DNA of 64,000 nucleotides from a virus, in the IMG/VR virus record IMGVR_UViG_3300013132_000023, positions 62,001-126,000 of that record; one strand, given 5' to 3'. Below, piece by piece: positions 1 through 64,000 of this stretch. Within the stretch, counting starts at the first letter, position 1, and each line of letters starts with the position of its first letter. A model generated the notes under the pieces. It was given only the letters and a program-made list of their open reading frames with translations, was not told the DNA's origin and did not search any database. The position numbers and the translations under genes were made by a program.

Positions 1-1
1 A

Positions 2-2026
2 TACGTTCGCACGCGATTTGGTGAAGGTAATGTCGCACAGCTTGTAACGCTTGGCGGTCTACAGGCTAAGGCAATCTTGAAAGAAGTTTTTAAGGTATAC
101 GGCATGCCGTTCGATGAGGCCAACAAAATTACGGCACTTGTACCTGCCAAGAATGACGAGCACGTACCCATTACTTTGCAAGAGGCCATTGACACTGTTC
201 CAGGGCTTAAGGTGTATTACGATAAGTATACACCGTGGTTTAAGATAGCTCTTGCTCTTGAAGGATGTTACAAGAGCACTGGTATTCACGCTGCCGCAGT
301 TGTGATTTCAGATATTCCATTTGCCCAAAGTCCTTATCCTCTTACGCGTTCTAAAGACGGTGATTTGATTTTTGGATGGGACATGAACACGGTAGACTCT
401 CTTAGTCTGCTTAAGTTGGATATTCTTGGTCTAACGACCTTGGACGATATTCAGGTTACTATGAATCTTGTTAAGGAACGTCGTGGTATTCGACCTTCTC
501 GTTCTACAATTCCATTGAATGATCCTGCTACTTGGGCCATGATTGGACAGGGGTTTACTGTTGGTGTTTTTCAAATTGAAAAGCAACTTGGTCGTACGTG
601 GAGCAAGAATCTCCAGCCTGAGTTAATTGAACAATTAAGTGACCTTGTGTCATTGATTCGTCCCGGTCCTATGGAGTCTAACATGCACACGACATATCGT
701 GGCGTGAAGATGCAAGGGCAAGCTCCTGCGTATATTCATCCTAAGCTAGAAGCTATTATGGGTGGAACGTTCTCTGCTTTGCTGTATCAAGAGCAGGTTA
801 TTGAAATCTGCAAACAATTGGCTGGCATGTCATTGATTGATGCTGACAAGGTACGCAAGGCAATGGGCAAAAAGAAGCCAGAAGAAATGAAAAAGTGGAA
901 AGAACAGTTTGTTAGCGGCTGTTCTGTTAATGGTATTGAAGTTGTAACTGCCGAAGAGATATGGGGCTATATCGAGAAGTTTGCTGGATACGGTTTCAAT
1001 AAGTCGCACGGTGTAGGCTATGCACTTTTGGCTTATGAGACTGCGTACTTCAAAGCAAATTATACTGTTGAGTTTTTGTGTGCCAAGCTTCGTCACGCGG
1101 ATTCTCATCCCGATAAATTTGAACAAATGTCAGCACTTGTATATGATGGCAAGTTGTTTGGCATCGATATCGTACCTCCGCGTCTTAAGCACAAGAACAA
1201 AGACTTCGCTGTAATTGATGATCATAAGATTGCATTTGGACTTAGTGCCCTTAAAGGTGTTGGTCGTGCTGCAATTACAGAGCTAGCTAAGGTTACCGAA
1301 GACACGAAGACTTTTGACGACTTGATTTGGCGTGTACTTACCACTAGTACAAAGATTAACAGTGCAGTAATGTTGGCGTTGATTCGTGCTGGTGCATTCG
1401 ACGATCAACAAGAACATCGCGTTGAGTGTGAAAGACGTTTCAAGCTATTAGAAGCCTTAACAGACAAAGAACGTGAATCGGTTCAAGCTCTTATCCCACA
1501 TCAAGGCGATAAGCCGGATTGGGTTCGTATTATTCGTGCTATAGCTGACGAGACAAAAGTCCAGGTTATTAAAGATCGCTATGGCATAAAGATTCCAAAC
1601 ACTAAACGCCGCGAGGCTATTCGTACTCTCCTGTCAGATTATGACATGGGTGAGATTTTTGATAGCAAAGCACAGCGTATCGCCTGGGAGCAGTTCTATC
1701 TTGGTATTTCTCTTAGCGGCAGTGAAGCCGATATCTACAAAGCCAAAGATACGTGCATTGATCTAGTTCGCAATGGTGAAGCTGATACCATGTTTGAGAT
1801 TGCTGTTTGCGTAGACGCAGTTCGTCAGATTACTACGAAAAAGGGAGACGCTATGGCTTTTGTTACCGCTCGCGACACAACGTACGTCATGGATAACATC
1901 GTGGTTTTCCCTAAGACGTTTGAAAAATCTAAGCACCTACTTGAAGAAGGTAGCGTCATTAGAATTAAAGGCAAGATGGATGATCGTGGTTCTTTAATTG
2001 CGGATCGTGTAGAGAGACTTCAATGA
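2..2026 (+). CDS. dnaE: DNA polymerase III alpha subunit (family C), C-terminal part
   Basis: The reading frame is open from the left edge, so the gene starts before the window; 674 residues are visible. This is the replicative family C polymerase. Visible family landmarks are GVFQIEK, LIRPGPM, the LDILGL segment carrying the third catalytic aspartate, and FNKSHGVGYALLAYETAYFK of the active-site/helix-hairpin-helix region. The last ~90 residues look like an OB fold. The first two catalytic aspartates (PDxD) would lie just upstream of the window. No 3'-5' exonuclease domain is seen in this part; a separate DEDDh exonuclease lies at 44233-44832. A phage that brings a bacterial-type C-family polymerase rather than a family A or B enzyme is a minority type. 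Confidence 0.95.
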   Translation, partial: YVRTRFGEGNVAQLVTLGGLQAKAILKEVFKVYGMPFDEANKITALVPAKNDEHVPITLQEAIDTVPGLKVYYDKYTPWFKIALALEGCYKSTGIHAAAVVISDIPFAQSPYPLTRSKDGDLIFGWDMNTVDSLSLLKLDILGLTTLDDIQVTMNLVKERRGIRPSRSTIPLNDPATWAMIGQGFTVGVFQIEKQLGRTWSKNLQPELIEQLSDLVSLIRPGPMESNMHTTYRGVKMQGQAPAYIHPKLEAIMGGTFSALLYQEQVIEICKQLAGMSLIDADKVRKAMGKKKPEEMKKWKEQFVSGCSVNGIEVVTAEEIWGYIEKFAGYGFNKSHGVGYALLAYETAYFKANYTVEFLCAKLRHADSHPDKFEQMSALVYDGKLFGIDIVPPRLKHKNKDFAVIDDHKIAFGLSALKGVGRAAITELAKVTEDTKTFDDLIWRVLTTSTKINSAVMLALIRAGAFDDQQEHRVECERRFKLLEALTDKERESVQALIPHQGDKPDWVRIIRAIADETKVQVIKDRYGIKIPNTKRREAIRTLLSDYDMGEIFDSKAQRIAWEQFYLGISLSGSEADIYKAKDTCIDLVRNGEADTMFEIAVCVDAVRQITTKKGDAMAFVTARDTTYVMDNIVVFPKTFEKSKHLLEEGSVIRIKGKMDDRGSLIADRVERLQ

Positions 2027-2235
2027 ATTATGAATATGATTTTGTAGTGTTGCCGTTAAGCAACGAACAGAAGCAAGTCGTGCAAATGGGGCTTGCAGAC
2101 GTTGATCAAATACACGCTATGTTGCGTACCTTAATTAACGAACGTACTGCTGATGGATGGGAGCCTTTGTATCCGTTTTCAGTGCCAGCGGTTTGGTTTC
2201 GTAGACCAAAGAAGAAAACCAGAAAAACTAGTTAA
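2023..2235 (+). CDS. Small DUF4177-like protein
   Basis: A 70-residue protein whose ATG overlaps the polymerase stop codon (ATGA), so translation is probably coupled. It begins NYEYDFVVLP, has a central helix and a TADGWEPLYPF motif, and ends with a basic KKKTRKT tail. The pattern of an N-terminal YEY strand followed by a DGWE turn resembles the small DUF4177 fold common in phages and bacteria. The function is unknown. It is co-transcribed with the polymerase. Confidence 0.7.
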   Translation: MNYEYDFVVLPLSNEQKQVVQMGLADVDQIHAMLRTLINERTADGWEPLYPFSVPAVWFRRPKKKTRKTS

Positions 2236-2259
2236 CACGATGCTTACTTCAAGTATAAT
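2232..2259 (+). promoter_or_regulatory. Sigma-70-type promoter upstream of the first sigma factor gene
   Basis: TTAACA (2232-2237), a 16-nt spacer and TATAAT (2254-2259). The -35 box matches consensus at 5 of 6 positions and the -10 box is perfect. The start codon of the sigma gene is at 2272, so the untranslated leader would be only about 6 nt and there is no Shine-Dalgarno sequence. Confidence 0.7.
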
Positions 2260-2271
2260 ACATATACACAA

Positions 2272-2931
2272 ATGACTGACAATGAACGAGACATTGAGGA
2301 GACTCTGAATACATATGCTCCTCTTGTGCGTCGCATCGCTAGATCCGCGTTTTACTCTTCTTCTGCTATTGATTTAAACGATCTCTGTCAGGTTGGTGAA
2401 ATTGCCGTATTGCGTGCTATTAAGGCTTACGATCCATCTTGTGGCACCAACATAAAGTCTTTTGTAACGAGAGTAGTACGTCAAGACATATACAACGAAG
2501 CCGCTCGATTTATGGGTGTTTTTACAGTTGATCATCGAGTGACAAATCTTGCAGCTAAAGTTAATCAACTACACGTTACTGGACATACCGACGAACAGAT
2601 CTTAGAAACCATTAATCATTCGTCTGGGCGTGCAATAGACCTTGAGCAAGTACGTGATCTACGAATTGCTTACAATAGACGAAATGTAGTCGTGTCTGAC
2701 TTTGACAATACCCTTGACGAAGAGCAGATCGAAAAACGAACTATTTATGATCTATTGAACAGTATTGTATCTAACGACATAGAGCGTGTCGTTTTAGAGC
2801 GACGCATCATGGGAACGGCTGACGTGACCGCTGTAGCCGAAGCTTGCAATGTTTCGAATCGTAAGATCTATCAGATAGAGGGCGATCTTAAGGCCCGCAT
2901 TAAGCATGCAATTGAGGATATGGTCGAATGA
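2272..2931 (+). CDS. Sigma-70 family RNA polymerase sigma factor
   Basis: A 219-residue sigma-like protein, likely to redirect host RNA polymerase. Residues ~20-75 carry region 2: DLCQVGEIAVLRAIKAYD is the typical region 2.1-2.2 helix, followed by FVTRVVRQDIYNEA for promoter melting. Residues ~185-215 form a region-4-like helix-turn-helix (AVAEACNVSNRKIYQIEGDL). The middle is linker-like. It has its own promoter and heads the glycosyltransferase operon, overlapping the next start by 4 nt. A second, different sigma factor is at 40757-41269, so the phage may control two gene classes. Confidence 0.85.
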   Translation: MTDNERDIEETLNTYAPLVRRIARSAFYSSSAIDLNDLCQVGEIAVLRAIKAYDPSCGTNIKSFVTRVVRQDIYNEAARFMGVFTVDHRVTNLAAKVNQLHVTGHTDEQILETINHSSGRAIDLEQVRDLRIAYNRRNVVVSDFDNTLDEEQIEKRTIYDLLNSIVSNDIERVVLERRIMGTADVTAVAEACNVSNRKIYQIEGDLKARIKHAIEDMVE

Positions 2932-4733
2932 AAAAGCGTATTTTGTTTGTTGGCGAAGCTAGTTTTTTGAACACTGGCTTCTCTACGTATTACCGCGAGC
3001 TTTTACCTCGTCTTGCTGCAACTGGCAAGTACGAGATTGCCGAGTTAGGATCTTACGCACATCAGAACGATCCTCGTGTCCAAGGGTTTATCAAAGGACG
3101 CTGGAAGTTCTATGCTGTAATGCCTTCTACTCAAGAAGAAGCTCAAATCTTTAATCAGCCTTGTCCACATCCGCGAACTCGCGGCCAGAACACTAACCAG
3201 TTTGGCGAGTACAAGTTTAATCATGTTGTTGCTGATTTCAAGCCCGATGTTGTAATTGATATTCGTGACTGGTGGATGCTTGAATTCCAAGAGCGTAGTG
3301 TTTTCCGTCCTTGGTATAAGTGGATTGTAATGCCAACAGTGGATGCTGAACCTCAGGCAGAAGAATGGATTCAGACGTACGAAAACGCCAATATGGTGTT
3401 GGCTTACTCTGATTATGGCGTACATACGTTACGTCGTCAGAGTCATTTGCAGCCTAATGGTCGCCGTAAGATGCGTGTGTTCCCAAACGCTATGCGTCCT
3501 GGGGTAGATTTGGATACTTTTAAGCCAATGAACAAGGAGGAAGTGCGTTCTTGGTGGAACCTAAATCGGTCTATGCCGATCATTGGTACGGTCATGCGTA
3601 ATCAGAGTCGTAAGCTCTATCCAGATTTGATCGATGGTTTCTCTCGCATGAAAGAGAAGTATAAGGGGAATGATGCGGTTGATAAGGCGGTTTTGTTGAT
3701 TCATTCGTCTTGGCCGGATAACGCTCACTCATACGATTATCCTCGTCACGTTATGCGTTTGGATTCGTACGAATGGATGGATTATCATAACAAGGGAATT
3801 CGTGGCAGTATTTTACAGACGATGTATTGTCACGCCTGTAAGGAGCCTTCTGTTACATCCGCCATGAATTTGTGGGGTAAGCCAATTACCGAAGGACGCA
3901 TTAAGCTTCCGTGTCCTCATTGCGGTAAGGTTGAAGCGTCGCCGCCGAACACAAACACTGGTTTTACACGCGAAACTTTGGCGAATTTGTACAACCTTAT
4001 GGATTTGTATGTACAGTGTTCTATCTGTGAGGGTGATGGTATGCCTATTCAGGAAGCCAAGGCGTGTGGCGTACCTACTCTGGCAACTGATTACACTGCT
4101 ATGCGTGAAAAGGGACGTTATCCTGACTACTCTCATTTTGAAGAACTAGGCATTACTGCTAAAAACTATACTTGCAATAAGGGCGGTGATGTTATTGATG
4201 TTGGTCGTTATTACTACGAACCAGAAACAAGCTGTAAACGTGCTCATCCGAGTATCGAAGATTTGGCTGACAAGATGTTTGCAATGATTAGTCGTCCAGA
4301 CTACTTGAAACAAATGTCTATCGAAGCACGCGAGTGTGCTGTTGAAAACTACGATTGGAATACTCTTTGGAAGCGATGGGAGTATGTCTTAGACAACGTT
4401 CAGACTTTTGATCGTAACACTACTTGGGATAGTCCGATTTCAGAGTACGAAGAAATTAAACCTATCGATATTCCTGCTGGACTTAATGACGAGCAGTACG
4501 TTGAATGGCTTTACCTTAACGTACTTAAGTATCCTTCGGTTGATCCGCAGGGTGCCAAGACGTGGATACAAAACCTGCAAATGGGTGTGTCGCGTCAACA
4601 GTTGATGCAACAGTTTGTTGCAATTGTAAATCAGCAAAACGATGGATCTAAGTTACGTGACACGATTCGTCGTGAAGTTCATCATTTGACTACTGGTTCT
4701 GTAGTTCGCCGTCATGGTCAGGAGTTTGTATGA
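2928..4733 (+). CDS. Glycosyltransferase (GT-B type) with a zinc-ribbon-like insertion
   Basis: A 601-residue protein, long for a GT4-type enzyme. The N-terminus (RILFVGEASFLNTGFSTYYR) is the first Rossmann strand and glycine loop. The C-terminal half has LYNLMDLYVQCSICEGDGMP and QEAKACGVPTLATDY, the donor-binding region where the EGDGMP motif replaces the common EGFGLP. Between the halves (residues ~300-340) sit CHAC and CPHC pairs that look like a zinc ribbon inserted into the fold. It begins the sugar operon and overlaps the next start by 4 nt. The acceptor is unknown. Confidence 0.85.
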   Translation: MKKRILFVGEASFLNTGFSTYYRELLPRLAATGKYEIAELGSYAHQNDPRVQGFIKGRWKFYAVMPSTQEEAQIFNQPCPHPRTRGQNTNQFGEYKFNHVVADFKPDVVIDIRDWWMLEFQERSVFRPWYKWIVMPTVDAEPQAEEWIQTYENANMVLAYSDYGVHTLRRQSHLQPNGRRKMRVFPNAMRPGVDLDTFKPMNKEEVRSWWNLNRSMPIIGTVMRNQSRKLYPDLIDGFSRMKEKYKGNDAVDKAVLLIHSSWPDNAHSYDYPRHVMRLDSYEWMDYHNKGIRGSILQTMYCHACKEPSVTSAMNLWGKPITEGRIKLPCPHCGKVEASPPNTNTGFTRETLANLYNLMDLYVQCSICEGDGMPIQEAKACGVPTLATDYTAMREKGRYPDYSHFEELGITAKNYTCNKGGDVIDVGRYYYEPETSCKRAHPSIEDLADKMFAMISRPDYLKQMSIEARECAVENYDWNTLWKRWEYVLDNVQTFDRNTTWDSPISEYEEIKPIDIPAGLNDEQYVEWLYLNVLKYPSVDPQGAKTWIQNLQMGVSRQQLMQQFVAIVNQQNDGSKLRDTIRREVHHLTTGSVVRRHGQEFV

Positions 4734-5980
4734 GAGTATTGTTTACTGGTCCCTTGCTAGACTTCTCTGGTTTTGCTCATGTGTCGCGTAATTTCTTACG
4801 CATGTTGACTGCGAGCGATAGACTAGATGTTATTGCTCGTCCTCTTAAGTACGACCAGCTTGATACGGGGCAAGATTTTATTGCACCGGAATGGATGGCG
4901 TCATTGCTAACCAAGCCACTTTCTGGAATTGAAATGGTCATTCAAATGACGACATGTAATACCGAGGCCGTACCAGTGCCCGGTGTTGTTAATGGCCTCT
5001 ATACGTTCTTTGAGACCAATCGTTTACAGCCAGCTTGGGCAAGTAAAGCAAACGAGTTTGACTTTTTGATGGTGCCCTCGCGTGCTAACGCGGAAACTTT
5101 GGTAAAATCTGGTGTTCAAAAGCCAGTTCTAGTTGTTGCTCCACCTTGTGACGTGGATGAGTATAATCATTCTTACTCGCCATTCCGTATTGAAAACATT
5201 GGTAATCGTACTGTGTTTTACAACATTTGTCAGCTTAGCACCAAGAAGGGAATTGATACGCTGTTGCGTGCGTATTACGCGGCCTTTGCTGCCGTTCCTG
5301 ACGAAGTGTTACTTGTGTTGAAGACATACGTAAACATGAGTGGTCGTCAGAATGATCTTGATATAGTCAAGCAATACATCAATACCGTAAAAACTCGTTG
5401 TCGTATTCCGACGCAAAATCTTCCTCCGGTACTACCTATCGTGTATACCATGAACGATAATGAAATTCATGGACTACACGAACGTGGTGATGCTTATGTT
5501 TGTGCTAGTCGTGCCGAAGGATGGGGCGTTCCGGTGTTTGATGCTTTAGCACACGGCAAGACGGTTATTTCGCCATTACATGGTGGCTTGGCTGACTTTG
5601 TAAAACGCGAGAATGCATTAGTAGTTGGCAGCATGCCGACGTTTTTCTACGATACACCGCATCCAGATCCGGGACTGTTTACTGGTGTTGAACAATGTTT
5701 TGAAGTTGCTCCCGTTGAATTAGCACTAACAATGCAACATTTCCATTTGTTGAAGCGTGGTGCTGACGCAGGTACTCTTGACGAAAAGAACGCTGGCGAA
5801 TGGCAGTCCGTGTTGCTCAGACGCGAAAACGCTAAGACGATTGGCGTGCGATTGGATTACCGTGTTGTACACGAACCAGTAGTTGATCAGTTATTGGCTG
5901 TTCTTGAATCTTGGAAAACAACTGGCGTCGCACGCTTCTCGCAGCCTAGTGTTAAGCCGTCTCTTGAGGAATCACTATGA
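4730..5980 (+). CDS. Glycosyltransferase family 4-like
   Basis: A 416-residue GT-B glycosyltransferase. It starts MRVLFTGPLLDFSGFAHVSR, a first strand plus glycine loop much like the preceding gene, so the two are probably distant paralogues. Residues ~245-290 hold HERGDAYVCASRAEGWGVPV followed by FDALAHGKTVI, the classical E-x7-E donor-sugar site. It is coupled on both sides by ATGA overlaps. Substrate and acceptor cannot be read from sequence. Confidence 0.88.
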   Translation: MRVLFTGPLLDFSGFAHVSRNFLRMLTASDRLDVIARPLKYDQLDTGQDFIAPEWMASLLTKPLSGIEMVIQMTTCNTEAVPVPGVVNGLYTFFETNRLQPAWASKANEFDFLMVPSRANAETLVKSGVQKPVLVVAPPCDVDEYNHSYSPFRIENIGNRTVFYNICQLSTKKGIDTLLRAYYAAFAAVPDEVLLVLKTYVNMSGRQNDLDIVKQYINTVKTRCRIPTQNLPPVLPIVYTMNDNEIHGLHERGDAYVCASRAEGWGVPVFDALAHGKTVISPLHGGLADFVKRENALVVGSMPTFFYDTPHPDPGLFTGVEQCFEVAPVELALTMQHFHLLKRGADAGTLDEKNAGEWQSVLLRRENAKTIGVRLDYRVVHEPVVDQLLAVLESWKTTGVARFSQPSVKPSLEESL

Positions 5981-6981
5981 ATCAACCTATGATCTATGTA
6001 CCGCAGATGGCTTCTATTGCCGAGCGTGTAAACAGGCCAGTTCGTATTGTTCAGTGTATTCAAATGCACAACGAAGAAGAGTTTGCACCATTAGTGCTTT
6101 CTTCTATTTATGACGAAGTTGATCGAATCATTGTCATTGAGGGTGCCGTTGCCAATCGTCCAAACGCAACTCCGGACGGACATTCAACGGATCGTACGAT
6201 TGAAATTCTTGCAGATTTCAAGAAGAACAAAGATCCCAAGAACAAGCTCGTGATTGTTTCAATCAAGAAGCCCTGGAAGAACCTAGAAGAAATGAAGCAA
6301 ACCTTCTTGGACCTTTCTGTTCCTGGAGACTGGATTTTGATTAATGACGCAGACGAGTTTTATCGTCCGGAAGACATTAGACGTTTGCGTGTTGCCATTG
6401 ATCGTAATCCTCATGCCTGTGAGTTTGTACCAAACTTCCTACATTTTTACAGAGATCTAGATCATATTGCTGTCCCTGGCCCAGAATGGCAGCCTCAGCA
6501 TCAACGGGTCTTTAAGTACATGCGAGGAATGAAGTACAATAGTCATCCAGTTGTTACTGATCCTGCTGGACATTGTACGTATTTTTCTCCGCACTATCAG
6601 CATCGTCGAGTAATGTTAAATGACTTTTTTATTTACCATTACGGTTACGCTCGTCGTAACATGAACGACATTATGCATCAGAAGCAAGCTTACTACAAAA
6701 AGGAACTTGCTCAGCACGGTGGAGCGGATAAGAAGTTTGATCAAAAGATACACGATTGGTTCAATGGTACCGAGCCGGTACTCTTCTACGATGGTGAACA
6801 TCCGGCTATCATTGGACACAAGTCTGTCGTTGCTCAACACTACGACCGTCCAAAGAATTGGCGTGACGATCCTTTCTATAAAAAGGTATTGGCTAACGAA
6901 CCATATGGCAATATTTGGTTATGCATGACTCTTCAATCACAGCCTCACATGCATCATTACCATAATGGTATGGTGGTGTGA
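5977..6981 (+). CDS. Glycosyltransferase family 2-like (GT-A)
   Basis: A 334-residue protein. Residues ~20-125 form a GT-A Rossmann-like domain: IVQCIQMHNEEEFAPL, VDRIIVIEGAV and GDWILINDADEFYRPEDI, where DADEF supplies the DxD metal site. A long C-terminal part rich in His, Tyr and Trp follows (HYQHRRVMLNDFFIYHYGYA), as in glycosyltransferases that act on short glycans or peptides. It sits inside the sugar operon with 4-nt overlaps. Confidence 0.8.
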   Translation: MNQPMIYVPQMASIAERVNRPVRIVQCIQMHNEEEFAPLVLSSIYDEVDRIIVIEGAVANRPNATPDGHSTDRTIEILADFKKNKDPKNKLVIVSIKKPWKNLEEMKQTFLDLSVPGDWILINDADEFYRPEDIRRLRVAIDRNPHACEFVPNFLHFYRDLDHIAVPGPEWQPQHQRVFKYMRGMKYNSHPVVTDPAGHCTYFSPHYQHRRVMLNDFFIYHYGYARRNMNDIMHQKQAYYKKELAQHGGADKKFDQKIHDWFNGTEPVLFYDGEHPAIIGHKSVVAQHYDRPKNWRDDPFYKKVLANEPYGNIWLCMTLQSQPHMHHYHNGMVV

Positions 6982-6983
6982 TT

Positions 6984-7823
6984 ATGCCCAAGCTTTCTTA
7001 TCTCGTATCAACATATGATTCCGGAGCTTTCTTAGATGCTCATTTTGCCGATCTAATTGAGCGTCAAACAAACCCCGATTTCGAGATTGTAGTAGTTAAT
7101 CCAGATTCTCCTGGTACAGATAACTTTATCGCTCAGAAATGGGCAGCTATTGATCCTCGTGTAAAGTACATCTACTACCATAAGCGTGAACCGTACGGAG
7201 CTTCCTGGCTCCGTGCATGGAAAAATGCTAGCGGTGAATTTGTCATGAATTCTAACACTGACGACTTTCATGAGCCACAGACTACAGAGACGGTCTATAA
7301 GCACATGAAACTAGCGATTGGGGTAATGAATACAGGCAAGAAGATTGGTTTTGGGTACGGCGGCATGACCGTTATCAAGCCAGGGGGACAAATAGTTGGA
7401 CGTGGATTAAAGCCAAAGTTTGATTTCGAGCTTATGTCTCGTGAATGCTGGGCTGGTCCTCAGGTTATTTGGAGAAACGACGACGCTTTCAAAAACGAAC
7501 TCGACTGGTCGCTCATGGAAAAAAGAGCCGCCGAGTACACTTCTGCCTACGATTACTGGCTTTGGCTTTACTTTATGAGCTTAGGATATCATGGGTACGT
7601 CATTCCTGAGTTGCTTACGGTTTATACTCAAAGACCAGACTCAATTGAGAACAGCAACAAGTGGCGAAATAATTGGGAGACTTATGCTGCCATTAGCGAG
7701 TTCTTCGGTCATAACTTTGATGGTCACTTAAAGCACGCTAAGGAGTTTCGAGACTTCTCGTCGTTGCCTCCAAAGGACGAATGGGTAGAACAAATGAAGA
7801 CGGGGAAGCAATGGAAGGCTTGA
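6984..7823 (+). CDS. Glycosyltransferase family 2
   Basis: A 279-residue GT-A enzyme. KLSYLVSTYDSGAFLDA is the N-terminal strand, EIVVVNPDSPGTDN the nucleotide-binding part and EFVMNSNTDDFHEPQT the DxD-equivalent (NTDD). I chose the ATG at 6984; a GTG at 6978 that overlaps the previous stop is the alternative. The next gene starts 13 nt before this one ends. Confidence 0.82.
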   Translation: MPKLSYLVSTYDSGAFLDAHFADLIERQTNPDFEIVVVNPDSPGTDNFIAQKWAAIDPRVKYIYYHKREPYGASWLRAWKNASGEFVMNSNTDDFHEPQTTETVYKHMKLAIGVMNTGKKIGFGYGGMTVIKPGGQIVGRGLKPKFDFELMSRECWAGPQVIWRNDDAFKNELDWSLMEKRAAEYTSAYDYWLWLYFMSLGYHGYVIPELLTVYTQRPDSIENSNKWRNNWETYAAISEFFGHNFDGHLKHAKEFRDFSSLPPKDEWVEQMKTGKQWKA

Positions 7824-8944
7824 ACACAATTAGAGTTCTTCACTACCTCCCGAACTTGGGACTTGGTGGTACCGAGAAGACCTGTCAGTTGTTTTTTGAA
7901 CACACTGGTAAAGACTTTGAGGTTGCCGTAGCCTATGAGACCAGTGGAGATTTGCGACGTTTGCCTGAATTCGAAAGAGTAGCTCGCGAACGCAAGAAGA
8001 AGTTGTATGCGATTGACTCGTATAGAGACTATTGTCCTGGAGTTAACAAACGCGTACCCGATCCTCTTGATCTTCAACGTCTCATTGATGATTTTAAGCC
8101 AGACATTTTACATGTATACCGTAGTGGCTATTCGGAATTTCCTGAGCCCGCTTTTCATGTATCAGTTCCACATACAGTTGAGACTAACGTCTTTGGTTTT
8201 TTGGATCAGAACTTTGCCATTAAGCGTACGCTATTTATGAGCAAGTGGCTGATGGAATATGCCTTGTCTAGAATTGCTCCTATTAGTCGTGGCTATGTTT
8301 TTAGGTCCAAGCGTTTTGATTTTGTGAACAATCCAGTTGAAGAGCCTTGCACGTTAGCACGTATGCATTTGGACGACAAGGCTATTTGGGTTGGTAGATG
8401 TGGGCGTCCCGACAACGGCATCTACAATGCGGTTAACGTAGAGGCCGTGCGTTTGCTTCGTATGCAGGGATATGACGTGCGATTTTTAGTAGTTGCCCCT
8501 CCAAGCAACATGGTAGCTGATTTGACTAGGTACGACATTCCCTTTAAAGTCATTGAGCCTACGGTTGATCCATTATTGCTTAGTATGTTTTACAACAGTA
8601 TCGACATTTATGCTCACGCTAGAGCAGATGGCGAAACTTTTGGCGTTAATATTGCCGAAGCCATGATGCACGGTAAGCCTGTTGTTACTCATGTTGCGGT
8701 TCCGTCTTTTTCTGGAATGGGAGTGTTTCAGTCGCAGCTTGAATTAGTAGACAATGGTGTAACTGGTTTTACTCGTAACAATGATCCCGTTGATTACATG
8801 AATGCTTTAAAAATACTGATTGACGATAAGGCATTACGAGATTCTATGGGAGTTCGTGGACGCGAAAAGGCACTTCGTGAGTATCATGTTGGTGTTTGTG
8901 TAAAGAAGCTAGAGAACATCTATCGAGAGGTTGTTCATGAATAA
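7811..8944 (+). CDS. Glycosyltransferase family 4, tandem paralogue A
   Basis: A 377-residue GT-B protein. The ATG at 7811 is preferred because GGGGA lies just upstream and the frame before it overlaps the previous gene. Landmarks are LPNLGLGGTEKTCQL (glycine loop), LHVYRSGYSEFPEP, VGRCGRPDNG and SIDIYAHARADGETFGVNIA, then EAMMHGKPVV, the donor site. Many of these stretches recur in the next gene, so the pair arose by tandem duplication. Confidence 0.9.
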   Translation: MEGLNTIRVLHYLPNLGLGGTEKTCQLFFEHTGKDFEVAVAYETSGDLRRLPEFERVARERKKKLYAIDSYRDYCPGVNKRVPDPLDLQRLIDDFKPDILHVYRSGYSEFPEPAFHVSVPHTVETNVFGFLDQNFAIKRTLFMSKWLMEYALSRIAPISRGYVFRSKRFDFVNNPVEEPCTLARMHLDDKAIWVGRCGRPDNGIYNAVNVEAVRLLRMQGYDVRFLVVAPPSNMVADLTRYDIPFKVIEPTVDPLLLSMFYNSIDIYAHARADGETFGVNIAEAMMHGKPVVTHVAVPSFSGMGVFQSQLELVDNGVTGFTRNNDPVDYMNALKILIDDKALRDSMGVRGREKALREYHVGVCVKKLENIYREVVHE

Positions 8945-10085
8945 GATTAGAGTCGTACATCATAGTAAGACTGTTGGTTACAGTGGTACTGATCGTACTG
9001 CTCAGCTTTTTTGTAAGTATCTATCGCGTAGCGAGAAGTATGAACCCTTTTTAATTTACAGACTTGACGACGCAGCTAATACTCGTCTAGATATCGCTCG
9101 TCAATGGCTGGGTGAGGATCACGTTATTGACTATAAATGGAATCCGGGAAAGACTGGTCGTCAGTCTCCTTTTATGCCCGAACACGACAACATGTATGAA
9201 GTGCTATCTGAGATCAATCCTCAGATTGTTCATCTGCATCGTAGTGGTTACGCCGAGTGGCCTGGGTTTCGTTATTTAGCTCCTAGAGCAAAGTGGGTTG
9301 AGACGAACATTTTTGGTTATAGAGACAACACTCCAGAGCGACAGATTGATTTGAATATTTACATTTCTGAATACATTCGTCAACGTGCTCTTGATGCCGG
9401 TGGTCACGATGGTCCAGTTCTTTACAATCCGGTTGAGCAGCCAGCTTTTGACATTACGCTTGCTAACAAGGAAGCTGCTCGTGAATCACTCTTGTCGATG
9501 TACAAGATTCCTCATAATGCCGTTTTGCTTGGTCGCGTTGGCCGTCCCGATAACTTTGATCCTATTTCGTTGCGTGCTTTTGCTGTACTTGAAAAGATAT
9601 GTCCTGAGGCGTGGTATGTCGTAATTAACCCTTGTGAGGGTTGGTATCAAGAAGCTAGTAGACTTGGTATTAAGAACATTCGGTTTGGCGGTCCTATTAT
9701 AGATGATCGTCAGTTGTCGGAATTCTATTATGGCCTTGACATTTATGCCCATGCACGTCATGATGGAGAGTGTTGTCCTTGTAACATTCAAGAGGCAATG
9801 ATGCATGGTCTTCCAGTTGTGTCACACGAGAGCGGCATTTACAACGGTCAATCCGAAATCATTGGAGACGCTGGTTTCGTAGTTCCTATTGGAGATCATG
9901 AAGCATATCGTGACGTTCTAGTTAACCTCGTTAACGATCCAGAAATGGCGACCGAAGACGAGAAGGGACGTGTACGGCTACGCGATTACTTTGGACGTGC
10001 CGCTCGTCGTCGTGCTATGCGATATTTTGAAGCTGAAACGATTACTAAGCAATTAGAACAATTCTATGACATGGTATTAAAATGA
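8937..10085 (+). CDS. Glycosyltransferase family 4, tandem paralogue B
   Basis: A 382-residue GT-B protein similar to its neighbour: HLHRSGYAEWPG, VETNIFGYRDN, LGRVGRPDN and LDIYAHARHDGECCPCNIQ, then EAMMHGLPVVSH, align with the paralogue's motifs. In the donor site the Phe-Gly-Val of copy A is replaced by Cys-Pro-Cys (GECCPCN), which may shift sugar preference or signal drift. ATG at 8937 follows GAGAGG; a TTG six nt upstream is the alternative. Confidence 0.9.
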   Translation: MNKIRVVHHSKTVGYSGTDRTAQLFCKYLSRSEKYEPFLIYRLDDAANTRLDIARQWLGEDHVIDYKWNPGKTGRQSPFMPEHDNMYEVLSEINPQIVHLHRSGYAEWPGFRYLAPRAKWVETNIFGYRDNTPERQIDLNIYISEYIRQRALDAGGHDGPVLYNPVEQPAFDITLANKEAARESLLSMYKIPHNAVLLGRVGRPDNFDPISLRAFAVLEKICPEAWYVVINPCEGWYQEASRLGIKNIRFGGPIIDDRQLSEFYYGLDIYAHARHDGECCPCNIQEAMMHGLPVVSHESGIYNGQSEIIGDAGFVVPIGDHEAYRDVLVNLVNDPEMATEDEKGRVRLRDYFGRAARRRAMRYFEAETITKQLEQFYDMVLK

Positions 10086-10330
10086 AACTGAATACTATTG
10101 TATTAAATAACTGGGAAAAGAATATTGACCTTGCTTTAAAAACGGGTAAGGGGCGTTTTGGTGGTTGTACTTTTGTATGTGATATTTTTGCTTATAAGAA
10201 GATTATTGACATGATTAGAAAAGGTCAATATAAGAAAGCTTATAATTTTGCATATGATCTAGATACACATGCCAGAGAACAGATTCCTATGACTATTTGG
10301 TCTTTTTTGGACACCCATGAAGATAATTAG
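10082..10330 (+). CDS. Hypothetical protein, 82 residues
   Basis: Not recognised. The protein is basic and rich in Asn, Lys and aromatic residues (KGQYKKAYNFAYDLDTHARE) with no clear motif. The DNA is more AT-rich than in the flanking genes. It is held in the operon by a 4-nt overlap upstream and a 14-nt overlap downstream, which supports that it is a real gene. A role next to the flanking glycosyltransferases is likely but unproven. Confidence 0.6.
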   Translation: MKLNTIVLNNWEKNIDLALKTGKGRFGGCTFVCDIFAYKKIIDMIRKGQYKKAYNFAYDLDTHAREQIPMTIWSFLDTHEDN

Positions 10331-11003
10331 TTTTTCGCTTTGGGGAAATGATCCTAAGTATTGCATTGGAGCTTTGCGTAATGCGGAGTTAGCTCAACGT
10401 ATTTATCCAGATTGGATTTGTCGGTTTCATGTTGCTAATACGACAGTAAATTTTCCCTCTGTTGTATTTCAATTATCAGACATGCCAAACGTCGAAATTG
10501 TTAAACTTGACAATTATCGTGCTAATTGGGGTTTGATGTTGGCTCGTTTAGAACCAGCTAGGGATGATAATGTTGAAGTCATGATCAGTAGAGATTGTGA
10601 TTCTCGTTTATCTCAAAGAGAAAAATTAGCCGTGGACGAATGGCTTGCAAGTGATAAGTTATTTCATACTATGCACGATCATCCATTTCATTCTGTACCT
10701 ATTTTAGGCGGCATGTTTGGTTTAAAGTGTCGTAATATTCCTGCTATTGAATTTCCGCATCAAGCCCACGAGTGGTTTATTCAACACGAAGAAAGATGGC
10801 AAGTAGATCAAGATTTTTTAACCCAAAAAGTTTGGTCTATCGTAAAAGATTCTTGCATGAATCATGACGATTTTTATCGTCACATTTGGGGCGGTAAGCC
10901 ATTTCCTAGTCCACGTAACGGACTAGAGTTTGTTGGTCAGGTCTTTGATGAAAACGAAAACACTGTTGCAGAACACCTAACAGCATTAGCAAAAGCATTA
11001 TGA
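10317..11003 (+). CDS. Glycosyltransferase-like protein with a DxD motif
   Basis: A 228-residue protein starting KIISFSLWGNDPKYCIGALR, as in small GT-A-like proteins of capsule and phage loci. Residues ~88-100 (VEVMISRDCDSRLSQRE) give an RDCDSR motif that would serve as the metal-binding DxD. HTMHDHPFHSVPILGGMFG is a conserved second segment. It is inserted between the GT4 pair and the GMP reductase gene and coupled to both. The exact sugar chemistry is unknown. Confidence 0.7.
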   Translation: MKIISFSLWGNDPKYCIGALRNAELAQRIYPDWICRFHVANTTVNFPSVVFQLSDMPNVEIVKLDNYRANWGLMLARLEPARDDNVEVMISRDCDSRLSQREKLAVDEWLASDKLFHTMHDHPFHSVPILGGMFGLKCRNIPAIEFPHQAHEWFIQHEERWQVDQDFLTQKVWSIVKDSCMNHDDFYRHIWGGKPFPSPRNGLEFVGQVFDENENTVAEHLTALAKAL

Positions 11004-12040
11004 AAGCATTGTCATTTGATGATATCTCACTTGTGCCGCGATACAACAATATCGCGTCCCGTAAGGACGTTGACACTAGTATTCAGTTTGGTCCATCGAA
11101 GTTGCGTATTCCTGTTTTGTCTTCAAACATGGATACTGTGACTGGAGCCGTAATGGCCAAAAAGATGTACGAACTTGGCGGTATTGGTTTTCTTCATAGG
11201 TTTTGTACCATTGAACATAATGTTGAAATGTATCTTGCTAGTACGACACCGTTTGCTTCGGACACGGTTCGTCGTGCTGTAGTGTCTCTTGGTGTTAATG
11301 AGGGTTTGAATCGATTTAAGGCTTTATATAGAGTTGGTGCTCGTTATTTTTGTATCGATATTGCACATGGTCATTCTCAAGCTGTAGGCGATACAATTAA
11401 AGCTATTAAGGAATTTTACGGTGATGCTTATGTAATCGCTGGAAATGTTTGTACAGTTGATGGAGCACTATTTTTGACTGAATGTGGAGCAGATGCTATT
11501 AAGGTTGGCATTGGTCCAGGGAGCGTTTGTACTACTCGTCTTAAGACTGGCTTTGGTGTTCCTCAATTTACTGCTATTAGAGAATGTCGAAATGTCGGTG
11601 CGTTTATTATTGCCGATGGTGGTATTCGTACGCCGGGCGACGCTGTAAAGGCTTTTGTAGCTGGGGCTGATGCTGTTATGTTGGGTGGCATGTTGTCTGG
11701 TACCGACGAAACCCCTGGTGAACTAGTCCAAGATCGTAAGCTAGACGGAACACCCATCGCTAGTTATCATAAGTCATTTCGAGGAATGGCATCAAAAGAA
11801 GCTCAAGAAGATTACATGGGTTTCATGAACGACTGGAAGACAGCCGAAGGTATCGAAATTAAGGTCAAGGCTAAGGGGCCAGTAGAAAATGTATTGGCTG
11901 ACTTAATGGGTGGCATTCGTTCTGGTATGACATATTGTGGTGCAAACAACCTACGTCAACTGCGTGAACGTGCTGATTGGGTTGAAATCACGGCGTTTGG
12001 TCGTGCAGAAGGATTGCCACATGGAGAAGGAAGACTATGA
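11000..12040 (+). CDS. guaC: GMP reductase / IMP dehydrogenase family enzyme
   Basis: A 346-residue TIM-barrel protein, the length of E. coli GMP reductase. It lacks the CBS domains usual in IMP dehydrogenase. Visible are [15 protein letters not shown], the catalytic loop GPGSVCTTR with its cysteine, [17 protein letters not shown], the phosphate site [13 protein letters not shown] and [10 protein letters not shown]. The C-terminus ([19 protein letters not shown]) matches the GMP reductase pattern and I do not see the Arg-Tyr dyad flap of IMP dehydrogenase. It would convert GMP to IMP or act in the reverse route. Its place inside a GDP-sugar cassette suggests guanine nucleotide balancing. Confidence 0.85.
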
Positions 12041-12936
12041 AGATCCTGGTTTCATACAGAGGCATTCCTCAGTCTCCAGGTTGGGCGACTGGCGATATGG
12101 TTGTCAAAGCGTTTCGTGCTTTGGGGCACGAAGCTTATCCGTTTGCCAAGTTCTATCAAGAAAATCGCTGGGTTCCCGAACGTCCTTTATTGGACGAGCA
12201 CGAGTGGGACTTAATTCTTTTTATGGAATGCAACGACGGAGATCCGCAATATACGGAGCTACGTGTAACACGAGCACGTAAGACTGCTTGCTGGCTTTTT
12301 GACACGAGTTATCATCAAGATCGTTATCGTAGACTTGTGGATTACTTCGGTTTCAATCACATTTTTCTAGCTAATCCTCTGACTATTCAAGAATACAAGG
12401 TATGGGGTTATGACAATGTACACTATCTCCCTTATGCATGCAGTCGTGAATTACCTGTACGTTCATTGGAATATCCCAAGTCCCGTGACGTGGTGCTTGT
12501 TGGTTCTATTCGGGACGATAGGATTGCTTTGGCTCGCGGCCTCAGTGGGCATGGTGTCAATCTAGAATTGGTTGGTGGCGTCTTCCGCGAACAATACATT
12601 GATGCCTTGGCGTCCGCTAAGATCGTTGTCAATCATAATCCCGAGGCTGGTCGTGGACTTCTAAATATGCGATTCTTTGAAGCTCCGGCGGCTGGTGCAT
12701 TGTTGTTTACAGAACACGTTGATAACGAATGCAATTTAGAATACGGCCTACAGCCAATCGCGTTTCCCTATGAATCTCTAGCAGAAGCCGGAGCATTCAT
12801 CAAGCAGTTCATCAGTCAACCGGAGCATCTACTAGACATGCGACGTGTTGCACAGGAACGTGTATTCGAATATCATACGTACGACAATCGTTGTCGCACG
12901 CTTCTTGAAACGGTTTTTCCAAATGAAAGAATCTGA
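12037..12936 (+). CDS. CgeB-like glycosyltransferase
   Basis: A 299-residue protein of the CgeB/YkvP-like glycosyltransferase type. It starts [20 protein letters not shown]. The C-terminal half has DVVLVGSIRDDRIALARGL, KIVVNHNPEAGRGLLNMRFF and EAPAAGALLFTE, the typical CgeB donor-side block. The start overlaps the previous stop by 4 nt and the following gene begins 14 nt before the end. A related gene lies at 13593. Confidence 0.82.
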   Translation: MKILVSYRGIPQSPGWATGDMVVKAFRALGHEAYPFAKFYQENRWVPERPLLDEHEWDLILFMECNDGDPQYTELRVTRARKTACWLFDTSYHQDRYRRLVDYFGFNHIFLANPLTIQEYKVWGYDNVHYLPYACSRELPVRSLEYPKSRDVVLVGSIRDDRIALARGLSGHGVNLELVGGVFREQYIDALASAKIVVNHNPEAGRGLLNMRFFEAPAAGALLFTEHVDNECNLEYGLQPIAFPYESLAEAGAFIKQFISQPEHLLDMRRVAQERVFEYHTYDNRCRTLLETVFPNERI

Positions 12937-13591
12937 TACTATTAGCGTTTTGGTTTGTGTTCATAGTCGTGATCGTGAACATGATCGTCTTTTACAGCGT
13001 GCCTTAGAGTCGCTTGTAAGACAGACGTATTCCAATTTTGAAACCATATTAGTTCTTGATGAGTGTTGGGAAGATACTAAGGGGCTTGTTGAAAGCTACG
13101 CAGAAGTTCTCAACATGAGAATCTTTGAACGTCCACACAAGCAGGGGTTAGCTATTGCAAAAAACTTTGGTTTAGCACGATGCGGTGGCGATTGGGTTGC
13201 GTATCTCGATGCTGACGATCAATGGCTTGAGTGCAAGCTTGAAATTCAACGTCAGTGCATGATTGATATGCCGGAAGCTACTGATTTTTGTGGTACTGAA
13301 GCATGGGACTTGGACGAGCAAGGAATGCGTCCTAACTGCTTTAAGGTAGGTCAATATCAAACACACGAACAAATTGCAGCACGTTTGTTGCACGAAAATG
13401 TCATGTGTCATGGTAGTATGATGATTCGTAAGTCAGCTATCGATACTTTGAATGGCTATTCTGAAAGTCGTTCTTTGCTCGGTAGAGAAGATTGGGATTT
13501 GTGGCAGCGTGCCGTCCGTGCGGGATTCCGTTTTTACAAAGTTCCCGAACGTCTCTATGTCTATTCGCTCGGAACGAGCGTTCCTCGCTAA
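12923..13591 (+). CDS. Glycosyltransferase family 2
   Basis: A 222-residue GT-A enzyme: ISVLVCVHSRDREHDRLLQR, then FETILVLDECWEDTK and WVAYLDADDQWLECKLEIQ with the DADD metal site. The later segment HGSMMIRKSAIDTLNGY and REDWDLWQRAVRAGF is the acceptor-side consensus of many GT2 enzymes. The real start is the ATG at 12923, overlapping the previous gene's end. Confidence 0.88.
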   Translation: MKESDTISVLVCVHSRDREHDRLLQRALESLVRQTYSNFETILVLDECWEDTKGLVESYAEVLNMRIFERPHKQGLAIAKNFGLARCGGDWVAYLDADDQWLECKLEIQRQCMIDMPEATDFCGTEAWDLDEQGMRPNCFKVGQYQTHEQIAARLLHENVMCHGSMMIRKSAIDTLNGYSESRSLLGREDWDLWQRAVRAGFRFYKVPERLYVYSLGTSVPR

Positions 13592-13592
13592 C

Positions 13593-14549
13593 ATGAAAAA
13601 CGTACTGTACGTAGGATTGATGTACAACTATGGAAAGCCCCAGGAGGGCTATTCGTACGAGTATATGAACATTGAGGCTGGGTTCAAGGATTGTGCTCAG
13701 CGTGGTATGTTTGAAGTGGATTACTGGCATCCGGATAAAGCTCAGGCTGTGCCGATTGTAACCGAATACGATGCCATCTTCCATGTCGCCTTCAATGAAT
13801 CACTCGACCTACCTGAGGGCGTTGCGAAGCTAGCCCTCAGACAAGACATTCCCGTAATTCAATGGGACTGTGATTCGTCATGGAGATTTTCAAGCTGGAT
13901 CTTGCCGCGTAAAGATCGCGTGAGTCATTTCGTAACCACACATTCTGCTACAGTACCGTGGTATCAACAAAATGGCATGAAGGTTATTCGATCACAGTGG
14001 GGTGGTTCTCCTCTGTATAAGAGGGAGTCGCTTAGCAAGATCTATGACCTGAGTTTTGTTGGTCAGAAACATGGCCGAATGCCAGATGGTCGTTTCTTGC
14101 GTTCAGAGATTGTTAATGCACTTATGGCCGCAGGCTTACGTGTTGATCTCTTCGGCAATTATTGGGATGGATATCAAAACTGGCACGGCTATGCTACTCA
14201 TTTCGAGACGATCATTAATGCCTTTAACGAGAGTCGTATCTGTTTAAACTTATCGAATCCTTGGCATCACAATACTATGCCACAAATCAAGGGGCGTCAT
14301 TTTGAGATTCCTCAGGTTGGTGGTTTTCAGTTATGTACGCCCGCTGACGATTTAGAGTCATACTTTGTCGAAGACAAAGAAATTGTGATTGCACGCTCGA
14401 TAGGAGAGCTTGTAGAAAAAGCACGTTACTACCTTGATCATGAGCAAGAACGCGAAATAATTGCTGAGGCCGGTTATCAGCGTATGCTTAAGGAACATCA
14501 GTGGCACCATAGACTTGAAGCATTGTTTAAGGAAGTTGGTGTATTATGA
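13593..14549 (+). CDS. CgeB-like glycosyltransferase
   Basis: A 318-residue protein. The ATG at 13593 follows the previous stop directly; longer forms would read into the GT2 gene. Residues ~150-200 read DLSFVGQKHGRMPDGRFLR and LRVDLFGNYWDGYQNWHGYA, and ~225-265 ICLNLSNPWHHNTMPQIKGR then FEIPQVGGFQLCTP. This is the CgeB donor region, where the Glu of FEIP plays the role of the GT4 EX7E glutamate. It is a second CgeB-type gene near 12037. Confidence 0.82.
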   Translation: MKNVLYVGLMYNYGKPQEGYSYEYMNIEAGFKDCAQRGMFEVDYWHPDKAQAVPIVTEYDAIFHVAFNESLDLPEGVAKLALRQDIPVIQWDCDSSWRFSSWILPRKDRVSHFVTTHSATVPWYQQNGMKVIRSQWGGSPLYKRESLSKIYDLSFVGQKHGRMPDGRFLRSEIVNALMAAGLRVDLFGNYWDGYQNWHGYATHFETIINAFNESRICLNLSNPWHHNTMPQIKGRHFEIPQVGGFQLCTPADDLESYFVEDKEIVIARSIGELVEKARYYLDHEQEREIIAEAGYQRMLKEHQWHHRLEALFKEVGVL

Positions 14550-14713
14550 GCGATTGTTTTTGGGAAGGCTTTGACGCTTTTAAGAGTGGTCATGACATTA
14601 ATCAAAATCCGTATCCAGAAGATGCTCCTGAACACGAAGAATGGCGGGATGGTTGGTTAGCTGGAGACATGGATCAAAATCTAAACGAAGAGGACGATAC
14701 AAGGCCGTGGTAA
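14546..14713 (+). CDS. Ribosome modulation factor-like microprotein
   Basis: A 55-residue protein. Its ATG overlaps the preceding stop (ATGA) and its own stop overlaps the next start (GTGGTAA), which supports a real coding gene. The pattern FWEGFDAFKSGHD, then NPYPEDAPEH and EWRDGWLAGD matches the RMF/CrpP layout: a G-x2-A-x3-G helix, an NPY turn and a WxxGW helix. RMF drives 70S ribosomes into inactive 100S dimers; CrpP-type relatives have been linked to drug modification. Which role applies here is not known. Confidence 0.75.
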   Translation: MSDCFWEGFDAFKSGHDINQNPYPEDAPEHEEWRDGWLAGDMDQNLNEEDDTRPW

Positions 14714-15354
14714 AAGGATACAACAAATTTAAGGGTACTCTTGACAATCATGACTTCATGACTCAAGAGCACATTGCGGGTTTTTTACGAAACCATAGAA
14801 CTGGTACTGATAACCTGGGGCGTCAGACGTTGGCTCGTATTGTTGCAACGTACGACAATCCTACCGTTGTAGACGCTGCGTGCGGTACTTGCGTTAATTG
14901 GGAGGTTTTAAAGAACGCTGGAGTTCGGTGTCAATACACGGGCGTTGATCGCACCGAAGGCATGCTTGCCGAGGCGGCTCGACGTTATCCTGAAATCAAA
15001 TTACTCCCAGGATACGTTCAAGAGTTACCATTGCCTGATGGTGCGAGTGATATCGTAATCATGCGACACATCTTGGAACATTTACAAGAGGGGTACGAGA
15101 ACGCTATCCGTGAAGGTTTACGTGTAGCTTCAAAAGAACTTATTGTTGTGTTTTTTCTTGATCCTTCTGATGCAAACGAAGACAAGATAGAAGAGTCTCA
15201 ACCAGATGAAAATGGCTGTACTTACTGGTGGAATACATATAGCTGGTCCAAATTCACCCAATTCATTGCTGAACTTGGGCTCCAAATGAAGGTAGGACAC
15301 GTTATTACTCCAGGAGCCGCACATGCCGACACAATCGTACGTATCATCAAATGA
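14707..15354 (+). CDS. SAM-dependent methyltransferase (class I)
   Basis: A 215-residue class I methyltransferase. VVDAACGTCVNWEVLKNAG is motif I, YTGVDRTEGMLAEAARRYP motif II, and LPDGASDIVIMRHILEHL the post-motif with the EHL signature of Methyltransf_11. The GTG at 14707 overlaps the RMF-like gene's stop. It is one of three methyltransferases at the end of the glycosyltransferase operon, so sugar O-methylation is a reasonable guess. Confidence 0.85.
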   Translation: MVKGYNKFKGTLDNHDFMTQEHIAGFLRNHRTGTDNLGRQTLARIVATYDNPTVVDAACGTCVNWEVLKNAGVRCQYTGVDRTEGMLAEAARRYPEIKLLPGYVQELPLPDGASDIVIMRHILEHLQEGYENAIREGLRVASKELIVVFFLDPSDANEDKIEESQPDENGCTYWWNTYSWSKFTQFIAELGLQMKVGHVITPGAAHADTIVRIIK

Positions 15355-15884
15355 AGCTCAATCTTGCTAGCCACGGGGATGAGATCCCTGGATACATCAG
15401 TGTGGACTTCGATCACCCGACCGCTCAGGTGCGAGCGGACGTGACCGATCTTCCGTTTTCCGCCGAATCCGTTGACGAGATCTTGGCGTTTCATATCCTA
15501 GAGCATTTCCGTGCTGGGGACTATGAGCCACATTTGTCCAATCCACTCAATCCCAAAACGGCTAAGCAAGCTCTTGTGGAATGGCAAAGAGTTTTGAAGC
15601 CGGGTGGCAAACTACAAATCAAAGTACCTGATTTCGAAAAGATTGTTTGGCTCTATTACAATTTTCCACAATGGACAAGGGCTGAGTCTTCGGTTAACGC
15701 ACCATTTGGTAACTATTCTGATTGGATTGTATCTAATGGGCAACATCAGTGTCTTTTTAACAAACAAACCATGAAGAGACTGCTCGAAATGACTGGCTTT
15801 ACGCGTATTGAATTTGTTGACGGCGATCCTCAAGCGGTCGTTAGTCGTACTAATCTTGAAATGCATGTCGTGTGTTACAAATGA
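15351..15884 (+). CDS. SAM-dependent methyltransferase-like protein
   Basis: A 177-residue short class I methyltransferase: LNLASHGDEIPGYISVDFD is a motif I variant seen in small sugar-cassette methyltransferases, SVDEILAFHILEHFR the acidic/EH motif and EWQRVLKPGGKLQIKVPDFE the LKPGG strand. Coupled to both neighbours by ATGA overlaps. Likely substrate is a glycan built by this operon, but this is inference. Confidence 0.82.
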   Translation: MKLNLASHGDEIPGYISVDFDHPTAQVRADVTDLPFSAESVDEILAFHILEHFRAGDYEPHLSNPLNPKTAKQALVEWQRVLKPGGKLQIKVPDFEKIVWLYYNFPQWTRAESSVNAPFGNYSDWIVSNGQHQCLFNKQTMKRLLEMTGFTRIEFVDGDPQAVVSRTNLEMHVVCYK

Positions 15885-16702
15885 AGCTACTCGATTTTCG
15901 TTCAAACTATACTAGTCAATGTGGACAAGATGGTGTCTTGGCCAAGGTGTTTGATGTTCTAGGTATTCGTTCTGGATACTGTGTTGAGTTTGGAGCCTGG
16001 GACGGACTATATCTTTCTAACACAAGACAATGGTTACAGAGTCCGCAATTCTCTGGCTGTCTCATTGAGGGCGACCATGTTCGGTTTCAAGCACTCAAAA
16101 AGCTTTACGGTACACGAACAGACGTGCATACCATTAATACGTTTGTAAGTATTGATGGTGAGAATTCGTTAGATAGTATTTTGCAACGCGTTGGGGCACC
16201 AGTTGACTTTGATTTGTTGTCAATTGATATCGATTGCGACGACTATCATATTTGGAGTTCGCTGCAACATTTTAAGCCTAAGTTAGTTCTTATTGAAACA
16301 AATCCGTACATTCCATTTTACGTTGAGTATGTTCAAAAGAAGAACCTAGGTCGTTATCCAATTGGGGCAAGCGTTGTTAGCATGTACAAGTTGGCCATTG
16401 CTAAAGGGTATCAGCCTATTTGTTACATTGGACACGACTGGTTGTGTTTACGCAAAGATCTACTACCTGCGTTTGATCTTGATACTATGGCTTGTATTCC
16501 AATGTTTTTAGCCGGATCAGATGTTCGCAACAACGATCTCATGGCTCATGGAAACATTATTCCGTTGCCTACTGGTCCAGCAAGTGAGCGGCAAGTCAAT
16601 ATCAACGATATCGTTTATCGTGGTATTGCACCATCCTTTGAAGAGTTCGCACAAGAATTTCGAGTTTTGACTTCACCGAGTGATTTTGCCAGTCTCCTTT
16701 AA
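15881..16702 (+). CDS. FkbM-type methyltransferase
   Basis: A 273-residue protein of the FkbM family. It opens with SQCGQDGVLAKVFDVLGI, then GYCVEFGAWDGLYLSNTR (motif I), GCLIEGDHVRFQALKK (motif II), and DLLSIDIDCDDYHIWSSLQ with KPKLVLIETNPYIPF. FkbM enzymes O-methylate sugars or polyketides. The ATG at 15881 overlaps the preceding stop. This ends the first sugar operon; a new promoter-like element follows. Confidence 0.85.
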   Translation: MKLLDFRSNYTSQCGQDGVLAKVFDVLGIRSGYCVEFGAWDGLYLSNTRQWLQSPQFSGCLIEGDHVRFQALKKLYGTRTDVHTINTFVSIDGENSLDSILQRVGAPVDFDLLSIDIDCDDYHIWSSLQHFKPKLVLIETNPYIPFYVEYVQKKNLGRYPIGASVVSMYKLAIAKGYQPICYIGHDWLCLRKDLLPAFDLDTMACIPMFLAGSDVRNNDLMAHGNIIPLPTGPASERQVNINDIVYRGIAPSFEEFAQEFRVLTSPSDFASLL

Positions 16703-16726
16703 AGCATAATAAAAGGCAAAAATTAC

Positions 16727-16755
16727 TCAACACATTACCTATTTGAGGACATAAT
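16727..16755 (+). promoter_or_regulatory. Possible promoter for the GDP-fucose genes
   Basis: TCAACA (16727-16732), a 17-nt spacer and CATAAT (16750-16755). The boxes match consensus at 4 and 5 of 6 positions. The ATG of the GDP-fucose synthase gene is 6 nt after the -10 box, so the message would be leaderless. It lies in the only real gap (59 nt) of this part. Confidence 0.45.
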
Positions 16756-16761
16756 ACAGTT

Positions 16762-17763
16762 ATGCGAGTTTTGGTTACTGGTGGCAATGGGTTTGTAGGT
16801 AAGCACGTCGTGAAAGAGCTTAAGGCTCGTGGTCATGATGTTATTGCCCCCACTAGACAGGAAATGCCTCTTTTGATTCCGAGAACATGGCTTCCGAATA
16901 AAGACAACTCCGATCAAATGTGCTATAGCGGTGCTTATGGTATAGCTATTGATTTTGTACAGCGTAAGATTGACGCTGTAGTACACTTAGCCGCTACGTG
17001 TGGGGGCATTGGAATCAACAAAGACAATCCAGGTCGCTTCATTTATGAGAACCTTCAAATGGGCATTAACGTCCTAGAAGGAGCACATCTTGCCAACGTC
17101 AAGAAGGTTGTCAATCTCGGTACTGTATGTGCTTATCCGAAGTTTACTGAAATTCCATTTCGAGAAGATGACATCTGGAATGGTTATCCCGAAGAAACTA
17201 ATGCTCCATATGGTATCGCCAAGAAGACCGTCATGGAAATGGGTATTGCCTACGCGAAGCAATACGGCATGAATGTGACCAACCTTGTGCCCGTCAACAT
17301 GGCGGGTGAGTTTGACCACTTTGACCTTTACAGCAGTCACGTCATTCCGGCTATCATCAAGAAGTTTGAGGCTCCGTTGGTCGATGAGAAATGTCAGTTT
17401 GATTTCTCTCCTCAGAACTATCCCAAGAAGTATGTAGAGCTTTGGGGAACTGGCCGTGCGTCACGCGAGTTTTTGTATGCTGGCGATTGTGCGAGAGCCA
17501 TCGCCCTCAGTCTTGAGAAGGATACAGGACCGGAGCCTATCAACCTCGGCACCGGCCAAGAGATCACCATTCAAGCACTTGCTGAATTGATTAAACGTAT
17601 TGGTGGATACGACGCCGATATCGTATGGGTATCGTCCAAGCCCGATGGACAGCCGAGGCGTTGTCTCGATACAAGTCGTGCTAAGCAAGTTTTGGGGTGG
17701 GAAGCTATTACTTCGATTGAAGAAATTCTAGAAAAGACAATTAGTTGGTATAGAGCACAATGA
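16762..17763 (+). CDS. fcl: GDP-L-fucose synthase-like epimerase/reductase
   Basis: A 333-residue extended SDR enzyme that would turn GDP-4-keto-6-deoxymannose into GDP-L-fucose. VLVTGGNGFVGKHVVKEL is the NADP-binding loop, AATCGGIGINKDNPGRF and IYENLQMGINVLEGAHL are the Fcl signature, GTVCAYPK supplies the catalytic Ser/Cys region and APYGIAKK the YxxxK pair. GTGRASREFLYAGDCARAI is the substrate-side consensus. It overlaps the next gene, which makes its substrate. Confidence 0.92.
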   Translation: MRVLVTGGNGFVGKHVVKELKARGHDVIAPTRQEMPLLIPRTWLPNKDNSDQMCYSGAYGIAIDFVQRKIDAVVHLAATCGGIGINKDNPGRFIYENLQMGINVLEGAHLANVKKVVNLGTVCAYPKFTEIPFREDDIWNGYPEETNAPYGIAKKTVMEMGIAYAKQYGMNVTNLVPVNMAGEFDHFDLYSSHVIPAIIKKFEAPLVDEKCQFDFSPQNYPKKYVELWGTGRASREFLYAGDCARAIALSLEKDTGPEPINLGTGQEITIQALAELIKRIGGYDADIVWVSSKPDGQPRRCLDTSRAKQVLGWEAITSIEEILEKTISWYRAQ

Positions 17764-18779
17764 GTAAGACAGCGATTATTACTGGTGTTACGGGTCAAGA
17801 CGGTTTCTATCTTACACATTACCTGCTTGGGTTAGGATATCGCGTTGTTGGATTACTCCGTCGCACGTCTCTTCCTACCGATGGAAGACTGCGTACTTTG
17901 ATGGGTAGTCCTAATCTACACTTGGTTAATGCTGACATCACTGACATTTCAAGCATTCAACAAGTAGTGCGTCAGTTTAAGCCACATGAATTCTATCACT
18001 TGGCGGCACAAAGTCATGTTGCTATGTCGTGGAAATATCCTTTAGCTACTTCTGAAATCACTGGTCTTGGTGTTCTCAATTGCTTAGAAGCTATTCGTAC
18101 AGAAGCTCCGGAGTGTCGCTTCTATTTTGCTGGAAGTAGTGAACAATTTGGTAATCCCATTTTCGAGGGCAAGACAAAGGCCCTTAATGAGGATTCTCCT
18201 ATGGAACCGGAATCGCCTTACGCGGCTGCAAAGGTCTTTGGTTTCAATATGTCAAGAGTGTACCGTAGGTCGTTCAATATGTTTGCGTCCTGCGGTATTT
18301 TGTTTAACCACGAATCCCCCGTTCGTGGAGAAGAGTTTGTAACACGTAAGATCACGAAAGGTCTTGCTCGTGTAAAATGGGGATTGCAAAGTCATGTTGA
18401 ATTAGGCAACATGAATGCGTGCAGAGATTGGGGATTTGCTGGTGATTATGTGCGTGCTATGCACGCAATGCTACAGTACGACAAGCCTGATGATTTTGTT
18501 ATTGCAACTGGCAAAGCCTATAGTGTCAATATGTTTTTTGATACTTGCTGTTTGTGGTTTGAATTAGATAGAGAAAAGGTCTATCGAAACAATCCGGCAT
18601 TTAATCGTCCGAAGGACGTTGAGGTTTTACTTGGAGACAGTACTAAAGCTACTAACTTGTTAGGTTGGGAGCCTACGTGTGACTTCTATAATCTTGTTGA
18701 CAAGATGTGTAGATACGATTACCACTTGCAGTCGCCAGATAGCTTGCAATCTCGCATGGCAGATGAATATCTTTTCTAG
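17760..18779 (+). CDS. gmd: GDP-mannose 4,6-dehydratase
   Basis: A 339-residue extended SDR enzyme. TAIITGVTGQDGFYLTHYLL is the Gmd cofactor loop, FKPHEFYHLAAQSHVAMSW the second landmark, FYFAGSSEQFGNP holds the catalytic Ser/Glu and SPYAAAKVFGFNM the YxxxK. NHESPVRGEEFVTRKIT and NACRDWGFAGDYVRAMHAM are strongly characteristic. It converts GDP-mannose to GDP-4-keto-6-deoxymannose, the direct substrate of the upstream enzyme, and is length-typical. Confidence 0.95.
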   Translation: MSKTAIITGVTGQDGFYLTHYLLGLGYRVVGLLRRTSLPTDGRLRTLMGSPNLHLVNADITDISSIQQVVRQFKPHEFYHLAAQSHVAMSWKYPLATSEITGLGVLNCLEAIRTEAPECRFYFAGSSEQFGNPIFEGKTKALNEDSPMEPESPYAAAKVFGFNMSRVYRRSFNMFASCGILFNHESPVRGEEFVTRKITKGLARVKWGLQSHVELGNMNACRDWGFAGDYVRAMHAMLQYDKPDDFVIATGKAYSVNMFFDTCCLWFELDREKVYRNNPAFNRPKDVEVLLGDSTKATNLLGWEPTCDFYNLVDKMCRYDYHLQSPDSLQSRMADEYLF

Positions 18780-18788
18780 GAGTTTAGT

Positions 18789-19457
18789 ATGAAGAAACCT
18801 GATAATGAAGAACATAAGATTACGGATCGTGAAAAGCGTGCGTGGCAGACTGGTAAGAAAAGACCTGCTCGTCGAAGACCAAGTTTGACTACTGCTCAGC
18901 GTATTGAATTCTTGGATCTTGTAGCTCGCATGGCTCCCGCTTCCGAGTTTGAGCGTAAGTTGAATTTGACATCGGGAGACGTTGAATTTTACAGTAACGA
19001 ACTGAACGTAAAAAGCCAACAAGAAGCACGTCGCATGCATCGTCAAATGAAGCATGAAAATAAAGAGCTTATTGAGGCTAAGGCCATAGCCGAAAACAAG
19101 AAAGTACGTGAAGCTGAGGCCACCGCTCAGCAGCGTCTTGATGAAATTGCTGCCCGCAGAGAAGCTGTTCGTCCTGTTAAAAAGCCCGATGTGCTGGCTA
19201 TCAAAACAGAAGACGCCGAACGTCAACGTCGTCTAGCTGAACAACAGGCGAAGACAGATGTTCCTGCAAAAGAATGGCAATTGCCTGTCGAAGGAACGGA
19301 AGCTCAGCGTCACGAACAAATTGATCGTTTTCGTCGCGAACTCTTGTATCATGGCTTTTCTTTTGTTCGCAAGAAGTACAACGCTACTAATGCACAAATC
19401 AAGTTTGAAGCCCAACGTCTTGGTCTAAAGATTAATTGGGAAGTTGTGCGTAGATGA
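18789..19457 (+). CDS. Hypothetical basic coiled-coil protein
   Basis: A 222-residue protein, not recognised. It has a strongly basic N-terminus (KRPARRRPS), a helix-turn-helix-like stretch at ~35-65 (LVARMAPASEFERKLNLTSG), a long charged coiled-coil-like middle rich in Glu, Ala and Arg, and a similar short helical module at the C-terminus (ELLYHGFSFVRKKYNAT). The start has a good AGGAG. It may bind nucleic acid. Coupled to the next, DNA-binding-like gene. Confidence 0.6.
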   Translation: MKKPDNEEHKITDREKRAWQTGKKRPARRRPSLTTAQRIEFLDLVARMAPASEFERKLNLTSGDVEFYSNELNVKSQQEARRMHRQMKHENKELIEAKAIAENKKVREAEATAQQRLDEIAARREAVRPVKKPDVLAIKTEDAERQRRLAEQQAKTDVPAKEWQLPVEGTEAQRHEQIDRFRRELLYHGFSFVRKKYNATNAQIKFEAQRLGLKINWEVVRR

Positions 19458-20176
19458 AGTTTACCAAAGATGCATTAGAAGAGCTTTACGACTCTATGTC
19501 CATTGATGAAATGGCAGAGCATCTTGGTATGGCGAAATCTACTCTGTATTACCACATGCGTAAACTAGGCGTGCAGCGTCGATCTAAGAGTGACGCACAA
19601 GCGAGACACCTTGAGCATTCGCCACATCAGCGTGTTGGCAAGTCTCATTCTGATAAAACAAAAGAACGGATTGCTAATGGTACACGCGAGTTTTGGGAAT
19701 CAGAACGTGGTCAAGAGCAAAAGAAAGCGTTGGGAGACTTACGTCGTAACGAGTGGAAAGATCGTTCGCCCAAACAGCGTCTAACTGTTCTTGATAGACT
19801 ACAATCGGCAGCAAGGCCGGTACCAGGAAGCTTGTCTAAGTTTGGTCTTAAATTGGCTGACTTTTTGCAGAAGTTCGAGACTGTTCAAACCGGAATCAGG
19901 TTGACGCCGAGTCATGTCTCTGATATCATTCTTGAAGATCGCAAGGTGGTCGTAGAGCTACTTTTGCCAATCAGTGTTTATGGTGAAGAACAAGAACACA
20001 AGATTGGGAATCGTTATGATCGTCTTGTTTCTGAACTTGGTGACGCTGGTTACAGGGTCGTGATTGTGGAAGACCGTTCCAATTCTTTGTCAAGGGCTCG
20101 GTGTCAACGAGTCTATGACGAGCTTGTTTCTTTTTTCGAACAGAAGACTTTACAACACACGAGAATCGTGTCATAA
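19454..20176 (+). CDS. HTH protein with NUMOD3-like and endonuclease-like segments
   Basis: A 240-residue protein. Residues ~8-45 form a helix-turn-helix (IDEMAEHLGMAKSTLYYHM). Next is GKSHSDKTKERIANGTREFW, close to the NUMOD3 DNA-binding module of homing endonucleases. The C-terminal ~90 residues (ILEDRKVVVELLLPIS, DRLVSELGDAGYRVVIVEDR) resemble the strand-helix order of Vsr/PD-(D/E)XK nucleases, though I cannot point to a full catalytic set. It could be a homing-type endonuclease or a regulator. Confidence 0.55.
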   Translation: MKFTKDALEELYDSMSIDEMAEHLGMAKSTLYYHMRKLGVQRRSKSDAQARHLEHSPHQRVGKSHSDKTKERIANGTREFWESERGQEQKKALGDLRRNEWKDRSPKQRLTVLDRLQSAARPVPGSLSKFGLKLADFLQKFETVQTGIRLTPSHVSDIILEDRKVVVELLLPISVYGEEQEHKIGNRYDRLVSELGDAGYRVVIVEDRSNSLSRARCQRVYDELVSFFEQKTLQHTRIVS

Positions 20177-20177
20177 T
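20149..20177 (+). promoter_or_regulatory. Promoter upstream of the Rad52-like gene
   Basis: TTTACA (20149-20154), a 17-nt spacer and CATAAT (20172-20177), five of six matches in each box. The next ATG is at 20184, 6 nt after the -10 box, so the predicted +1 coincides with the start codon. No Shine-Dalgarno sequence is present. Confidence 0.65.
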
Positions 20178-20183
20178 TTGAAC

Positions 20184-20861
20184 ATGACTGAGAACAAATC
20201 AAGACGTGGGACTAATTGGGAACAACAGCTACGCGATAATGAGAAGGCTCTTCGTCGCGAAGAAAACGAGGAAATTTCTGTTGTGCTCTTGGCTGGTTTA
20301 CAGCGATTAGCGGAAGAAGCTGGTATTGTATCGTCTGATTGCGATATTCGAACGCCGTCTGACTCAATGGTACAAGCTATTTACCGTGTGACTTTTACGG
20401 ACGGTACAACCTGGGTTGGTACAGCAGATTGCAACGCTAAAAACACCAAGGGGCGTTACTTGCATTATCCAACCGCTGTTGCCGAATCGCGAGCAGAAGC
20501 ACGTTGTCTTCGTAAGGCTCTAGGTATTCGTATGTTGTCTGCCGAAGAGCTTGGACTACGCGAGGGCTTTGGTTCAATTGAAGCTTCGCCATCCGGTAAG
20601 GCTGACTCACAAATGATTGCAGCTATTACGAAGCTGTGTGAAACTCGTGGCGTTGTTGCTGCTGCCGTTCTAGAAGAAGTGATTGAAGATCAAGAACGTG
20701 CTTCATCGATTTTTGAATTGTCCGAACTAACCACGTTAGAGGCACAACGTGCCCTTGCGTGGCTTAATGAACAAGTAACAAAGAAGACTGGTCAACAGTC
20801 GGCTAAATCTTCTCGTGATGCTCGTAAGGCTGAATTGACTGCAAGATTGGAGAACCAATGA
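20184..20861 (+). CDS. Rad52-like single-strand annealing protein (tentative)
   Basis: A 225-residue protein. The central part reads VTFTDGTTWVGTADCNAKN, then HYPTAVAESRAEARCLRKAL and MLSAEELGL. An E-x-RA-x-A-R-x-LR-x-AL helix after a small beta sheet is typical of phage Rad52/ERF-like annealing proteins. The C-terminus is a charged Ala-rich tail. The ATG at 20184 follows the promoter directly; a longer frame would overlap the preceding gene. Its neighbour, a zinc protein, is often found with such genes. The assignment is by pattern only. Confidence 0.55.
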   Translation: MTENKSRRGTNWEQQLRDNEKALRREENEEISVVLLAGLQRLAEEAGIVSSDCDIRTPSDSMVQAIYRVTFTDGTTWVGTADCNAKNTKGRYLHYPTAVAESRAEARCLRKALGIRMLSAEELGLREGFGSIEASPSGKADSQMIAAITKLCETRGVVAAAVLEEVIEDQERASSIFELSELTTLEAQRALAWLNEQVTKKTGQQSAKSSRDARKAELTARLENQ

Positions 20862-21202
20862 AAGTACGATATACGTCAGGTGATGGTCGTTTGAGTGTTG
20901 AGGTCGAGGGCGAAAACCAAAAGAGCGTGTTCGGTGAAATCGCACGCTTTCAAGAAGTTTTTGAACATACTATTTGTGGTAAGTGTAATGGTCAAGATCT
21001 TCGCTTCGTTGTTCGTAACGTTAGTGACAATGACTTCTATGAAATCCACTGCGTAAATCCCAAGTGTCGTGCTCGTCTTGCATTTGGTCAACACAAGGGC
21101 AAGGAAGGTACTCTATTCCCGCGTCGTAAGGATGATAGCGGTGGATGGCTACCGAACGGTGGTTGGGTAAAGTTCAATCCGCAAACTGGAAAGGAAGAAT
21201 AA
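20858..21202 (+). CDS. Zinc-ribbon protein, 114 residues
   Basis: CGKC at ~40 and CVNPKC at ~65 form a four-cysteine zinc site. The segment RARLAFGQHKGKEGTLFPRR is a phage-conserved tail. It is coupled to the Rad52-like gene by ATGA and to the next gene by TAATG, suggesting a job in the same recombination or replication step. Exact function unknown. Confidence 0.7.
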   Translation: MKVRYTSGDGRLSVEVEGENQKSVFGEIARFQEVFEHTICGKCNGQDLRFVVRNVSDNDFYEIHCVNPKCRARLAFGQHKGKEGTLFPRRKDDSGGWLPNGGWVKFNPQTGKEE

Positions 21203-21792
21203 TGACGCTTTCTTTTGACGAATATCAATTACAGGCAGCAAAAACTGCTGTTTATCCTAGACAGTTTGTTTTGACGCATGGTCAAGAAACCACACCGGGG
21301 GCATCTTGTATTTATCCTGTCTTTGGTTTGTGTGGTGAAATTGGTGAAGTTTGTCAAGTTCTTACGGATAGACTTGGGTTGTCTGTAGATCTTGAAAAAG
21401 AATGCGGCGACGTGCTATGGTACATTGCTGCAATTTGTTCTGATCTATCTATCAAAATGAGTCAAGTTGCTGAATGTGATACGTTTGAGGCTTTCGCACA
21501 CGGTGCATGGGTTGTTAGTCCGTTATCTACAGCCGGTATTTTACAAGAGCTTTTTATTGCCGCAGGTACCATTGCCGAAGCAACTAAAAAGACTATACGC
21601 GATTCAGGTGGTATAGTTACGCCAGAACGTTTAAAAGTAATTGTTGCCGCACTAAGACGCGTTTTGGTAGCTCTTCGTTCAATTTGTATTCACAAGAGCT
21701 TGAATATTGCAAGTGCTGCTAATGGCAACCTTGCTAAATTAGCTGCTCGTGCTGCAAAGGGTACGATTCAAGGAAGTGGCGATAACCGATGA
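21202..21792 (+). CDS. MazG-like nucleoside triphosphate pyrophosphohydrolase
   Basis: A 196-residue helical protein. YPVFGLCGEIGEVCQVLTD and LEKECGDVLWYIAAICSDL give the E-x2-E and E-x2-D metal sites of the MazG/dUTPase-like fold. MazG enzymes hydrolyse NTPs or dNTPs and in phages may lower ppGpp. The second half is Ala-rich and without clear motifs, so the protein is longer than a minimal MazG domain. The ATG at 21202 overlaps the previous stop (TAATG). Confidence 0.75.
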   Translation: MTLSFDEYQLQAAKTAVYPRQFVLTHGQETTPGASCIYPVFGLCGEIGEVCQVLTDRLGLSVDLEKECGDVLWYIAAICSDLSIKMSQVAECDTFEAFAHGAWVVSPLSTAGILQELFIAAGTIAEATKKTIRDSGGIVTPERLKVIVAALRRVLVALRSICIHKSLNIASAANGNLAKLAARAAKGTIQGSGDNR

Positions 21793-22076
21793 GACGTGTC
21801 GGCGGCAAAACTGCGGACATGCGGATGTTTAAATGTCCGCAGTGCAATAAACTACGCATGGTGCGTCCTTTTGATCACGTAGTTAGTACGGAGACTCGCG
21901 AGTACAAATCGCGTGACGGTAATACTGTAACTCTATTGATTGATGTTTGTGATCACTGTAGGGCGAGTAATTACAGAAAGCATTTCGAGCATTCGCAAGC
22001 TGACGTAAGACGTATCATGAAAGCGATCAAAGATCAAAAACAACTTGAAGGCGAATCCTTAGAAGATCTTTTGTAA
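21789..22076 (+). CDS. Small zinc-binding protein
   Basis: A 95-residue basic protein with CPQC at ~17 and CDHC at ~54, a likely treble-clef or ribbon zinc site, followed by a charged helix. Overlaps both neighbours. Function not known. Confidence 0.65.
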   Translation: MRRVGGKTADMRMFKCPQCNKLRMVRPFDHVVSTETREYKSRDGNTVTLLIDVCDHCRASNYRKHFEHSQADVRRIMKAIKDQKQLEGESLEDLL

Positions 22077-23305
22077 TGGCTCAACATAGCAACTATTGGT
22101 TCGGTACGTGTCCAACGAGACATCTAGTTACCGCAGGGCTGGTTCGTAACGTTGATGTTTTAATCATAGGTGGTGGTATAGCTGGCGTAAGCGTACTCTA
22201 TCAACTATTACAAGCTGGCATTACTAACGCATATCTTGTAGAAGATTCGACCATTGCCTTTCATGCGTCTGGTCGTAGCAGTGGTCAGCTAATGATGCGT
22301 GGAGCTAAGCTGTTCTCGCAAATGCTTAAGGAAGAAGGACTTGAGTACTTGCAGTTCATGCTAGACAACAATAAACGCTTTCTTAGTGGTTTGCGTAACG
22401 TATCTTTTGATACCGATCTTCGTGATACTGGTGGTTTGCGTTTAGCTGTGTCTGAAAAGGAATTCGACCTTTTAAAAGAAGAGGCCGATTTTTTGAACAC
22501 GCACGCCAACATTAGTTGTCCTGTACTTACGTCAGATCAAATACAGGGTTTATTACCTAACACGAATTGTATCGGTGGTATCTATGTACCTATAGAAGCA
22601 ACCTTTAATCCGTACAAGGTTGTAAACGGGATGCGTGAGTTTATTGAACGCAAAGGACCGAGAGTCCTTACAGATTGCCAAGTTACGAACGTCGTTCGAA
22701 CTGACGATGATAGTTTCAGTGTTTCAATTCGACACAAAGGAACTATCAAGGCCAAGAAGATAGTGTATTGTACGAACGCATATACACCAGAACTTGTACC
22801 AGAACTATCTCGGACCATGATTGGTTTTCGTGGACAGATGGTTGCAACAGATTTCATTCCCGAAGAATTGTTGCAAGCACTTCCTCAGTCTAGTGTCTCT
22901 TGTAATGACTGTAATGAGTATTGGCGTCTTCATAGCGGACGCTTACTTGTTGGCGGCATGAGACACGCTGTTCGCGGTAATCAGTTTAACATTCTAGAAG
23001 ATGGCGAGGTCAGTCCTGCTGTTTATGACAGGTTGCGTGATTTTGTAAATCGCACGCTGCCTATTGTCAAAGACGTAAAGTTTACGCACACTTGGTCTGG
23101 TATCATGTGTGCTACGCCAGATCAAATGCCGCTTATTGGTGTGTTGCCAAATCGACCAGATGAATACATTTTTGGTGGTTTTAATGGATACGGTTTTGGG
23201 CACGCATTACAGGGCAGCGTCATTATCAAAGACTTTATCACCCAAGGTGAGTCTTCGTGTGCTGGCGTAAGTTTGTTTAATCCTGCTCGATTCACGGAGA
23301 ATTAA
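22076..23305 (+). CDS. FAD-dependent amine/amino-acid oxidase (DAO family)
   Basis: A 409-residue flavoprotein of the D-amino-acid oxidase/glycine oxidase/PuuB family. VDVLIIGGGIAGVSVLYQLL is the dinucleotide-binding fold at ~28-50, ASGRSSGQLMMRGAKL the flavin contact and EYIFGGFNGYGFGHALQGS the C-terminal FAD motif. These enzymes oxidise amines such as glycine, sarcosine or gamma-glutamylputrescine and release H2O2. The gene is full length and intact, between small zinc proteins and ribonucleotide reductase. The substrate cannot be deduced. Such a gene is rare in phages. Confidence 0.88.
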   Translation: MAQHSNYWFGTCPTRHLVTAGLVRNVDVLIIGGGIAGVSVLYQLLQAGITNAYLVEDSTIAFHASGRSSGQLMMRGAKLFSQMLKEEGLEYLQFMLDNNKRFLSGLRNVSFDTDLRDTGGLRLAVSEKEFDLLKEEADFLNTHANISCPVLTSDQIQGLLPNTNCIGGIYVPIEATFNPYKVVNGMREFIERKGPRVLTDCQVTNVVRTDDDSFSVSIRHKGTIKAKKIVYCTNAYTPELVPELSRTMIGFRGQMVATDFIPEELLQALPQSSVSCNDCNEYWRLHSGRLLVGGMRHAVRGNQFNILEDGEVSPAVYDRLRDFVNRTLPIVKDVKFTHTWSGIMCATPDQMPLIGVLPNRPDEYIFGGFNGYGFGHALQGSVIIKDFITQGESSCAGVSLFNPARFTEN

Positions 23306-23310
23306 TAGAT

Positions 23311-25263
23311 ATGTTTGAAATTGCAACACCTTCGTTTCATTTGCCTGAGTCTTTCATTACTGCGTACAAGGGAAAGCAACCTGATTGGGGGCCTCTTGGT
23401 TACTTTACTTTTAAGCGTACTTACGCTAGAGTAATAGAGCATGAAAATAGAACGGAAGAATATTGGGAAACGGTACGTCGCGTTGTAGAGGGTACTTTTT
23501 CTATTCAGAAGAATCATTGTAAGCGTAATCATTTGCCTTGGGATGAACGCAAGGCTCAGCGTACAGCTAAGCGTATGTTTGAATTGATGTGGGACTTCCG
23601 GTTCCTTCCGCCTGGACGTGGTTTGTGGGCGATGGGAACTAAGTATGTACAAGAACGTGGTGGAGCTTGTCTCAATAACTGTGCTTTCGTTAGTACGATT
23701 GATATTGATAAGAATGCCGCCAAGCCTTTCTTGTTCTTGATGGACATGAGTATGGTTGGTGTTGGGGTAGGCTTCGACACAGCGGGTGCTAATAAGTGCG
23801 AAGTTTTGACACCTAATGGTACTGTTGAAGTAGTAGTTGAAGATAGTCGCGAAGGATGGGTTGATGCTCTTCGTGTATTACTAGAAGCATTTACTAAGGG
23901 CGGTCCATTGCCGTCTTATGACACGAGCCTCGTGCGTAAAGCAGGAAAACCTATTGCTGGTTTTGGTGGAACCGCTAGTGGTCCTGAGCCATTGATTGAA
24001 ATGCTCAATGACATTCGAGCAATTCTTGAGGCTAGAATTGGCGAGTTCTTAAACTCTGCTGATATCGTAGACATTGGCAATTTGATTGGTCGTTGTGTTG
24101 TTGCCGGTAATGTAAGACGCTCTGCTGAAATTGTTTTCGGCGACCCCAATGACGAAGTGTTTTCGCTTTTGAAGCAAGACAAAGAAAAGCTCATGCATCA
24201 TCGCTGGGCTTCAAACAACAGTATTTTTGCACAAGTTGGCATGGATTACGAATGGCACGCTCAGCAAACTGCTGTCAATGGCGAGCCGGGTTACATGTGG
24301 CTTGACAATGCTCGTGCCTTTGGTCGTATGAAAGATCCTGCTGACTGGAAAGACAAGGATGCCGTTGGTGGAAACCCATGTTTAGAACAGACATTACATA
24401 ACTATGAATTGTGTACATTGGTTGAAACCTTCCCTTCTAGACACGCTAATCTTGATGAGTATCTTGAAACTCTAAAGATCGCTTATTTGTATGCGAAGAC
24501 CGTAACTCTTGTGCCCACTCACTGGTCAGAAACAAACTCAGTGATGGCACGCAATCGCCGCATTGGCTTGAGTCAGTCTGGCATCATTAAGGCTTTCGGT
24601 CGCCACGGTCGTCGTGAGATTTTGCATTGGTGTGATCGTGGTTACGAATTCATCAATGGTCTTGATGTTCAGTATTCAAATTGGATGGGTATTCCTCGTT
24701 CAATCAAGAAGACTTCCGTGAAGCCGAGCGGTACTATTAGCTTGTTGCCGGGTGAGCCTCCGGGTATTCATTATCCGCACTCTGAATACTACATTCGTCG
24801 TATTCGCGTAGGCGTGCATTCTGTTTTGTGGCGTCTTGCCGAACAGGCTGGGTATCATGTTGAACCAGCCGTTGGTCAAGAAGATAGTACGATGGTTGTA
24901 TCCTTCCCTATTAAAGAAGAATTCTTCGTACGTTCTAAAGACGACGTTTCAATTTGGGAGCAAGTTGCTAATGCTGTTGCTTATCAGCGTTTTTGGGCCG
25001 ACAATCAAGTATCGATTACGGTTACATTCTCGCCGTCTGAAAAAGCAGACATCAAGCACACGTTAGAGCTTTACGAAGACGCTCTCAAGGGCATTTCTTT
25101 CTTGCCGATTGAAGAGCATGGATATGTTCAAGCACCGTACGAAACGATTACGGCTGAACAGTATCTAGATATGACAAGAAACCTTAAACCGATTGATATG
25201 AACGCTTCGCTAGAAAAGGCGGCGGCTCCTAAGGGTTGCGACGGAGAAACTTGCGTAATTTGA
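23311..25263 (+). CDS. nrdJ: Adenosylcobalamin-dependent ribonucleotide reductase (class II, monomeric type)
   Basis: A 650-residue enzyme resembling the Lactobacillus leichmannii RTPR type. Landmarks are LGYFTFKRTYAR, PPGRGLWAMGT, GGACLNNCAFVST, GFGGTASGPEPLIEML, VVAGNVRRSAEIVFG, LMHHRWASNNS, NPCLEQ with the active-site Cys and Glu (usually NPCGE), SVKPSGTISLLPGEPPG-like loop and the redox pair CDGETC at the extreme C-terminus. It reduces ribonucleotides with coenzyme B12 and needs no oxygen. Together with ThyX it supplies dNTPs for phage replication. Confidence 0.95.
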   Translation: MFEIATPSFHLPESFITAYKGKQPDWGPLGYFTFKRTYARVIEHENRTEEYWETVRRVVEGTFSIQKNHCKRNHLPWDERKAQRTAKRMFELMWDFRFLPPGRGLWAMGTKYVQERGGACLNNCAFVSTIDIDKNAAKPFLFLMDMSMVGVGVGFDTAGANKCEVLTPNGTVEVVVEDSREGWVDALRVLLEAFTKGGPLPSYDTSLVRKAGKPIAGFGGTASGPEPLIEMLNDIRAILEARIGEFLNSADIVDIGNLIGRCVVAGNVRRSAEIVFGDPNDEVFSLLKQDKEKLMHHRWASNNSIFAQVGMDYEWHAQQTAVNGEPGYMWLDNARAFGRMKDPADWKDKDAVGGNPCLEQTLHNYELCTLVETFPSRHANLDEYLETLKIAYLYAKTVTLVPTHWSETNSVMARNRRIGLSQSGIIKAFGRHGRREILHWCDRGYEFINGLDVQYSNWMGIPRSIKKTSVKPSGTISLLPGEPPGIHYPHSEYYIRRIRVGVHSVLWRLAEQAGYHVEPAVGQEDSTMVVSFPIKEEFFVRSKDDVSIWEQVANAVAYQRFWADNQVSITVTFSPSEKADIKHTLELYEDALKGISFLPIEEHGYVQAPYETITAEQYLDMTRNLKPIDMNASLEKAAAPKGCDGETCVI

Positions 25264-25292
25264 TTGACAGTTGTATACCAACTGCGTATAAT
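25264..25292 (+). promoter_or_regulatory. Perfect-consensus sigma-70 promoter
   Basis: TTGACA (25264-25269), exactly 17 nt, TATAAT (25287-25292): both hexamers and the spacing equal the consensus. It begins one base after the ribonucleotide reductase stop. The ATG at 25302 is 9 nt beyond the -10 box, so the leader is at most a few nt. Confidence 0.85.
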
Positions 25293-25301
25293 TAAGCTAC
25301 T

Positions 25302-25625
25302 ATGAGTCAACCTACGCCTCGTGAGAAGTTTGTACTTACCTTTCCCCATGATGAGAAGGGTCAAGAAATTCAATTCCGTTTCATGCTAACTCTTAGCAAG
25401 AAACTTAGTGTCAAGATTGGTGAAGAAACCATTCAGGAACGTCTTGTTAGAGCCCTTGGTACCTTGGATGGTATTGATGGCATGGCTTTTGGTGCCGGTC
25501 GATATACTGTTGAAGTAACCGTTGCTCGTACCTTTGACGCACAAGAAGTCTTGACGGAGTTAAAGGCTCGTCTTGAAAATGATGTTTTAAGTGAAATTAT
25601 TCGTCCACCCGTCTTAATGTCTTGA
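25302..25625 (+). CDS. Hypothetical protein, 107 residues
   Basis: Not recognised. Two short strands and helices (FVLTFPHDEKGQEIQFRFML, VEVTVARTFDAQEVL) suggest a small alpha/beta protein. It is remarkable mainly because it is driven by a perfect-consensus promoter, so it may be an early or abundant product. No Shine-Dalgarno sequence precedes it. Confidence 0.65.
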   Translation: MSQPTPREKFVLTFPHDEKGQEIQFRFMLTLSKKLSVKIGEETIQERLVRALGTLDGIDGMAFGAGRYTVEVTVARTFDAQEVLTELKARLENDVLSEIIRPPVLMS

Positions 25626-25646
25626 TTGTTCTTCTAGGAATACAAC

Positions 25647-27188
25647 ATGTTTTTAGCACTGCTTCTTTGTTTAACGCAAAATTGGTATGATCCGGGGACT
25701 CCCGCTACTGATGCTCGTACTATCTACGTAAGCTCTAGCACTGGTAATGATAGTAATACCGGGTTAGATTCTCAAAATCCACGTCGTACGATTCAGTCTG
25801 CCAAGGGGCTGATGCGTCACACGTTTCCAGACCGAATGCTATTGAAGCGTGGTGATACGTTCAACGAATCATTTGGACAGTGGAAGACTAGTGGTCGTTC
25901 TAGTACAGAACGTCAGATAATTGGTGCATACGGTCAGGGGGCAAGACCTAGACTTCTTACTGGAAACGTCACTGGCATTTTTACATTAAATGCAGGCGAT
26001 ACGCCTCCTTCTGTTGATAATGTTGCGATTCTTGATTTAGAATTCTATCCTCAGACTTATACTGGCAATGAAGCTATTGCTGGTGTTAGCTTTTTGTGGA
26101 AATCAGAGAATTGGCTCATTGAAGGATGTTTTATCAGTGGGTATCAAGTTGGTGTTGTGGTTGAAAGCTTTGGTGGACCAAAGAAGAATATTGCTATTCG
26201 AAACAATGTCATTGTTGATTGTTATTCTTTAGTTGGCAGTGTTGGTCATGGTATTTATGCCAGTGGTGGAGATAACCTTTTAATCGAAGGTAACATCATT
26301 GACAAAAATGGATGGAATGAAAGCGTGCCAGGAGCGGTGCCTACTGTTTTTAGGCACGGTGCGTATCTACATCCAGACATGCCACGCAACGCTATTGTGC
26401 GTGGCAATATCATTTCGCGTTCTTCTTCCCACGGGTTAACTCTTCGTGCTGGCGGTACTGTATCTGACAATTTGTTTATTCAAAACTCTATAAACGTCTT
26501 GTTGGGTGGAGGAAGTCCTCAATATGCGGTTGGCGGTATTGAGTTTCGTTTTACTAACAATGTTGTCTTTGATGCAAAAAACATTGACGTTAATAACCCT
26601 CGTGGTTGGGCGATAGATGTAAACAATACAAGGTCTGGTTTGATCAAGGGGAACATATTCTGCCATAACAGAAATGGCACTTTCCCATCGTCATTTGGAT
26701 TTGATGGAGCACTTGGTGTTGGTATACGTAATGTACGTATTCATGATAATATCTGGTACAATTGGAATGGTAGAGGTTCTTTTACTGGCGTAGGTTCACA
26801 ATTACGCAATATCAGTTTCGTGCGTAACGTGATTCATATGTCTATTGATGCTCCGGTATTTAGTCAGGCTAATTTGGCTGCCATAGCTTATGAACGTAAT
26901 ACGTTCTATTCACAGAATCCACAGAATTTCATTACTGTTCCAAACATTGGTACACTTAGTTTTACACAGTGGCAGCAAGTCTGTGGTGACACGGAATCAG
27001 TCTTTGAAGTTTATCCATTTGTCGATCCCACTAGAGACATTCAGCGATATGATATCGTGAATGGTGGGATTGGGACTCTCGATAGCTTTTTCCAGACCGC
27101 TAGAACCCAAAGCAAAGAACTGTGGAATCCTGCCTATACAGCACTAGCAGCTAACGCCTGGATGCGTCAAGGATTTATGCAAAAGTAA
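25647..27188 (+). CDS. Right-handed beta-helix protein (pectate-lyase-like)
   Basis: A 513-residue protein. After a short hydrophobic N-terminus (FLALLLCLT, perhaps a weak signal) comes TIYVSSSTGNDSNTGLDSQN, then repeated NxI/V rungs: IAIRNNVIVDCYS, LLIEGNIIDKNG, AIVRGNIISRSSSHG, VSDNLFIQNS, SGLIKGNIFCHNRNG, VRIHDNIWYNW. These PbH1 repeats form a parallel beta-helix as in tail-spike depolymerases and polysaccharide lyases. It could degrade or bind a surface glycan. Catalytic residues cannot be assigned. Confidence 0.82.
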   Translation: MFLALLLCLTQNWYDPGTPATDARTIYVSSSTGNDSNTGLDSQNPRRTIQSAKGLMRHTFPDRMLLKRGDTFNESFGQWKTSGRSSTERQIIGAYGQGARPRLLTGNVTGIFTLNAGDTPPSVDNVAILDLEFYPQTYTGNEAIAGVSFLWKSENWLIEGCFISGYQVGVVVESFGGPKKNIAIRNNVIVDCYSLVGSVGHGIYASGGDNLLIEGNIIDKNGWNESVPGAVPTVFRHGAYLHPDMPRNAIVRGNIISRSSSHGLTLRAGGTVSDNLFIQNSINVLLGGGSPQYAVGGIEFRFTNNVVFDAKNIDVNNPRGWAIDVNNTRSGLIKGNIFCHNRNGTFPSSFGFDGALGVGIRNVRIHDNIWYNWNGRGSFTGVGSQLRNISFVRNVIHMSIDAPVFSQANLAAIAYERNTFYSQNPQNFITVPNIGTLSFTQWQQVCGDTESVFEVYPFVDPTRDIQRYDIVNGGIGTLDSFFQTARTQSKELWNPAYTALAANAWMRQGFMQK

Positions 27189-27189
27189 C

Positions 27190-27879
27190 ATGGAAAAAGG
27201 ACACACAATTCCGATCCTTGGTCAAGGGTACGTTCGGTACATTGACCATCTTGGCAACGACCAACGGATCGTTGAGACGGCCCGCATTTCATACGGGAGT
27301 TCGTCTAAAGGAGCAGAAGCCGACAAGAAACTCTTGTTCTACCTTTTCAAGCACAGACACACTAGTCCGTTTGAAGCGTGCAATATTACATTCAATATCA
27401 AGATGCCTATCTTTTGCATGAGACAGTTTGTGCGTCACCGCACCTTCCGTCTCAATGAATGGAGCGGACGATATAGTGAACTAGGGGATGAATTCTACAT
27501 GCCCGAAGCGTGGAGAATACAAGACACGAAGAACAAGCAAGGTTCGTTGTCTTTTGATGATCCTGTGTGGCATGCGGGTAACGAACTATTGGCTCGTGAA
27601 GCTTTTGAGTCCACATATAGAATCTACCAAGAACTGCTTAAACGTGGAGTTGCTAAGGAACTAGCCCGTATCGTGTTGCCGGTTTCGCTCTTTACGGAGA
27701 TCTATATTAATACGGACGTTCACAACCTGATTCACTTCTTGAATCTACGCCAAGATCCGCACGCTCAGCTTGAAATGCGTGAGATTGCTAATGCTATGGC
27801 AGTGGTTGGCGAGCAGTTGTTCCCGTGGACATTTGAAGCCCGTCAACGCTTTAAGTTTCGTGTAGAAGAGCAGTCGTAA
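27190..27879 (+). CDS. thyX: Flavin-dependent thymidylate synthase
   Basis: A 229-residue ThyX, which makes dTMP from dUMP with FAD and methylene-tetrahydrofolate. The signature RHRTFRLNEWSGRYSEL is the ThyX motif (R-H-R-x-N-E-x-S-x-R-Y), here with Arg where Ala/Ser often stands. CMRQFVRHR and NLIHFLNLRQDPHAQLEMRE supply the dUMP/FAD contacts. It is the last gene before the block terminator and pairs functionally with the reductase at 23311. Confidence 0.95.
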   Translation: MEKGHTIPILGQGYVRYIDHLGNDQRIVETARISYGSSSKGAEADKKLLFYLFKHRHTSPFEACNITFNIKMPIFCMRQFVRHRTFRLNEWSGRYSELGDEFYMPEAWRIQDTKNKQGSLSFDDPVWHAGNELLAREAFESTYRIYQELLKRGVAKELARIVLPVSLFTEIYINTDVHNLIHFLNLRQDPHAQLEMREIANAMAVVGEQLFPWTFEARQRFKFRVEEQS

Positions 27880-27901
27880 AGACAGGCTATTGCACACAAA
27901 T

Positions 27902-27938
27902 CACTAGGAGGGCATCCCTTGAGGGTGCCCTCCTAGTG
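27902..27938 (+). terminator. Strong hairpin terminator after thyX
   Basis: A 13-bp perfect stem (27902-27914 with 27926-27938) extended by three more G-C pairs around a small loop. It is very GC-rich for this genome. The following bases TATTATT are only a weak U-tract, so rho-independent release is likely but not certain. Confidence 0.75.
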
Positions 27939-27943
27939 TATTA

Positions 27944-27972
27944 TTGAGACGTAGGGGCGTTGCCCTTGTTAT
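27944..27972 (+). promoter_or_regulatory. Possible promoter of the virion-surface operon
   Basis: TTGAGA (27944-27949), 17 nt, TGTTAT (27967-27972); matches are 5/6 and 4/6. It sits between the terminator and a gene with a good GGAGG (27990-27994), so here the leader is about 25 nt, unlike the leaderless promoters elsewhere. Confidence 0.4.
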
Positions 27973-28001
27973 GTTTTAAGTCTCTATTTGGAGGTAAGGC
28001 T

Positions 28002-28448
28002 ATGGCTGGAGTTTTGGTTGCATCGCAGGTAGGGTCGGGTACTATACCGTTTACGTACGGCATTTTGTCGTCTGGTCAACGTGGTAATGAGCCTCTTGGT
28101 GGAGGTATTCGTACCGGCAATCAGGTTATGATTGGCAACCCAGAAGACATGGTTGCTGTCGATGCTTTTGCTGCATCTGGTATCGTGATTGGTACTAACC
28201 CGGTAGAAATTCTTGGTCCTCAAAACAATCCGTTGCCGCGTTCTCGCATGGTTCTGATCGAGAACACTGGTACTGTTGACGCTTACATTAGTCATAGACT
28301 TAACTTTACAACCCTTGATGCCTTTGAACTTTCACCAGAAGGCACGGCGGGACGTGATAGCCGCATTCAACTGCCGCTTTTACGCAATGTATCTGTTTAC
28401 GCTAAGACGGCCAGTGGCAGTACAACGATTCGTCTATTGATTGTTTAA
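28002..28448 (+). CDS. Virion-associated small protein, paralogue 1
   Basis: A 148-residue protein; ATG at 28002 has GGAGG 7 nt upstream. The order NPEDMVAV, ASGIVIGTNPVEILGP, NNPLPRSRMVLIENTGTVDA, and a C-terminal VSVYAKTASGSTTIRLL recurs in the protein at 28676, so they are paralogues. The beta-rich pattern suggests a small virion decoration or adaptor protein. It starts the late-looking block. Confidence 0.65.
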   Translation: MAGVLVASQVGSGTIPFTYGILSSGQRGNEPLGGGIRTGNQVMIGNPEDMVAVDAFAASGIVIGTNPVEILGPQNNPLPRSRMVLIENTGTVDAYISHRLNFTTLDAFELSPEGTAGRDSRIQLPLLRNVSVYAKTASGSTTIRLLIV

Positions 28449-28476
28449 TCGCGGGTCTCCGTGAGGATGGCTCGCC

Positions 28477-28683
28477 ATGCAATACAATACCAAAACATGC
28501 CAGCGTTGTCAGGTTGTCTTTGAGCCAAATAGCGGCTTTCAGAAGTTCTGTCACGAATGCAAGATCGGAAACCACAAAGAGTGGTTTCAAAAACGGGATC
28601 GTGAACGTTTTTTGAACAACTGTAACTGTGGTCGTGCTATGAATGGTGGTATCTGTCCTCATAAGGAGACCATCAGTGAATAA
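28477..28683 (+). CDS. Small zinc-finger protein
   Basis: A 68-residue protein with CQRC, CHEC, CNC and C-x2-H positions, so one or two zinc sites. Its 3' end overlaps the start of the next gene by 8 nt. It is flanked by the two paralogous small proteins. Role unknown. Confidence 0.6.
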   Translation: MQYNTKTCQRCQVVFEPNSGFQKFCHECKIGNHKEWFQKRDRERFLNNCNCGRAMNGGICPHKETISE

Positions 28684-29113
28684 GCAGTATTTTACAACCA
28701 TTGGTTCGGGTTGTACACCACACCTTGCTCACGGGCCAGCACACGCCTTACCGCAGGGGGCGTATCCCGGTGCCCACAGTAAGAGCGAGTTACGTACTCG
28801 TCCTGGTGATGGCGTTGTTATGCTCAATCCGGAGGATTTTTCTATTTCCATCGGATTGCGTTCTTCTGCCGTTATAGTTGGAACATCCCCTACACCATTA
28901 CCAAGTAATCCGCTAGAATATCGTCGTGCTCTTGTTGTACACAACAATGGCGTTAGCACGATCTTTATAGGTGATAGCTCCGTAAGCACTGCTACTGGTC
29001 TTCCATTAGCCGCAGGCGAAAAGATTGCATTCGATATTCAGAACAATCCAAACGTTGTGGTCTATGGTGTGGCCGGTACTAATACCGATGTTCGCATCAT
29101 GGAGCTAGCATGA
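28676..29113 (+). CDS. Virion-associated small protein, paralogue 2
   Basis: A 145-residue protein starting at GTG 28676, with AAGGAG 8 nt before it. NPEDFSISIGLRSSAVIVGT, NPLEYRRALVVHNNGVST and NNPNVVVYGVAGTNTDVRIM match the layout of the protein at 28002. Probably another virion surface component. It overlaps the next gene by 4 nt. Confidence 0.65.
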   Translation: MNKQYFTTIGSGCTPHLAHGPAHALPQGAYPGAHSKSELRTRPGDGVVMLNPEDFSISIGLRSSAVIVGTSPTPLPSNPLEYRRALVVHNNGVSTIFIGDSSVSTATGLPLAAGEKIAFDIQNNPNVVVYGVAGTNTDVRIMELA

Positions 29114-30210
29114 GTCTCGGTATTGGTGGCATTGTATCTCTTGGTGGTGGGACTGGTGGCAGTGGAGGCGGATCTGGCTCTGGTATTCAGTCTGTAAACA
29201 GTCAGATTGGACCCGCGATTGCCATTACTGGCGTAAACGGCATTAACGTTACCGCTAGTGCAAACGTAATCACGATTGATGGTGCTGGTGCTTCTGGTAC
29301 GGTTGGATCTGCTTCGTCACAATCTGGCGTTATTGGCGTTAATGGAATTACTGTTGATCAGATTGGCGGTAATTTTGTTGTCAATGGTGCCGCATTATCT
29401 GGTTTGATTAGTGGTGGGGTTGTCAGTCTTGTTGCATCTTATTCTGCTACGTTTACAAACGTTACAAGCGGCATCTTCGATCACAATCTTGGAACCCACG
29501 AAACGATTGTACAAGTATATGACGATTCGCTGCCGCCAAGAGTAATTTTTCCAGATGAAGTCATCTCTGAAAACCTAAATCAGATTGGCGTCATCTTTAA
29601 CAGACCACAAACTGGTCGCGTAGTCATTCATGCTCCATCTGGCATATCTCTATCGTCGGGCGGCGGTTCTTCTGTTTCATTAGTTGGTGTTAGTGGTGTC
29701 CGTGTCATTCCTAGTGGTGCTAATTCTTTCATCATTAGTGGCGAAAACATTTCGGTAACTTCGTCGTCGTCTCCATCGAACACCAACTGCTATTCGCAAG
29801 ATTTTACTAACGTTTCAAGCGTTACTGGAATTCACAATTTTGGTACGCTTAATGTACTGACACAAGTTTTTGACACCAATGGACGCGTATTGCTACCAGA
29901 CAGTATTCACGTTTCTGATATTAATACTGTTGTCGTTAGCTTTAATACAAGTCGTAGTGGAAAGGTTGTTGTACACGGCTGTTCGGCACCGTCCTCTTCT
30001 GGAGTCAGCAAGTTCTCGCAATCGTTTACAAGCGTTTCAAGTATAAACGTTTCGCACTTCATGAGTACTCAAGATGTAATTGTACAGGTTAGAGATAACA
30101 ATTCGCCTCCTGGCGTGATTTTGCCAGATTCTATCCTTGTATTAGACATAAATACAGTGAACGTGCGATTCAACTCAATTCGCAGTGGTCGTATAACTAT
30201 CATGGGTTAG
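29110..30210 (+). CDS. Glycine-rich virion protein with three beta-module repeats
   Basis: A 366-residue protein. The first ~30 residues are a Gly/Ser-rich stalk. Then come three copies of a ~60-residue module starting FTNV or FTSV, followed by HNxGT, IVQVxD, a PD plus hydrophobic step and SGRVVIHG: near residues 115-175, 235-295 and 305-366. The same module ends the proteins at 30255 and 32200. This pattern fits tail fibre or head fibre proteins with repeated beta domains. An adhesin role is inferred. Confidence 0.7.
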   Translation: MSLGIGGIVSLGGGTGGSGGGSGSGIQSVNSQIGPAIAITGVNGINVTASANVITIDGAGASGTVGSASSQSGVIGVNGITVDQIGGNFVVNGAALSGLISGGVVSLVASYSATFTNVTSGIFDHNLGTHETIVQVYDDSLPPRVIFPDEVISENLNQIGVIFNRPQTGRVVIHAPSGISLSSGGGSSVSLVGVSGVRVIPSGANSFIISGENISVTSSSSPSNTNCYSQDFTNVSSVTGIHNFGTLNVLTQVFDTNGRVLLPDSIHVSDINTVVVSFNTSRSGKVVVHGCSAPSSSGVSKFSQSFTSVSSINVSHFMSTQDVIVQVRDNNSPPGVILPDSILVLDINTVNVRFNSIRSGRITIMG

Positions 30211-30254
30211 TTAGTGTACTTAACTATAACCCCTAGCTTTACAGGAGTTGCACA

Positions 30255-31013
30255 ATGTTTATTGACGGAGATTTAATCCCTTCTACGTCTGGTCAGGCTC
30301 ATCTTGGTGTTGACGGCACTGGTGCGTCTGCCTTTAGTGCTTCAAGTATTAGTCCTTTTGGACGCGTTCACATGCTCAGTGGCGTGTGGCACGATCCGCT
30401 GTATGGACAATCTGGTGTTATGAGATTCAGTCAACAGGCTGGTGCTTTCCAGGTGTCTGTTGACGGCGGCCTAACGTTTGCTAACATTTCTGCTGGTGGC
30501 GGTGTTTCGTCTATTGGTCAGCTTGGTGGAGCTAATCTTACTGGTAACGTTGATCTTGCTTCAAATGCAAGTGGCTTTATTGCCATTACCGATACAGGTG
30601 GATCGTCTCCTATCTTGTTTGCAGTCGATCATCTTGGGCTTTCAGGTCTTTGGAGATTCCCGGCACAAGGATTCAATAATAGTATTGTCAACGCCATCTC
30701 TGACTTCAATGGCACACAATCGCAGGGCGTGATCAGTATTGTTGGTGCTTCGGGTATCGTCGCCGACTTGATTGGTAACACGCTTACCATTACTCCTGGT
30801 AACACGCTTGGTCGTGCTGTCACGCAAACCTTTTCTAGCGTGAATACGGTAACCGTTGTTCATAACTTTTCAACTGAAAACACAATTGTGCAGGTAAGAG
30901 ACGGAAATGAACGCGTGATTATTCCAGATTCAATTGATGCTTCTAACACAAACCAAGTTGTTGTTAACTTTAATACAACTAGAAGCGGAAGAGTAACTGT
31001 AATAGGATTCTAA
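30255..31013 (+). CDS. Tail-fibre-like protein, tandem paralogue 1
   Basis: A 252-residue protein with AGGAG 7 nt upstream. Residues 1-75 are the shared N-terminal module (DGDLIPSTSGQAHLGV, FGRVHMLSGVWHD, QVSVDGGLTF). Residues ~95-170 resemble the matching part of the protein at 32200 (GGANLTGNVDLAS, FAVDHLGLSGLW). The last ~60 residues are one copy of the IVQVRD/SGRVTV module. Probably a receptor-binding or fibre subunit. Confidence 0.7.
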   Translation: MFIDGDLIPSTSGQAHLGVDGTGASAFSASSISPFGRVHMLSGVWHDPLYGQSGVMRFSQQAGAFQVSVDGGLTFANISAGGGVSSIGQLGGANLTGNVDLASNASGFIAITDTGGSSPILFAVDHLGLSGLWRFPAQGFNNSIVNAISDFNGTQSQGVISIVGASGIVADLIGNTLTITPGNTLGRAVTQTFSSVNTVTVVHNFSTENTIVQVRDGNERVIIPDSIDASNTNQVVVNFNTTRSGRVTVIGF

Positions 31014-31014
31014 T

Positions 31015-32196
31015 ATGGGATTAATTGATGGCGATATCGTTCCGTCAGCAAGCGGAACGTCTCATCTTGGTGTTGAAGCCAGAGGGGCATCAAACTTTAG
31101 TATTGATAGTTTGGCCCCTTTTGGCCACATTCATCAATTGAGTGGTGTGTTCCATAATGAGAATGGAACATCTGGCGTTATTCGTTTTGGCATTTCTGCG
31201 TTTGAATTTTCTACAGACGGCGGCATAACGTTTTCTTCGCCTGCCGCCGTAGGCGGCGACAACCGTGACGTGTTATTCAATAACAATGGAGCTATTGCTG
31301 GCGATTCTCTCGGGCTTACGTTTGACGCAACACCCAATATATTGGGCGTTAGTGGAGCAATTCAAGTTGCTAAAACTGATCTAGTTAGAGAAAACTTTAC
31401 TTCCCCCGGTTCTGGTATTGTAGAACTTCGAGCTATTAACCTAGCCGAACGTCCCATGTTCGGTGCTAGTACGTCTGGTCAACAACTCCCATACTTTTTC
31501 CAGCCGTCTTTGTTTAGTAGATTTATATTTATGGCGTACACTTCTAATTCCACGACCATTTCTTCATATGGTAATTCTCTTACTAGCAACGGAACCGTTT
31601 CTCATCCTGCCGCAACTTCTGCTTCTGGTTTTATGGTAAATATTGTTTCTGCCGCGACCGCTAACTCGACTGCTTCTACAGGTAGCAACACTACGCAATT
31701 TGTTCGTGGTGCTTCTTCTGGAATGAATACTGGATTCTTCTATGCAACACGTATAACTCTACCTGATGCCAATCTTGATGCAGGTAGAGTTTTTGTTGGA
31801 TTAGTGAATGGTACTATGGTCTCTTCTGTTGCAGCAGATGACCCAGGTAACAATCACTGTGGATTTAGTTTTTCTACAATTCAAGCAAATCCAAAAAATT
31901 GGTTCTTTTCTACTAGAGATACTACAGCTAGATCAACCCAGGACACTGGTATTTCGTGCTCTGGCAATAGAATTTGGGACATGTATTTGTACTGCCCACC
32001 GGCACCAAACAACGAAGTAATTTACTGGACTCTTCGTGATGTTTCATGGAACAGATTGTCAAATGGGTATGCTATTAATAGACTACCTAATAAAGGATCT
32101 CTAATGAGAGCCGGAGTTGCTTTAAACAACATTACGGCAAGTGCTCGTAACATACGTTTCACGCACATTTATTGTGAATCCATTCCTTCATTTTAA
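31015..32196 (+). CDS. Tail-fibre-like protein, tandem paralogue 2
   Basis: A 393-residue protein. It keeps the shared N-terminal module (DGDIVPSASGTSHLGV, FGHIHQLSGVFHN, EFSTDGGITF). Its C-terminal ~230 residues differ and look like a beta-sandwich lectin-type domain rich in Ser, Thr, Asn and aromatics (FYATRITLPDANLDAGRVFV). That suggests carbohydrate recognition. It follows the previous gene by one base. Confidence 0.7.
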   Translation: MGLIDGDIVPSASGTSHLGVEARGASNFSIDSLAPFGHIHQLSGVFHNENGTSGVIRFGISAFEFSTDGGITFSSPAAVGGDNRDVLFNNNGAIAGDSLGLTFDATPNILGVSGAIQVAKTDLVRENFTSPGSGIVELRAINLAERPMFGASTSGQQLPYFFQPSLFSRFIFMAYTSNSTTISSYGNSLTSNGTVSHPAATSASGFMVNIVSAATANSTASTGSNTTQFVRGASSGMNTGFFYATRITLPDANLDAGRVFVGLVNGTMVSSVAADDPGNNHCGFSFSTIQANPKNWFFSTRDTTARSTQDTGISCSGNRIWDMYLYCPPAPNNEVIYWTLRDVSWNRLSNGYAINRLPNKGSLMRAGVALNNITASARNIRFTHIYCESIPSF

Positions 32197-32199
32197 TAC

Positions 32200-32982
32200 A
32201 TGGCACGAATAAACGGTGATCTTGTTCCCATTGGTAGCGGTCAAGCACACTTAGGTGTGAATGGCGGCCTTGGCGATGCTTTTGATATCACTACAGTATT
32301 GCCATTTGGTCACGTTCACATGAACTCTGGTGTCTGGCATGACCCCGTAACTGGTCAGTCGGGTGTTCTCAGATACAGTCAGGCCGCTAGTGCGTTTCAG
32401 GTTTCTATTGACGGCGGCAGAACATTTACTAATTTAGCCACGGGTGCCGGTGGGGTTTCGTCGGTTGGCGTTTTGGGTGGGGCAAACCTCACTGGCGACA
32501 TTGATCTTGCCTCGCAATCAAGTGGATTCATTGCAATTACCGACAACGGTGGTGCAAGTCCAGTCTTTTTTGCCGTTGATCATCTTGGTCTTTCTGGTCT
32601 TTGGAAATTTCCGGCCCAGGGATTCAACGGAAGTGTTGTTAATTCATTGACTGACTTCAACGGCACAACGTCTCAGGGTGCTATTAGTGTTGTTGGTGGT
32701 TCTGGCATTATTGCAGACATTGTTGGTCAGACATTGACGATTGCTTCAAACGTAAACTTAGCTTCGGTAGCACGCTGTTATTCTGAAATCATCTCTGTTG
32801 CGGTTACAGAGTGGGTTATTACACACAATCTTAATACTACAGCGGTAAGCATTTCTGTGTACGACAACAGTACTCCTCGTCAAGCGGTTTTTCCTGACAA
32901 AATCGAAACAACCAATGCCAATACTGTTACCATTTCTTTCAACGCTAGTCAAGCTGGATTCATTGTTATCATGGGGTGCTAA
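32200..32982 (+). CDS. Tail-fibre-like protein, tandem paralogue 3
   Basis: A 260-residue protein, nearest to paralogue 1 along its whole length: NGDLVPIGSGQAHLGV, FGHVHMNSGVWHDPVTGQSG, QVSIDGGRTF, GGANLTGDIDLAS and FAVDHLGLSGLWKFPAQGFN. It ends in a diverged beta module (VITHNLNTTAVSISVYD, ANTVTISFN). A recent duplication of paralogue 1 is likely. Confidence 0.7.
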   Translation: MARINGDLVPIGSGQAHLGVNGGLGDAFDITTVLPFGHVHMNSGVWHDPVTGQSGVLRYSQAASAFQVSIDGGRTFTNLATGAGGVSSVGVLGGANLTGDIDLASQSSGFIAITDNGGASPVFFAVDHLGLSGLWKFPAQGFNGSVVNSLTDFNGTTSQGAISVVGGSGIIADIVGQTLTIASNVNLASVARCYSEIISVAVTEWVITHNLNTTAVSISVYDNSTPRQAVFPDKIETTNANTVTISFNASQAGFIVIMGC

Positions 32983-34761
32983 ATGGCAACACGCGTAGGT
33001 GATCTATATCCTTTTTCTAGTGGTACTTCTAGTTTAGGGGTTGAAATGACGAACGGTAGTCCTACTAGGGACATCGTTCCGTTTAATGCTATACACGTCA
33101 ATAGCGGCATTTTTCACAACGTTAACGGTGGTTCTGGTGTTCTTCGTTATGGGGCCGTAAACAAGGTCATTGAATATTCAAATGACGGTGGTATTACGTT
33201 TTCGCCGCTTTCAATTAGCATGCAGGCCGCCTACGATGGTGGTAATGAAATCAGTTCTGATAAAATCGGTGGTATTAGTCGTGGGGTTGTCTTTAAAGAC
33301 AGAAGCAGATCATTGTTGTATCCAACATGGTTTGATCTTAGCAATAAAGACTTTGCTATCGCCGTTAGTGGTTTTGCGTTAGATCAAAACGATCCTAATC
33401 GAGCACACTTACTAAGAATTGCGTCAAATGGTATACTTGTACGAGGATCTGGTGTAGATATTTCACAACAAACACCATCAGAATTGTTCATGGGATATCT
33501 TAATGATGGTCCTGGCGGTATCAATTCTCAAAACAGTGTGCCTATTATTCTAGGTAGTGGTGCTCTTGGTTTATACGTTATTGCAGTAAATGGACTATCT
33601 ATGGCAGTGCCTGATGGTCCTTCTGTAATGAATTTTGGTGGTGGTGTAGCGATTGGTGTTGAAGGCAACGTTACGCTTGATAACGGTGGAGGAGATTTTG
33701 TAATTGATATTTCTGCTGGTCAAACACTTACATTAGATTGTGATACTGGTGATGTTACAAGTAGACCATTTCAAAATTTTCAGTTTGATGCTTTTAATGG
33801 TAGTGGTCGTTTAACTTATCGTTTTGGTCCACACGAAGGATGGGCCTGGAAGCCTAGTTACGCAAGTACCGGAGGTACCGCTAATGATGGCTTTTTCCCG
33901 ATTCCTCACTCGGGACAAATCCAGTCGATGATCAAGCTACAGACTGCATACGAAAACGACAATGCTGTTTTGACAACTACGGCTCAAGGTGGTCCACTGT
34001 CTATTAATGGCAGTGGTACGGCGGCATTGTTCTTATCTGTAAGTCCTAGCGGTGGTGTACATCTGTCACTTTCTGGCGTACCGAATTCGCCATCTAGTTT
34101 TTCAAATGTCGGCGATTTGTTCCTTGCAAACCACAGTTACAATCTTGGCGACCCGTTCCTCGTCAGTGTAACTCCTGGTGCGTTGCAAGCGTCTTCACCT
34201 GGATTGCCAACACTTTGGCTACATGCCGGTTCTTCTGGTATTGTATCGATCCGAACAGGATCGGGCATTATGCAGTGTTTTAATACCGTTGCATCACCAA
34301 GCGTTTCCGGTGCTGGTTTTTTTGTGAGTATTCCCGTAATTGGTCAAACGAATCCAGATAGATACTACAGACCAGTTCCAAACAGTAGTGGTATTCGTAT
34401 TGATGTTGAAGGTTTATATCGTATTACCTATACTGTTAGTCTTTTGAAGACAATTGGTACGAGTGGTCAACAGTGTAATACTGAACTTCGTTTGTTTGAC
34501 TTGGTACGTGATCAATATCGCATTCTTGGTAGTCAGTCATACGCTCAAGTGTTTGATGCTGACTCTTTAAATCGCAATACAGCAAACGGTCAGGCTGTTC
34601 TTGATCTTAATGCAAATGAAATTGTTGGATTGTTTGTTCAAGCATCTGTTGACCCAACTCCTAACGATGCATTTATTATTCCATCTAGAGCTGCTAATAT
34701 AATTTTTGAATACCTTGGTCCTATGCGTGGTAACACATCTACGAGAGACTTAATCACATGA
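32983..34761 (+). CDS. Tail-fibre-like protein, tandem paralogue 4, with C1q-like tip
   Basis: A 592-residue protein, the largest of the set. Residues 1-70 keep the shared module (VGDLYPFSSGTSSLGV, NAIHVNSGIFHN, EYSNDGGITF). The middle is beta-rich and repetitive in Gly/Ser. The last ~140 residues (IRIDVEGLYRITYTVSLL, TELRLFDLVRDQYRIL, VLDLNANEIVGLFVQ) look like a C1q/TNF-type jelly-roll trimer tip. Probably the main receptor-binding fibre. Confidence 0.7.
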   Translation: MATRVGDLYPFSSGTSSLGVEMTNGSPTRDIVPFNAIHVNSGIFHNVNGGSGVLRYGAVNKVIEYSNDGGITFSPLSISMQAAYDGGNEISSDKIGGISRGVVFKDRSRSLLYPTWFDLSNKDFAIAVSGFALDQNDPNRAHLLRIASNGILVRGSGVDISQQTPSELFMGYLNDGPGGINSQNSVPIILGSGALGLYVIAVNGLSMAVPDGPSVMNFGGGVAIGVEGNVTLDNGGGDFVIDISAGQTLTLDCDTGDVTSRPFQNFQFDAFNGSGRLTYRFGPHEGWAWKPSYASTGGTANDGFFPIPHSGQIQSMIKLQTAYENDNAVLTTTAQGGPLSINGSGTAALFLSVSPSGGVHLSLSGVPNSPSSFSNVGDLFLANHSYNLGDPFLVSVTPGALQASSPGLPTLWLHAGSSGIVSIRTGSGIMQCFNTVASPSVSGAGFFVSIPVIGQTNPDRYYRPVPNSSGIRIDVEGLYRITYTVSLLKTIGTSGQQCNTELRLFDLVRDQYRILGSQSYAQVFDADSLNRNTANGQAVLDLNANEIVGLFVQASVDPTPNDAFIIPSRAANIIFEYLGPMRGNTSTRDLIT

Positions 34762-35087
34762 TGTTAATACTCCAAGCTGTTTCTGAAACCGCAACTCAGA
34801 ACTTCGTGCAGCAGCTTTTTGAGCAGTACGGAGTTATGGGGCTCGTGTTTGGTGTTCTGTTATTCTTGATCATGCGTCAAAATAAGTCTTCGCAAAAGAG
34901 AATTGAAGACTTAGAAAACGCCCAACAGAGCCAGCACATGGCCCATATTGAAACGCAAAAGCAAATGATTGCTGATTACGTAGAGCTAGTAAGAAACAAA
35001 ACGCGAGTCCTGGCGGATCTCACGAATTGCTTGAATGCAATCAAAGATACTCTAGAACGTCTAGAGCGTAAGCATGAAAAAGACTAA
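34758..35087 (+). CDS. Small membrane protein with coiled coil
   Basis: A 109-residue protein. Residues ~24-46 (YGVMGLVFGVLLFLIMRQNK) form one membrane helix, followed by a ~60-residue coiled coil (KRIEDLENAQQSQHMAHIET). The layout fits phage membrane proteins such as holin-like or i-spanin-like factors, but nothing diagnostic is seen. It ends the + strand block, and its stop overlaps the stop of the opposing gene. Confidence 0.6.
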   Translation: MMLILQAVSETATQNFVQQLFEQYGVMGLVFGVLLFLIMRQNKSSQKRIEDLENAQQSQHMAHIETQKQMIADYVELVRNKTRVLADLTNCLNAIKDTLERLERKHEKD

Positions 35088-35332
35088 ATGATCTCTGGCG
35101 TGGGACCACCACGCTGAGTCTGCTTTGTTTTGCGGGCTTGATCTGCTGCCATAGACGCAGCGGGCGTCATGATCGCTGCACCAAACGGCTTTCTTTCAGG
35201 ACGTTGAAAAAAGGCCAAGAGTTCTGCTCGAATCTCTGAACGAACCTCGGACGGTACATTGTACTGTTCAAGACGTTCACGCAGGATGCGGTCAACGGTG
35301 GTCGAAATGTCGGTGCTCTTATCTGTTGCCAT
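35084..35332 (-). CDS. Hypothetical protein, 82 residues
   Basis: Not recognised. ATG at 35332 is preferred because GGAG lies 8 nt upstream; a TTG 12 nt earlier is possible. The N-terminal half is helical (TTVDRILRERLEQYNVPSEV) and the tail is basic and Pro/Gly-rich. Its stop codon overlaps the stop of the + strand gene at 35085-35087. Confidence 0.6.
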   Translation of the reverse strand: MATDKSTDISTTVDRILRERLEQYNVPSEVRSEIRAELLAFFQRPERKPFGAAIMTPAASMAADQARKTKQTQRGGPTPEII

Positions 35333-35837
35333 TGTTGTCTCCAAACCAGTGGTCGCGGAATCTTTGTAGACGGCTCTTTTTGGCGACCACTTGAGCCGTC
35401 TGCCTTTGTTCTGCTTGTCGTTCTATGATTTGTTCTAGCGTACGATGATCAATTGATCGCAACATACTGCCATGTGTTTCTTGCAAGGCTTGACGTACGT
35501 CCGTGGCTGATTTTTTGCGGAAGAAAATTACAGCCTTAATACGCGGAATGATGTTTCGTTTTAAGATCTCAAGCCACTTAGCGTTGATTTCGTCTAACGG
35601 CGAAATGTTGCCGTTGATTTCGTCAATGATTCGAGTTGCACCATATACCATTACTTCTTCTTGAATGTTTGCCTCTATGATTTCCTCAAGAGCCAAATAG
35701 AGTATTTTGTACTCGTGGTGCAAAGGCAAGAAAACGCGATTTCCACTAACATTTAGAGCCGGGAAGCAGCTTCGAGATATCTCGATACCCTCCCCGGCTA
35801 CATAATAACCGTCTTCCGAGAAGAAGACCCTAATCAT
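35319..35837 (-). CDS. Hypothetical protein, 172 residues
   Basis: Not recognised with confidence. The first ~110 residues alternate strands and helices (MIRVFFSEDGYYVAG, YKILYLALEEIIEAN, EVMVYGATRIIDEING, IKAVIFFRKK) in an order reminiscent of the RNase H fold, but the acidic catalytic residues are not clear. The C-terminus is a charged helix. It overlaps both neighbours. Confidence 0.55.
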   Translation of the reverse strand: MIRVFFSEDGYYVAGEGIEISRSCFPALNVSGNRVFLPLHHEYKILYLALEEIIEANIQEEVMVYGATRIIDEINGNISPLDEINAKWLEILKRNIIPRIKAVIFFRKKSATDVRQALQETHGSMLRSIDHRTLEQIIERQAEQRQTAQVVAKKSRLQRFRDHWFGDNNGNR

Positions 35838-36376
35838 AGAAGCTTGCCGTTGTATTGAGCTTCTAGTCGCTGAGCTTCTTCGACCTCTTCAACAGTAACA
35901 ACTGCTGTCGAGCGTAGTGCTTGTGCTACAATGGTTAGAATGTCCTTGGTACGTGGCGACCATGCAACAAGTCCGGTTGTGGGATCAAGCCAGTCTAAAG
36001 CACCACGACTAATGAGTTCTTGCTCAACGATCACAAGCAGAAGTTCAATTTCGTCATTGGTAAGACCAGACTTTTCAAGAGCGTCTTTGATAAAAGACTT
36101 GCCGCCTGGAACTACACTTTGATCACGTAGTGTTTCGAGAACAGTTGCCGTTAATTCAACTTCCTCTGCCGACACGGCTCCTTCGTCAATCAGTCTATTG
36201 GCTCCGATCTTAACGCCAAGCTGGAGGTACAACTTCCACTTGTTAAAATCAAGATCTGACATTTGCTCTATCGCTTGAATGCCATTACCACCACCAGTAC
36301 TTACGCATCCAACGAGCGAGGCACTGCCTAGTGCAACAATTAAAACCAACGGTGCAATTAATTTGTTAACAAACAT
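35834..36376 (-). CDS. Predicted lipoprotein
   Basis: A 180-residue protein with a signal peptide (KLIAPLVLIVALGSASLVGC) whose cysteine at ~24 follows a lipobox LVGC. The mature part is a Gly-rich linker and then helices (ELLLVIVEQELISRGALDWL). A good AGGAGA precedes the ATG. It would be anchored to a membrane, perhaps as a lysis or exclusion factor. Its own function is not known. Confidence 0.75.
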   Translation of the reverse strand: MFVNKLIAPLVLIVALGSASLVGCVSTGGGNGIQAIEQMSDLDFNKWKLYLQLGVKIGANRLIDEGAVSAEEVELTATVLETLRDQSVVPGGKSFIKDALEKSGLTNDEIELLLVIVEQELISRGALDWLDPTTGLVAWSPRTKDILTIVAQALRSTAVVTVEEVEEAQRLEAQYNGKLL

Positions 36377-36386
36377 TTCATGTCTC

Positions 36387-36950
36387 CTATTGAGTTATTT
36401 CCCGAACACGCACGTCGGGATCTGCTATCTTACCTGCCATAAATGATTTTCTTTCTTCTGCCGTCATTTCTGGAACGCGTGTTCGGCAATCATTACACAG
36501 TCTGTAAATCGAACGCTTACCTCCCTTGAGTGTCGTTTGAATGCGGCCTTTGTTTAGGTGCCGACATCCATTAGTACTCTTGGGTGCTCCTAATGGCTCT
36601 GCCAATATTTCTTCTTCTGGCTCTTGTCTTTGTTCGTCACTTATGACGCCAGCTTCTTTTAGTTCGGCTCGCTTGTCAGCAACGAATGACGCGTCATCTG
36701 CTTCTAGGTCTCCAAGTGTTCGAGGCTTATTGCTTTCTACTTCTCTTGAAAACGTAGTAGTACCAAATGACCAATCAGCCGATAGTTTTGGACCGCCAAC
36801 AAGTTGTTGTTCAAGTTTGTTGGCGGCATCAGCCGATAGTTCGTAGGTGCGGCCCTTTTTGCCATTGCGTGTAATAGTAATCTTGACGGTTTCGTCAGGA
36901 TCATATTCAAGCTTAGTTAGGTCACACTCTTGAATTACTCTCTTGCCCAT
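36387..36950 (-). CDS. Zinc-binding protein with an Lsr2-like N-terminal pattern
   Basis: A 187-residue protein. Residues ~18-52 (DETVKITITRNGKKG then YELSADAANKLEQQLVG) have the strand-strand-helix order and spacing of the Lsr2 dimerisation domain. The C-terminal ~60 residues hold CRHLNKGRIQTTL and CNDC, a probable zinc site. No AT-hook (RGR) is seen. The Lsr2 idea is weak. It overlaps the phoH gene by 16 nt. Confidence 0.5.
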   Translation of the reverse strand: MGKRVIQECDLTKLEYDPDETVKITITRNGKKGRTYELSADAANKLEQQLVGGPKLSADWSFGTTTFSREVESNKPRTLGDLEADDASFVADKRAELKEAGVISDEQRQEPEEEILAEPLGAPKSTNGCRHLNKGRIQTTLKGGKRSIYRLCNDCRTRVPEMTAEERKSFMAGKIADPDVRVREITQ

Positions 36951-37615
36951 TTGTCGTATTCCTTATACGCTTGAATTACGTCTCGCACGAATTGACTTCT
37001 TTGAATGGTTTCAACGTTGTTCATTTCAATGATACCAACGTTGGGAACGTTAGTTAATACGTTCATGGCTTGTACTAAAGCACTGTCTCTTGGGTCAATG
37101 TCACATTGATCCATGTCGCCAGCAATTACCATTTTACAGCATTTGCCAACACGAGTTAGAATCATCTTCATTGCATCGCCATCTAGAGGAACGTTTTGAG
37201 CTTCTTCTACAATGACGAAACAATTGTTGAACGATCTACCACGGCACATGCTTAAAACTGTGAACTCAATACTTTGATCGATGATCTGTTGAATGTCTTG
37301 TTCGTTCAAACCAAGTTCACGCAGATTATCAACGATTGATAAAACGTATGGTGCAACTTTTTCACTCAGTGACCCAGGCAAAAAGCCAAGTTTTTCTCCT
37401 GTATTTGATTGCATATATGGTCGAATAATGACAATTCGCTGAATGCCACCACGCTTAGGAGAGCGTCTAAGCATATCAACTGCTTCTCCAAGAGCCAGAA
37501 ATGTCTTACCTGTACCAGCTAGACCGGCACATATTGTAACAACATTCTGTCTAATTGACGCTACGTATTCTTCTTGTCCGGGTTTAACTTGAGGTTGAAT
37601 GAAGTTTGTAATCAC
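36935..37615 (-). CDS. phoH: PhoH-family P-loop ATPase
   Basis: A 226-residue PhoH-like NTPase. AGLAGTGKTFLALGEAV is the Walker A region, RIVIIRPYMQSNTGEKLGFL the PhoH-specific segment and NNCFVIVEEAQNVPLD the Walker B. IAGDMDQCDID is the sensor. The start is GTG at 37615, which has AGGGAG at the right distance and lies just after the upstream stop. PhoH proteins are common in phages and are thought to act in RNA metabolism. Confidence 0.92.
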   Translation of the reverse strand: MITNFIQPQVKPGQEEYVASIRQNVVTICAGLAGTGKTFLALGEAVDMLRRSPKRGGIQRIVIIRPYMQSNTGEKLGFLPGSLSEKVAPYVLSIVDNLRELGLNEQDIQQIIDQSIEFTVLSMCRGRSFNNCFVIVEEAQNVPLDGDAMKMILTRVGKCCKMVIAGDMDQCDIDPRDSALVQAMNVLTNVPNVGIIEMNNVETIQRSQFVRDVIQAYKEYDKWARE

Positions 37616-37616
37616 G

Positions 37617-38258
37617 TTACTCCCTATTTGCTCGTCTTGCAGCCCGAGCACGCTTGTTTTTTGCACGTCTATGTGCAATAACCTTCTGACGATGGGGGGT
37701 GATCTTCATGCCAAACGAAGTGCGACTAGGCTGTTTGGCAGCTCTCTCTTCCATGTGTTCTGTGATTAGCTTACCATTTAGGTGATCCATTTCGTGCATA
37801 ACCGCACGAGCCCAGAATCCCGTAAAGATTTCGCGTTGCAAATCGCCATTGATATCCATGTATTCAAGCAACAGCTTTTTTGGACGTTCAAATTGACCTA
37901 CAAAATGAGGCAACGATAAACACGCTTCTGCGTCAAGCTTGGTCTCTTTACTGCGAGACACTACTACCGGATTGATGTACGCAGTATTAAACGCTTCGCC
38001 GTTTTCATTTTTGCCATTACGAAGCAAGAAAATACGACGTGGATAGCCAACCTGGATTGCCGCTAAACCGGCAGCTTGATCGTTCAAATGATCAAGTATG
38101 GCATCCATTAAAGCAATCGCCTGTTCGTCTTCTGCCGACAGTGGCAACGAACACGGCTGAGACGGCATTTCAAGTAGTGGCCAACGCTCCGGGTCTCCCG
38201 GTGTAATGATAGGATTCTGTACTGCCTGCGTTTCGGACTTCACTTCTTCGTTTGTCAT
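37617..38258 (-). CDS. def: Peptide deformylase
   Basis: A 213-residue enzyme that removes formyl from new proteins. The three metal motifs are visible: AGLAAIQVG (GxGxAAxQ type), EACLSLP (EGCLS type) and MHEMDHLNG (HExDH). Compared with standard enzymes it has an N-terminal extension and a very basic C-terminal tail (RRAKNKRARAARRANRE), which might bind ribosomes. The start at 38258 overlaps the methionine aminopeptidase stop by 4 nt, so the two N-terminal-processing enzymes are coupled. Confidence 0.93.
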   Translation of the reverse strand: MTNEEVKSETQAVQNPIITPGDPERWPLLEMPSQPCSLPLSAEDEQAIALMDAILDHLNDQAAGLAAIQVGYPRRIFLLRNGKNENGEAFNTAYINPVVVSRSKETKLDAEACLSLPHFVGQFERPKKLLLEYMDINGDLQREIFTGFWARAVMHEMDHLNGKLITEHMEERAAKQPSRTSFGMKITPHRQKVIAHRRAKNKRARAARRANRE

Positions 38259-39025
38259 GATAGTAGTTCGTATCCAGTTTTGGTCACAAGAAGACATCTT
38301 TCTGTGTGGGCCGCCAAAAGACCATCGCTTTTACGCACAGTCCACGAGTCTTCGTCAAGAATTATATCACTTGATCCATAAGTTGTCACTGGTTCAATGC
38401 AAATTGTTTGCCCTTCTTTTAAGCACAAACGAGCATACTTCTTACGTTCTAATGCCTGCTTGATTTGGCTTTGATTTCTATTAATGCCGCTTGGAATAAA
38501 AGGATCAATGTGAATGCGTTCGCCAATTCTGTGTCCACCCCATTGACTCATGATGGTTATACCATATTGATCAGCCACCTTTTCAGATACTTCGACCAAC
38601 TCTAGGAAAGTACACTCATCTTTGATTACAGATAGCTGAGCATTCAATATTGCGTCTGTGGCTTCTATTAGATACTCTGCCTTTTGGTTTGTTCCAATAA
38701 CACGCGACCGGGCTGAATCTACGAACCACCCATTATATTCAGTTCCAGTGTCAATAGTTAATAGGTCACCGTCCTTTATGATGTAATCCCCTGGAACGCC
38801 ATGAACAACTACATCGTTGGGACTAATACAGGCCGCTGCTGGAAACGGCTTCTCTGAACCCAGAGGTTGATAGTTTTTAAACGCTGGACGACAACGATTT
38901 TCTACAATGAAACGCTCAATTGCTTCATTGACGGCACGTAAGGTTGCACCAGGAACAGCAGCTTTAAAACCATGTTCAATAGCTCCACGGTTTACGAACC
39001 CCGCATAACGCATGTTCTCTATCAT
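38255..39025 (-). CDS. map: Methionine aminopeptidase, type I
   Basis: A 256-residue enzyme that removes the initiator Met after deformylation. VVVHGVPGDYIIKDGDLLTI holds the conserved His, DTGTEYNGWFVDSARS the first metal aspartates, GGHRIGERIH the second His, TICIEPVT and AAHTERCLLV the glutamates. The length is normal for type I. It overlaps the uracil-DNA glycosylase stop by 4 nt. Confidence 0.93.
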   Translation of the reverse strand: MIENMRYAGFVNRGAIEHGFKAAVPGATLRAVNEAIERFIVENRCRPAFKNYQPLGSEKPFPAAACISPNDVVVHGVPGDYIIKDGDLLTIDTGTEYNGWFVDSARSRVIGTNQKAEYLIEATDAILNAQLSVIKDECTFLELVEVSEKVADQYGITIMSQWGGHRIGERIHIDPFIPSGINRNQSQIKQALERKKYARLCLKEGQTICIEPVTTYGSSDIILDEDSWTVRKSDGLLAAHTERCLLVTKTGYELLS

Positions 39026-39624
39026 ATTGTAACTCTACGATTCTTTTCAAGCCAATCTTTAACCAAATTCCAATGCGGTAATGTAGTGTGATATGCACGC
39101 TCTGGAGAACGTAAGTGATAGCTCGGATGATAGGTCACTAGTACTTTTGCAACGTGTCCATGAAAGCCATAGTTCAACCATTCGCCTTTTATGTTTTCTG
39201 GAAAGTACTTACTAAGGGCTCCCTTGATAGGTTCTCCCATGAACTGATGCATGGCGACGCGACCCAAGACAATAATGAGTTGTGGCTTTAACAGACTGAT
39301 CTGTAAATCGAGTCGCCACTTGCATGCATTGAGTTCTTCGCCACGAGGATCTCGATTGTTTGGAGTACGACACAATACGGCATTTGTAATGTACACGTCT
39401 TCTCTGGTGACACCGACGTACTTGAGAATCTTGTCAAGCTTTTCCCCAGCTTTGCTGACAAAAGGAACGCCCTGGGCGTCTTCTTCGTCAGTTGGGGCTT
39501 CGCCAATGATCATGATTTGAGGCTGGGTGCTTCCGGATCCAAATACTATCTGTGTACGAGTGTGACACAAGTCACACGAGCCACAGTTTTTCATTTGTTC
39601 GCGTAAAACGTCAAGCTGTTCCAT
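39022..39624 (-). CDS. Uracil-DNA glycosylase, family 4 (Fe-S type)
   Basis: A 200-residue enzyme. CGSCDLCHTR at ~14-23 gives the first iron-sulfur cysteines, MIIGEAPTDEEDAQGVPF is the active-site GEAPG-like motif, VCRTPNNRDP-type segment and NACKW give the other cysteines, and VTYHPSYHLR is the HPS-type DNA-binding motif. It removes uracil from DNA. ATGA overlap downstream. Confidence 0.92.
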   Translation of the reverse strand: MEQLDVLREQMKNCGSCDLCHTRTQIVFGSGSTQPQIMIIGEAPTDEEDAQGVPFVSKAGEKLDKILKYVGVTREDVYITNAVLCRTPNNRDPRGEELNACKWRLDLQISLLKPQLIIVLGRVAMHQFMGEPIKGALSKYFPENIKGEWLNYGFHGHVAKVLVTYHPSYHLRSPERAYHTTLPHWNLVKDWLEKNRRVTI

Positions 39625-39626
39625 GT

Positions 39627-40568
39627 TTACAGGTGTCCAATAAACAGTTCACTTGTCCAATTTCCTCTTTGCTTTCGTTGTAGCGACGCACCGCAAAGAT
39701 CTAGGGTATTGGCCATGTCGTCAGCGTACGATACAATTTTACCCTCTAGAGTATGGATTTTCTCCAGGGGATTGCACATATTCTCTAGTGCTTGGCGTTT
39801 AGCCAATGGAATGGTTATTTGTAGATCTTTTTCGCATTCAATCATCAAACGATCTATGTACTTGACGCTTGCACCCTGAATGCCGGTCATGAGATACACG
39901 TCACGAGTACGCAACTCGTTGTCACGAAATTCGGTAGCTTCTACCCAGCCAACGTTACGTAGCAAGCATCCAGCAATAACTAATGATGACGAAAAGGGAA
40001 CCTCAAGTTCCGTAGCTTGCTTGTTGGCAATCTTGCAGAACCGCAACGCATGAACAACGTGTACTAGTAGTCCCCCGTGGTAAGTCATTGGACCAACCAA
40101 ACCATACGGAGAACTCTTTAAAGCACTTAGTAGATTTAGTTTATGTATAGCACTACATACAACATCGCGATATACCGGATCTTCAATGTCTAGTACTGAT
40201 TCTTCTGCTTCGCTGGCGTAATGAACCAATAGACTTTCACTGACGCCTTTAATGTAATCGTGCTTATTGATTGGCGTTTCGTTAAGCGGTCTAATGTCGT
40301 ACGCCTGGGCGTGAAACTCCATGTTTCCTCGATACAGCTTTGTGTCGAGACGAATAATTGCATACTGTCCTTCGGACAAGTTGTCGGCGTAGCCCCAAAT
40401 TACGCCTTGAATGTCACCAGTTACGTCACGAAGCGTAACAAGGGCGAACGTCTTGCCGTTTCCTGTCTTCATGCGATCATTGTGATTGATCGCTGCAATC
40501 AAAAACGTTTGCTCGTACGTTTGACCAGCTTCTAACGTTTTAATCGGCGTGTATGTTTCAACGGTCAT
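39627..40568 (-). CDS. YhaM-like OB/HD-fold protein with a lost HD dyad
   Basis: A 313-residue protein. Residues ~20-95 are an OB domain (FALVTLRDVTGDIQGVIWG), then helical domain with YHGGLLVHVVHALRFCKIAN, the HHxG-like motif of the YhaM 3'-5' exoribonucleases. Where YhaM has LLHDIGK this protein has LLRNVGW, and the later catalytic His is not evident. It is therefore likely inactive as a phosphodiesterase, or changed in function. The ATG at 40568 overlaps the upstream gene; a GTG 18 nt earlier is possible. Confidence 0.75.
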   Translation of the reverse strand: MTVETYTPIKTLEAGQTYEQTFLIAAINHNDRMKTGNGKTFALVTLRDVTGDIQGVIWGYADNLSEGQYAIIRLDTKLYRGNMEFHAQAYDIRPLNETPINKHDYIKGVSESLLVHYASEAEESVLDIEDPVYRDVVCSAIHKLNLLSALKSSPYGLVGPMTYHGGLLVHVVHALRFCKIANKQATELEVPFSSSLVIAGCLLRNVGWVEATEFRDNELRTRDVYLMTGIQGASVKYIDRLMIECEKDLQITIPLAKRQALENMCNPLEKIHTLEGKIVSYADDMANTLDLCGASLQRKQRGNWTSELFIGHL

Positions 40569-40770
40569 AACGCTTTCTTTGTCCACCTGTAGTACGATTC
40601 TCTTGTTGTTTGCACGAAGTGCAAGATGCTACCTTACGAACAACAATAGTAACTTCGTCTGGCAACTCATGTTCGTCTCCTGGAAGAAGAGTTACTCTTT
40701 GGCTTCCGCCAAAATAACTTCCGCCGCAACGACGACATTCAATCAACACGACTGTCTTAGGCGTTTTCAT
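40558..40770 (-). CDS. Small zinc-ribbon protein
   Basis: A 70-residue protein with CRRCGG at ~12 and CTSC at ~50, a four-cysteine zinc site, and a basic tail. It overlaps the sigma factor gene and the YhaM-like gene. Function unknown. Confidence 0.65.
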   Translation of the reverse strand: MKTPKTVVLIECRRCGGSYFGGSQRVTLLPGDEHELPDEVTIVVRKVASCTSCKQQENRTTGGQRKRYDR

Positions 40771-41269
40771 GATTCAAACGAAGAGTCAACAAGTTTAGTA
40801 GCTTTTTTATTCTGATAGCAACAGTGCCGTGTGATATTTTTTGTTCACTAGCAATCTGCCTCAAAGACTTGCCACGTACAAAGTGTTCGACCAACAAGTG
40901 AGCGTGCTTTTGATCAGACGTATGTTTCATAATGACTTCCATTATGTCTCGATCTTCGCCCGTGTCGCCTTTATAGCAGATATCTAAAAGCTTTGATTCG
41001 TCTTCTAATTGACTTAGACTTCTCTTGGTACGTCTAGCAATGTAACGCATCAAGTGTCCACGAATGTAATGATATGCAAAAGTAACAATCGAAGCCTTAC
41101 TTGGATCGTATCTTTCGCATGCGAGCAATAAAGCAATCCAGGCTTCTTGCTGCAAATCCTGTGGAGCAATGAGGGCGTCTTTTCTGCAAAACTTGTACAT
41201 TGGCTTGAGGATGCTAATGATCAGTGCATCCCACTCGTTTTTTTTCAAACTATCAATCGGTTTGTTCAT
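40757..41269 (-). CDS. Second sigma-70 family factor
   Basis: A 170-residue short sigma factor. APQDLQQEAWIALLLACERY is region 2 (core binding), IVTFAYHYIRGHLMRYIARR the promoter-melting part and KSLRQIASEQKISHGTVAIR the region-4 helix-turn-helix. No region 3 is obvious. The ATG at 41269 is used; an earlier TTG lies inside the upstream gene. Phages with two sigma factors may time early and late genes with them. Confidence 0.82.
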   Translation of the reverse strand: MNKPIDSLKKNEWDALIISILKPMYKFCRKDALIAPQDLQQEAWIALLLACERYDPSKASIVTFAYHYIRGHLMRYIARRTKRSLSQLEDESKLLDICYKGDTGEDRDIMEVIMKHTSDQKHAHLLVEHFVRGKSLRQIASEQKISHGTVAIRIKKLLNLLTLRLNHENA

Positions 41270-41642
41270 GTGCTTTGATTTGTGCAATTAGCATTTCAAT
41301 GTAAAGATTCTTCTCGTCGGCATTTAGAGCACCCCAATTTAGGACAATACTAGAATGCCCACCATCTGGAATTTCATCGCCGCCACTAGTGCGTTGCTTA
41401 TGACGATACAGTACGCGTCCTTCTTTGTCTTGTACTATTAGCGTAGTGACATGTAGTTTCTTGTCTTCCGCAAGAGACCAGAAGAATGTCATGAAGTCTT
41501 TAAACTTGACGACTGCCTTTTTGGCTTTGCCGCTTGTCAGAATAAGCACAAATATGATGTCTGTTTGTTCGCTAATACCACTATGCTGAACAAGATCTTG
41601 ATATGCGACACGGAGTTTTTCCCAATCTACATTTAAGGACAT
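41253..41642 (-). CDS. Hypothetical protein, 129 residues
   Basis: Not recognised. Strong GGAGG 8 nt before the ATG at 41642. The sequence is alpha/beta (DIIFVLILTSGKAKKAVVKF, KLHVTTLIVQDKEGRVLYRH). The order resembles small profilin/roadblock-like folds but no motif supports a name. It overlaps the sigma gene by 17 nt. Confidence 0.6.
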   Translation of the reverse strand: MSLNVDWEKLRVAYQDLVQHSGISEQTDIIFVLILTSGKAKKAVVKFKDFMTFFWSLAEDKKLHVTTLIVQDKEGRVLYRHKQRTSGGDEIPDGGHSSIVLNWGALNADEKNLYIEMLIAQIKAHEQTD

Positions 41643-41670
41643 CACGGTAACCTCCTGCTTGGGAATTACA

Positions 41671-42909
41671 CTAAGCTACAGTACCGTCGTGGATATAGAC
41701 TCCAATTCTATCTTGATCGTTGCGTGAAGCGTATTCAATCCACACCTGGAAGTCTTTTTCGCCTGCCATTTCGCGAACGATTTGCATACTACTGTCGTCA
41801 AGCAGTGAACCATCTGCGATACGAATTACGCGTAACGTTGGGTTAGCTGCCATTGCAATACCAAGTGATACACGAAGTCTTTGTGCGGCAGATGCTTGAC
41901 AGAACGGAACGAATTGATCGTTATCTGACAAAACTTGAATGCCCGTCTCGTTAACGCGTAATCCCTTAACTGGTAACGGTGAACTTTCTAGTGCTTCTGC
42001 TTTTTCAATTTCAACTAGTTCCATCGTGTCGTTCAATTTTTGAATGTCAGCGTCAACGCCAACCAAAGCCGAGCGAACCTTGTTCCATTCCTTTACTTCT
42101 CGTGCTCTACGATTGGAGTCTTCAATGTTTCTAAGTTGTCCCTGTAAGTATTCAATGTCTGGTATTTCCGGAACGCCTTCTAGTTCTTTCACAACAACCA
42201 CATGTTCGTTGCGTGCTGTCGCTAAATCCTGTTCCATACTTAGGATCTTGTCACGTAAGGCTCTTTCTTTTTCATTCAAGCTTTGAATTTTTGCCTTGGT
42301 AGACACTGCACTTGAAATAGAGTTTGTAAGGTCAGCTACCAAAATTTCTTCGGTAGGATCCGAATCTGTTGGTGGACGTATTGATGTCAACAACGTTGCA
42401 AGACGCTTCTTTTCGCGATTAGCGTCTGATCGTTTTTCAAATGCCTCTTTGTGTTTAATCTCAAAGGCAGCTAAGTCAACCTTGCCTCCCGTGATAGTGA
42501 ATAGTACATCGGCGAGCATTTGTCTCTGGTCAGCATCGTTCTTTCGAGCGAATTCCCAAGGATCAAAGCTCAGATCACCAATCATACCATCTAGAAGCTT
42601 TTGAGGCGAAGCGATTTTGCTTCCGTCTGGAGTTTTTACCTCAAGAGTTGTACCAGCTTGAGTGAACTTTCGCGTTACGATGTAATCGCCAAGATCAACG
42701 GTAACGTTTCCCTTGTCTTCCCCTGCTCGTAGCGGACTAGGATTGTTCTTGCTTGCCGCACGATATTGTAGTGCGAGCCAAATAGAATCAAGAACGGAAG
42801 TCTTCCCTTCCCCGTTCATGCCGCTCAAGACGATTACAGAATCTTGAGGGGTGATATCTACTGCCTTGATTCGCTTGATGTTTTCAGAGTGTAGTTGAAT
42901 GATTTTCAT
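41671..42909 (-). CDS. SbcC/gp46-like ATPase
   Basis: A 412-residue SMC-type ATPase. VIVLSGMNGEGKTSVLDSIW is Walker A at ~26-45, the centre (~190-310) is coiled coil (KERALRDKILSMEQDLATAR), and the C-terminal lobe has QASAAQRLRVSLGIAMA as the ABC signature and VIRIADGSLLDD as Walker B. It is shorter than SbcC or Rad50. A partner nuclease is not in the window. Likely roles are recombination-dependent replication or DNA repair. Confidence 0.85.
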   Translation of the reverse strand: MKIIQLHSENIKRIKAVDITPQDSVIVLSGMNGEGKTSVLDSIWLALQYRAASKNNPSPLRAGEDKGNVTVDLGDYIVTRKFTQAGTTLEVKTPDGSKIASPQKLLDGMIGDLSFDPWEFARKNDADQRQMLADVLFTITGGKVDLAAFEIKHKEAFEKRSDANREKKRLATLLTSIRPPTDSDPTEEILVADLTNSISSAVSTKAKIQSLNEKERALRDKILSMEQDLATARNEHVVVVKELEGVPEIPDIEYLQGQLRNIEDSNRRAREVKEWNKVRSALVGVDADIQKLNDTMELVEIEKAEALESSPLPVKGLRVNETGIQVLSDNDQFVPFCQASAAQRLRVSLGIAMAANPTLRVIRIADGSLLDDSSMQIVREMAGEKDFQVWIEYASRNDQDRIGVYIHDGTVA

Positions 42910-42910
42910 A

Positions 42911-43513
42911 TTACCTACGATAGTGAAAGGTGACTTCGTTACTTTCTACAGCTTTGCCGCCAGCGGCTAACATTTCTTTCCAGAGTAGGTGATCGTGATT
43001 GTCGCACGGCTGCCAGCCTTGTGTTTTGTTAAAAATACCACGGGTATGAGCCATTCCGACCGTCAAAATGTCGGTCGAGTTCACGGCTCCCATTTTCCGA
43101 ACAAGCTTACTCGATCGCGGTGATCGATGCTTCATCATAAACGATTGTCCAGCAGTGCGTACCATATCGACACCGGGATTGTCTTCAATAAGTCTAGCTA
43201 GCGTTGACAGATGATGCGGTAGCCACTCGTCGTCATCATCGATGTATGTAATCCAGGAGGCATTTCCCAAACGCAATCCTTCATTTCGAGCCCATGCACC
43301 TGAATCTTCGTGTCTTTGAAATGGCGATCCAATAATCTGACCGTTTAATGGCGTGATGGCTGCATGAATATTATTTGGTCCAATGAGTTGTTTGATACCA
43401 TCGCAGATAACCCATAATGTCCAATACGGATAGTCTTGTTTGTTAACAGAATCAATTGCTTCAAAAACAGACGCTAATCCAATCGTGGGGAGAATTACAT
43501 CAAACTGAATCAT
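42911..43513 (-). CDS. Glycosyltransferase family 2
   Basis: A 200-residue GT-A enzyme: IQFDVILPTIGLASVFEAID, then AWARNEGLRLGNASWITYID followed by DDDEWLPHHL with the DDD metal site. It is isolated on the minus strand, far from the sugar operon, between a nuclease-like gene and the SbcC-like ATPase. It might modify a DNA base or a protein rather than the surface glycan. The ATG at 43513 overlaps the upstream stop. Confidence 0.82.
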   Translation of the reverse strand: MIQFDVILPTIGLASVFEAIDSVNKQDYPYWTLWVICDGIKQLIGPNNIHAAITPLNGQIIGSPFQRHEDSGAWARNEGLRLGNASWITYIDDDDEWLPHHLSTLARLIEDNPGVDMVRTAGQSFMMKHRSPRSSKLVRKMGAVNSTDILTVGMAHTRGIFNKTQGWQPCDNHDHLLWKEMLAAGGKAVESNEVTFHYRR

Positions 43514-44031
43514 TTGAGTGGCCTCCACAAAAACTGCTTGACCGGAACGCGATAAGCTGGCTTATGACCAAAGCCTTGCCAGTTAACAATCTCACACTCG
43601 TCAGTTATTCTCTTTAAAGCCTCTGGCTTAAGCATAGTAAACTGTGGTATGAGTTCATCTGTACCGTTAACCATGAGGATAGTAACTTCACGTTTCAAGT
43701 ATTGCTTGACTTGACTAGTCTTTAGATGAAAGTATCTAGTTAGTTTTGGCTTACTGAACTTTACTTCTACGTGACCAAATCCTTCGACTTCAAAGTCCGG
43801 TGCAGTTGATACGTCACTGTCCTCTAAAAATTCTCCATTCTTACCGCAGCCAGTGTCCTTGAACTTAGGACGAACTTTGGTATCGCGTTCAATTAAATCG
43901 AGCCACAAAAGGAAGAGCGAACGCTCTTCCATTGTGCGACTATGAATGTCTTTCTTGAACTCTTCTTCGGAGCGACCGTCGAATCTGTAGTTGTTCATGG
44001 CGATACTGCTTTCAAAGGGATAGCCCCTCAT
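43510..44031 (-). CDS. PD-(D/E)XK-like nuclease
   Basis: A 173-residue protein. STAPDFEVEGFGHVEVKFSK shows PD-x9-ExK, the core of the PD-(D/E)XK endonuclease fold. Downstream strands and helix (YLKREVTILMVNGTDEL) fit. Possible roles are Holliday-junction cleavage or DNA restriction. The substrate is unknown. Confidence 0.65.
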   Translation of the reverse strand: MRGYPFESSIAMNNYRFDGRSEEEFKKDIHSRTMEERSLFLLWLDLIERDTKVRPKFKDTGCGKNGEFLEDSDVSTAPDFEVEGFGHVEVKFSKPKLTRYFHLKTSQVKQYLKREVTILMVNGTDELIPQFTMLKPEALKRITDECEIVNWQGFGHKPAYRVPVKQFLWRPLK

Positions 44032-44033
44032 CT

Positions 44034-44231
44034 TTACGCAGTAACGCGTTCGCCACGAATAGCTAGTTCTACAGCCTTTTCACGAGAGTATGCACGTTTT
44101 CGTGCTGGATGAATCCACTTCCATTGGAAAGAGCCATTGTCTTTGAGAGCGGGTACTGCCTTCCAGCGGTTACGTCTCAAAATACGACGTTCTTCTTCGC
44201 GGTTTCTTTTGTTGAGATCTTCGTATGTCAT
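44034..44231 (-). CDS. Hypothetical basic protein, 65 residues
   Basis: Rich in Arg, Glu and Lys with one aromatic patch (FQWKWIHPARKRAYSREKAV). Packed tightly between the exonuclease and nuclease genes. No family recognised. Confidence 0.55.
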   Translation of the reverse strand: MTYEDLNKRNREEERRILRRNRWKAVPALKDNGSFQWKWIHPARKRAYSREKAVELAIRGERVTA

Positions 44232-44232
44232 A

Positions 44233-44832
44233 CTATTCCTTTAATCTTTCAATTACGTCGGGTTGCGTTAGAACCTTGCGGAACTTATGCATCAATTTGA
44301 ATGCACAGATACTATCAAACAGAGCAGCGTGGAACTTGTTCTTTCCGAACTCGCTCATGTCAATGTTCAATAGCTTTACTGCTTGAGTAAGCGTAGCCCC
44401 AGAGGCAACCTTATCGTTACCTGCAAATAGACGCATCATTGGCAACGTGTCTAGCTTGCGATATGTAAAGTTGGCTTCAAAGTTTGACGGTTCGATGCCA
44501 TAGATTTGGTGTGCCATCATGCGTACGTCGAACTCTACATTGTGTCCACCAATGACGGCGGCACCATGATTTTGCCACAGATCCATGAACTTTTCTCTGA
44601 TGGCTTCTGTAGTTAAGCCATCAGAGAAGGCTTGCTGCGGTGTGATACCATGAATCTCTACAGCTTTTGAAGTAAACGAATAATCGTCTACTGACGGCAA
44701 GCGATGTAGTGCTTCAAACATATCGACGATCTTGCCTGTATCAATATCGCCAACAAGAGCACCAACCGAAAATACGGTATGCTTCTTTGGATCGAGACCG
44801 CCTGTCTCGGTGTCAAATACTAGTACTCTCAT
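44233..44832 (-). CDS. DEDDh 3'-5' exonuclease (DnaQ/RNase T type)
   Basis: A 199-residue exonuclease. VLVFDTETGGLDPKKH is Exo I with DxE, VIGGHNVEFDVRMMAHQIYG is Exo II, and NKFHAALFDSICAFKLMHKF is Exo III with the His and Asp of the DEDDh class. It is a good candidate for proofreading with the polymerase at the left edge. Coupled to the downstream and upstream genes. Confidence 0.92.
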   Translation of the reverse strand: MRVLVFDTETGGLDPKKHTVFSVGALVGDIDTGKIVDMFEALHRLPSVDDYSFTSKAVEIHGITPQQAFSDGLTTEAIREKFMDLWQNHGAAVIGGHNVEFDVRMMAHQIYGIEPSNFEANFTYRKLDTLPMMRLFAGNDKVASGATLTQAVKLLNIDMSEFGKNKFHAALFDSICAFKLMHKFRKVLTQPDVIERLKE

Positions 44833-45317
44833 TAGACTTTGTTCATTTCACACATGATGTCGGCGACAACTTCGTTGATCATCGTAGCCGTCTTTTCAAA
44901 GATAGTCGCGGCGAACATACGATATCTAACCTGAACACCGTTAGACACTTCAATGTCCGAGAAGGTAAGGTCGCCTTCTTGAGCGTCTGGCTTAAAAACA
45001 GGACGCAATCGTGCGATAAATCTCCGTGCTTCAGGGCCGTTTTCGAATACAAACGTCATAGGCACTTGTTCATCATCGCGGGCGACTACGCGGACGAAGG
45101 CAAGTTCGTGTGCGGCTGCGGCCCTTTCGATGCGACCAGTGAGAATCTGACGAGCCGTAGTACGCGAGAAGCTGTCACGACGTTCTGGCCACATGACGCC
45201 ATTAAGACTCGTACCATCGTTCACGAGTGCAATAGCGACAAACAGACGCGAACCTCGGTTCGTTGCTGCAACACTAACCCCTGCGGCTGGACGGTGAGAA
45301 AAGATGATTTCGCTCAT
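44832..45317 (-). CDS. Hypothetical protein, 161 residues
   Basis: Not recognised. Two or three beta strands at the N-terminus (RLFVAIALVNDGTSLNGVMW), a middle with ERRDSFSRTTARQILTGRIE, and a C-terminal helix. Higher GC in the centre than neighbouring genes. Overlaps the exonuclease start by 1 nt. Confidence 0.6.
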   Translation of the reverse strand: MSEIIFSHRPAAGVSVAATNRGSRLFVAIALVNDGTSLNGVMWPERRDSFSRTTARQILTGRIERAAAAHELAFVRVVARDDEQVPMTFVFENGPEARRFIARLRPVFKPDAQEGDLTFSDIEVSNGVQVRYRMFAATIFEKTATMINEVVADIMCEMNKV

Positions 45318-45324
45318 AGGTTTT

Positions 45325-45489
45325 TTAGGCTGGCTTTTGTACAGCAGGCTGTACGTTGCTAATGTTTAGAAGTTGCATGTAAATCCGCAATACCTGCCCA
45401 GCGGGCAAGGAAGCGGTGCTTGTCATGAGGGCGGCCATAAGCATACGAGCTTCGTCGCCCGTCAAATTGAAGTTGTTTTCAGTTGCCAT
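45325..45489 (-). CDS. Hypothetical protein, 54 residues
   Basis: Short open frame starting with ATG 45489 and overlapping the end of the dNMP kinase gene by 11 nt. It reads as helical with DEARMLMAALMTSTASLPAG. It fills the only gap between the two larger genes and uses the same codons as its neighbours. Function unknown. Confidence 0.6.
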   Translation of the reverse strand: MATENNFNLTGDEARMLMAALMTSTASLPAGQVLRIYMQLLNISNVQPAVQKPA

Positions 45490-46246
45490 TGATTAGATTG
45501 AGTTGCTTGAGAGTATGTCTTAAAAACGTTTCGAGGTCTTCTAGACTCCCGTCATTGTGATACGAAAAACGTGGATCAAATGACGCATCATCTAGGGCAG
45601 TTTCACTTGGATGCATATCCTTAAAGCCAGTTTGACGCTCTAATCTAATTATGACCCCATTGTGGTATTCTGTCACGTCCTTTTCGTTGGGAAAGCGACA
45701 ATCTGTCAAGATTACTACGTCAAAGTCGCTCCAGCATTCACGATTGAATATCGCACGAGCCCAAACATCGTTGTCAATTGCACGAAAAATGTCCGTACCC
45801 ATGACTTGTAGTACCTCTCGAACAGTCATTGGGCCGTTACGCGGTACCTTTTCTACCACACAGGTTAGCAATTCCCACTCGCCTTGTGGCTCGGTAAACT
45901 CATTCGAGTATTTCAAGCGAACATGCATAGGGAATCCATCCCACATTACATGAGACAACGTTTCTTTGTCTTCGTTGGTGCCGTATACAAGTTCTCGATT
46001 GAGACCTAGAATGTCTATGCACATAGACTTTAGTGGCTCAGCAAAAGCTGTAACAGCTACACGTTTGCCATTTGATTCTAAGATGCTACGTAGGATCTTT
46101 GTGGCTGTATCTTTACCTACTTGTTTCTTGCCAGACAAGGCAATAAAAACAGTACCGGGGGGTGCTTTTGATCCTTCCATGCTTAGTCTAGCATACTCCA
46201 ACTTGGAAACTCCGTCAAGCAACCTGTCTTTGAAATATTCGTTCAT
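45479..46246 (-). CDS. Deoxynucleoside monophosphate kinase (T4 gp1-like)
   Basis: A 255-residue P-loop kinase. VFIALSGKKQVGKDTATKIL is the phosphate loop. AEPLKSMCIDIL, PMTVREVLQVMGTDIFRAID and FDVVILTDCRFPNEKDV match the T4 gene 1 kinase layout, with a late HPSE. It turns dNMPs into dNDPs, feeding replication with the reductase and ThyX. It is preceded by GAGGAAG. Confidence 0.85.
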   Translation of the reverse strand: MNEYFKDRLLDGVSKLEYARLSMEGSKAPPGTVFIALSGKKQVGKDTATKILRSILESNGKRVAVTAFAEPLKSMCIDILGLNRELVYGTNEDKETLSHVMWDGFPMHVRLKYSNEFTEPQGEWELLTCVVEKVPRNGPMTVREVLQVMGTDIFRAIDNDVWARAIFNRECWSDFDVVILTDCRFPNEKDVTEYHNGVIIRLERQTGFKDMHPSETALDDASFDPRFSYHNDGSLEDLETFLRHTLKQLNLINGN

Positions 46247-46288
46247 GCCTGCTTCCTCAAAAATCCCAGAAGTATCCGGATATTCCTA

Positions 46289-46405
46289 TTAATAACCACC
46301 CAATATAGCTCTTACGATCTCGATCCCCTCAGAAATGTGGGGAGTGCGAAACGCACAAGATTCGCGTACAAACGCATGTTCATGGCAATTACCTTCATCT
46401 TCCAT
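46289..46405 (-). CDS. Hypothetical microprotein, 38 residues
   Basis: The start overlaps the preceding stop (TAATG), supporting coupled translation. The peptide has two Cys and three His (GNCHEHAFVRESCAFRTPH), a possible small metal site. It fills the gap before the dNMP kinase gene. No known family. Confidence 0.5.
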   Translation of the reverse strand: MEDEGNCHEHAFVRESCAFRTPHISEGIEIVRAILGGY

Positions 46406-46701
46406 TACCAACACAATTTTTTTCTCTTTAACCATTGACAGTATTCTTGGCTATACGGAAATGCCGGATAACCAGTTTCGCGTTCGTACTGACGTTGCAA
46501 AAAACGAGCCATCATAGACGCCCATTCTTCTGTTCCTACATTTGGGTCTCTAGCTGCATTTACGATTCTGGCTTCAAGTTCTTCGTCAGAATCTCCTGGA
46601 TTTGGAAGCAAACGTACGGCGGTACAACGCTTGCACCGTAAGCGTAATTCAGATCCAACTATGATTGTCACGAATTCGTGTTCGTGTTCTTGTACTACCA
46701 T
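46405..46701 (-). CDS. Hypothetical protein, 98 residues
   Basis: N-terminal HEHEF and RCKRCTAVR suggest a metal-binding knuckle. The rest is helical and acidic and then basic. Directly downstream of the RNA ligase gene. Not recognised. Confidence 0.55.
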   Translation of the reverse strand: MVVQEHEHEFVTIIVGSELRLRCKRCTAVRLLPNPGDSDEELEARIVNAARDPNVGTEEWASMMARFLQRQYERETGYPAFPYSQEYCQWLKRKKLCW

Positions 46702-46702
46702 G

Positions 46703-47803
46703 TTATTCCTCTACTAGAACCTTTCCGTGTTCCTCTTTAACTTGTTCTAAAACAGATTTCCAAAGCTTGTCTTCAATGTCCTTGCCGTCTAAGAGAGCAA
46801 AGACATATCCAATTTCGGAATTCAAAGCATTAGCCTGTAGCCACAGAGCATAGTCCTTTCGAGGACGGTTCTCGCCTACCTCGGTAATCATACGACTCAA
46901 GCAGTCGCTTGCTCGCGTATACAGACCGTCTCGTAACCCTTGGACGTATGCACGAATGTCGTCGAAGTCACAAGCAATAGCCGCAGGCAACTGCTTAACC
47001 GTTACTCCGTACTCTCGACCACGAATCAGGTCAATGACTCCCTTGGGAGACAGATAGTTCAATAGACGATGGATACGTAGATACGTAGGGCTCTTGATCT
47101 TCACGCGAAGCCCATTTTCAAAGCGAGCAACATATCCTTCGGAGTTTTCTTCAAAAGGAATTTCGCTACGCAGGTCAATATTGTATCGCTTAGGGCGACG
47201 GAAGCCGCACATAGATGCGATTTGGTCTACGCGACGAGGATGCCACTCAACCCCATTGTGCTCGAACATTGCAAGCAAAACGAGTTCGCGTACACCGTTA
47301 TAATCTACGACGATGCGATTTTCGGGATAGATAATCTCAAACACGGGCGTACAGTCTACAGGTAAATGGTTTAACCAATATCTAGGACGCATGGTTTCTT
47401 CGTTACCAAACCATTCGTTCATAATCTTGGTACCATTAAGAGCTTGTTCCGATTCCATGCTACCCGGCGTGGCTAGTTTCCACTGGTTGTCACGCACGTA
47501 GCCAATGCCGCAGCTTCCGTCTGCCTTTTCATAGACTTCGACGGATTCCTTCCACGGTAGGTTAGCGATAGTAGTTTCAGGGCATTCTCCCAAGTTGAAA
47601 AACTTAGGAAACGGACGAGCTACGACAGTGCCGTCTGTTCGAAAGATGATACCACGAGCCTGACGATTAACTTCGTTCCACAGACCACTAATGTGAGTAT
47701 CTTGGGTGTACTTGAAGATAGTCAGGTCGCCACTTGACGAAGCCGATACTCGACCAGCTTCGACTTCTTTCCAAAGCTTGTTAAGTAGAATAGGGTCTTT
47801 CAT
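46703..47803 (-). CDS. T4 RNA ligase 1-like enzyme
   Basis: A 366-residue nucleotidyltransferase. VEVYEKADGSCGIGYV is motif I with the AMP-accepting Lys in KADG. ARGIIFRTDGTVVARPFPKF is the Rnl1-type upstream segment. FEIIYPENRIVVDY is motif IIIa, NSEGYVARF motif IV and LRVKIKSPTYL motif V. The C-terminal helical part is as in Rnl1. T4 Rnl1 reseals tRNAs cut by anticodon nucleases. The gene fits the tRNA repair set found here. Confidence 0.9.
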   Translation of the reverse strand: MKDPILLNKLWKEVEAGRVSASSSGDLTIFKYTQDTHISGLWNEVNRQARGIIFRTDGTVVARPFPKFFNLGECPETTIANLPWKESVEVYEKADGSCGIGYVRDNQWKLATPGSMESEQALNGTKIMNEWFGNEETMRPRYWLNHLPVDCTPVFEIIYPENRIVVDYNGVRELVLLAMFEHNGVEWHPRRVDQIASMCGFRRPKRYNIDLRSEIPFEENSEGYVARFENGLRVKIKSPTYLRIHRLLNYLSPKGVIDLIRGREYGVTVKQLPAAIACDFDDIRAYVQGLRDGLYTRASDCLSRMITEVGENRPRKDYALWLQANALNSEIGYVFALLDGKDIEDKLWKSVLEQVKEEHGKVLVEE

Positions 47804-48036
47804 GATAACTCTTCAATTTGCCAGTCGCTCTCTGCGTGTGGAATAAGTACGTCGCGTCCAGGTACTAAATGCGAATAGATACTACTTCCTAACCACTTTA
47901 GAGACGGTTTTTGTGCGTATATCTTCCCTTTTTTAGAAAGGTTAGACTTTGTGTATACACAGTCCTCAACGCGTACGTGACGCGAAGGACAATAGTACAA
48001 TCCTGTTGGAATGTGTTTAATACGATACGTTTTCAA
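47800..48036 (-). CDS. Hypothetical protein, 78 residues
   Basis: The TTG at 48036 overlaps the upstream stop (TTGA) and is the most economical start; an earlier TTG adds seven residues. The protein begins KTYRIKHIPTGLYYCPSRHV, a pattern seen in small phage proteins of unknown role. Overlaps the RNA ligase gene by 4 nt. Confidence 0.55.
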   Translation of the reverse strand: MKTYRIKHIPTGLYYCPSRHVRVEDCVYTKSNLSKKGKIYAQKPSLKWLGSSIYSHLVPGRDVLIPHAESDWQIEELS

Positions 48037-48275
48037 GTTTGTTGATCTTCGCCACAATCATCACAGATGGTGTCGTCAGCGGCTACGTGCCCACCACACT
48101 TATTACAAACATAACACAGTGGCAACCTCATGAGTGCAAAATCAGTATCTTCACAAATGTAGCAGCCTTTTTTGTAAACGATAACCTTGCTTCGCCAGTC
48201 AAATTTATTGGGAGTCGTTTGAGCCTCTTGTTTGCCTTTTTCAAGCATCCAATATGCCGGATCATTATACTTCAT
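48033..48275 (-). CDS. Zinc-ribbon protein, 80 residues
   Basis: C-terminal half has CYVCNKCGGHVAADDTICDD with a final CGE, plus an earlier CYIC, giving one or two zinc ribbons. The ATG at 48275 overlaps the previous gene's end. Function unknown. Confidence 0.65.
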   Translation of the reverse strand: MKYNDPAYWMLEKGKQEAQTTPNKFDWRSKVIVYKKGCYICEDTDFALMRLPLCYVCNKCGGHVAADDTICDDCGEDQQT

Positions 48276-48514
48276 GGCCACAGACAAATGACTTTTGTAA
48301 ATGTTTCGCGTTCACCGGCTTCTAGACAACATTCATCGTCTGTGTGTGAATTGCTATAATAGCTGTCTATATGATATTCACGTAAATTTTTCACCGTACC
48401 AGCGTCTACGTTAGATACTTTGCAATAACCATTACCTTCTGAATCTTGACTCATGATGATTTCCGTTTCCGGATCAAGCCTAGACAGAATTTTCTGTAGT
48501 TCTTTTACTTTCAT
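48272..48514 (-). CDS. Small phage protein, 80 residues
   Basis: Starts KVKELQKILSRLDPETEIIM, the usual opening of a widespread family of small phage proteins with a helix, an LDP turn and a strand. The rest is acidic with several Tyr and Cys. Role unknown. Confidence 0.65.
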   Translation of the reverse strand: MKVKELQKILSRLDPETEIIMSQDSEGNGYCKVSNVDAGTVKNLREYHIDSYYSNSHTDDECCLEAGERETFTKVICLWP

Positions 48515-48516
48515 AT

Positions 48517-48747
48517 TTAAGTTCCAAATCCAATAAAAGCTCTGCCATCGTGGCAGAGTTCGTCAATGGATCCCATAGTGTCCGTGTAGTATACTCGCAC
48601 TCCGTGCGAAATCAAGTTCTTTTTTAGCAAATCTTGAATGACCTCTTCTGCTGCGTTCGTGATAGACATACCACCAATCGCAGGACTGAGATCTTCAATC
48701 CAAATTGCGTTTTTTTCTTGACGTACTACGTCGTAAGCAAATCTCAT
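48517..48747 (-). CDS. Hypothetical protein, 76 residues
   Basis: Preceded by GAGGAA. Alpha/beta protein (AIWIEDLSPAIGGMSITNAA, VRVYYTDTMGSIDEL). It overlaps the upstream frame by 53 nt, which is unusually long for this genome. Not recognised. Confidence 0.55.
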   Translation of the reverse strand: MRFAYDVVRQEKNAIWIEDLSPAIGGMSITNAAEEVIQDLLKKNLISHGVRVYYTDTMGSIDELCHDGRAFIGFGT

Positions 48748-48916
48748 TTAGTTCCTCACGCCACTTGTTAGCTATTTTGTTCGCTTCTTTAAGCGAATTA
48801 CAGGTTGCTCTATACAATACCCAATTGTTATCCAGTATATGTACGACCCTTACTTCGCAATCATAAACTTCTATTCTTAGTACGCTAGCAAGATTTTTTA
48901 TCATCCTATTTTTCAT
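48695..48916 (-). CDS. Hypothetical protein, 73 residues
   Basis: Starts just after the CCA enzyme stop. Central WVLYRATCNSLKEANKIANK resembles small phage proteins that carry a strand followed by an amphipathic helix. The C-terminal ~17 residues lie over the next gene, so the end may be less constrained. Not recognised. Confidence 0.5.
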   Translation of the reverse strand: MKNRMIKNLASVLRIEVYDCEVRVVHILDNNWVLYRATCNSLKEANKIANKWREELNEICLRRSTSRKKRNLD

Positions 48917-50160
48917 TGACTCCCCTTAAGGGCATGAACGCGAGCTTGCTCCATTTTCTGAGCGATCTTTTCACCGTTCTTTAAATGAGCAAACTGGTGT
49001 CCTTTGACTTGTCTAATGACTGCGGCGGCTTCAAGCAAACGATCCCCTTGTGGGTACGGATTGTTTGCGTGCAGCGGACCCCGGCCTCGTGCGTCAGCCT
49101 TTGCGGCCATGACTACGCGACGAGCTACCAAATCACCCTGTAAGGTTCCAAGTCGCCCTAGCAAGCGAACTTTTGTCGTTGCCTTTAGCTCTTCGAACTT
49201 GTGGATATTCAGATGTTCTCGCGACGCAAGGACGCCAATCTTACGATGCAGACTAGGAGTCCGCAAGCGATCACACATAGCATTAACCAAAGGTACTCCA
49301 AGAGCTTCATGATTGTAGTGGTGTGGGAGATTATGGTCGTCCGTAACTGCCTTTCCAAGGTCATGCACGAGAGCAGCAAACATCGTTTCGTCGTCTGCAC
49401 CCATGTCGCGAGCACGATCAATGACTTGCAACGTATGCACGTAAGCGTCACCTTCCGGATGATGCTTTTCTGGTTGAATGCGACCCTTTAGGGCGGCGAT
49501 TTCTGGGAACGTAATTTCTAAAGCACCCAGCCTATCGAGTGCTTCAAAGAAACAAGACGGTCGTTGCGTACGAAGGGCCTTTTCAAGCTCGCCCCATACG
49601 CGTTCGCCCGGTTCATTAGCTAATTCAGCCAATGCTGGCCGAGCAGCTTCAATCAATTCATCACTGATTGACATGTCTAATTGAGCAGCGAAACGAGCGG
49701 CACGCAAGATACGCACCGGATCTTCTCCGAAGTGGTTGCCAACTGGACGCAGCACCTTGTTTTGAAGATCTCTAATTCCGCCGTAAAGGTCAATGATTTC
49801 TTCGGTGAATGGATCTAAAGCCATTGCGTTAATCGTGAGGTCACGACGACGCAAATCTTCATCAAGTCCTACGTTATTCGTATCGCATTCGAAAGCATGG
49901 TAGCCCCCGCCAATCTTGCGTTCTTTTCTAGCAAGAGCGACTTCAATCCCGTTCACCAAGAATACAGGGAACTTTGCACCAACGACGCTATCGAAACCAG
50001 CCGCATGGAACTGGTTTTCCGATACGCCAATTACTACGATATCCACGTCCTTAGGATTACGCCCTAGGAGTAGGTCTCGTACGTAACCCCCGACAATATA
50101 GGGGCAACCCCCCATCGCTTTGATGCGATGGCAGAGTTCTAGATGCTTACGATGCTTCAT
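48913..50160 (-). CDS. cca: CCA-adding tRNA nucleotidyltransferase
   Basis: A 415-residue class II CCA-adding enzyme with a C-terminal HD domain, the size of E. coli Cca. YIVGGYVRDLLLGRNPKDVD is the G-G-x-VRD motif and DxD metal site, DLRRRDLTINAMALDP the RRD template motif, EDPVRILRAARFAAQLD the ERxxxE-like region, and FAALVHDLGKAVTDD the HD phosphohydrolase part. It builds or repairs the 3' CCA of tRNAs. At least two tRNAs here (Gln-CTG, Trp) lack an encoded CCA, and others may need repair after nuclease attack. Confidence 0.94.
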   Translation of the reverse strand: MKHRKHLELCHRIKAMGGCPYIVGGYVRDLLLGRNPKDVDIVVIGVSENQFHAAGFDSVVGAKFPVFLVNGIEVALARKERKIGGGYHAFECDTNNVGLDEDLRRRDLTINAMALDPFTEEIIDLYGGIRDLQNKVLRPVGNHFGEDPVRILRAARFAAQLDMSISDELIEAARPALAELANEPGERVWGELEKALRTQRPSCFFEALDRLGALEITFPEIAALKGRIQPEKHHPEGDAYVHTLQVIDRARDMGADDETMFAALVHDLGKAVTDDHNLPHHYNHEALGVPLVNAMCDRLRTPSLHRKIGVLASREHLNIHKFEELKATTKVRLLGRLGTLQGDLVARRVVMAAKADARGRGPLHANNPYPQGDRLLEAAAVIRQVKGHQFAHLKNGEKIAQKMEQARVHALKGSQ

Positions 50161-50166
50161 ACCGAC

Positions 50167-50172
50167 AGTATA
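50167..50172 (-). promoter_or_regulatory. -10 box 6 nt before the cca start codon
   Basis: TATACT on the minus strand, 6 nt from the ATG at 50160. The -35 region is weak (3 of 6). The spacing equals that of the clearer leaderless promoters in this window, so I list it as possible. Confidence 0.4.
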
Positions 50173-50174
50173 CC

Positions 50175-50507
50175 CTATCGCAGGTCTTTTGTGTGCTTAA
50201 AACGGCTGCATTTTGTAACAAAAGCTACCAGGATCGGCACGTTTGAGGCAAAATCTTCCGGTTGCCAGAAACACATAGCCTTAACATGTTCTTGTTCTAG
50301 AATATGTTCTACAATTCCCGGCTGTTGACCTTGGTCTTCATGTTCGTCGTCTACGTGACTAGCAAATGGATCATCTGTACCTTGTAAATCCAAAATGTTT
50401 GGCATTACGGGGTGGACAATCTTTTCACTGGCCTTTTCTTGCACGCAAATACCGTATTGGCACTTCCAACACAGACTTTCTTCTGCCTTCGGCATTTCGC
50501 TATTCAT
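50175..50507 (-). CDS. Hypothetical protein, 110 residues
   Basis: ATG at 50507 overlaps the kinase stop. The N-terminus has CWKCQYGIC, a Cys cluster, and the middle is very acidic (DDEHEDQGQQPGIVEHILEQ). A late CFWQPEDF and CSRF add cysteines. Possibly metal-binding. Not recognised. Confidence 0.55.
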   Translation of the reverse strand: MNSEMPKAEESLCWKCQYGICVQEKASEKIVHPVMPNILDLQGTDDPFASHVDDEHEDQGQQPGIVEHILEQEHVKAMCFWQPEDFASNVPILVAFVTKCSRFKHTKDLR

Positions 50508-50955
50508 TTGGGAAGATACTCGTGTTCGTCCACTCGTGTTCGTCCAAGTGTGGTTGGTAGTCGCTAATGTGACGTTCGATAACACTCAAGGGGACGTTAT
50601 GCTTGTTGCGACCAAGCAAGACATTAGCGTTCCAAGGACGTGGAGTGCAAATCATTTCGGTCTTGTAACCCAATTCACCAGCAAGCTTAAAATAGGGCTC
50701 CATTTCCCAATGCTTGATGAAAGTATTTGACACAATCACAAGCGGTACGCCATTTTCCATTTGCGTACGAACTTGCTCCTGATTCCAGGCGTGTGCCCTA
50801 GGGAGTTTCTTGGGATCAAACGAGTAGCCGTCTTGAGTCATGAAATACTGATCCGTTTCATGAACACTAGAACGAACACCGTCTCTTTGTCCCAGGTGAC
50901 GTGCAATCGTACTCTTACCGGAACCGCTTGGGCCTCTCAAAAGAATCAGTTTCAT
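50500..50955 (-). CDS. P-loop kinase, polynucleotide-kinase-like
   Basis: A 151-residue kinase. MKLILLRGPSGSGKSTIARH is the phosphate loop, VIVSNTFIKHWEMEPYFKLA and ANVLLGRNKHNVPLSVIERH resemble the AAA_33/N4BP2-like kinase family, which includes 5' ends of RNA or DNA as substrates. Together with the two RNA ligases it could restore ligatable 5' phosphates in cut tRNAs. It has its own promoter and a near-leaderless start. Confidence 0.75.
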   Translation of the reverse strand: MKLILLRGPSGSGKSTIARHLGQRDGVRSSVHETDQYFMTQDGYSFDPKKLPRAHAWNQEQVRTQMENGVPLVIVSNTFIKHWEMEPYFKLAGELGYKTEMICTPRPWNANVLLGRNKHNVPLSVIERHISDYQPHLDEHEWTNTSIFPNE

Positions 50956-50963
50956 CTGTTGCT

Positions 50964-50991
50964 AGTATAGCACGATCCACAAGCCGGTCAA
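50964..50991 (-). promoter_or_regulatory. Promoter of the kinase gene
   Basis: TTGACC (50986-50991), 16 nt, TATACT (50964-50969) on the minus strand; 5/6 in each box. The ATG at 50955 is 8 nt after the -10 box, so the predicted leader is one or two nt. Confidence 0.7.
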
Positions 50992-50993
50992 GC

Positions 50994-51012
50994 AAAAACT
51001 CGTCTCTCCGAG
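50994..51012 (-). terminator. Short hairpin plus T-run (possible terminator)
   Basis: A CTCG/CGAG stem with a 6-nt loop followed by TTTTT on the minus strand, placed just before the kinase promoter. The stem is short, so this is a weak call. It would end the ssb transcript together with the hairpins at 51036-51069. Confidence 0.35.
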
Positions 51013-51035
51013 AAGTCACGCCTAAATCTTATTTG

Positions 51036-51069
51036 GGAGTACGGCTACTCCTGATAGGCTCGTTAGCCT
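51036..51069 (-). terminator. Two hairpins downstream of ssb
   Basis: 51036-51041 pairs with 51046-51051 (GGAGTA/TACTCC, 6 bp, 4-nt loop) and 51056-51060 with 51065-51069 (AGGCT/AGCCT, 5 bp, 4-nt loop). They occupy the 146-nt gap between ssb and the kinase gene and could stop transcription or protect the 3' end. There is no adjacent T-run. Confidence 0.45.
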
Positions 51070-51101
51070 TCTACACCCTGGCGTTCGGATAGAACTCGCG
51101 A

Positions 51102-51527
51102 CTAGAAAAGCTTTCCGTCGTCTGAATCAGCGGTTCTAGGCTTGCTGCCCTTACTGCCAGCCTTCGTCATTTTTTCTTCTTGACCAGATTCTTCGGCACG
51201 TCCGTTGCCGCCACTAACGAACGAGAAGCCATCGAAAGTATTAAGGCGAACTTCCAGCTTCGAACGCTTTTCGCCAGTCTTCTTGTCTTCCCAGCGGTTC
51301 TGGGTCAATTGACCATTGACGATGATTTGCTTACCTTTCTTGAAATGTGCAGCGATGGTAGTAACTTGCTTACCAAACGCAACACAGTCTACAAAGGTCG
51401 TTGTTTCTTTGTCGCCAAACCCGTTGTTAATCGCAATGGTAAAACGAGCGACGTTATTTTCTTCTCCCATAATCTTGGGATCGTCAACGAGATTGCCCTG
51501 TAAGGCTACAACATTCAAATTACTCAT
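51102..51527 (-). CDS. ssb: Single-stranded DNA-binding protein
   Basis: A 141-residue SSB. Residues 1-105 form the OB fold: NVVALQGNLVDDPKIMGEEN, ARFTIAINNGFGDKETTTFV, DCVAFGKQVTTIAAHFKKGK and IIVNGQLTQNRWEDKKTGEK. A flexible charged tail ends in DSDDGKLF, an acidic tip like bacterial SSB tails that bind partner proteins. The ATG at 51527 has AGGA upstream. Confidence 0.93.
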   Translation of the reverse strand: MSNLNVVALQGNLVDDPKIMGEENNVARFTIAINNGFGDKETTTFVDCVAFGKQVTTIAAHFKKGKQIIVNGQLTQNRWEDKKTGEKRSKLEVRLNTFDGFSFVSGGNGRAEESGQEEKMTKAGSKGSKPRTADSDDGKLF

Positions 51528-51555
51528 AGTATTTCCTTTTGTTTCGTTACTTGGT

Positions 51556-51921
51556 TCAAACGCCAGCAATGGCTCGTTTTTCAAAAATGACTTCTTGTAG
51601 AGCACTTTCACGAGTTAGGGTGCCTGCATCAATACGTTCCTTTTGTTCTTGGGAAACGCGGAAACGACGAGCTACGCCAACGGCAGCAGCCACGCGTTCT
51701 TCAAAATTCTCAAGCGTCAGGCCGTCTTCAAGATACACCGAGTCAGGAATTTCGGGACGACTACGCTTTTGAAGTTCTGCAAGTCCTCCGCGTTCCAAGA
51801 ACTCCTGGAAAGCTTGTTCGCGAGTTAGTGTTCCAGCGTCCATACGAGCCTTCTGCTCTTTTGAAATGCGGAATCGGAAGCCAGTACGTTCGGTGAAGTT
51901 GTTGAGTGTGAGATCGTTCAT
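51556..51921 (-). CDS. Hypothetical protein with two tandem repeats
   Basis: A 121-residue protein made of two copies of a ~45-residue unit: LTLNNFTERTGFRFRISKEQ with ARMDAGTLTREQAFQEFLE, and LTLENFEERVAAAVGVARRF with ERIDAGTLTRESALQEVIF. The RI/RV-S-x-EQK and DAGTLTRE motifs are shared. It sits just upstream of ssb. Function unknown. No Shine-Dalgarno sequence; a weak -10-like CATAAC lies 9 nt before the ATG. Confidence 0.65.
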   Translation of the reverse strand: MNDLTLNNFTERTGFRFRISKEQKARMDAGTLTREQAFQEFLERGGLAELQKRSRPEIPDSVYLEDGLTLENFEERVAAAVGVARRFRVSQEQKERIDAGTLTRESALQEVIFEKRAIAGV

Positions 51922-52063
51922 GATGCTTATGTTATGACGGGTTAGGTTTGTTATGTAAGGTGTTTTTTCTGAATTTCTGGTTGTCGTAAATTGTTGTTTT
52001 GTCCTAATTTAGAATCAGGGAAGGTATGCGTTCTGGACTTGACCTACACAGAACATTGGATGT
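51922..52063 (-). other. 142-nt gap
   Basis: No gene seen. On the minus strand it contains CTTACA, 17 nt, CATAAC just before the 51921 start codon, a weak promoter candidate. The rest is AT-rich with no strong hairpin. Confidence 0.3.
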
Positions 52064-52273
52064 TTATAGAGTTTCATTTGGATCGATTGTGAAAATCGCC
52101 TCCGGGCACTTTAGCGATTCGCTATCGTCACCCTCGTAGTAACAAACGCCATAATCAAGGCTGTAACTAATGGTGGCATTTGGGTGCTTTTTAACGATCT
52201 TTTGAAGACGTTCTATCAGATTTGATATCTTGCCTTCAAAGTCATAGGCAGTGTATGTTTCTAAACGTCCCAT
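52064..52273 (-). CDS. Hypothetical protein, 69 residues
   Basis: Begins with a helix-rich part (GKISNLIERLQKIVKKHPNA) and then strands with Tyr and Cys. It resembles small phage proteins with a helix, a P-x-A strand and an acidic turn. The start overlaps the RNA ligase stop by 1 nt. Role unknown. Confidence 0.6.
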   Translation of the reverse strand: MGRLETYTAYDFEGKISNLIERLQKIVKKHPNATISYSLDYGVCYYEGDDSESLKCPEAIFTIDPNETL

Positions 52274-53388
52274 TAGTGATACTCCGTTCCGTCCTTGCGA
52301 GTTAGATAGTCGGGCGAAATGATCTTGAAAACCATACGCTTAGGGTGCGGGTCTAGTTCTCCCTTGCTCCACGTCAATTCGTCGTACATAGGACGAACGA
52401 CAATCCCTTCTCGAATGTGTCCATCTTCAAGGGTGGTGTTTCCTTGTGCCATTTCTAGCAGTGTTTCGTATGACAACATGCCACCACTCAAGAACGGCAC
52501 AAGCGGCAATCTTACCTTATTGCAAATGTGAGTTAGTGCATGATGATTGAGGTATTCACCATTGATAGCAATGTCGAATACACGATATCCCTTCTTGTTC
52601 TTGGCCCCGTAGTGCAGGTCTTGGACACCAGCACCATAGATTTCGCCAAAAACGATTAGTGAGTTCAGTGGACAACCAGTTCCGCCCTCTGGATTTTCAA
52701 TTGCATCGATAGCCCACTCAAGTAGCTTATCAAGTGCTTCGGCGTGTAGCTCGAAAGGAAGACCGTAGACTCCACAGTCGTTAGGGTCACGTTGCGTACG
52801 ATGTGTACCTACAACCTTTTCAAGGTAATCACTCATGCCTCCGTTTTCAGGATCAGGAGTACGTACCCAGCCAACACGGCTATTTGTACCGTGGAGCTTT
52901 TCAGTGACAACCAACGGTATGCTGTAATTAAGAGCTTCTGGGAAGTTACGAAGATTCTGCATATCCGTGTAATGATGGAACAACGGATGCTCTCTTCGCA
53001 TTTGACCAGCAGACATACCTAAGGGCGGCGGGGGCGGTTCGTACTTTTCGATACCGTAGTGAGCAGCTAGGCTCGCACCCGGTTCGGCTCCGCTGTCGTT
53101 AGGAACGAGGAAACCAAAGCTTGCAATACTACGCAAACGAGCGGCCCGGACGCGTCCCATGTCACTGTCCTTCTTAAAGGACAGGTATTGAGTCACGCCC
53201 CACTTATCGGCCCAATCGCGGGGAACCATAACTTCCGGAGGAATGTGTACTACAATGTCTCCAACCTTGTAGTTACCTTTTCCAGACACAATGTCCCAGC
53301 CGCTTACGCGGCAGATTTCAAGACGATCAGCATTGGGATGCGGATTGATAGCGGTCACAACGACCGGAGTGATGATTAGTTCGCTCAT
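52273..53388 (-). CDS. RNA ligase with N-terminal OB domain (DraRnl/Rnl5-like)
   Basis: A 371-residue nucleotidyltransferase. Residues 1-105 are an OB-like domain (VVTAINPHPNADRLEICRVS, GDIVVHIPPEVMVP). VVTEKLHGTNSRVGWV is motif I with KxxGTN, IVFGEIYGAGVQDLHYGA motif III, GHIREGIVVRP motif IV and RMVFKIISPDYL motif V. An OB domain before the ligase core is the arrangement of Deinococcus-type RNA ligase. The phage therefore has two unrelated RNA ligases. Confidence 0.85.
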   Translation of the reverse strand: MSELIITPVVVTAINPHPNADRLEICRVSGWDIVSGKGNYKVGDIVVHIPPEVMVPRDWADKWGVTQYLSFKKDSDMGRVRAARLRSIASFGFLVPNDSGAEPGASLAAHYGIEKYEPPPPPLGMSAGQMRREHPLFHHYTDMQNLRNFPEALNYSIPLVVTEKLHGTNSRVGWVRTPDPENGGMSDYLEKVVGTHRTQRDPNDCGVYGLPFELHAEALDKLLEWAIDAIENPEGGTGCPLNSLIVFGEIYGAGVQDLHYGAKNKKGYRVFDIAINGEYLNHHALTHICNKVRLPLVPFLSGGMLSYETLLEMAQGNTTLEDGHIREGIVVRPMYDELTWSKGELDPHPKRMVFKIISPDYLTRKDGTEYH

Positions 53389-53906
53389 AGCTTTACAATT
53401 CTGCGTTCGTGGAGTCTAAGTCCTTCAACGTATTTATTTACAAAGTCGCGTTGTTCTGGCGTACACGGTGACCCCCGAGGGTCGTTGTGAGTAGTCATGA
53501 TTGATCGATAACGTCTCTTAACGAACAACGGAATCTTGCGGTCTAGTCGCATCGTTGATCTGCGGTATGAACGTCTATCTTCTCGTGGTCGTCTTTTCCA
53601 GAAGTGCTTAGCTACTTCAATTGAAGAATAAAAGTCGCCATATGCACTTGAATCCATTGTTTCGCTGTGACCGATGGGAATATCACAATCGTAGAAAATG
53701 ATTCCCCTCTCGTATCCAGTTTCATCTTGAGGGGCGTCGTAGAACACCCACTTAGATTCGTGTATATCAGTTTCAGGACTTCTTCGATAAATGACGTACG
53801 AGTAGCCAGTAATCTTGGTTTCGATCAATACGCCACCAAGAACCATATGCCAAATCGGAGTCTCTAAAGGACAGATTTCTTGGCTTGTGTTGTACTTGGT
53901 CTGCAT
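53385..53906 (-). CDS. Hypothetical protein, 173 residues
   Basis: Not recognised. N-terminal beta-rich part (IWHMVLGGVLIETKITGYSY, KWVFYDAPQDETGYERG) and a basic C-terminal half (KRRPREDRRSYRRSTMRLDR). It has its own promoter and no Shine-Dalgarno sequence. Confidence 0.6.
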   Translation of the reverse strand: MQTKYNTSQEICPLETPIWHMVLGGVLIETKITGYSYVIYRRSPETDIHESKWVFYDAPQDETGYERGIIFYDCDIPIGHSETMDSSAYGDFYSSIEVAKHFWKRRPREDRRSYRRSTMRLDRKIPLFVKRRYRSIMTTHNDPRGSPCTPEQRDFVNKYVEGLRLHERRIVKL

Positions 53907-53914
53907 GTCTCTCT

Positions 53915-53943
53915 ATAATAACACAAGAAGCCGCTCTTGTCAA
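53915..53943 (-). promoter_or_regulatory. Promoter of the 53906 gene
   Basis: TTGACA (53938-53943), 17 nt, TATTAT (53915-53920) on the minus strand. The start codon at 53906 is 8 nt after the -10 box, so a leaderless or 1-2 nt leader message is expected. Confidence 0.7.
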
Positions 53944-53991
53944 GATCACCAACAGAGAATTTGCGTTTTACGTTCATTGTTTTGTTTGTAT

Positions 53992-54068
53992 TGGTGCCCA
54001 GGGCGGGAGTCGAACCCGCAAAATCTACATTCTAAGCGTAGCACGTTTGCCAGTTACGTCACCTGGGC
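53992..54068 (-). tRNA. tRNA-Leu (anticodon TAG), short variable arm
   Basis: Cloverleaf with acceptor GCCCAGG/CCTGGGC, D-stem ACGT/ACGT, anticodon loop CTTAGAA, T-arm GCGGG-TTCGACT-CCCGC, A73 and encoded CCA. The variable region is only five nt (ATTTT), whereas bacterial Leu tRNAs normally have a long arm. Confidence 0.85.
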
Positions 54069-54077
54069 ATAGTATGT

Positions 54078-54106
54078 ATTGTATCACATTGCATCAAGAC
54101 TGTCAA
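54078..54106 (-). promoter_or_regulatory. Promoter of tRNA-Leu(TAG)
   Basis: TTGACA (54101-54106), 17 nt, TACAAT (54078-54083) on the minus strand, 9 nt before the tRNA 5' end. Confidence 0.75.
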
Positions 54107-54426
54107 GTCAAGGTCTCGGCAAGTTTGTTTGCGGCTAGCCAGCCGCGAGTAGTTGGCTCAAAGCGAGCAAAAGGACTGAACATGTACTTGTTTTCTGCAA
54201 AATGAGGATCAATTGACACTTGTCTCTTTAATGCAGCCATTGTTACGTTACGGTACAATAGGATTTTCCTGCCTTCGTAAGTTGTACAGTTTGGATACCG
54301 TATTTCTACAACCAAATTACCATAAATTTCAACAAATCGTATGATTTCGTAATGGTATGGATGTGGTTGAGAATTAGAAGACTGTCGAGAATCGTATGAA
54401 CTCGACGACATTTTGAACATTCCCAT
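54103..54426 (-). CDS. Hypothetical protein, 107 residues
   Basis: Start at ATG 54426, only 9 nt after the 3' end of tRNA-Leu(CAA), without promoter or clear Shine-Dalgarno sequence. Central YGNLVVEIRYPNCTTYEG and IDPHFAENKYMFSPFARFEP are typical of small phage proteins with a beta core. Not recognised. Confidence 0.55.
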   Translation of the reverse strand: MGMFKMSSSSYDSRQSSNSQPHPYHYEIIRFVEIYGNLVVEIRYPNCTTYEGRKILLYRNVTMAALKRQVSIDPHFAENKYMFSPFARFEPTTRGWLAANKLAETLT

Positions 54427-54435
54427 GTTTTTATT

Positions 54436-54521
54436 TGGTAGCTTCGGTGGGAGTCGAACCCACACGCTGATTAGGCACCTGATTTTGAGTCAAGCGGGTC
54501 TGCCAATTCCCCCACGAAGCC
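54436..54521 (-). tRNA. tRNA-Leu (anticodon CAA)
   Basis: Acceptor GGCTTCG/CGAAGCT, anticodon loop CTCAAAA, long variable arm, T-arm with TTCGACT, A73, encoded CCA. A normal class II Leu tRNA. The 54471 open frame runs into its 5' half. Confidence 0.9.
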
Positions 54522-54740
54522 ATTCTGTTCAAGCAATTCTTCGGTCCCATCAGGATGCTCCAAATAGGCAAACCAAATTTTGCATCCCATCCTATTGAAG
54601 TGTTCTCTATTCCTGCGATGTGCTTCACGAGCTTCTGCTTCTGTTTTGCGAATCATCGGGTCTCCAGTATCGCGAGACGTGAACGTGTTACGGTGAATAC
54701 CCCACTTTACAGTCCATACTTTGTTCGGATCAACCTTCAA
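54471..54740 (-). CDS. Hypothetical protein, 89 residues, ending inside a tRNA gene
   Basis: Visible motifs are VWTVKWGIHRNTFTSRDTGD at the N-terminus and a charged helix, then GCKIWFAYLEHPDGTEELLE. The last ~15 residues are read from the tRNA-Leu(CAA) gene. The TTG at 54740 keeps the well-ordered N-terminus but touches the -10 box of a promoter at 54740-54768; an ATG at 54656 with GGAG upstream is the alternative. Function unknown. Confidence 0.55.
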   Translation of the reverse strand: MKVDPNKVWTVKWGIHRNTFTSRDTGDPMIRKTEAEAREAHRRNREHFNRMGCKIWFAYLEHPDGTEELLEQNGFVGELADPLDSKSGA

Positions 54741-54768
54741 TCATACCTCGCACATTAGGGTTTGTCAA
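54740..54768 (-). promoter_or_regulatory. Promoter at the end of the macrodomain gene
   Basis: TTGACA (54763-54768), 17 nt, TATGAT (54740-54745) on the minus strand. It would drive the 89-residue gene and tRNA-Leu(CAA). The -35 box overlaps the macrodomain stop codon. Confidence 0.6.
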
Positions 54769-55238
54769 CTCTTGGGCTCGTATTTACAGATGATTGCATC
54801 TGGAAAATACGTCTCTATGATCTTGGAATAAATATCCCAATTGCCGCCACCCAGACCACAGCCCATTTTGTATGGAAAGTAGAATTGTCCATTCCAATAC
54901 TTGGATTCTGGATTTCTCCTTCGTGAATTTACAATTCGTTCAAATGCAGTCACGGTCGCGTCGTAGCTCGTCATGCGTTTCGTCCTTGAAACGTCGCCCT
55001 GGCCAAAAACGTTGGCAATTCTGATGGTTGGCGAAGCATTGAACATCCATACCCTGCCAATCAATTGCTCTTGACTAGTATCATATATTTGACAGTATTC
55101 ACGGTACTTGATTTCAAGTTCGGGCCATTTAAGAGCGAAGCTCCTAGCGATGCCGCCCCCCATGATGCCTCGACAATTGACTTGATGAAATAGAATGCCC
55201 TCTTCGAGGGCGAGCATGTCTTGTTCAATAATCTTCAT
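54765..55238 (-). CDS. Macrodomain protein (ADP-ribose binding/hydrolase)
   Basis: A 157-residue stand-alone macrodomain. NCRGIMGGGIARSFALKWPE is the N-x6-GGG-x-A loop that binds the distal ribose, FGQGDVSRTKRMTSYDA is the middle part and PYKMGCGLGGGNWD the second glycine loop. Such proteins remove or bind ADP-ribose, including Appr-1''-p from tRNA splicing and ADP-ribose on proteins, DNA or RNA. The ATG at 55238 is 7 nt after tRNA-Lys(TTT). A role against ADP-ribosylating defence or in RNA repair is possible. Confidence 0.85.
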   Translation of the reverse strand: MKIIEQDMLALEEGILFHQVNCRGIMGGGIARSFALKWPELEIKYREYCQIYDTSQEQLIGRVWMFNASPTIRIANVFGQGDVSRTKRMTSYDATVTAFERIVNSRRRNPESKYWNGQFYFPYKMGCGLGGGNWDIYSKIIETYFPDAIICKYEPKS

Positions 55239-55245
55239 TGTATTG

Positions 55246-55334
55246 TGGTCCGCTCGGCAGGATTCGAACCTGCGATGGTGATTACTCACTCCAGATTAAA
55301 AGTCTGGCCCCTTCGGCCTCTCGGACACGAGCGG
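55246..55334 (-). tRNA. tRNA-Lys (anticodon TTT), long variable arm
   Basis: Acceptor CCGCTCG/CGAGCGG, 3-bp D-stem with Ser/Leu-like D-loop, anticodon stem CCAGA/TCTGG with loop CTTTTAA, variable arm of 17 nt forming GTGA/TCAC, T-arm GCAGG-TTCGAAT-CCTGC, A73, encoded CCA. Normal Lys tRNAs have a 5-nt variable loop, so this is a class II body with a Lys anticodon. Confidence 0.85.
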
Positions 55335-55354
55335 CGGTTACTCATTGTACACTA

Positions 55355-55383
55355 AGTATAACACGCCGTAGATGTGCTGTCAA
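55355..55383 (-). promoter_or_regulatory. Promoter of tRNA-Lys(TTT)
   Basis: TTGACA (55378-55383), 17 nt, TATACT (55355-55360) on the minus strand, 20 nt before the tRNA. It lies between the Arg and Lys tRNA genes. Confidence 0.75.
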
Positions 55384-55384
55384 G

Positions 55385-55460
55385 TGGTACTTCCACCAGG
55401 ATTCGAACCTGGACGATTCGCTTAGAAGGCGAAGATGCTGGTCCGTTACATCATGGAAGC
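55385..55460 (-). tRNA. tRNA-Arg (anticodon TCT)
   Basis: Complete cloverleaf: acceptor GCTTCCA/TGGAAGT, anticodon loop CTTCTAA in a TTCGC/GCGAA stem, T-arm CCAGG-TTCGAAT-CCTGG, A73, CCA encoded. Reads AGA. Confidence 0.92.
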
Positions 55461-55463
55461 ATA

Positions 55464-55562
55464 TTATTCATTATCGATTACTCTTTGAGCTTCGTCTGCA
55501 AGAGATTGAAGAAAGGCAATATTATTCTTGGCTTTTTCAAGAGAGACTAGTTGTTGGTGCAT
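55464..55562 (-). CDS. Possible 32-residue peptide starting in a tRNA acceptor stem
   Basis: The ATG lies in the 3' acceptor strand of tRNA-Lys(CTT) (GGATGCACCA). The peptide (QQLVSLEKAKNNIAFLQSLA then DEAQRVIDNE) has a clean amphipathic heptad pattern. It fills the 94-nt gap between two tRNAs. No Shine-Dalgarno sequence. It would compete with the tRNA for the same RNA. Weakly supported. Confidence 0.35.
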   Translation of the reverse strand: MHQQLVSLEKAKNNIAFLQSLADEAQRVIDNE

Positions 55563-55643
55563 CCGCCAGGATTCGAACCTGGGTTGGGTTTTCACCGTCC
55601 GATTAAGAGTCGGATGCCTTCGGCCAACTCGGCACACGGATGC
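55555..55643 (-). tRNA. tRNA-Lys (anticodon CTT), long variable arm
   Basis: Acceptor GCATCCG/CGGATGC, anticodon stem TCCGA/TCGGA with loop CTCTTAA, variable arm of 15 nt (GGT-GAAA-ACC), T-arm CCAGG-TTCGAAT-CCTGG, A73, CCA encoded. Again a class II body with a Lys anticodon. Confidence 0.85.
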
Positions 55644-55648
55644 GTGAA

Positions 55649-55725
55649 TGGTCGGGCGTGTTGGAATTGAACCAACCTAATGTCCTCCTTCCAAGGGAGG
55701 CGACCCTCCTTGAGTCCGACGCCCG
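55649..55725 (-). tRNA. tRNA-Pro (anticodon TGG)
   Basis: Acceptor CGGGCGT/ACGCCCG with the C1-G72 pair typical of Pro, anticodon loop CTTGGAA in a CCTCC/GGAGG stem, T-arm GTTGG-TTCAATT-CCAAC, A73, CCA encoded. Confidence 0.92.
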
Positions 55726-55733
55726 TTTTATGT

Positions 55734-55809
55734 TGGTCCGCAGCGATGGTATCGAACCATCTGTCTCTCGGTTATCAGCCGAGTGCATATACCTTTATGC
55801 TTCCTGCGG
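55734..55809 (-). tRNA. tRNA-Ile (anticodon GAT)
   Basis: Acceptor CCGCAGG/GCTGCGG (G7-G66 mismatch), D-stem GCAT/ATGC, anticodon loop CTGATAA in a CTCGG/CCGAG stem, T-arm GATGG-TTCGATA-CCATC, A73, CCA encoded. Normal short variable loop. Confidence 0.88.
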
Positions 55810-55838
55810 AATGTTTTAATAGTTCCAAGATTCTTCTT

Positions 55839-56435
55839 CTAGCTTCTTGGTAACGTTGGCGGTGCAACGTATCGCACAAGAAACCGCTTTGATTTTGCAC
55901 GAGCAATGTACTTCTTGGGTAGCTTAAAATCACCGTTGTTACGAATTACATTAAGCATGATTGCACGCAAACGTTGCTCCGGTTCATCGTACCGACTTCC
56001 CCATTCACCGGCTTGTTGAAGAAGATGATGAATTGATTCATCGTCATTTGGATCCATAACACAACATTCAAACGCCGATTCCATGAGTGTCATGTTGCGT
56101 TCTCCAAAGTACTTCTCAACACGAGGCCATATGTCGTAGTCTTTTGTTACAATTTCATAAACAGAGCACTTGTTCTCGATATTCACGAGAGATACAAAAG
56201 CCGCACCAAGAGCACACACCTGACATGTAGTCTTCTTGTTCTTCTTGAAGAAATCCTTGAACGATCCTGCGATCGTCTCATCATATGCACTCATGTCATT
56301 GCGTAACCATGAGTTTAGTTCAGGAGAATCCACTTGGACATACGTTCCAGGCGTTGCCTTGTAACGATTAAAACGAATCTGAGCCAGAACATCCTGGGCG
56401 ATCTTCACACACATCCGACGATTTCGACGAGTCAT
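55839..56435 (-). CDS. Hypothetical protein, 198 residues
   Basis: Not assigned. A helical protein with CQVCALGAAFVSLVNIENKC, a phage-conserved Cys segment, and CCVMDPNDDESIHHLLQQAG. The N-terminus is basic. The ATG is preceded by a 27-nt (CAA)n-like leader that directly follows tRNA-Ser(TGA). Confidence 0.6.
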   Translation of the reverse strand: MTRRNRRMCVKIAQDVLAQIRFNRYKATPGTYVQVDSPELNSWLRNDMSAYDETIAGSFKDFFKKNKKTTCQVCALGAAFVSLVNIENKCSVYEIVTKDYDIWPRVEKYFGERNMTLMESAFECCVMDPNDDESIHHLLQQAGEWGSRYDEPEQRLRAIMLNVIRNNGDFKLPKKYIARAKSKRFLVRYVAPPTLPRS

Positions 56436-56462
56436 ATTTGTTGTTATTGTTGTTGTTATTGT
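56436..56462 (-). promoter_or_regulatory. CAA-rich leader between tRNA-Ser and the 56435 gene
   Basis: On the minus strand the 27 nt between the tRNA 3' end and the ATG consist of AACAATAACAACAACAATAA and similar units: no G, no structure and no Shine-Dalgarno sequence. It may act as an unstructured leader for the message freed by tRNA 3' processing. Confidence 0.4.
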
Positions 56463-56549
56463 TGGCGGAAGGTTAGGGAATCGAACCCTAGAGGCTTTTT
56501 ACACCCAGCCGTTTTCAAGACGGTTTCCTCGACCTACCGGACACCTTCC
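56463..56549 (-). tRNA. tRNA-Ser (anticodon TGA)
   Basis: Acceptor GGAAGGT/ACCTTCC, anticodon loop CTTGAAA, long variable arm, T-arm CTAGGG-TTCGATT-CCC, G73 as in Ser, CCA encoded. Its 5' 16 nt overlap the end of the 56534 gene. Confidence 0.9.
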
Positions 56550-57001
56550 AAATTTTTCACATCTGCTGGAAAGAGATACTTAGTGAGAACTTCACCAATC
56601 CCACGATCCAGAATAACCGCGAGCAGCTTGTTATGGTCTCCCTCAAACGGGCCGCTCATGAGTTGATCATACCACTTATACCAGTGTTCGTCAAGAACAA
56701 TCTCGACTGGCTGTCCTGGAACGTGCTCGAAATAGTCGGCATCGGTTTTAGGGGCAGCACGCACCTGAATAGTAATTCCGCTTTTACGAGAAGACTGGTC
56801 TTTTACCGGGACGATCTTGTCAATCGGCGGCAGTATGCCAATCCCAAGTGCGTCGTTAATGCGTTCAAACAAAGCCTCAAGAGGCGTTAACCCCTTTGTC
56901 ATTTCTTCTTTCGTGCGTTTGAATCGCTTGGCTCCAGTTACGGTCTTGTAGCTTTCGAGACAAGTGATTTGCTTTGCTTGTTCTTGCGTAATGTCGTTCA
57001 T
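56534..57001 (-). CDS. Hypothetical protein, 155 residues
   Basis: ATG at 57001 overlaps the upstream stop (TAATG). Helical first half (QEQAKQITCLESYKTVTGAK, LEALFERINDALGIG) and a C-terminal part with EIVLDEHWYKWYDQLMSGPF. Its stop lies inside the tRNA-Ser gene. Not recognised. Confidence 0.6.
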   Translation of the reverse strand: MNDITQEQAKQITCLESYKTVTGAKRFKRTKEEMTKGLTPLEALFERINDALGIGILPPIDKIVPVKDQSSRKSGITIQVRAAPKTDADYFEHVPGQPVEIVLDEHWYKWYDQLMSGPFEGDHNKLLAVILDRGIGEVLTKYLFPADVKNLEGVR

Positions 57002-57579
57002 TAAAAACTCCATCCCAAATTGATCATATACATTTCGCAATCCAACTCAGGATTGATGATGAAAATGTCTACGTCTTGATTGAAGAAGTGGCGTCGATAT
57101 TCGACTCCCACAAAGATGTTGTCTGTAAAGAACCAAGACGTACCAAAATTGACATATGGTGCGTAAGCTTGACCACGATCTTGCGGAGTGCCAGCGTAAC
57201 TCAAATCTACCTGAGTTTCAAGTTCAAACGAAGACATACCGCCGCTTGCCGACACTTGCCACGAATCCGTGACCATCCAGTTCTTTCGCAAACCCAAATA
57301 CACTTCTTGAACAGTGGTCTTTGTGCTGTCTACGCGACGATTGATATACACATCGTCATTTGACACGTCCTGGCTTTGCATAAAACCGAACTCAGGTCCG
57401 AAGCCATCTTTTCCAGCTAGGTCAATACTGCCACCCAGCACGTTCGTTTGCTGGTCAGTTGATTCCCAATCGCCAGAATCTTGAAAATCGCGAACGCCAA
57501 CCCCGACCTTCGCGTTAGGGGCCATGCGGCAGCTAGTGACAAGCGTAGCAAAAGTCAGAACAGAGAGTAAGTGCTTCAT
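57001..57579 (-). CDS. Outer-membrane beta-barrel-like lipoprotein
   Basis: A 192-residue protein. Signal peptide MKHLLSVLTFATLVTSC with a lipobox-like VTSC. The mature part alternates short amphipathic strands (KVGVGVRDFQDSGDWE, FGPEFGFMQSQDVS, VQEVYLGLRKNWMV, YAPYVNFGTSWFFTDN, IFVGVEYRRHFF) and ends MYMINLGWSF with a terminal Phe, the usual signal of outer-membrane barrels. It may alter the host surface, for example to block superinfection. Family unknown. Leaderless-type promoter. Confidence 0.65.
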   Translation of the reverse strand: MKHLLSVLTFATLVTSCRMAPNAKVGVGVRDFQDSGDWESTDQQTNVLGGSIDLAGKDGFGPEFGFMQSQDVSNDDVYINRRVDSTKTTVQEVYLGLRKNWMVTDSWQVSASGGMSSFELETQVDLSYAGTPQDRGQAYAPYVNFGTSWFFTDNIFVGVEYRRHFFNQDVDIFIINPELDCEMYMINLGWSF

Positions 57580-57586
57580 ATGATCT

Positions 57587-57614
57587 ATTGTACCACACGT
57601 TTGTTCGTTGTCAA
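57587..57614 (-). promoter_or_regulatory. Promoter of the beta-barrel lipoprotein gene
   Basis: TTGACA (57609-57614), 16 nt, TACAAT (57587-57592) on the minus strand; the ATG at 57579 is 7 nt after the -10 box. Confidence 0.7.
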
Positions 57615-57623
57615 GAAAAAGTT

Positions 57624-57715
57624 TGGCGGTAGGTGTAGGATTTGAACCTACGGAGGTTTTAAAGCCCCGCTTCTTTAGCAAAGAAGTGCCTTAGGCCAGA
57701 CTCAGCCAACCTACC
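57624..57715 (-). tRNA. tRNA-Ser (anticodon GCT)
   Basis: Acceptor GGTAGGT/ACCTACC, anticodon stem CTTCT/AGAAG with loop TTGCTAA, long variable arm, T-arm GTAGG-TTCAAAT-CCTAC, G73, CCA encoded. Confidence 0.92.
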
Positions 57716-57720
57716 AATTA

Positions 57721-57795
57721 TGGAGCCCCGTGAAGGATTCGAACCTGGACAAAGAGATTCAAAATCTCTGGTGCTAGCCGTTACACTATACCGGA
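57721..57795 (-). tRNA. tRNA-Gln (anticodon TTG), mismatched acceptor and T-stem
   Basis: D-stem GTGT/GCAC, anticodon stem AGAGA/TCTCT with loop TTTTGAA and T-loop TTCGAAT are normal. The 3' end CCTTC-ACGGGGC-T-CCA does not pair with the 5' acceptor TCCGGTA (two of seven pairs) and only three T-stem pairs form. Looks like a chimera broken at the T-loop, or a decayed tRNA. The pyrimidine-dimer glycosylase gene overlaps its 5' end by 15 nt. Confidence 0.65.
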
Positions 57796-58269
57796 AATAA
57801 TCAATTGTTTCTGTGTAGGCCATACGTATTCCATTGTAGGGTCTTCGATCCAATTAAATTGACCGTAATAGACAGGATCTTTGCGAAGCAAGTTTGCACG
57901 ATGTGAAGCATGAAGCTCAGACAATCCAATCCAAGGCGGCATTTCAATGTTTGAAGAAATTGGTCCTGGTCGCATGGTGTTCTCGTATCCGCGATTAATC
58001 CATTCCGCAATAGCTTCATTCATATACGAACGTAACGCTTCATTATATCCACGCCACATAACTGCTGCCGGGTGATTTAACCATCCTTTTTTCAAAGGAC
58101 TGTTTTTCATAAAACCTTGATCAATACGCCATTGACGTTCAGTCAAAGCCCATTCATCGCCATTTACAATCAACAGTTGAAATGCTTCAACACGTTGTTT
58201 GCCGAGACGACGATAATCTAAACACGAAAGAGACTTAGTAAAGTCTGAAAAAGGAAGAAATGTTTGCAT
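57781..58269 (-). CDS. Pyrimidine-dimer DNA glycosylase-like protein
   Basis: A 162-residue protein of the family annotated as pyrimidine-dimer DNA glycosylase (T4 endonuclease V relatives). MQTFLPFSDFTKSLSCLDYR, RLGKQRVEAFQLL, WLNHPAAVMWRGYNEALRSY, and SELHASHRANLLRKDPVYYG are the family blocks. It would start repair of UV dimers. ATG at 58269. The stop lies within tRNA-Gln(TTG). Confidence 0.8.
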   Translation of the reverse strand: MQTFLPFSDFTKSLSCLDYRRLGKQRVEAFQLLIVNGDEWALTERQWRIDQGFMKNSPLKKGWLNHPAAVMWRGYNEALRSYMNEAIAEWINRGYENTMRPGPISSNIEMPPWIGLSELHASHRANLLRKDPVYYGQFNWIEDPTMEYVWPTQKQLIISGIV

Positions 58270-58270
58270 A

Positions 58271-58483
58271 TTACATCTTGGTGATGCAACGATCAACACC
58301 CGTCAAAAACAAGGCAAGAATAATCACTCCTAGAATGATTGCCACAGGAATCCAAAGCGGGGCGAGCACCCACAGCCAAGGCCAGTTAATAATGTTGCCA
58401 AGCTTGAGGCCGATGAAAAGAATGGCCAATAGGCCAGTAAAGCCAACACCGCCCGAGCGAACTTTGATTTTTTGATTAGACAT
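58271..58483 (-). CDS. Small membrane protein, 70 residues
   Basis: Two membrane helices (GFTGLLAILFIGLKLGNIIN and APLWIPVAIILGVIILALFL) joined by a Trp-rich WPWLWV turn, with a short basic N-terminus. This hairpin type is frequent in phages. ATG 58483 is chosen because an upstream GTG at 58528 would lie before the predicted transcription start. Confidence 0.65.
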   Translation of the reverse strand: MSNQKIKVRSGGVGFTGLLAILFIGLKLGNIINWPWLWVLAPLWIPVAIILGVIILALFLTGVDRCITKM

Positions 58484-58528
58484 TGGATTGTGTTTAGGTT
58501 GAGGTTCAAGTTTAGTAGTAACAACCAC

Positions 58529-58556
58529 AGTATATCATGTCTCCTGGAGTTGTCAA
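58529..58556 (-). promoter_or_regulatory. Promoter downstream of tRNA-Asp
   Basis: TTGACA (58551-58556), 16 nt, TATACT (58529-58534) on the minus strand; drives the small membrane protein and the glycosylase gene. Confidence 0.7.
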
Positions 58557-58570
58557 GTGAAAATTAACGT

Positions 58571-58645
58571 TGGCGGGCCTACGGGGAATCGAACCCCGAT
58601 CTTCTATTCGACAGACAGATATTCTAGCCTTTGAACTATAGGCCC
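58571..58645 (-). tRNA. tRNA-Asp (anticodon GTC)
   Basis: Acceptor GGGCCTA/TAGGCCC, anticodon loop CTGTCGA in a TCTGT/ATAGA stem, T-arm CGGGG-TTCGATT-CCCCG, G73 as in Asp, CCA encoded. Confidence 0.92.
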
Positions 58646-58652
58646 ATTGTTT

Positions 58653-58727
58653 TGGTGCCTCCCCCAGGTAACGCTCCTGAGCCTCCAGTATTTCAAGCTG
58701 GAATGCAGACTTCTACACCAGGGAGGC
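58653..58727 (-). tRNA. tRNA-Phe (anticodon GAA), atypical D and T loops
   Basis: Perfect acceptor GCCTCCC/GGGAGGC and CCA. Anticodon stem CCAGC/ACTGG with loop TTGAAAT. The D-loop (AGAAGTCT) has no GG and the T-loop (AGCGTTA) has no TTC, so the usual elbow contacts cannot form. Still a plausible cloverleaf. Confidence 0.75.
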
Positions 58728-58801
58728 GGATCTTCTAACAGGATAATGTTTCCGAGTCGCACGTCTCTGTGCTTCTGATGCTTTCGCCATGATTTTGTTT
58801 T

Positions 58802-58877
58802 TGGGGTGCCTAACGAGTATCGATCTCGTACCTGGAGATTCACATTCTCCCGTGCAGGCCACTACACTATAGACACC
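58802..58877 (-). tRNA. tRNA-His (anticodon GTG)
   Basis: Acceptor GTGTCTA/TAGGCAC plus an encoded G-1 that pairs with C73, the His identity pair. Anticodon loop ATGTGAA in a GGAGA/TCTCC stem, T-arm ACGAG-ATCGATA-CTCGT, CCA encoded. Confidence 0.9.
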
Positions 58878-58884
58878 GCTATGA

Positions 58885-58962
58885 TGGTAGCCACAGCGGG
58901 ATTCGAACCCAGCACTTTACAGATTTTAAGTCTGTTGACTCTGCCGATTGGTCTACGTGGCC
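58885..58962 (-). tRNA. tRNA-Leu (anticodon TAA), short variable arm
   Basis: Acceptor GGCCACG/TGTGGCT, Leu-like D-loop AATCGGCAGA, anticodon stem ACAGA/TCTGT with loop CTTAAAA, variable region only six nt, T-loop TTCGAAT, A73, CCA encoded. Lacks the long arm expected for Leu. Confidence 0.85.
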
Positions 58963-58989
58963 ATAAGTTGTTTGTTTTCAAAGCTGTAC

Positions 58990-59005
58990 GCTATTCGCGA
59001 ATAGC
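58990..59005. repeat. 16-bp perfect palindrome between tRNAs
   Basis: GCTATTCG followed by CGAATAGC with no spacer. It lies in the 51-nt gap between tRNA-Ile(TAT) and tRNA-Leu(TAA). It could be a protein-binding site or an RNA hairpin for processing. Confidence 0.6.
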
Positions 59006-59013
59006 GAATGTAT

Positions 59014-59105
59014 TGGTCCGCAGGGTGGGATTCGAACCCACGTATTTCGCATATCAGGCGATGACTGATCATAAATCAGGGGGCTTACCGCTAACCGACC
59101 TGCGG
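59014..59105 (-). tRNA. tRNA-Ile (anticodon TAT), long variable arm
   Basis: Acceptor CCGCAGG/CCTGCGG, anticodon stem CTGA/TCAG with loop TTTATGA, a long variable arm with TCGC/GCGA, T-arm GTGGG-TTCGAAT-CCCAC, A73, CCA encoded. Reads AUA. Ile tRNAs normally have a short variable loop. Confidence 0.82.
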
Positions 59106-59135
59106 AAAAAGTTTGCCCCCAGGACAAAGGAAGTC

Positions 59136-59270
59136 CTAATTGTACCTGATACGATCTTCACCTTCTTCTTCGAACCATTCTTCGGTCTCGAAGTCCTCGG
59201 CGACGACGCGGTAATCATACACTGCGTCCTCGTCCGTGTCAAGTGTTGTTTCGAAAGATTCTTCTTCCAT
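59136..59270 (-). CDS. Acidic microprotein, 44 residues
   Basis: Starts at ATG 59270, 5 nt after the 3' end of tRNA-Asn; a GGAG inside that tRNA's acceptor strand is at a usable distance. Very acidic (EDAVYDYRVVAEDFETEEWF). Acidic phage microproteins can act as DNA mimics, but there is no proof. Confidence 0.5.
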   Translation of the reverse strand: MEEESFETTLDTDEDAVYDYRVVAEDFETEEWFEEEGEDRIRYN

Positions 59271-59275
59271 TGTAT

Positions 59276-59368
59276 TGGCTCCGAGAGTAGGACTCGAACC
59301 TACGGTGGGGGAATTTCTCCCCTTCGCATTAACAGTGCGATGCGTGCTACCAACTCCGCAACCTCGGA
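59276..59368 (-). tRNA. tRNA-Asn (anticodon GTT), long variable arm
   Basis: Acceptor TCCGAGG/TCTCGGA, D-stem GCG/CGC, anticodon stem TCGCA/TGCGA with loop CTGTTAA, T-loop TTCGAGT and G73 all fit Asn. A 20-nt variable arm (GGGG/CCCC hairpin) is present where Asn tRNAs have five nt. CCA encoded. Confidence 0.85.
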
Positions 59369-59381
59369 ACGTTGTTGTTGC

Positions 59382-59454
59382 TTGCGAGACTAGGATTCGC
59401 ACCTAGGTTTCTCCGGTCAGAGCGGAGCGTACTAGGCTGCTGTACGATCCCGCA
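59382..59454 (-). tRNA. tRNA-Gln (anticodon CTG), no encoded CCA
   Basis: Acceptor TGCGGGA/TCTCGCA, D-stem GTAC/GTAC, anticodon stem CTCCG/CGGAG with loop CTCTGAC, T-arm CTAGG-TGCGAAT-CCTAG, A73. The DNA reads GCA, not CCA, after position 73, so the CCA enzyme must add it. Confidence 0.85.
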
Positions 59455-59461
59455 GTAAAGC

Positions 59462-59761
59462 TTATTCGTATACCGTGATAGTCTTTTGCCGAGCAATCAC
59501 TTCGCGGTAACCATTGAATTCGGCACCATGATACGACTGATACCAGCCGTCAACGCGAATCAGGACTTCTGTGTCGCCATTCTTGAAACGCCACACGGTC
59601 CAGTAATCAGACCCTTGGTCTTGGCCTCCGTAATGAGCAACACACTTTTCATCAAAACTCCATCCTTCCGGAATGGGCGAATCAAAATCATCGTCCAAAT
59701 AATTGGACAAAAGCTTCTCAGCATTTTTATCTAACCAATCACGTAGTTCTGCACTGATCAT
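59462..59761 (-). CDS. Hypothetical protein, 99 residues
   Basis: Compact alpha/beta protein with EGWSFDEKCVAHYGGQDQGS and VLIRVDGWYQSYHGAEFNGY, a pattern of strands rich in Trp/Tyr/Gly seen in small phage proteins. Start overlaps the upstream stop by 4 nt. Not recognised. Confidence 0.6.
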   Translation of the reverse strand: MISAELRDWLDKNAEKLLSNYLDDDFDSPIPEGWSFDEKCVAHYGGQDQGSDYWTVWRFKNGDTEVLIRVDGWYQSYHGAEFNGYREVIARQKTITVYE

Positions 59762-60609
59762 AGTTTTTTCCAGATATCGGATTCAAAAAACCGCTCGAAA
59801 ACCACATTGTCAAACTGCTTGACTATGTTCCAGTTGTCGATAGCGTACTCCCTAAGCGGACCATCGTCAAGAGTCGTACAGACTTTTTCGAGGGCACGCA
59901 TGTATGCAATACGATATGAGAATCGTGTTCCCTTAATGCGATTTGGAATGATAAATCTTTCCAACGCAATGACGTACGTTTCTTCACGAACGCATGCTTG
60001 TTTTAGTTCATCAGAAGCAGCGTACCATAGATCTATGTCGTACGCTGCCTTGGACATGTCTTTCTTTAGCTGAAAGTACGACGGCGTACCACCAACAATG
60101 ATCTTGTGAATGTCTTCGTGATTAAACACGCGGACAACTGCATCTTTGATAAATTCCTCATTTGTCATGTCTCCAAATGGATTTCTATGAGGAAAGTACT
60201 TTCTGGTTTCCGCCATGCGGCGACTAATGAATTCGCGATCTTCATCCGTGAAATCATGATCCAGAATTTGGTACTGAATCATGTGTTTCGTGAAATTAAA
60301 GTCACGATACATATGCGAACGTTTGATTGCAGCAAGGCCACGAGAACTACATACTTTGACTAAAAGTCTACCATCAGCTAGAGCAGTCTTGTCTGTTCCA
60401 TACTTCGATTCGATTTCATGATTAAGGAAGAAAGCATCGTTATGTAATTCGATGTTTCCAAACTTCCATGAAAAGACCTTGCGATCACATGTCTTTTGAA
60501 GCAAATTTTCAGCTTCAAAGTGAGACACGATCACATCCCAATCCTTAGGATTCTTGGGACGGTGTTCTGGATGCCAGATAGAAGTAGCTCGTGAACCAAT
60601 TAGCAGCAT
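59758..60609 (-). CDS. Nucleotidyltransferase-fold protein (MNT-like, tentative)
   Basis: A 283-residue protein. It opens LLIGSRATSIW and then KDWDVIVSHFEAENLL: a GSRA turn followed by DWD fits the G-S/G-x-A plus DxD core of pol-beta-type nucleotidyltransferases. The remaining 220 residues are helical with SHMYRDFNFTKHMIQYQIL. The start is 8 nt after tRNA-Trp. It may act on tRNA or a protein, but no substrate is known. Confidence 0.6.
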   Translation of the reverse strand: MLLIGSRATSIWHPEHRPKNPKDWDVIVSHFEAENLLQKTCDRKVFSWKFGNIELHNDAFFLNHEIESKYGTDKTALADGRLLVKVCSSRGLAAIKRSHMYRDFNFTKHMIQYQILDHDFTDEDREFISRRMAETRKYFPHRNPFGDMTNEEFIKDAVVRVFNHEDIHKIIVGGTPSYFQLKKDMSKAAYDIDLWYAASDELKQACVREETYVIALERFIIPNRIKGTRFSYRIAYMRALEKVCTTLDDGPLREYAIDNWNIVKQFDNVVFERFFESDIWKKL

Positions 60610-60617
60610 ATTGTTTG

Positions 60618-60688
60618 CAGGGGCATAAGGAATCGAACCCTAGTCTATCGCTTTGGAGGCGAGTATATTACCACTATACTATACCCCT
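60618..60688 (-). tRNA. tRNA-Trp (anticodon CCA), no encoded 3' CCA
   Basis: Acceptor AGGGGTA/TGCCCCT, anticodon loop CTCCAAA, T-arm TAGGG-TTCGATT-CCTTA, G73. The DNA continues CAA rather than CCA, so a CCA-adding step is needed. Confidence 0.88.
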
Positions 60689-60694
60689 ATGTTT

Positions 60695-60769
60695 TGGTAC
60701 CCATTGAGGGAATCGAACCCACGCAGCTACCTTGTAGGGATAGTGTTCTGCCATTAAACTAAACGGGTA
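60695..60769 (-). tRNA. tRNA-Val (anticodon TAC), C33 variant
   Basis: Acceptor TACCCGT/ATGGGTA-type, anticodon stem CTATC/GGTAG with loop CCTACAA, T-arm GTGGG-TTCGATT-CCCTC, A73, CCA encoded. Position 33 is C instead of the nearly universal T. Confidence 0.85.
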
Positions 60770-60771
60770 TA

Positions 60772-61011
60772 TTATTCGATTTCAAGAACTTCGCCACGCT
60801 TACCAGCTTCATGAGCTTCCTTCAAAAGCTCAACGATACCGTAACAATCGTTAAAATTCCTGCATAAATTATTGTCTTCTATTTCTCCGTTGTTTATGAT
60901 GGAGAAATACAAGACAATATCATAAACAACAAATACCCGTTTGTCGTTGATGTAGATTTCGATACAAGAAGTTCCATCTTCGCGATCTGTAATCTTTTCT
61001 TTGATTTTCAT
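60772..61011 (-). CDS. Hypothetical protein, 79 residues
   Basis: Strand-rich N-terminus (KIKEKITDREDGTSCIEIYI, RVFVVYDIVLYFSII) and a C-terminal helix. Overlaps the upstream gene by 4 nt and is followed directly by tRNA-Val. Not recognised. Confidence 0.55.
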   Translation of the reverse strand: MKIKEKITDREDGTSCIEIYINDKRVFVVYDIVLYFSIINNGEIEDNNLCRNFNDCYGIVELLKEAHEAGKRGEVLEIE

Positions 61012-61274
61012 AGTTCAATTCCTGAGTTCTTGCAAAATTCCAGATACTCTTGACTTGGAGCACCAAGTTCATACACAGATCCAGAGTACGTTCGTGCCGT
61101 TCTGTTCTTCACGTCAATTTCCATCAAGGAAGATGATGTAATCCTATGACCCGCTGGGTAACGTGGGTGTCCGTAAACTTGACCAGTGAGCGACTTGAAT
61201 CGTCTTTCTGGAGCAGTGTATTCATTTACACCTGGAGAGTCTACGATACCCCAATCTTCAATTGCTATTTTCAT
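61008..61274 (-). CDS. Hypothetical protein, 88 residues
   Basis: Segment GHPRYPAGHRITSSSLMEID and then NRTARTYSGSVYELGAPSQE resembles small phage proteins that carry a strand-rich motif with a conserved PG/HRI turn. Overlaps both neighbours by 4 nt. Function unknown. Confidence 0.6.
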   Translation of the reverse strand: MKIAIEDWGIVDSPGVNEYTAPERRFKSLTGQVYGHPRYPAGHRITSSSLMEIDVKNRTARTYSGSVYELGAPSQEYLEFCKNSGIEL

Positions 61275-61465
61275 GATCTTTTCAAGATTTCATCTAGCTT
61301 GTCGAATGAAGGCACGCTTGAATTATGCCAACGATAACACAATGGACAGTAGTACGGATATCTATCGCAGTCCGCTTTTTGTGCGACTTGAAAAGAAGCG
61401 TATGCTCTTTTACTAAGACACATCCTGTGCTTCCTGAGTTTCTTGCGTTGACGATTCGAAAGCAT
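61271..61465 (-). CDS. Small zinc-finger protein, 64 residues
   Basis: Very basic N-terminus (RQRKKLRKHRM) followed by YYCPLCYRWHNSS, one half of a Cys/His zinc finger with an earlier Cys pair (MC, DC). Likely nucleic-acid binding. Driven by a strong promoter with a leaderless start. Confidence 0.65.
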   Translation of the reverse strand: MLSNRQRKKLRKHRMCLSKRAYASFQVAQKADCDRYPYYCPLCYRWHNSSVPSFDKLDEILKRS

Positions 61466-61471
61466 GTTGTT

Positions 61472-61500
61472 AGTATATCCCTTGATGTCTAAGTTGTCAA
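61472..61500 (-). promoter_or_regulatory. Promoter of the 61465 gene
   Basis: TTGACA (61495-61500), 17 nt, TATACT (61472-61477) on the minus strand. The ATG at 61465 is 6 nt after the -10 box, so +1 and start codon coincide. Confidence 0.8.
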
Positions 61501-61507
61501 GGAAAAA

Positions 61508-61583
61508 TGGAGCCGCCGATGGGACTCGAACCCATAACCCCCTGATTACAAATCAGGAGCACCACCAATTGTGCTACAGCGGC
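61508..61583 (-). tRNA. tRNA-Thr (anticodon TGT)
   Basis: Acceptor GCCGCTG/CGGCGGC-type, D-stem GCAC/GTGC, anticodon stem CCTGA/TCAGG with loop TTTGTAA, T-arm ATGGG-TTCGAGT-CCCAT, CCA encoded. Confidence 0.92.
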
Positions 61584-61586
61584 CTA

Positions 61587-61661
61587 TGGTCCTGGGTACG
61601 GGTATCGATCCCGTTTCTAGTCCTTGAAAGGGACTTATCCTAGCCACTAGACGAACCCAGG
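61587..61661 (-). tRNA. tRNA-Glu (anticodon TTC)
   Basis: Acceptor CCTGGGT/ACCCAGG, anticodon stem AGTCC/GGACT with loop CTTTCAA, T-arm ACGGG-ATCGATA-CCCGT, A73, CCA encoded. Confidence 0.92.
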
Positions 61662-61673
61662 TTGAATGGTGGA

Positions 61674-61987
61674 CACGGAGCGGTTTTTGTCATTGTGTTA
61701 AAATCCTAGATCGTCTGGACCTTCAAGCTTTGCCTTACCACAGCAAGATGCTTGAAGACTATGAGGGGAAACCCCGCAAAATCATTAATATTTTGCGAGC
61801 ACTCAAATTGTCCGTAATCACTTCCAGATACGTTCATCATCCCACTAGGTTACCCGGCTAATTACTTCCGAGTGTTTTGGTAGCTTAAAAGAGGGTGTAC
61901 TGTAGCCTATACATGCATGTTGTACACCATGGCGAGCAGTATCAAGCACGGAATTGTACTGCATAATCCGCTCTAAGCCTCTCCGTG
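61674..61987 (-). ncRNA. Large structured RNA candidate 1 (about 314 nt)
   Basis: A stretch with no gene between tRNA-Glu and tRNA-Ala. It is closed by a long-range 7-bp helix (61674-61680 with 61981-61987). Inside are at least five more helices: 61721-61728/61750-61757 with an inner 61730-61733/61743-61746, 61765-61768/61772-61775, 61775-61782/61790-61797, 61894-61900/61922-61928 and 61936-61941/61957-61962. I see no tmRNA or RNase P signature. GOLLD and ROOL are known large ornate RNAs near phage tRNAs; I cannot tell whether this belongs to one of them. Strand is inferred from the tRNAs. Confidence 0.6.
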
Positions 61988-62020
61988 AAGCGTTGTTCAT
62001 TCTTCTCTTTCAAGCTATTC

Positions 62021-62096
62021 TGGTGGAGAGCATGGGAATTGAACCCACCCCACGGACCTTGCAAAGGTCTGTCGCCACCTTGGTACATGGCCCCCC
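62021..62096 (-). tRNA. tRNA-Ala (anticodon TGC)
   Basis: Acceptor GGGGGGC/GCTCTCC with the G3-U70 wobble that marks Ala tRNAs, anticodon loop TTTGCAA, T-loop TTCAATT, A73, CCA encoded. D-stem is short (TGT/ACA). Confidence 0.85.
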
Positions 62097-62297
62097 ATAA
62101 CAGCGATCACTTTAAGATTAACCCCTACAACTCACGCCCAGCATTACCTGATAGTAGGGATCTCAAAAATCGCTGTTGTTTTATGGCCAGTCGTGTGGCA
62201 GACTGGTAAGCCTCGTTGTCTTTCTCTTTACAACGCAAGAGAGCCGAACTGCCCATGTGGCCAATCCCCTATCTCGTCGGCAGAAGCGTAGGGATAC
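62097..62297 (-). ncRNA. Structured RNA candidate 2 (about 200 nt)
   Basis: No gene or tRNA here. Two folded units: 62099-62107 pairs with 62169-62177 (9 bp) enclosing 62123-62128/62154-62159, and 62233-62236/62286-62289 enclosing 62243-62247/62277-62281. The first is about tRNA-sized but has no D-arm or T-loop. Located between tRNA-Ala and tRNA-Gly. Confidence 0.45.
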
Positions 62298-62375
62298 TGG
62301 AGTCTCTTGTGGGAGTTGCACCCACACCTTACGGCTTGGAAGGCCGATGTGCTATCTATTAAACACCAAAGAGAC
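62298..62375 (-). tRNA. tRNA-Gly (anticodon TCC), atypical D and T loops
   Basis: Acceptor GTCTCTT/AAGAGAC, D-stem GTGT/GCAC, anticodon stem TCGGC/GCCGT with loop CTTCCAA, T-arm GTGGG-TGCAACT-CCCAC, CCA encoded. The D-loop (TTAATAGATA) lacks GG and the T-loop begins TGC, not TTC. Confidence 0.82.
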
Positions 62376-62380
62376 GTATA

Positions 62381-62467
62381 TGGTGCCAGCAGCAGGATTC
62401 GAACCTGCGACGCCTTTTGAGTCACGGTTTACAGCCGCGTGCCATCGACCACTCGACCATACTGGCA
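62381..62467 (-). tRNA. tRNA-Tyr (anticodon GTA)
   Basis: Acceptor TGCCAGT/GCTGGCA-type, anticodon stem CGCGG/CCGTG with loop CTGTAAA, long variable arm as normal for Tyr, T-arm GCAGG-TTCGAAT-CCTGC, CCA encoded. Confidence 0.9.
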
Positions 62468-62843
62468 ATTGTACTGACTCCCTTGGTGAGTGTTTCACTC
62501 ACGTCTCCATCTAACGCGGATGGTGTCTTACGCCTAAACGACAAGGAATTAAGTGTGCTGGGAATAGGTATATTCACCCAACTATGTCTTTTTCCAGACT
62601 GCTTACTTAAAAATAAGTAGCCCTATGACTTTCGATCTCCACTTGTGGTCTCGCTTTGATCGCTTTTCTTTAAAGTCAAGAAAACGTACGTCCACTGAAC
62701 GACACTTGACTTACATCTTAACCGATTTTTCAATTAGCCACTAATGTAGCTAGGTCGTTTTCATTTGTTAGGCTCACCGACTTACACGGCTATCCCTTTC
62801 GGGGTTTGGTTGCACCACCTACGCTTGCCGACCACAAGCTCGT
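62468..62843 (-). ncRNA. Large structured RNA candidate 3 (about 376 nt) at the head of the tRNA array
   Basis: Starts just after a promoter and ends at tRNA-Tyr. No protein gene is supported. Helices visible: 62486-62492/62496-62502, 62507-62511/62519-62523, 62604-62609/62614-62619, 62633-62637/62658-62662 with inner 62639-62642/62645-62648, 62674-62680/62705-62711, and 62794-62796/62801-62803 with a GAAA tetraloop. A short frame at 62730-62768 encodes TNENDLATLVAN, faintly like a tmRNA tag, but the tRNA-like ends and GGTTCGAC block of tmRNA are absent. Confidence 0.55.
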
Positions 62844-62849
62844 ACCACT

Positions 62850-62877
62850 ATTATACACCACTTTCGGTGTTCTGCAA
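62850..62877 (-). promoter_or_regulatory. Promoter of the ncRNA/tRNA array
   Basis: TATAAT (62850-62855) on the minus strand, 16 nt from TTGCAG (62872-62877). The -10 box is perfect and preceded by TG; the -35 is weak (3/6). It lies just after the rIIB-like stop codon. Confidence 0.55.
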
Positions 62878-62894
62878 CCAAAAATCTGGAAAAA

Positions 62895-63917
62895 CTACGA
62901 TTTCTTCGGTCGCTTGCAGTTTTTAGCGTGCTTCTTGCCACCCTTAGCCCCGCAGTACGTGCAGGCCGCACGCTTCGGAGTCTTAACAGCAACCTTCGGA
63001 GCATCAGCCACGTCGTCGTATTCATCCAGGGGACAGTCGCCGAAATCCAGGCCCATGTCTTCATCCAACTCAGGCACGTCGTCCTGGTACTCTTCGGGCT
63101 GGACGTTCACGGCAACGTACAGAGGTTCCTCCATGATTCGTTCGCAAATATCCACGACCTCGTAACGACACACGCGAAGCTTCTCGCAAGAATGGTCGCG
63201 AGGAACCGATACCGCATCACGAGGATTAACCTTAACAAGAACAAGCTTGCCATCGGAGCTAGCAAAGTCACTGGCGTACTTGTGCGTGCCAACGTGGAAA
63301 CCAGTTGAACAAGCTGCGTTCGTGTCGGGATCGACTTGTTCACGCGGCATTTCGTTCACAGAACCAATGCTGTTATCGAACGTTTGAGTATGACGATCCT
63401 TGAAGTCGCTCGTCAAGCCCTTGTACGCCATAAAACACCCATCGTGCGTGATAGGGAAGTTGCCGTGCTTGAGGAAGTCGTACAATTCGTTTCGCGAACG
63501 CTCATTCGGGTTCTCCATCAAGTTAGCAAGGAAACGAGCCAGCGGCTTATAAGGAAGCTGTTGTCGCACGAAACTGCTAATCGTGTCAGCAATCACGCTA
63601 TGCACTTGTTCGCCATTGTAGAACACTTCGCCATATTGGTTAACCGTCACGCCCTCAATTCGCTTTTCAAGCGAAGCCGGAATGTCGAGCAATGGATCAA
63701 GACGATCAGATTCATTATTAGTGAGACACGCTACAATTGCATTGTAGTTAGGATGCGTCTTGCCAATAGAATGCGTTCTGCCATTCCAGGCGATTGTGAT
63801 GTTTCCATCGTTCGTCATGATGAACTTAGGAGTCGGCTTTTCAGGCAGACCTACATCAATAAGAACTTCTTCTTGATTGATGCCAGTCAGTCGTTTGATA
63901 ATGTCGAAGATACTCAT
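62895..63917 (-). CDS. rIIB: rIIB-like protein
   Basis: A 340-residue protein similar to the T4 rIIB family. GNITIAWNGRTHSIGKTHPN is the N-terminal repeat, EVFYNGEQVHSVIADTISSF the centre, and LYDFLKHGNFPITHDGCFMA and ACSTGFHVGTHKYASDFASS the strongly typical core. A C-terminal acidic linker and a CTYCGAKGGKKHAKNC zinc-knuckle tail are added here. rII proteins counter some phage-exclusion systems. It overlaps the preceding gene's stop by 4 nt. Confidence 0.85.
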   Translation of the reverse strand: MSIFDIIKRLTGINQEEVLIDVGLPEKPTPKFIMTNDGNITIAWNGRTHSIGKTHPNYNAIVACLTNNESDRLDPLLDIPASLEKRIEGVTVNQYGEVFYNGEQVHSVIADTISSFVRQQLPYKPLARFLANLMENPNERSRNELYDFLKHGNFPITHDGCFMAYKGLTSDFKDRHTQTFDNSIGSVNEMPREQVDPDTNAACSTGFHVGTHKYASDFASSDGKLVLVKVNPRDAVSVPRDHSCEKLRVCRYEVVDICERIMEEPLYVAVNVQPEEYQDDVPELDEDMGLDFGDCPLDEYDDVADAPKVAVKTPKRAACTYCGAKGGKKHAKNCKRPKKS

Positions 63918-64000
63918 TGTTGGCCTTTCAGTTTGATGTATTCAACAACGTCTTCCTTGTGGACGTGTTGCAGATTGACGTGAGACAGGAGTGGATAGGT
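63914..64000 (-). CDS. C-terminal end of the gene upstream of rIIB (perhaps rIIA-like)
   Basis: An open frame enters from the right edge and ends with KEDVVEYIKLKGQQ, its stop overlapping the rIIB-like start (ATGA). Only 28 residues are visible, too few to identify. rIIA is the usual neighbour, so that is the first guess. Confidence 0.55.
   Translation of the reverse strand, partial: TYPLLSHVNLQHVHKEDVVEYIKLKGQQ

Follow-up and report, generated by a model that had tools for sequence, protein, structure and literature searches.

Class-switched tRNAs in phages and a putative second anticodon-like arm in viral tRNA-Ile(UAU)

Described tRNAs with unusual arms and the tRNAs of the window

By the textbook rule, long variable arms in bacteria occur only in tRNAs for Ser, Leu and Tyr, together with Sec. 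Nematode nev-tRNA-Gly(CCC) and nev-tRNA-Ile(UAU) resemble the phage tRNAs described here in bearing a V-arm of 15–20 nt on isotypes, Ile(UAU) included, that normally have a short loop. The nematode V-arm is of the Leu type, and in vitro these tRNAs accept Leu (PMC4300185). In the phage, by contrast, the Lys and Asn arms are spaced as in Tyr tRNAs, and the arm of the Ile tRNA is a GAU hairpin. Since the 3′ spacing in the phage tRNAs was 3–5 nt, as against 1–2 nt in Leu tRNAs, and the discriminators were cognate, the likeness to nematode tRNAs drawn in the original prediction was not borne out. Bacterial allo-tRNA and selC* tRNA are also natural tRNAs with unusual arm architecture, but are tRNA-Sec-like and altered in the acceptor and anticodon stems (PMC7609411), whereas the phage tRNAs retain a 7-bp acceptor stem and a 5-bp T stem.

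Combining AUA decoding with recognition by IleRS is a problem also solved by the Mycoplasma-type tRNA-Ile(UAU) and by tRNA-Ile2 carrying lysidine or aminovaleramide. IleRS normally depends on G34 or lysidine-34, and the Mycoplasma-type tRNA depends on an adapted IleRS. In tRNA-Ile2 a modified C34 is used, L34 or a derivative being required for charging (PMC11938285), whereas the phage form apparently adds a second anticodon hairpin instead. Phage tRNAs that evade defence, such as T5 tRNA-Lys against PARIS and the T5 and SP15 tRNA-Tyr against retron-Eco7 and Septu, are likewise copies of targeted isoacceptors and replace the host tRNAs that are cut. The variable loop is the cut site in tRNA-Tyr, and the resistance of T5 tRNA-Tyr has been ascribed to its distinctive loop (PMC13096335). 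The known evading variants are base changes in the anticodon loop and stem (PMC10264068, PMC12409363), whereas here the whole tRNA class is switched, and this may confer resistance.

The window, a viral stretch of 64,000 nt (positions 62,001 to 126,000 of IMG/VR record IMGVR_UViG_3300013132_000023), carries six such tRNAs on the minus strand. ARAGORN, Rfam and RNAfold identified tRNA-Lys(UUU) at 55246–55334 (55.3 bits), with a variable region of 17 nt (55274–55290) that forms a 4-bp stem with a GUAA loop and leaves 4 nt unpaired ahead of the T stem, and tRNA-Lys(CUU) at 55555–55643 (52.7 bits), with a variable region of 15 nt (55583–55597) and a 3-bp stem; both have A73. The same programs placed tRNA-Asn(GUU) at 59276–59368 (50.3 bits), where a variable region of 20 nt (59304–59323) contains a 5-bp stem and G73 and U1-A72 are retained, and the putative two-armed tRNA-Ile(UAU) at 59014–59105 (48.4 bits), with a variable region of 22 nt, a 4-bp stem and the decoding anticodon UAU at 59071–59073. 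Two Leu tRNAs identified by ARAGORN and Rfam show the reverse: tRNA-Leu(UAG) at 53992–54068 (62.3 bits), with A73, has a variable loop of 5 nt, and tRNA-Leu(UAA) at 58885–58962 (48.0 bits), with A73, A15 and A20a, has one of about 6 nt. The swap in the window is not total, because a third Leu tRNA with anticodon CAA (54436–54521, minus strand; ARAGORN and Rfam), which served as an internal comparison, keeps an ordinary longer variable region.

The two Lys tRNAs and the Asn and Ile tRNAs thus have a variable arm of at least 10 nt with its own stem, as class II tRNAs do, while their anticodons and discriminators are those of Lys, Asn and Ile and not of Ser, Leu, Tyr or Sec. RNAfold drew the extra hairpin in all four. 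The long arms (15–22 nt by ARAGORN) and the short Leu loops had both been predicted from the letters alone, as had the improbability of decay, and ARAGORN placed all six tRNAs at the predicted coordinates. This agrees with the 48–62 bits scored by the six tRNAs against the Rfam covariance model RF00005, where the gathering cut-off for tRNA is 29 bits, and with their intact stems; the acceptor stem is intact and CCA is encoded in all six. Some neighbouring tRNAs also have odd arms. A Megablast comparison of the tRNA region with named phages gave no match.

A second arm in tRNA-Ile(UAU)

The original prediction had grouped the Ile tRNA with the Lys and Asn tRNAs, but its arm is different and looks like the anticodon arm of tRNA-Ile(GAU). 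At 59047–59061 (minus strand), beside the UAU arm, the sequence and the family statistics delineate a second arm with a 4-bp stem (UCGC/GCGA), a 7-nt loop of GAU type (CUGAUAU, 59051–59057) and C-G at the equivalent of 29:41, lying 5 nt from the T stem. A hairpin with a 7-nt loop was present in the variable region of 94 of 128 viral Ile(UAU) tRNAs, and the loop, which resembles the Ile(GAU) anticodon loop, was CAGAUUA in 71 and CAGAUAA in 20 of these 94. The pairs equivalent to 31:39 and 30:40 were formed in 92/92 tRNAs by several kinds of base pair, where shuffling gave means of 50 and 44. The stem thus covaries except at the position that matches the IleRS determinant C29-G41, which is C-G in 86/92. 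The same pair was less frequent elsewhere (Fisher 2e-24), at 22/94 in first arms of the same tRNAs, 68/134 in Ile(GAU) tRNAs and 12% in other isotypes. Among 19 long-arm Ile(UAU) tRNAs from outside the motif scan, 17 were two-armed, 14 of the 17 with C29-G41. No Ile(UAU) tRNA with an AGAUWA arm was found in 747 genomes across three phyla. The other switched tRNAs mostly have GNRA-type tetraloops at the tip of the arm.

These observations suggest that the first arm, with anticodon UAU, would read AUA at the ribosome, and that the second, mostly with A33, would present G34-A35-U36, A38 and C29-G41 to the host IleRS. The partner of the second hairpin may instead be a modification enzyme, a host nuclease for which it acts as a decoy, or the D or T loop of the tRNA itself, a reading we regard as possible but somewhat doubtful. 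A33, which abolishes the usual U-turn, and U37 deviate from a true Ile anticodon loop, and a loop so close to invariant might just as well serve for docking. With U usually at position 37, the second loop cannot bear t6A37, a modification that weighs heavily in recognition by bacterial-type IleRS (PMC9976931). Weighing against another partner, the GAU core, A38 and the conserved C29-G41 in a variable stem are Ile identity elements occurring together, and the motif is nearly limited to Ile(UAU): of 108 tRNAs whose long variable region contains AGATW, 92 were of this isotype, most of the others being weak or partial matches. The second arm is not always needed, since roughly one in four viral Ile(UAU) tRNAs is without it. 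The 5–6 nt that follow it are of the length expected for a class I variable loop, yet their sequence fits one poorly, so that this tail only weakly supports the idea of an inserted anticodon arm.

In its full form, the proposal is that a tRNA-Ile(UAU) widespread in phages bears a pair of anticodon arms, one decoding AUA and a GAU arm serving only the host IleRS and so bypassing lysidine, and that phages, separately, systematically switch the class of tRNAs attacked by their hosts; we hold it tentatively, at slightly less than even odds. The likeness of the long Ile arm to another isoleucine anticodon arm suggests a new viral route to the charging of a tRNA by the host. If charging does proceed by way of this arm, decoding and charging would be physically apart within one tRNA, a separation that would also be useful for orthogonal translation systems.

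Occurrence in phages and charging of the switched tRNAs

Long-arm Asn(GUU) was found in 0/299 Pseudomonadota genomes and the short form in 211/299; short Leu(UAA) was found in 0/249 and the long form in 165/249. With such counts the arm swap cannot be put down to chance. Switched forms (long-arm Asn, Lys, Thr and Cys; short-arm Leu) are present in the isolated phages phiKZ, PA1C, 4MG and XacN1 and in T5 relatives, as well as in many metagenomic phages, and class switching elsewhere in phages takes in Thr, Cys and Gly too. Two viral tRNA scans, in which sequences were not chosen by arm length, provided isotype frequencies: 64 of 152 Leu tRNAs (∼42%) were short-armed, and long arms were present in 15/34 Ile(UAU) and 8/72 Asn tRNAs. 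Approximately 13 of 120 viral Lys(UUU) stretches were long-arm loci. Shared ancestry inflates the sequence counts throughout, as deduplication was by identity only. Class II Lys tRNAs occur in genome contigs as well, and several of these may stem from phages or from prophages within the assemblies. The swap is thus a phage-wide phenomenon, common in phages and absent from the sampled bacterial genomes, and phages often break the textbook rule even in well-studied isolates. The literature searched, which left many subscription papers outside its scope, makes no mention of class-switched or two-anticodon phage tRNAs. The long-arm Thr of T5 relatives is in ∼94 records; class-switched Thr and Asn, which the PARIS paper had led us to expect in T5 itself (AY543070), were ruled out: the Thr and Asn tRNAs with which T5 counters PARIS are both class I, which speaks against evasion as the benefit of switching.

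Phage tRNAs that are spare may be under relaxed constraint and remoulded from any tRNA at hand, by an anticodon shift on a Ser- or Tyr-like body or by arm loss in Leu, leaving a switched arm without function. The D-arms of switched Lys tRNAs lie closest to those of class II groups, with Ser the nearest, phiKZ has beside its long-arm tRNA-Asn another one annotated with a length of 78 nt, and an armless E. coli tRNA-Leu is still active, the arm being unnecessary for LeuRS (PMC9976931). Against this reading stand the biased choice of isotypes described below, the retention of identity elements and V-arm spacing, the absence of any armless Ser tRNA among 103 in the sample, and the sequence-conserved and covarying Ile arm; we consider it unlikely, though worth keeping in mind.

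The switched tRNAs keep cognate discriminators (G73 in 30/31 Asn, U73 in 5/5 Cys and A73 in 22/22 Ile). The distance from V-stem to T-stem is most often 1 in Ser and Leu, 3 in Tyr and 3–4 in switched Lys and Asn. The Lys, Asn and Thr arms are Tyr-like in spacing and unlike those of Ser or Leu. Short viral Leu tRNAs have A15-U48 in 140/151 and also keep A20a and A73; the set of elements for an E. coli-type LeuRS substrate, A73, A14, A15-U48, G18G19 and A20a is present, each single element in 139–143 of 151. A15-U48, A20a and A73 are LeuRS determinants (PMC9976931). We suggest that these phage tRNAs are functional, with Lys and Asn placed on class II bodies and Leu stripped of its arm, the variable region being altered and synthetase identity elements retained. 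Anticodon and discriminator would direct cognate charging, Tyr-like spacing would disfavor SerRS and LeuRS, and short Leu tRNAs should still take Leu, as the arm is dispensable for LeuRS. The cognate identity elements and Tyr-like spacing therefore make ordinary charging likelier than recoding. We put the joint account, class switching with cognate charging together with a two-armed Ile(UAU), at a probability of about 55%.

Charging of the long-arm Lys, Asn or Ile tRNAs with Ser or Leu, which would partly mistranslate AAR, AAY or AUA, appears very improbable. The class II bodies and the in vitro charging of nev-tRNA-Ile(UAU) with Leu (PMC4300185) speak for it; the spacing and discriminators, which also make the altered charging originally envisaged unlikely, speak against it, as do the nineteen large ORFs of the window, which read cleanly in the standard code. 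Annotation artefact or gene decay, to which the odd arms of some neighbouring tRNAs and the ‘pseudo’ label on one long-arm tRNA of Cellulophaga phage phi4:1 might point, is already contradicted by the Rfam scores, the intact stems, the covariation and conservation in many unrelated phages.

Host nucleases and neighbouring genes

Switching was enriched in Lys, Asn and Thr taken together (25/306 vs 13/815, p = 5e-7) and in Asn alone (p = 9e-5), the isotypes expected of phage tRNAs that counter PARIS or PrrC. Lys, Asn and Thr tRNAs are the targets of the PARIS nuclease AriB (PMC12409363), and this enrichment makes evasion, as the original prediction proposed, a sensible lead. Host tRNases that recognize the body of the host isoacceptor would probably spare the phage copy, and escape of the switched tRNAs from host nucleases is plausible. 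Loss of the AriB cleavage motif in switched Lys tRNAs was considered as support for evasion and rejected, as the motif is kept: among Lys(UUU) tRNAs, 62/86 class-switched and 77/155 class I ones have the UAAU that belongs to the AriB site. Its retention is compatible either with a change of body that replaces a change of stem or with no evasion at all. These tRNAs are natural variants with which one can test how the variable region contributes to the choice of synthetase and to immunity that targets tRNAs.

Other tRNA-related genes are encoded nearby on the minus strand: a T4 Rnl1-like RNA ligase of the tRNA repair type (46703–47803; Pfam PF09511, phrog_562), a CCA-adding tRNA nucleotidyltransferase (48913–50160; phrog_2244 at 3e-109, Pfam), a polynucleotide-kinase-like protein (50500–50955; phrog_2071, phrog_505) and a second RNA ligase (52273–53388; phrog_968, PF09414).

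Class-switched tRNAs of the window

The source IMG/VR record is 137,177 bases long, and ARAGORN found 24 tRNAs in the window (bases 62001-126000 of the record). The original prediction was that the tRNAs for Lys(UUU) (55246-55334), Lys(CUU) (55555-55643), Ile(UAU) (59014-59105) and Asn(GUU) (59276-59368) carry long variable arms, and those for Leu(UAG) (53992-54068) and Leu(UAA) (58885-58962) short ones, that is, arms of the opposite class (switched tRNAs). ARAGORN bore out the coordinates and arm lengths, all six scored above the Rfam tRNA cut-off in a covariance check, and folding reproduced an extra hairpin in every long-arm tRNA of the window.

The window also encodes RIIB and a T4-type RNA-repair set of two RNA ligases, a polynucleotide-kinase-like protein and a CCA-adding enzyme (48913-50160). 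Consistent with the latter, tRNA-Gln(CUG) (59382-59454) and tRNA-Trp (60617-60688) lack an encoded CCA. An ORF adjoining a long-arm Lys tRNA (54765-55289) matches the phage phosphatase family phrog_335 and may be part of the repair set; since the tRNA and the ORF's listed start overlap, the true start is probably internal. The tRNA-Phe (58653-58727), whose T-loop lacks the usual TTC motif, fell below the Rfam cut-off, as did the tRNAs for Pro (55649), Ser-UGA (56463) and Ala (62021). Within the tRNA cluster lie genes for an outer-membrane beta-barrel-like protein (57001-57681) and a pyrimidine-dimer glycosylase (57781-58299).

Class switching in bacteria and phages

Long-form Asn(GUU) was found in none of 299 Pseudomonadota genomes sampled (short form in 211), and short Leu(UAA) in none of 249 (long form in 165). 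Viral frequencies were taken from two scans of viral contigs without selection for arm length, in which loci were read by ARAGORN and intact stems were required; these scans are samples, with identical sequences removed and kinship ignored in the counts. Among the matches listed, short arms were present in 64/152 Leu tRNAs and 0/103 Ser tRNAs, and long arms in 15/34 Ile(UAU) and 8/72 Asn tRNAs. Long-arm loci made up approximately 13 of 120 Lys(UUU) stretches among the matches listed from viral contigs. Relatives of the window phage carry long Asn, Lys(UUU), Thr or Cys tRNAs, plus short Leu.

Switched tRNAs are also present in isolated phages, where most are annotated as plain tRNA. phiKZ, PA1C and 7t3 carry a long Asn, 4MG a long Asn and two short Leu, CcrBL9 and Ruegeria phage V10 a long Lys(CUU), X1 and Mesorhizobium phage Cp1R7A-A1 long Lys and Asn, the T5 relative KookSpook a long Thr and two short Leu, and XacN1 long Lys, Thr, Cys, Gly and Asn. 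Two XacN1 tRNAs (locus L396) are annotated 'tRNA-Sup', and three tRNAs with a CUA anticodon in relatives of the window phage (loci L376-L388) were called tRNA-Pyl by ARAGORN; these are possible amber suppressors. Long-arm Lys was seen in contigs filed as bacterial genomes (loci L270, L283, L298, L304, L305, L322 and L329), several of which may be phage contigs or prophages.

Charging and possible nuclease evasion

The best reading of the sequences is that switched tRNAs would be charged in the ordinary cognate way, because they keep cognate discriminators, Tyr-like spacing and LeuRS elements. Among the matches listed, discriminators were G73 in 30/31 Asn, U73 in 5/5 Cys and A73 in 22/22 Ile; most switched Lys have A73. 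Between the V-stem and the T-stem, Ser and Leu tRNAs most often have 1 unpaired base and Tyr tRNAs 3; for switched Lys, Asn and Thr the commonest value is 3-4. SerRS uses the orientation of the V-arm as an identity feature (PMC7609411). With the spacing seen here, SerRS and LeuRS should therefore be disfavoured, and recognition by TyrRS should be precluded by the anticodon. Short viral Leu tRNAs keep A73, A14 and A20a, with A15-U48 in 140/151 among the matches listed, all elements named for E. coli LeuRS, with which an arm-less tRNA-Leu is still active (PMC9976931). The D-arms of switched Lys tRNAs are closest to class II groups, Ser being nearest; these tRNAs therefore probably arose by remoulding of class II bodies.

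Lys tRNA is the target of the nuclease PrrC. With Ile set aside, Lys, Asn and Thr tRNAs were switched more often (25/306) than the remaining class I isotypes (13/815; p=5e-7, among the matches listed and ignoring kinship); the Lys figure includes a correction for 13 long loci that a different scan had already retrieved. Asn by itself was also enriched (p=9e-5, among the matches listed). The tRNAs cleaved by the PARIS nuclease AriB are precisely Lys(UUU), Thr(UGU) and Asn(GUU); the enzyme apparently contacts the D-loop besides the anticodon stem (PMC12409363). In tRNA-Tyr, the variable loop is the cut site of retron-Eco7 and Septu, and T5 tRNA-Tyr is resistant owing to its distinctive loop (PMC13096335). 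Given the overlap with AriB and PrrC targets and the T5 precedent, nuclease evasion through a changed tRNA body is plausible, but most switched Lys tRNAs retain the AriB cleavage motif.

The second arm of Ile(UAU)

The arm of Ile(UAU) differs from those of other switched tRNAs, most of which end in GNRA-type tetraloops. Alignment of long Ile(UAU) tRNAs from viral contigs showed a near-invariant 7-nt loop, CAGAUUA or CAGAUAA, resembling the Ile(GAU) anticodon loop CUGAUAA (seen in 65/134 viral Ile(GAU) among the matches listed) with U33 changed to A. A second hairpin was present in 94/128 unique viral Ile(UAU) tRNAs among the matches listed. When the loop was sought by a motif scan with the anticodon unconstrained, 92 of the 108 tRNAs listed whose long variable region contains AGATW were Ile(UAU).

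The pairs adjoining the second loop are always formed, by several pair types. The third pair, corresponding to position 29:41, is C-G in 86/92, matching the known Ile determinant C29-G41 (PMC9976931). The same pair occurs in the first arm of 22/94 two-armed Ile(UAU), in 68/134 Ile(GAU) and in 12% of tRNAs of other isotypes. Outside the motif scan, 17/19 long-arm Ile(UAU) were two-armed, 14 of these 17 with C29-G41, indicating that the result was not produced by the search pattern. Two-armed Ile tRNAs were absent from 747 genomes sampled from three bacterial phyla; they occur in phages of Sinorhizobium and lactobacilli. The window copy (second arm at 59047-59061) has a divergent loop, CUGAUAU, with U33, but C29-G41 and the 2/4/7/4/5 layout are present, and its D-arm is like that of locus L553, whose second loop is CAGAUAA.

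U34 is reportedly expected to be poor for IleRS, from work on Mycoplasma mobile. IleRS needs G34 or lysidine-34, and tRNA-Ile2 with unmodified C34 is not charged with Ile (PMC11938285). Under the proposed mechanism, the second hairpin would meet the requirement of IleRS and the UAU arm would decode AUA, and A33 would prevent decoding by the second loop. Counting against this mechanism, U37 is common in the second loop, which implies that t6A37 is absent there. AUA use in the window is modest, at 8% of Ile codons. A subfamily of two-armed Ile(UAU) (loci L187, L239, L425, L108, L472 and L628) combines a linker of a single base with a tiny D-arm (3-4 bp stem, 4-7 nt loop).
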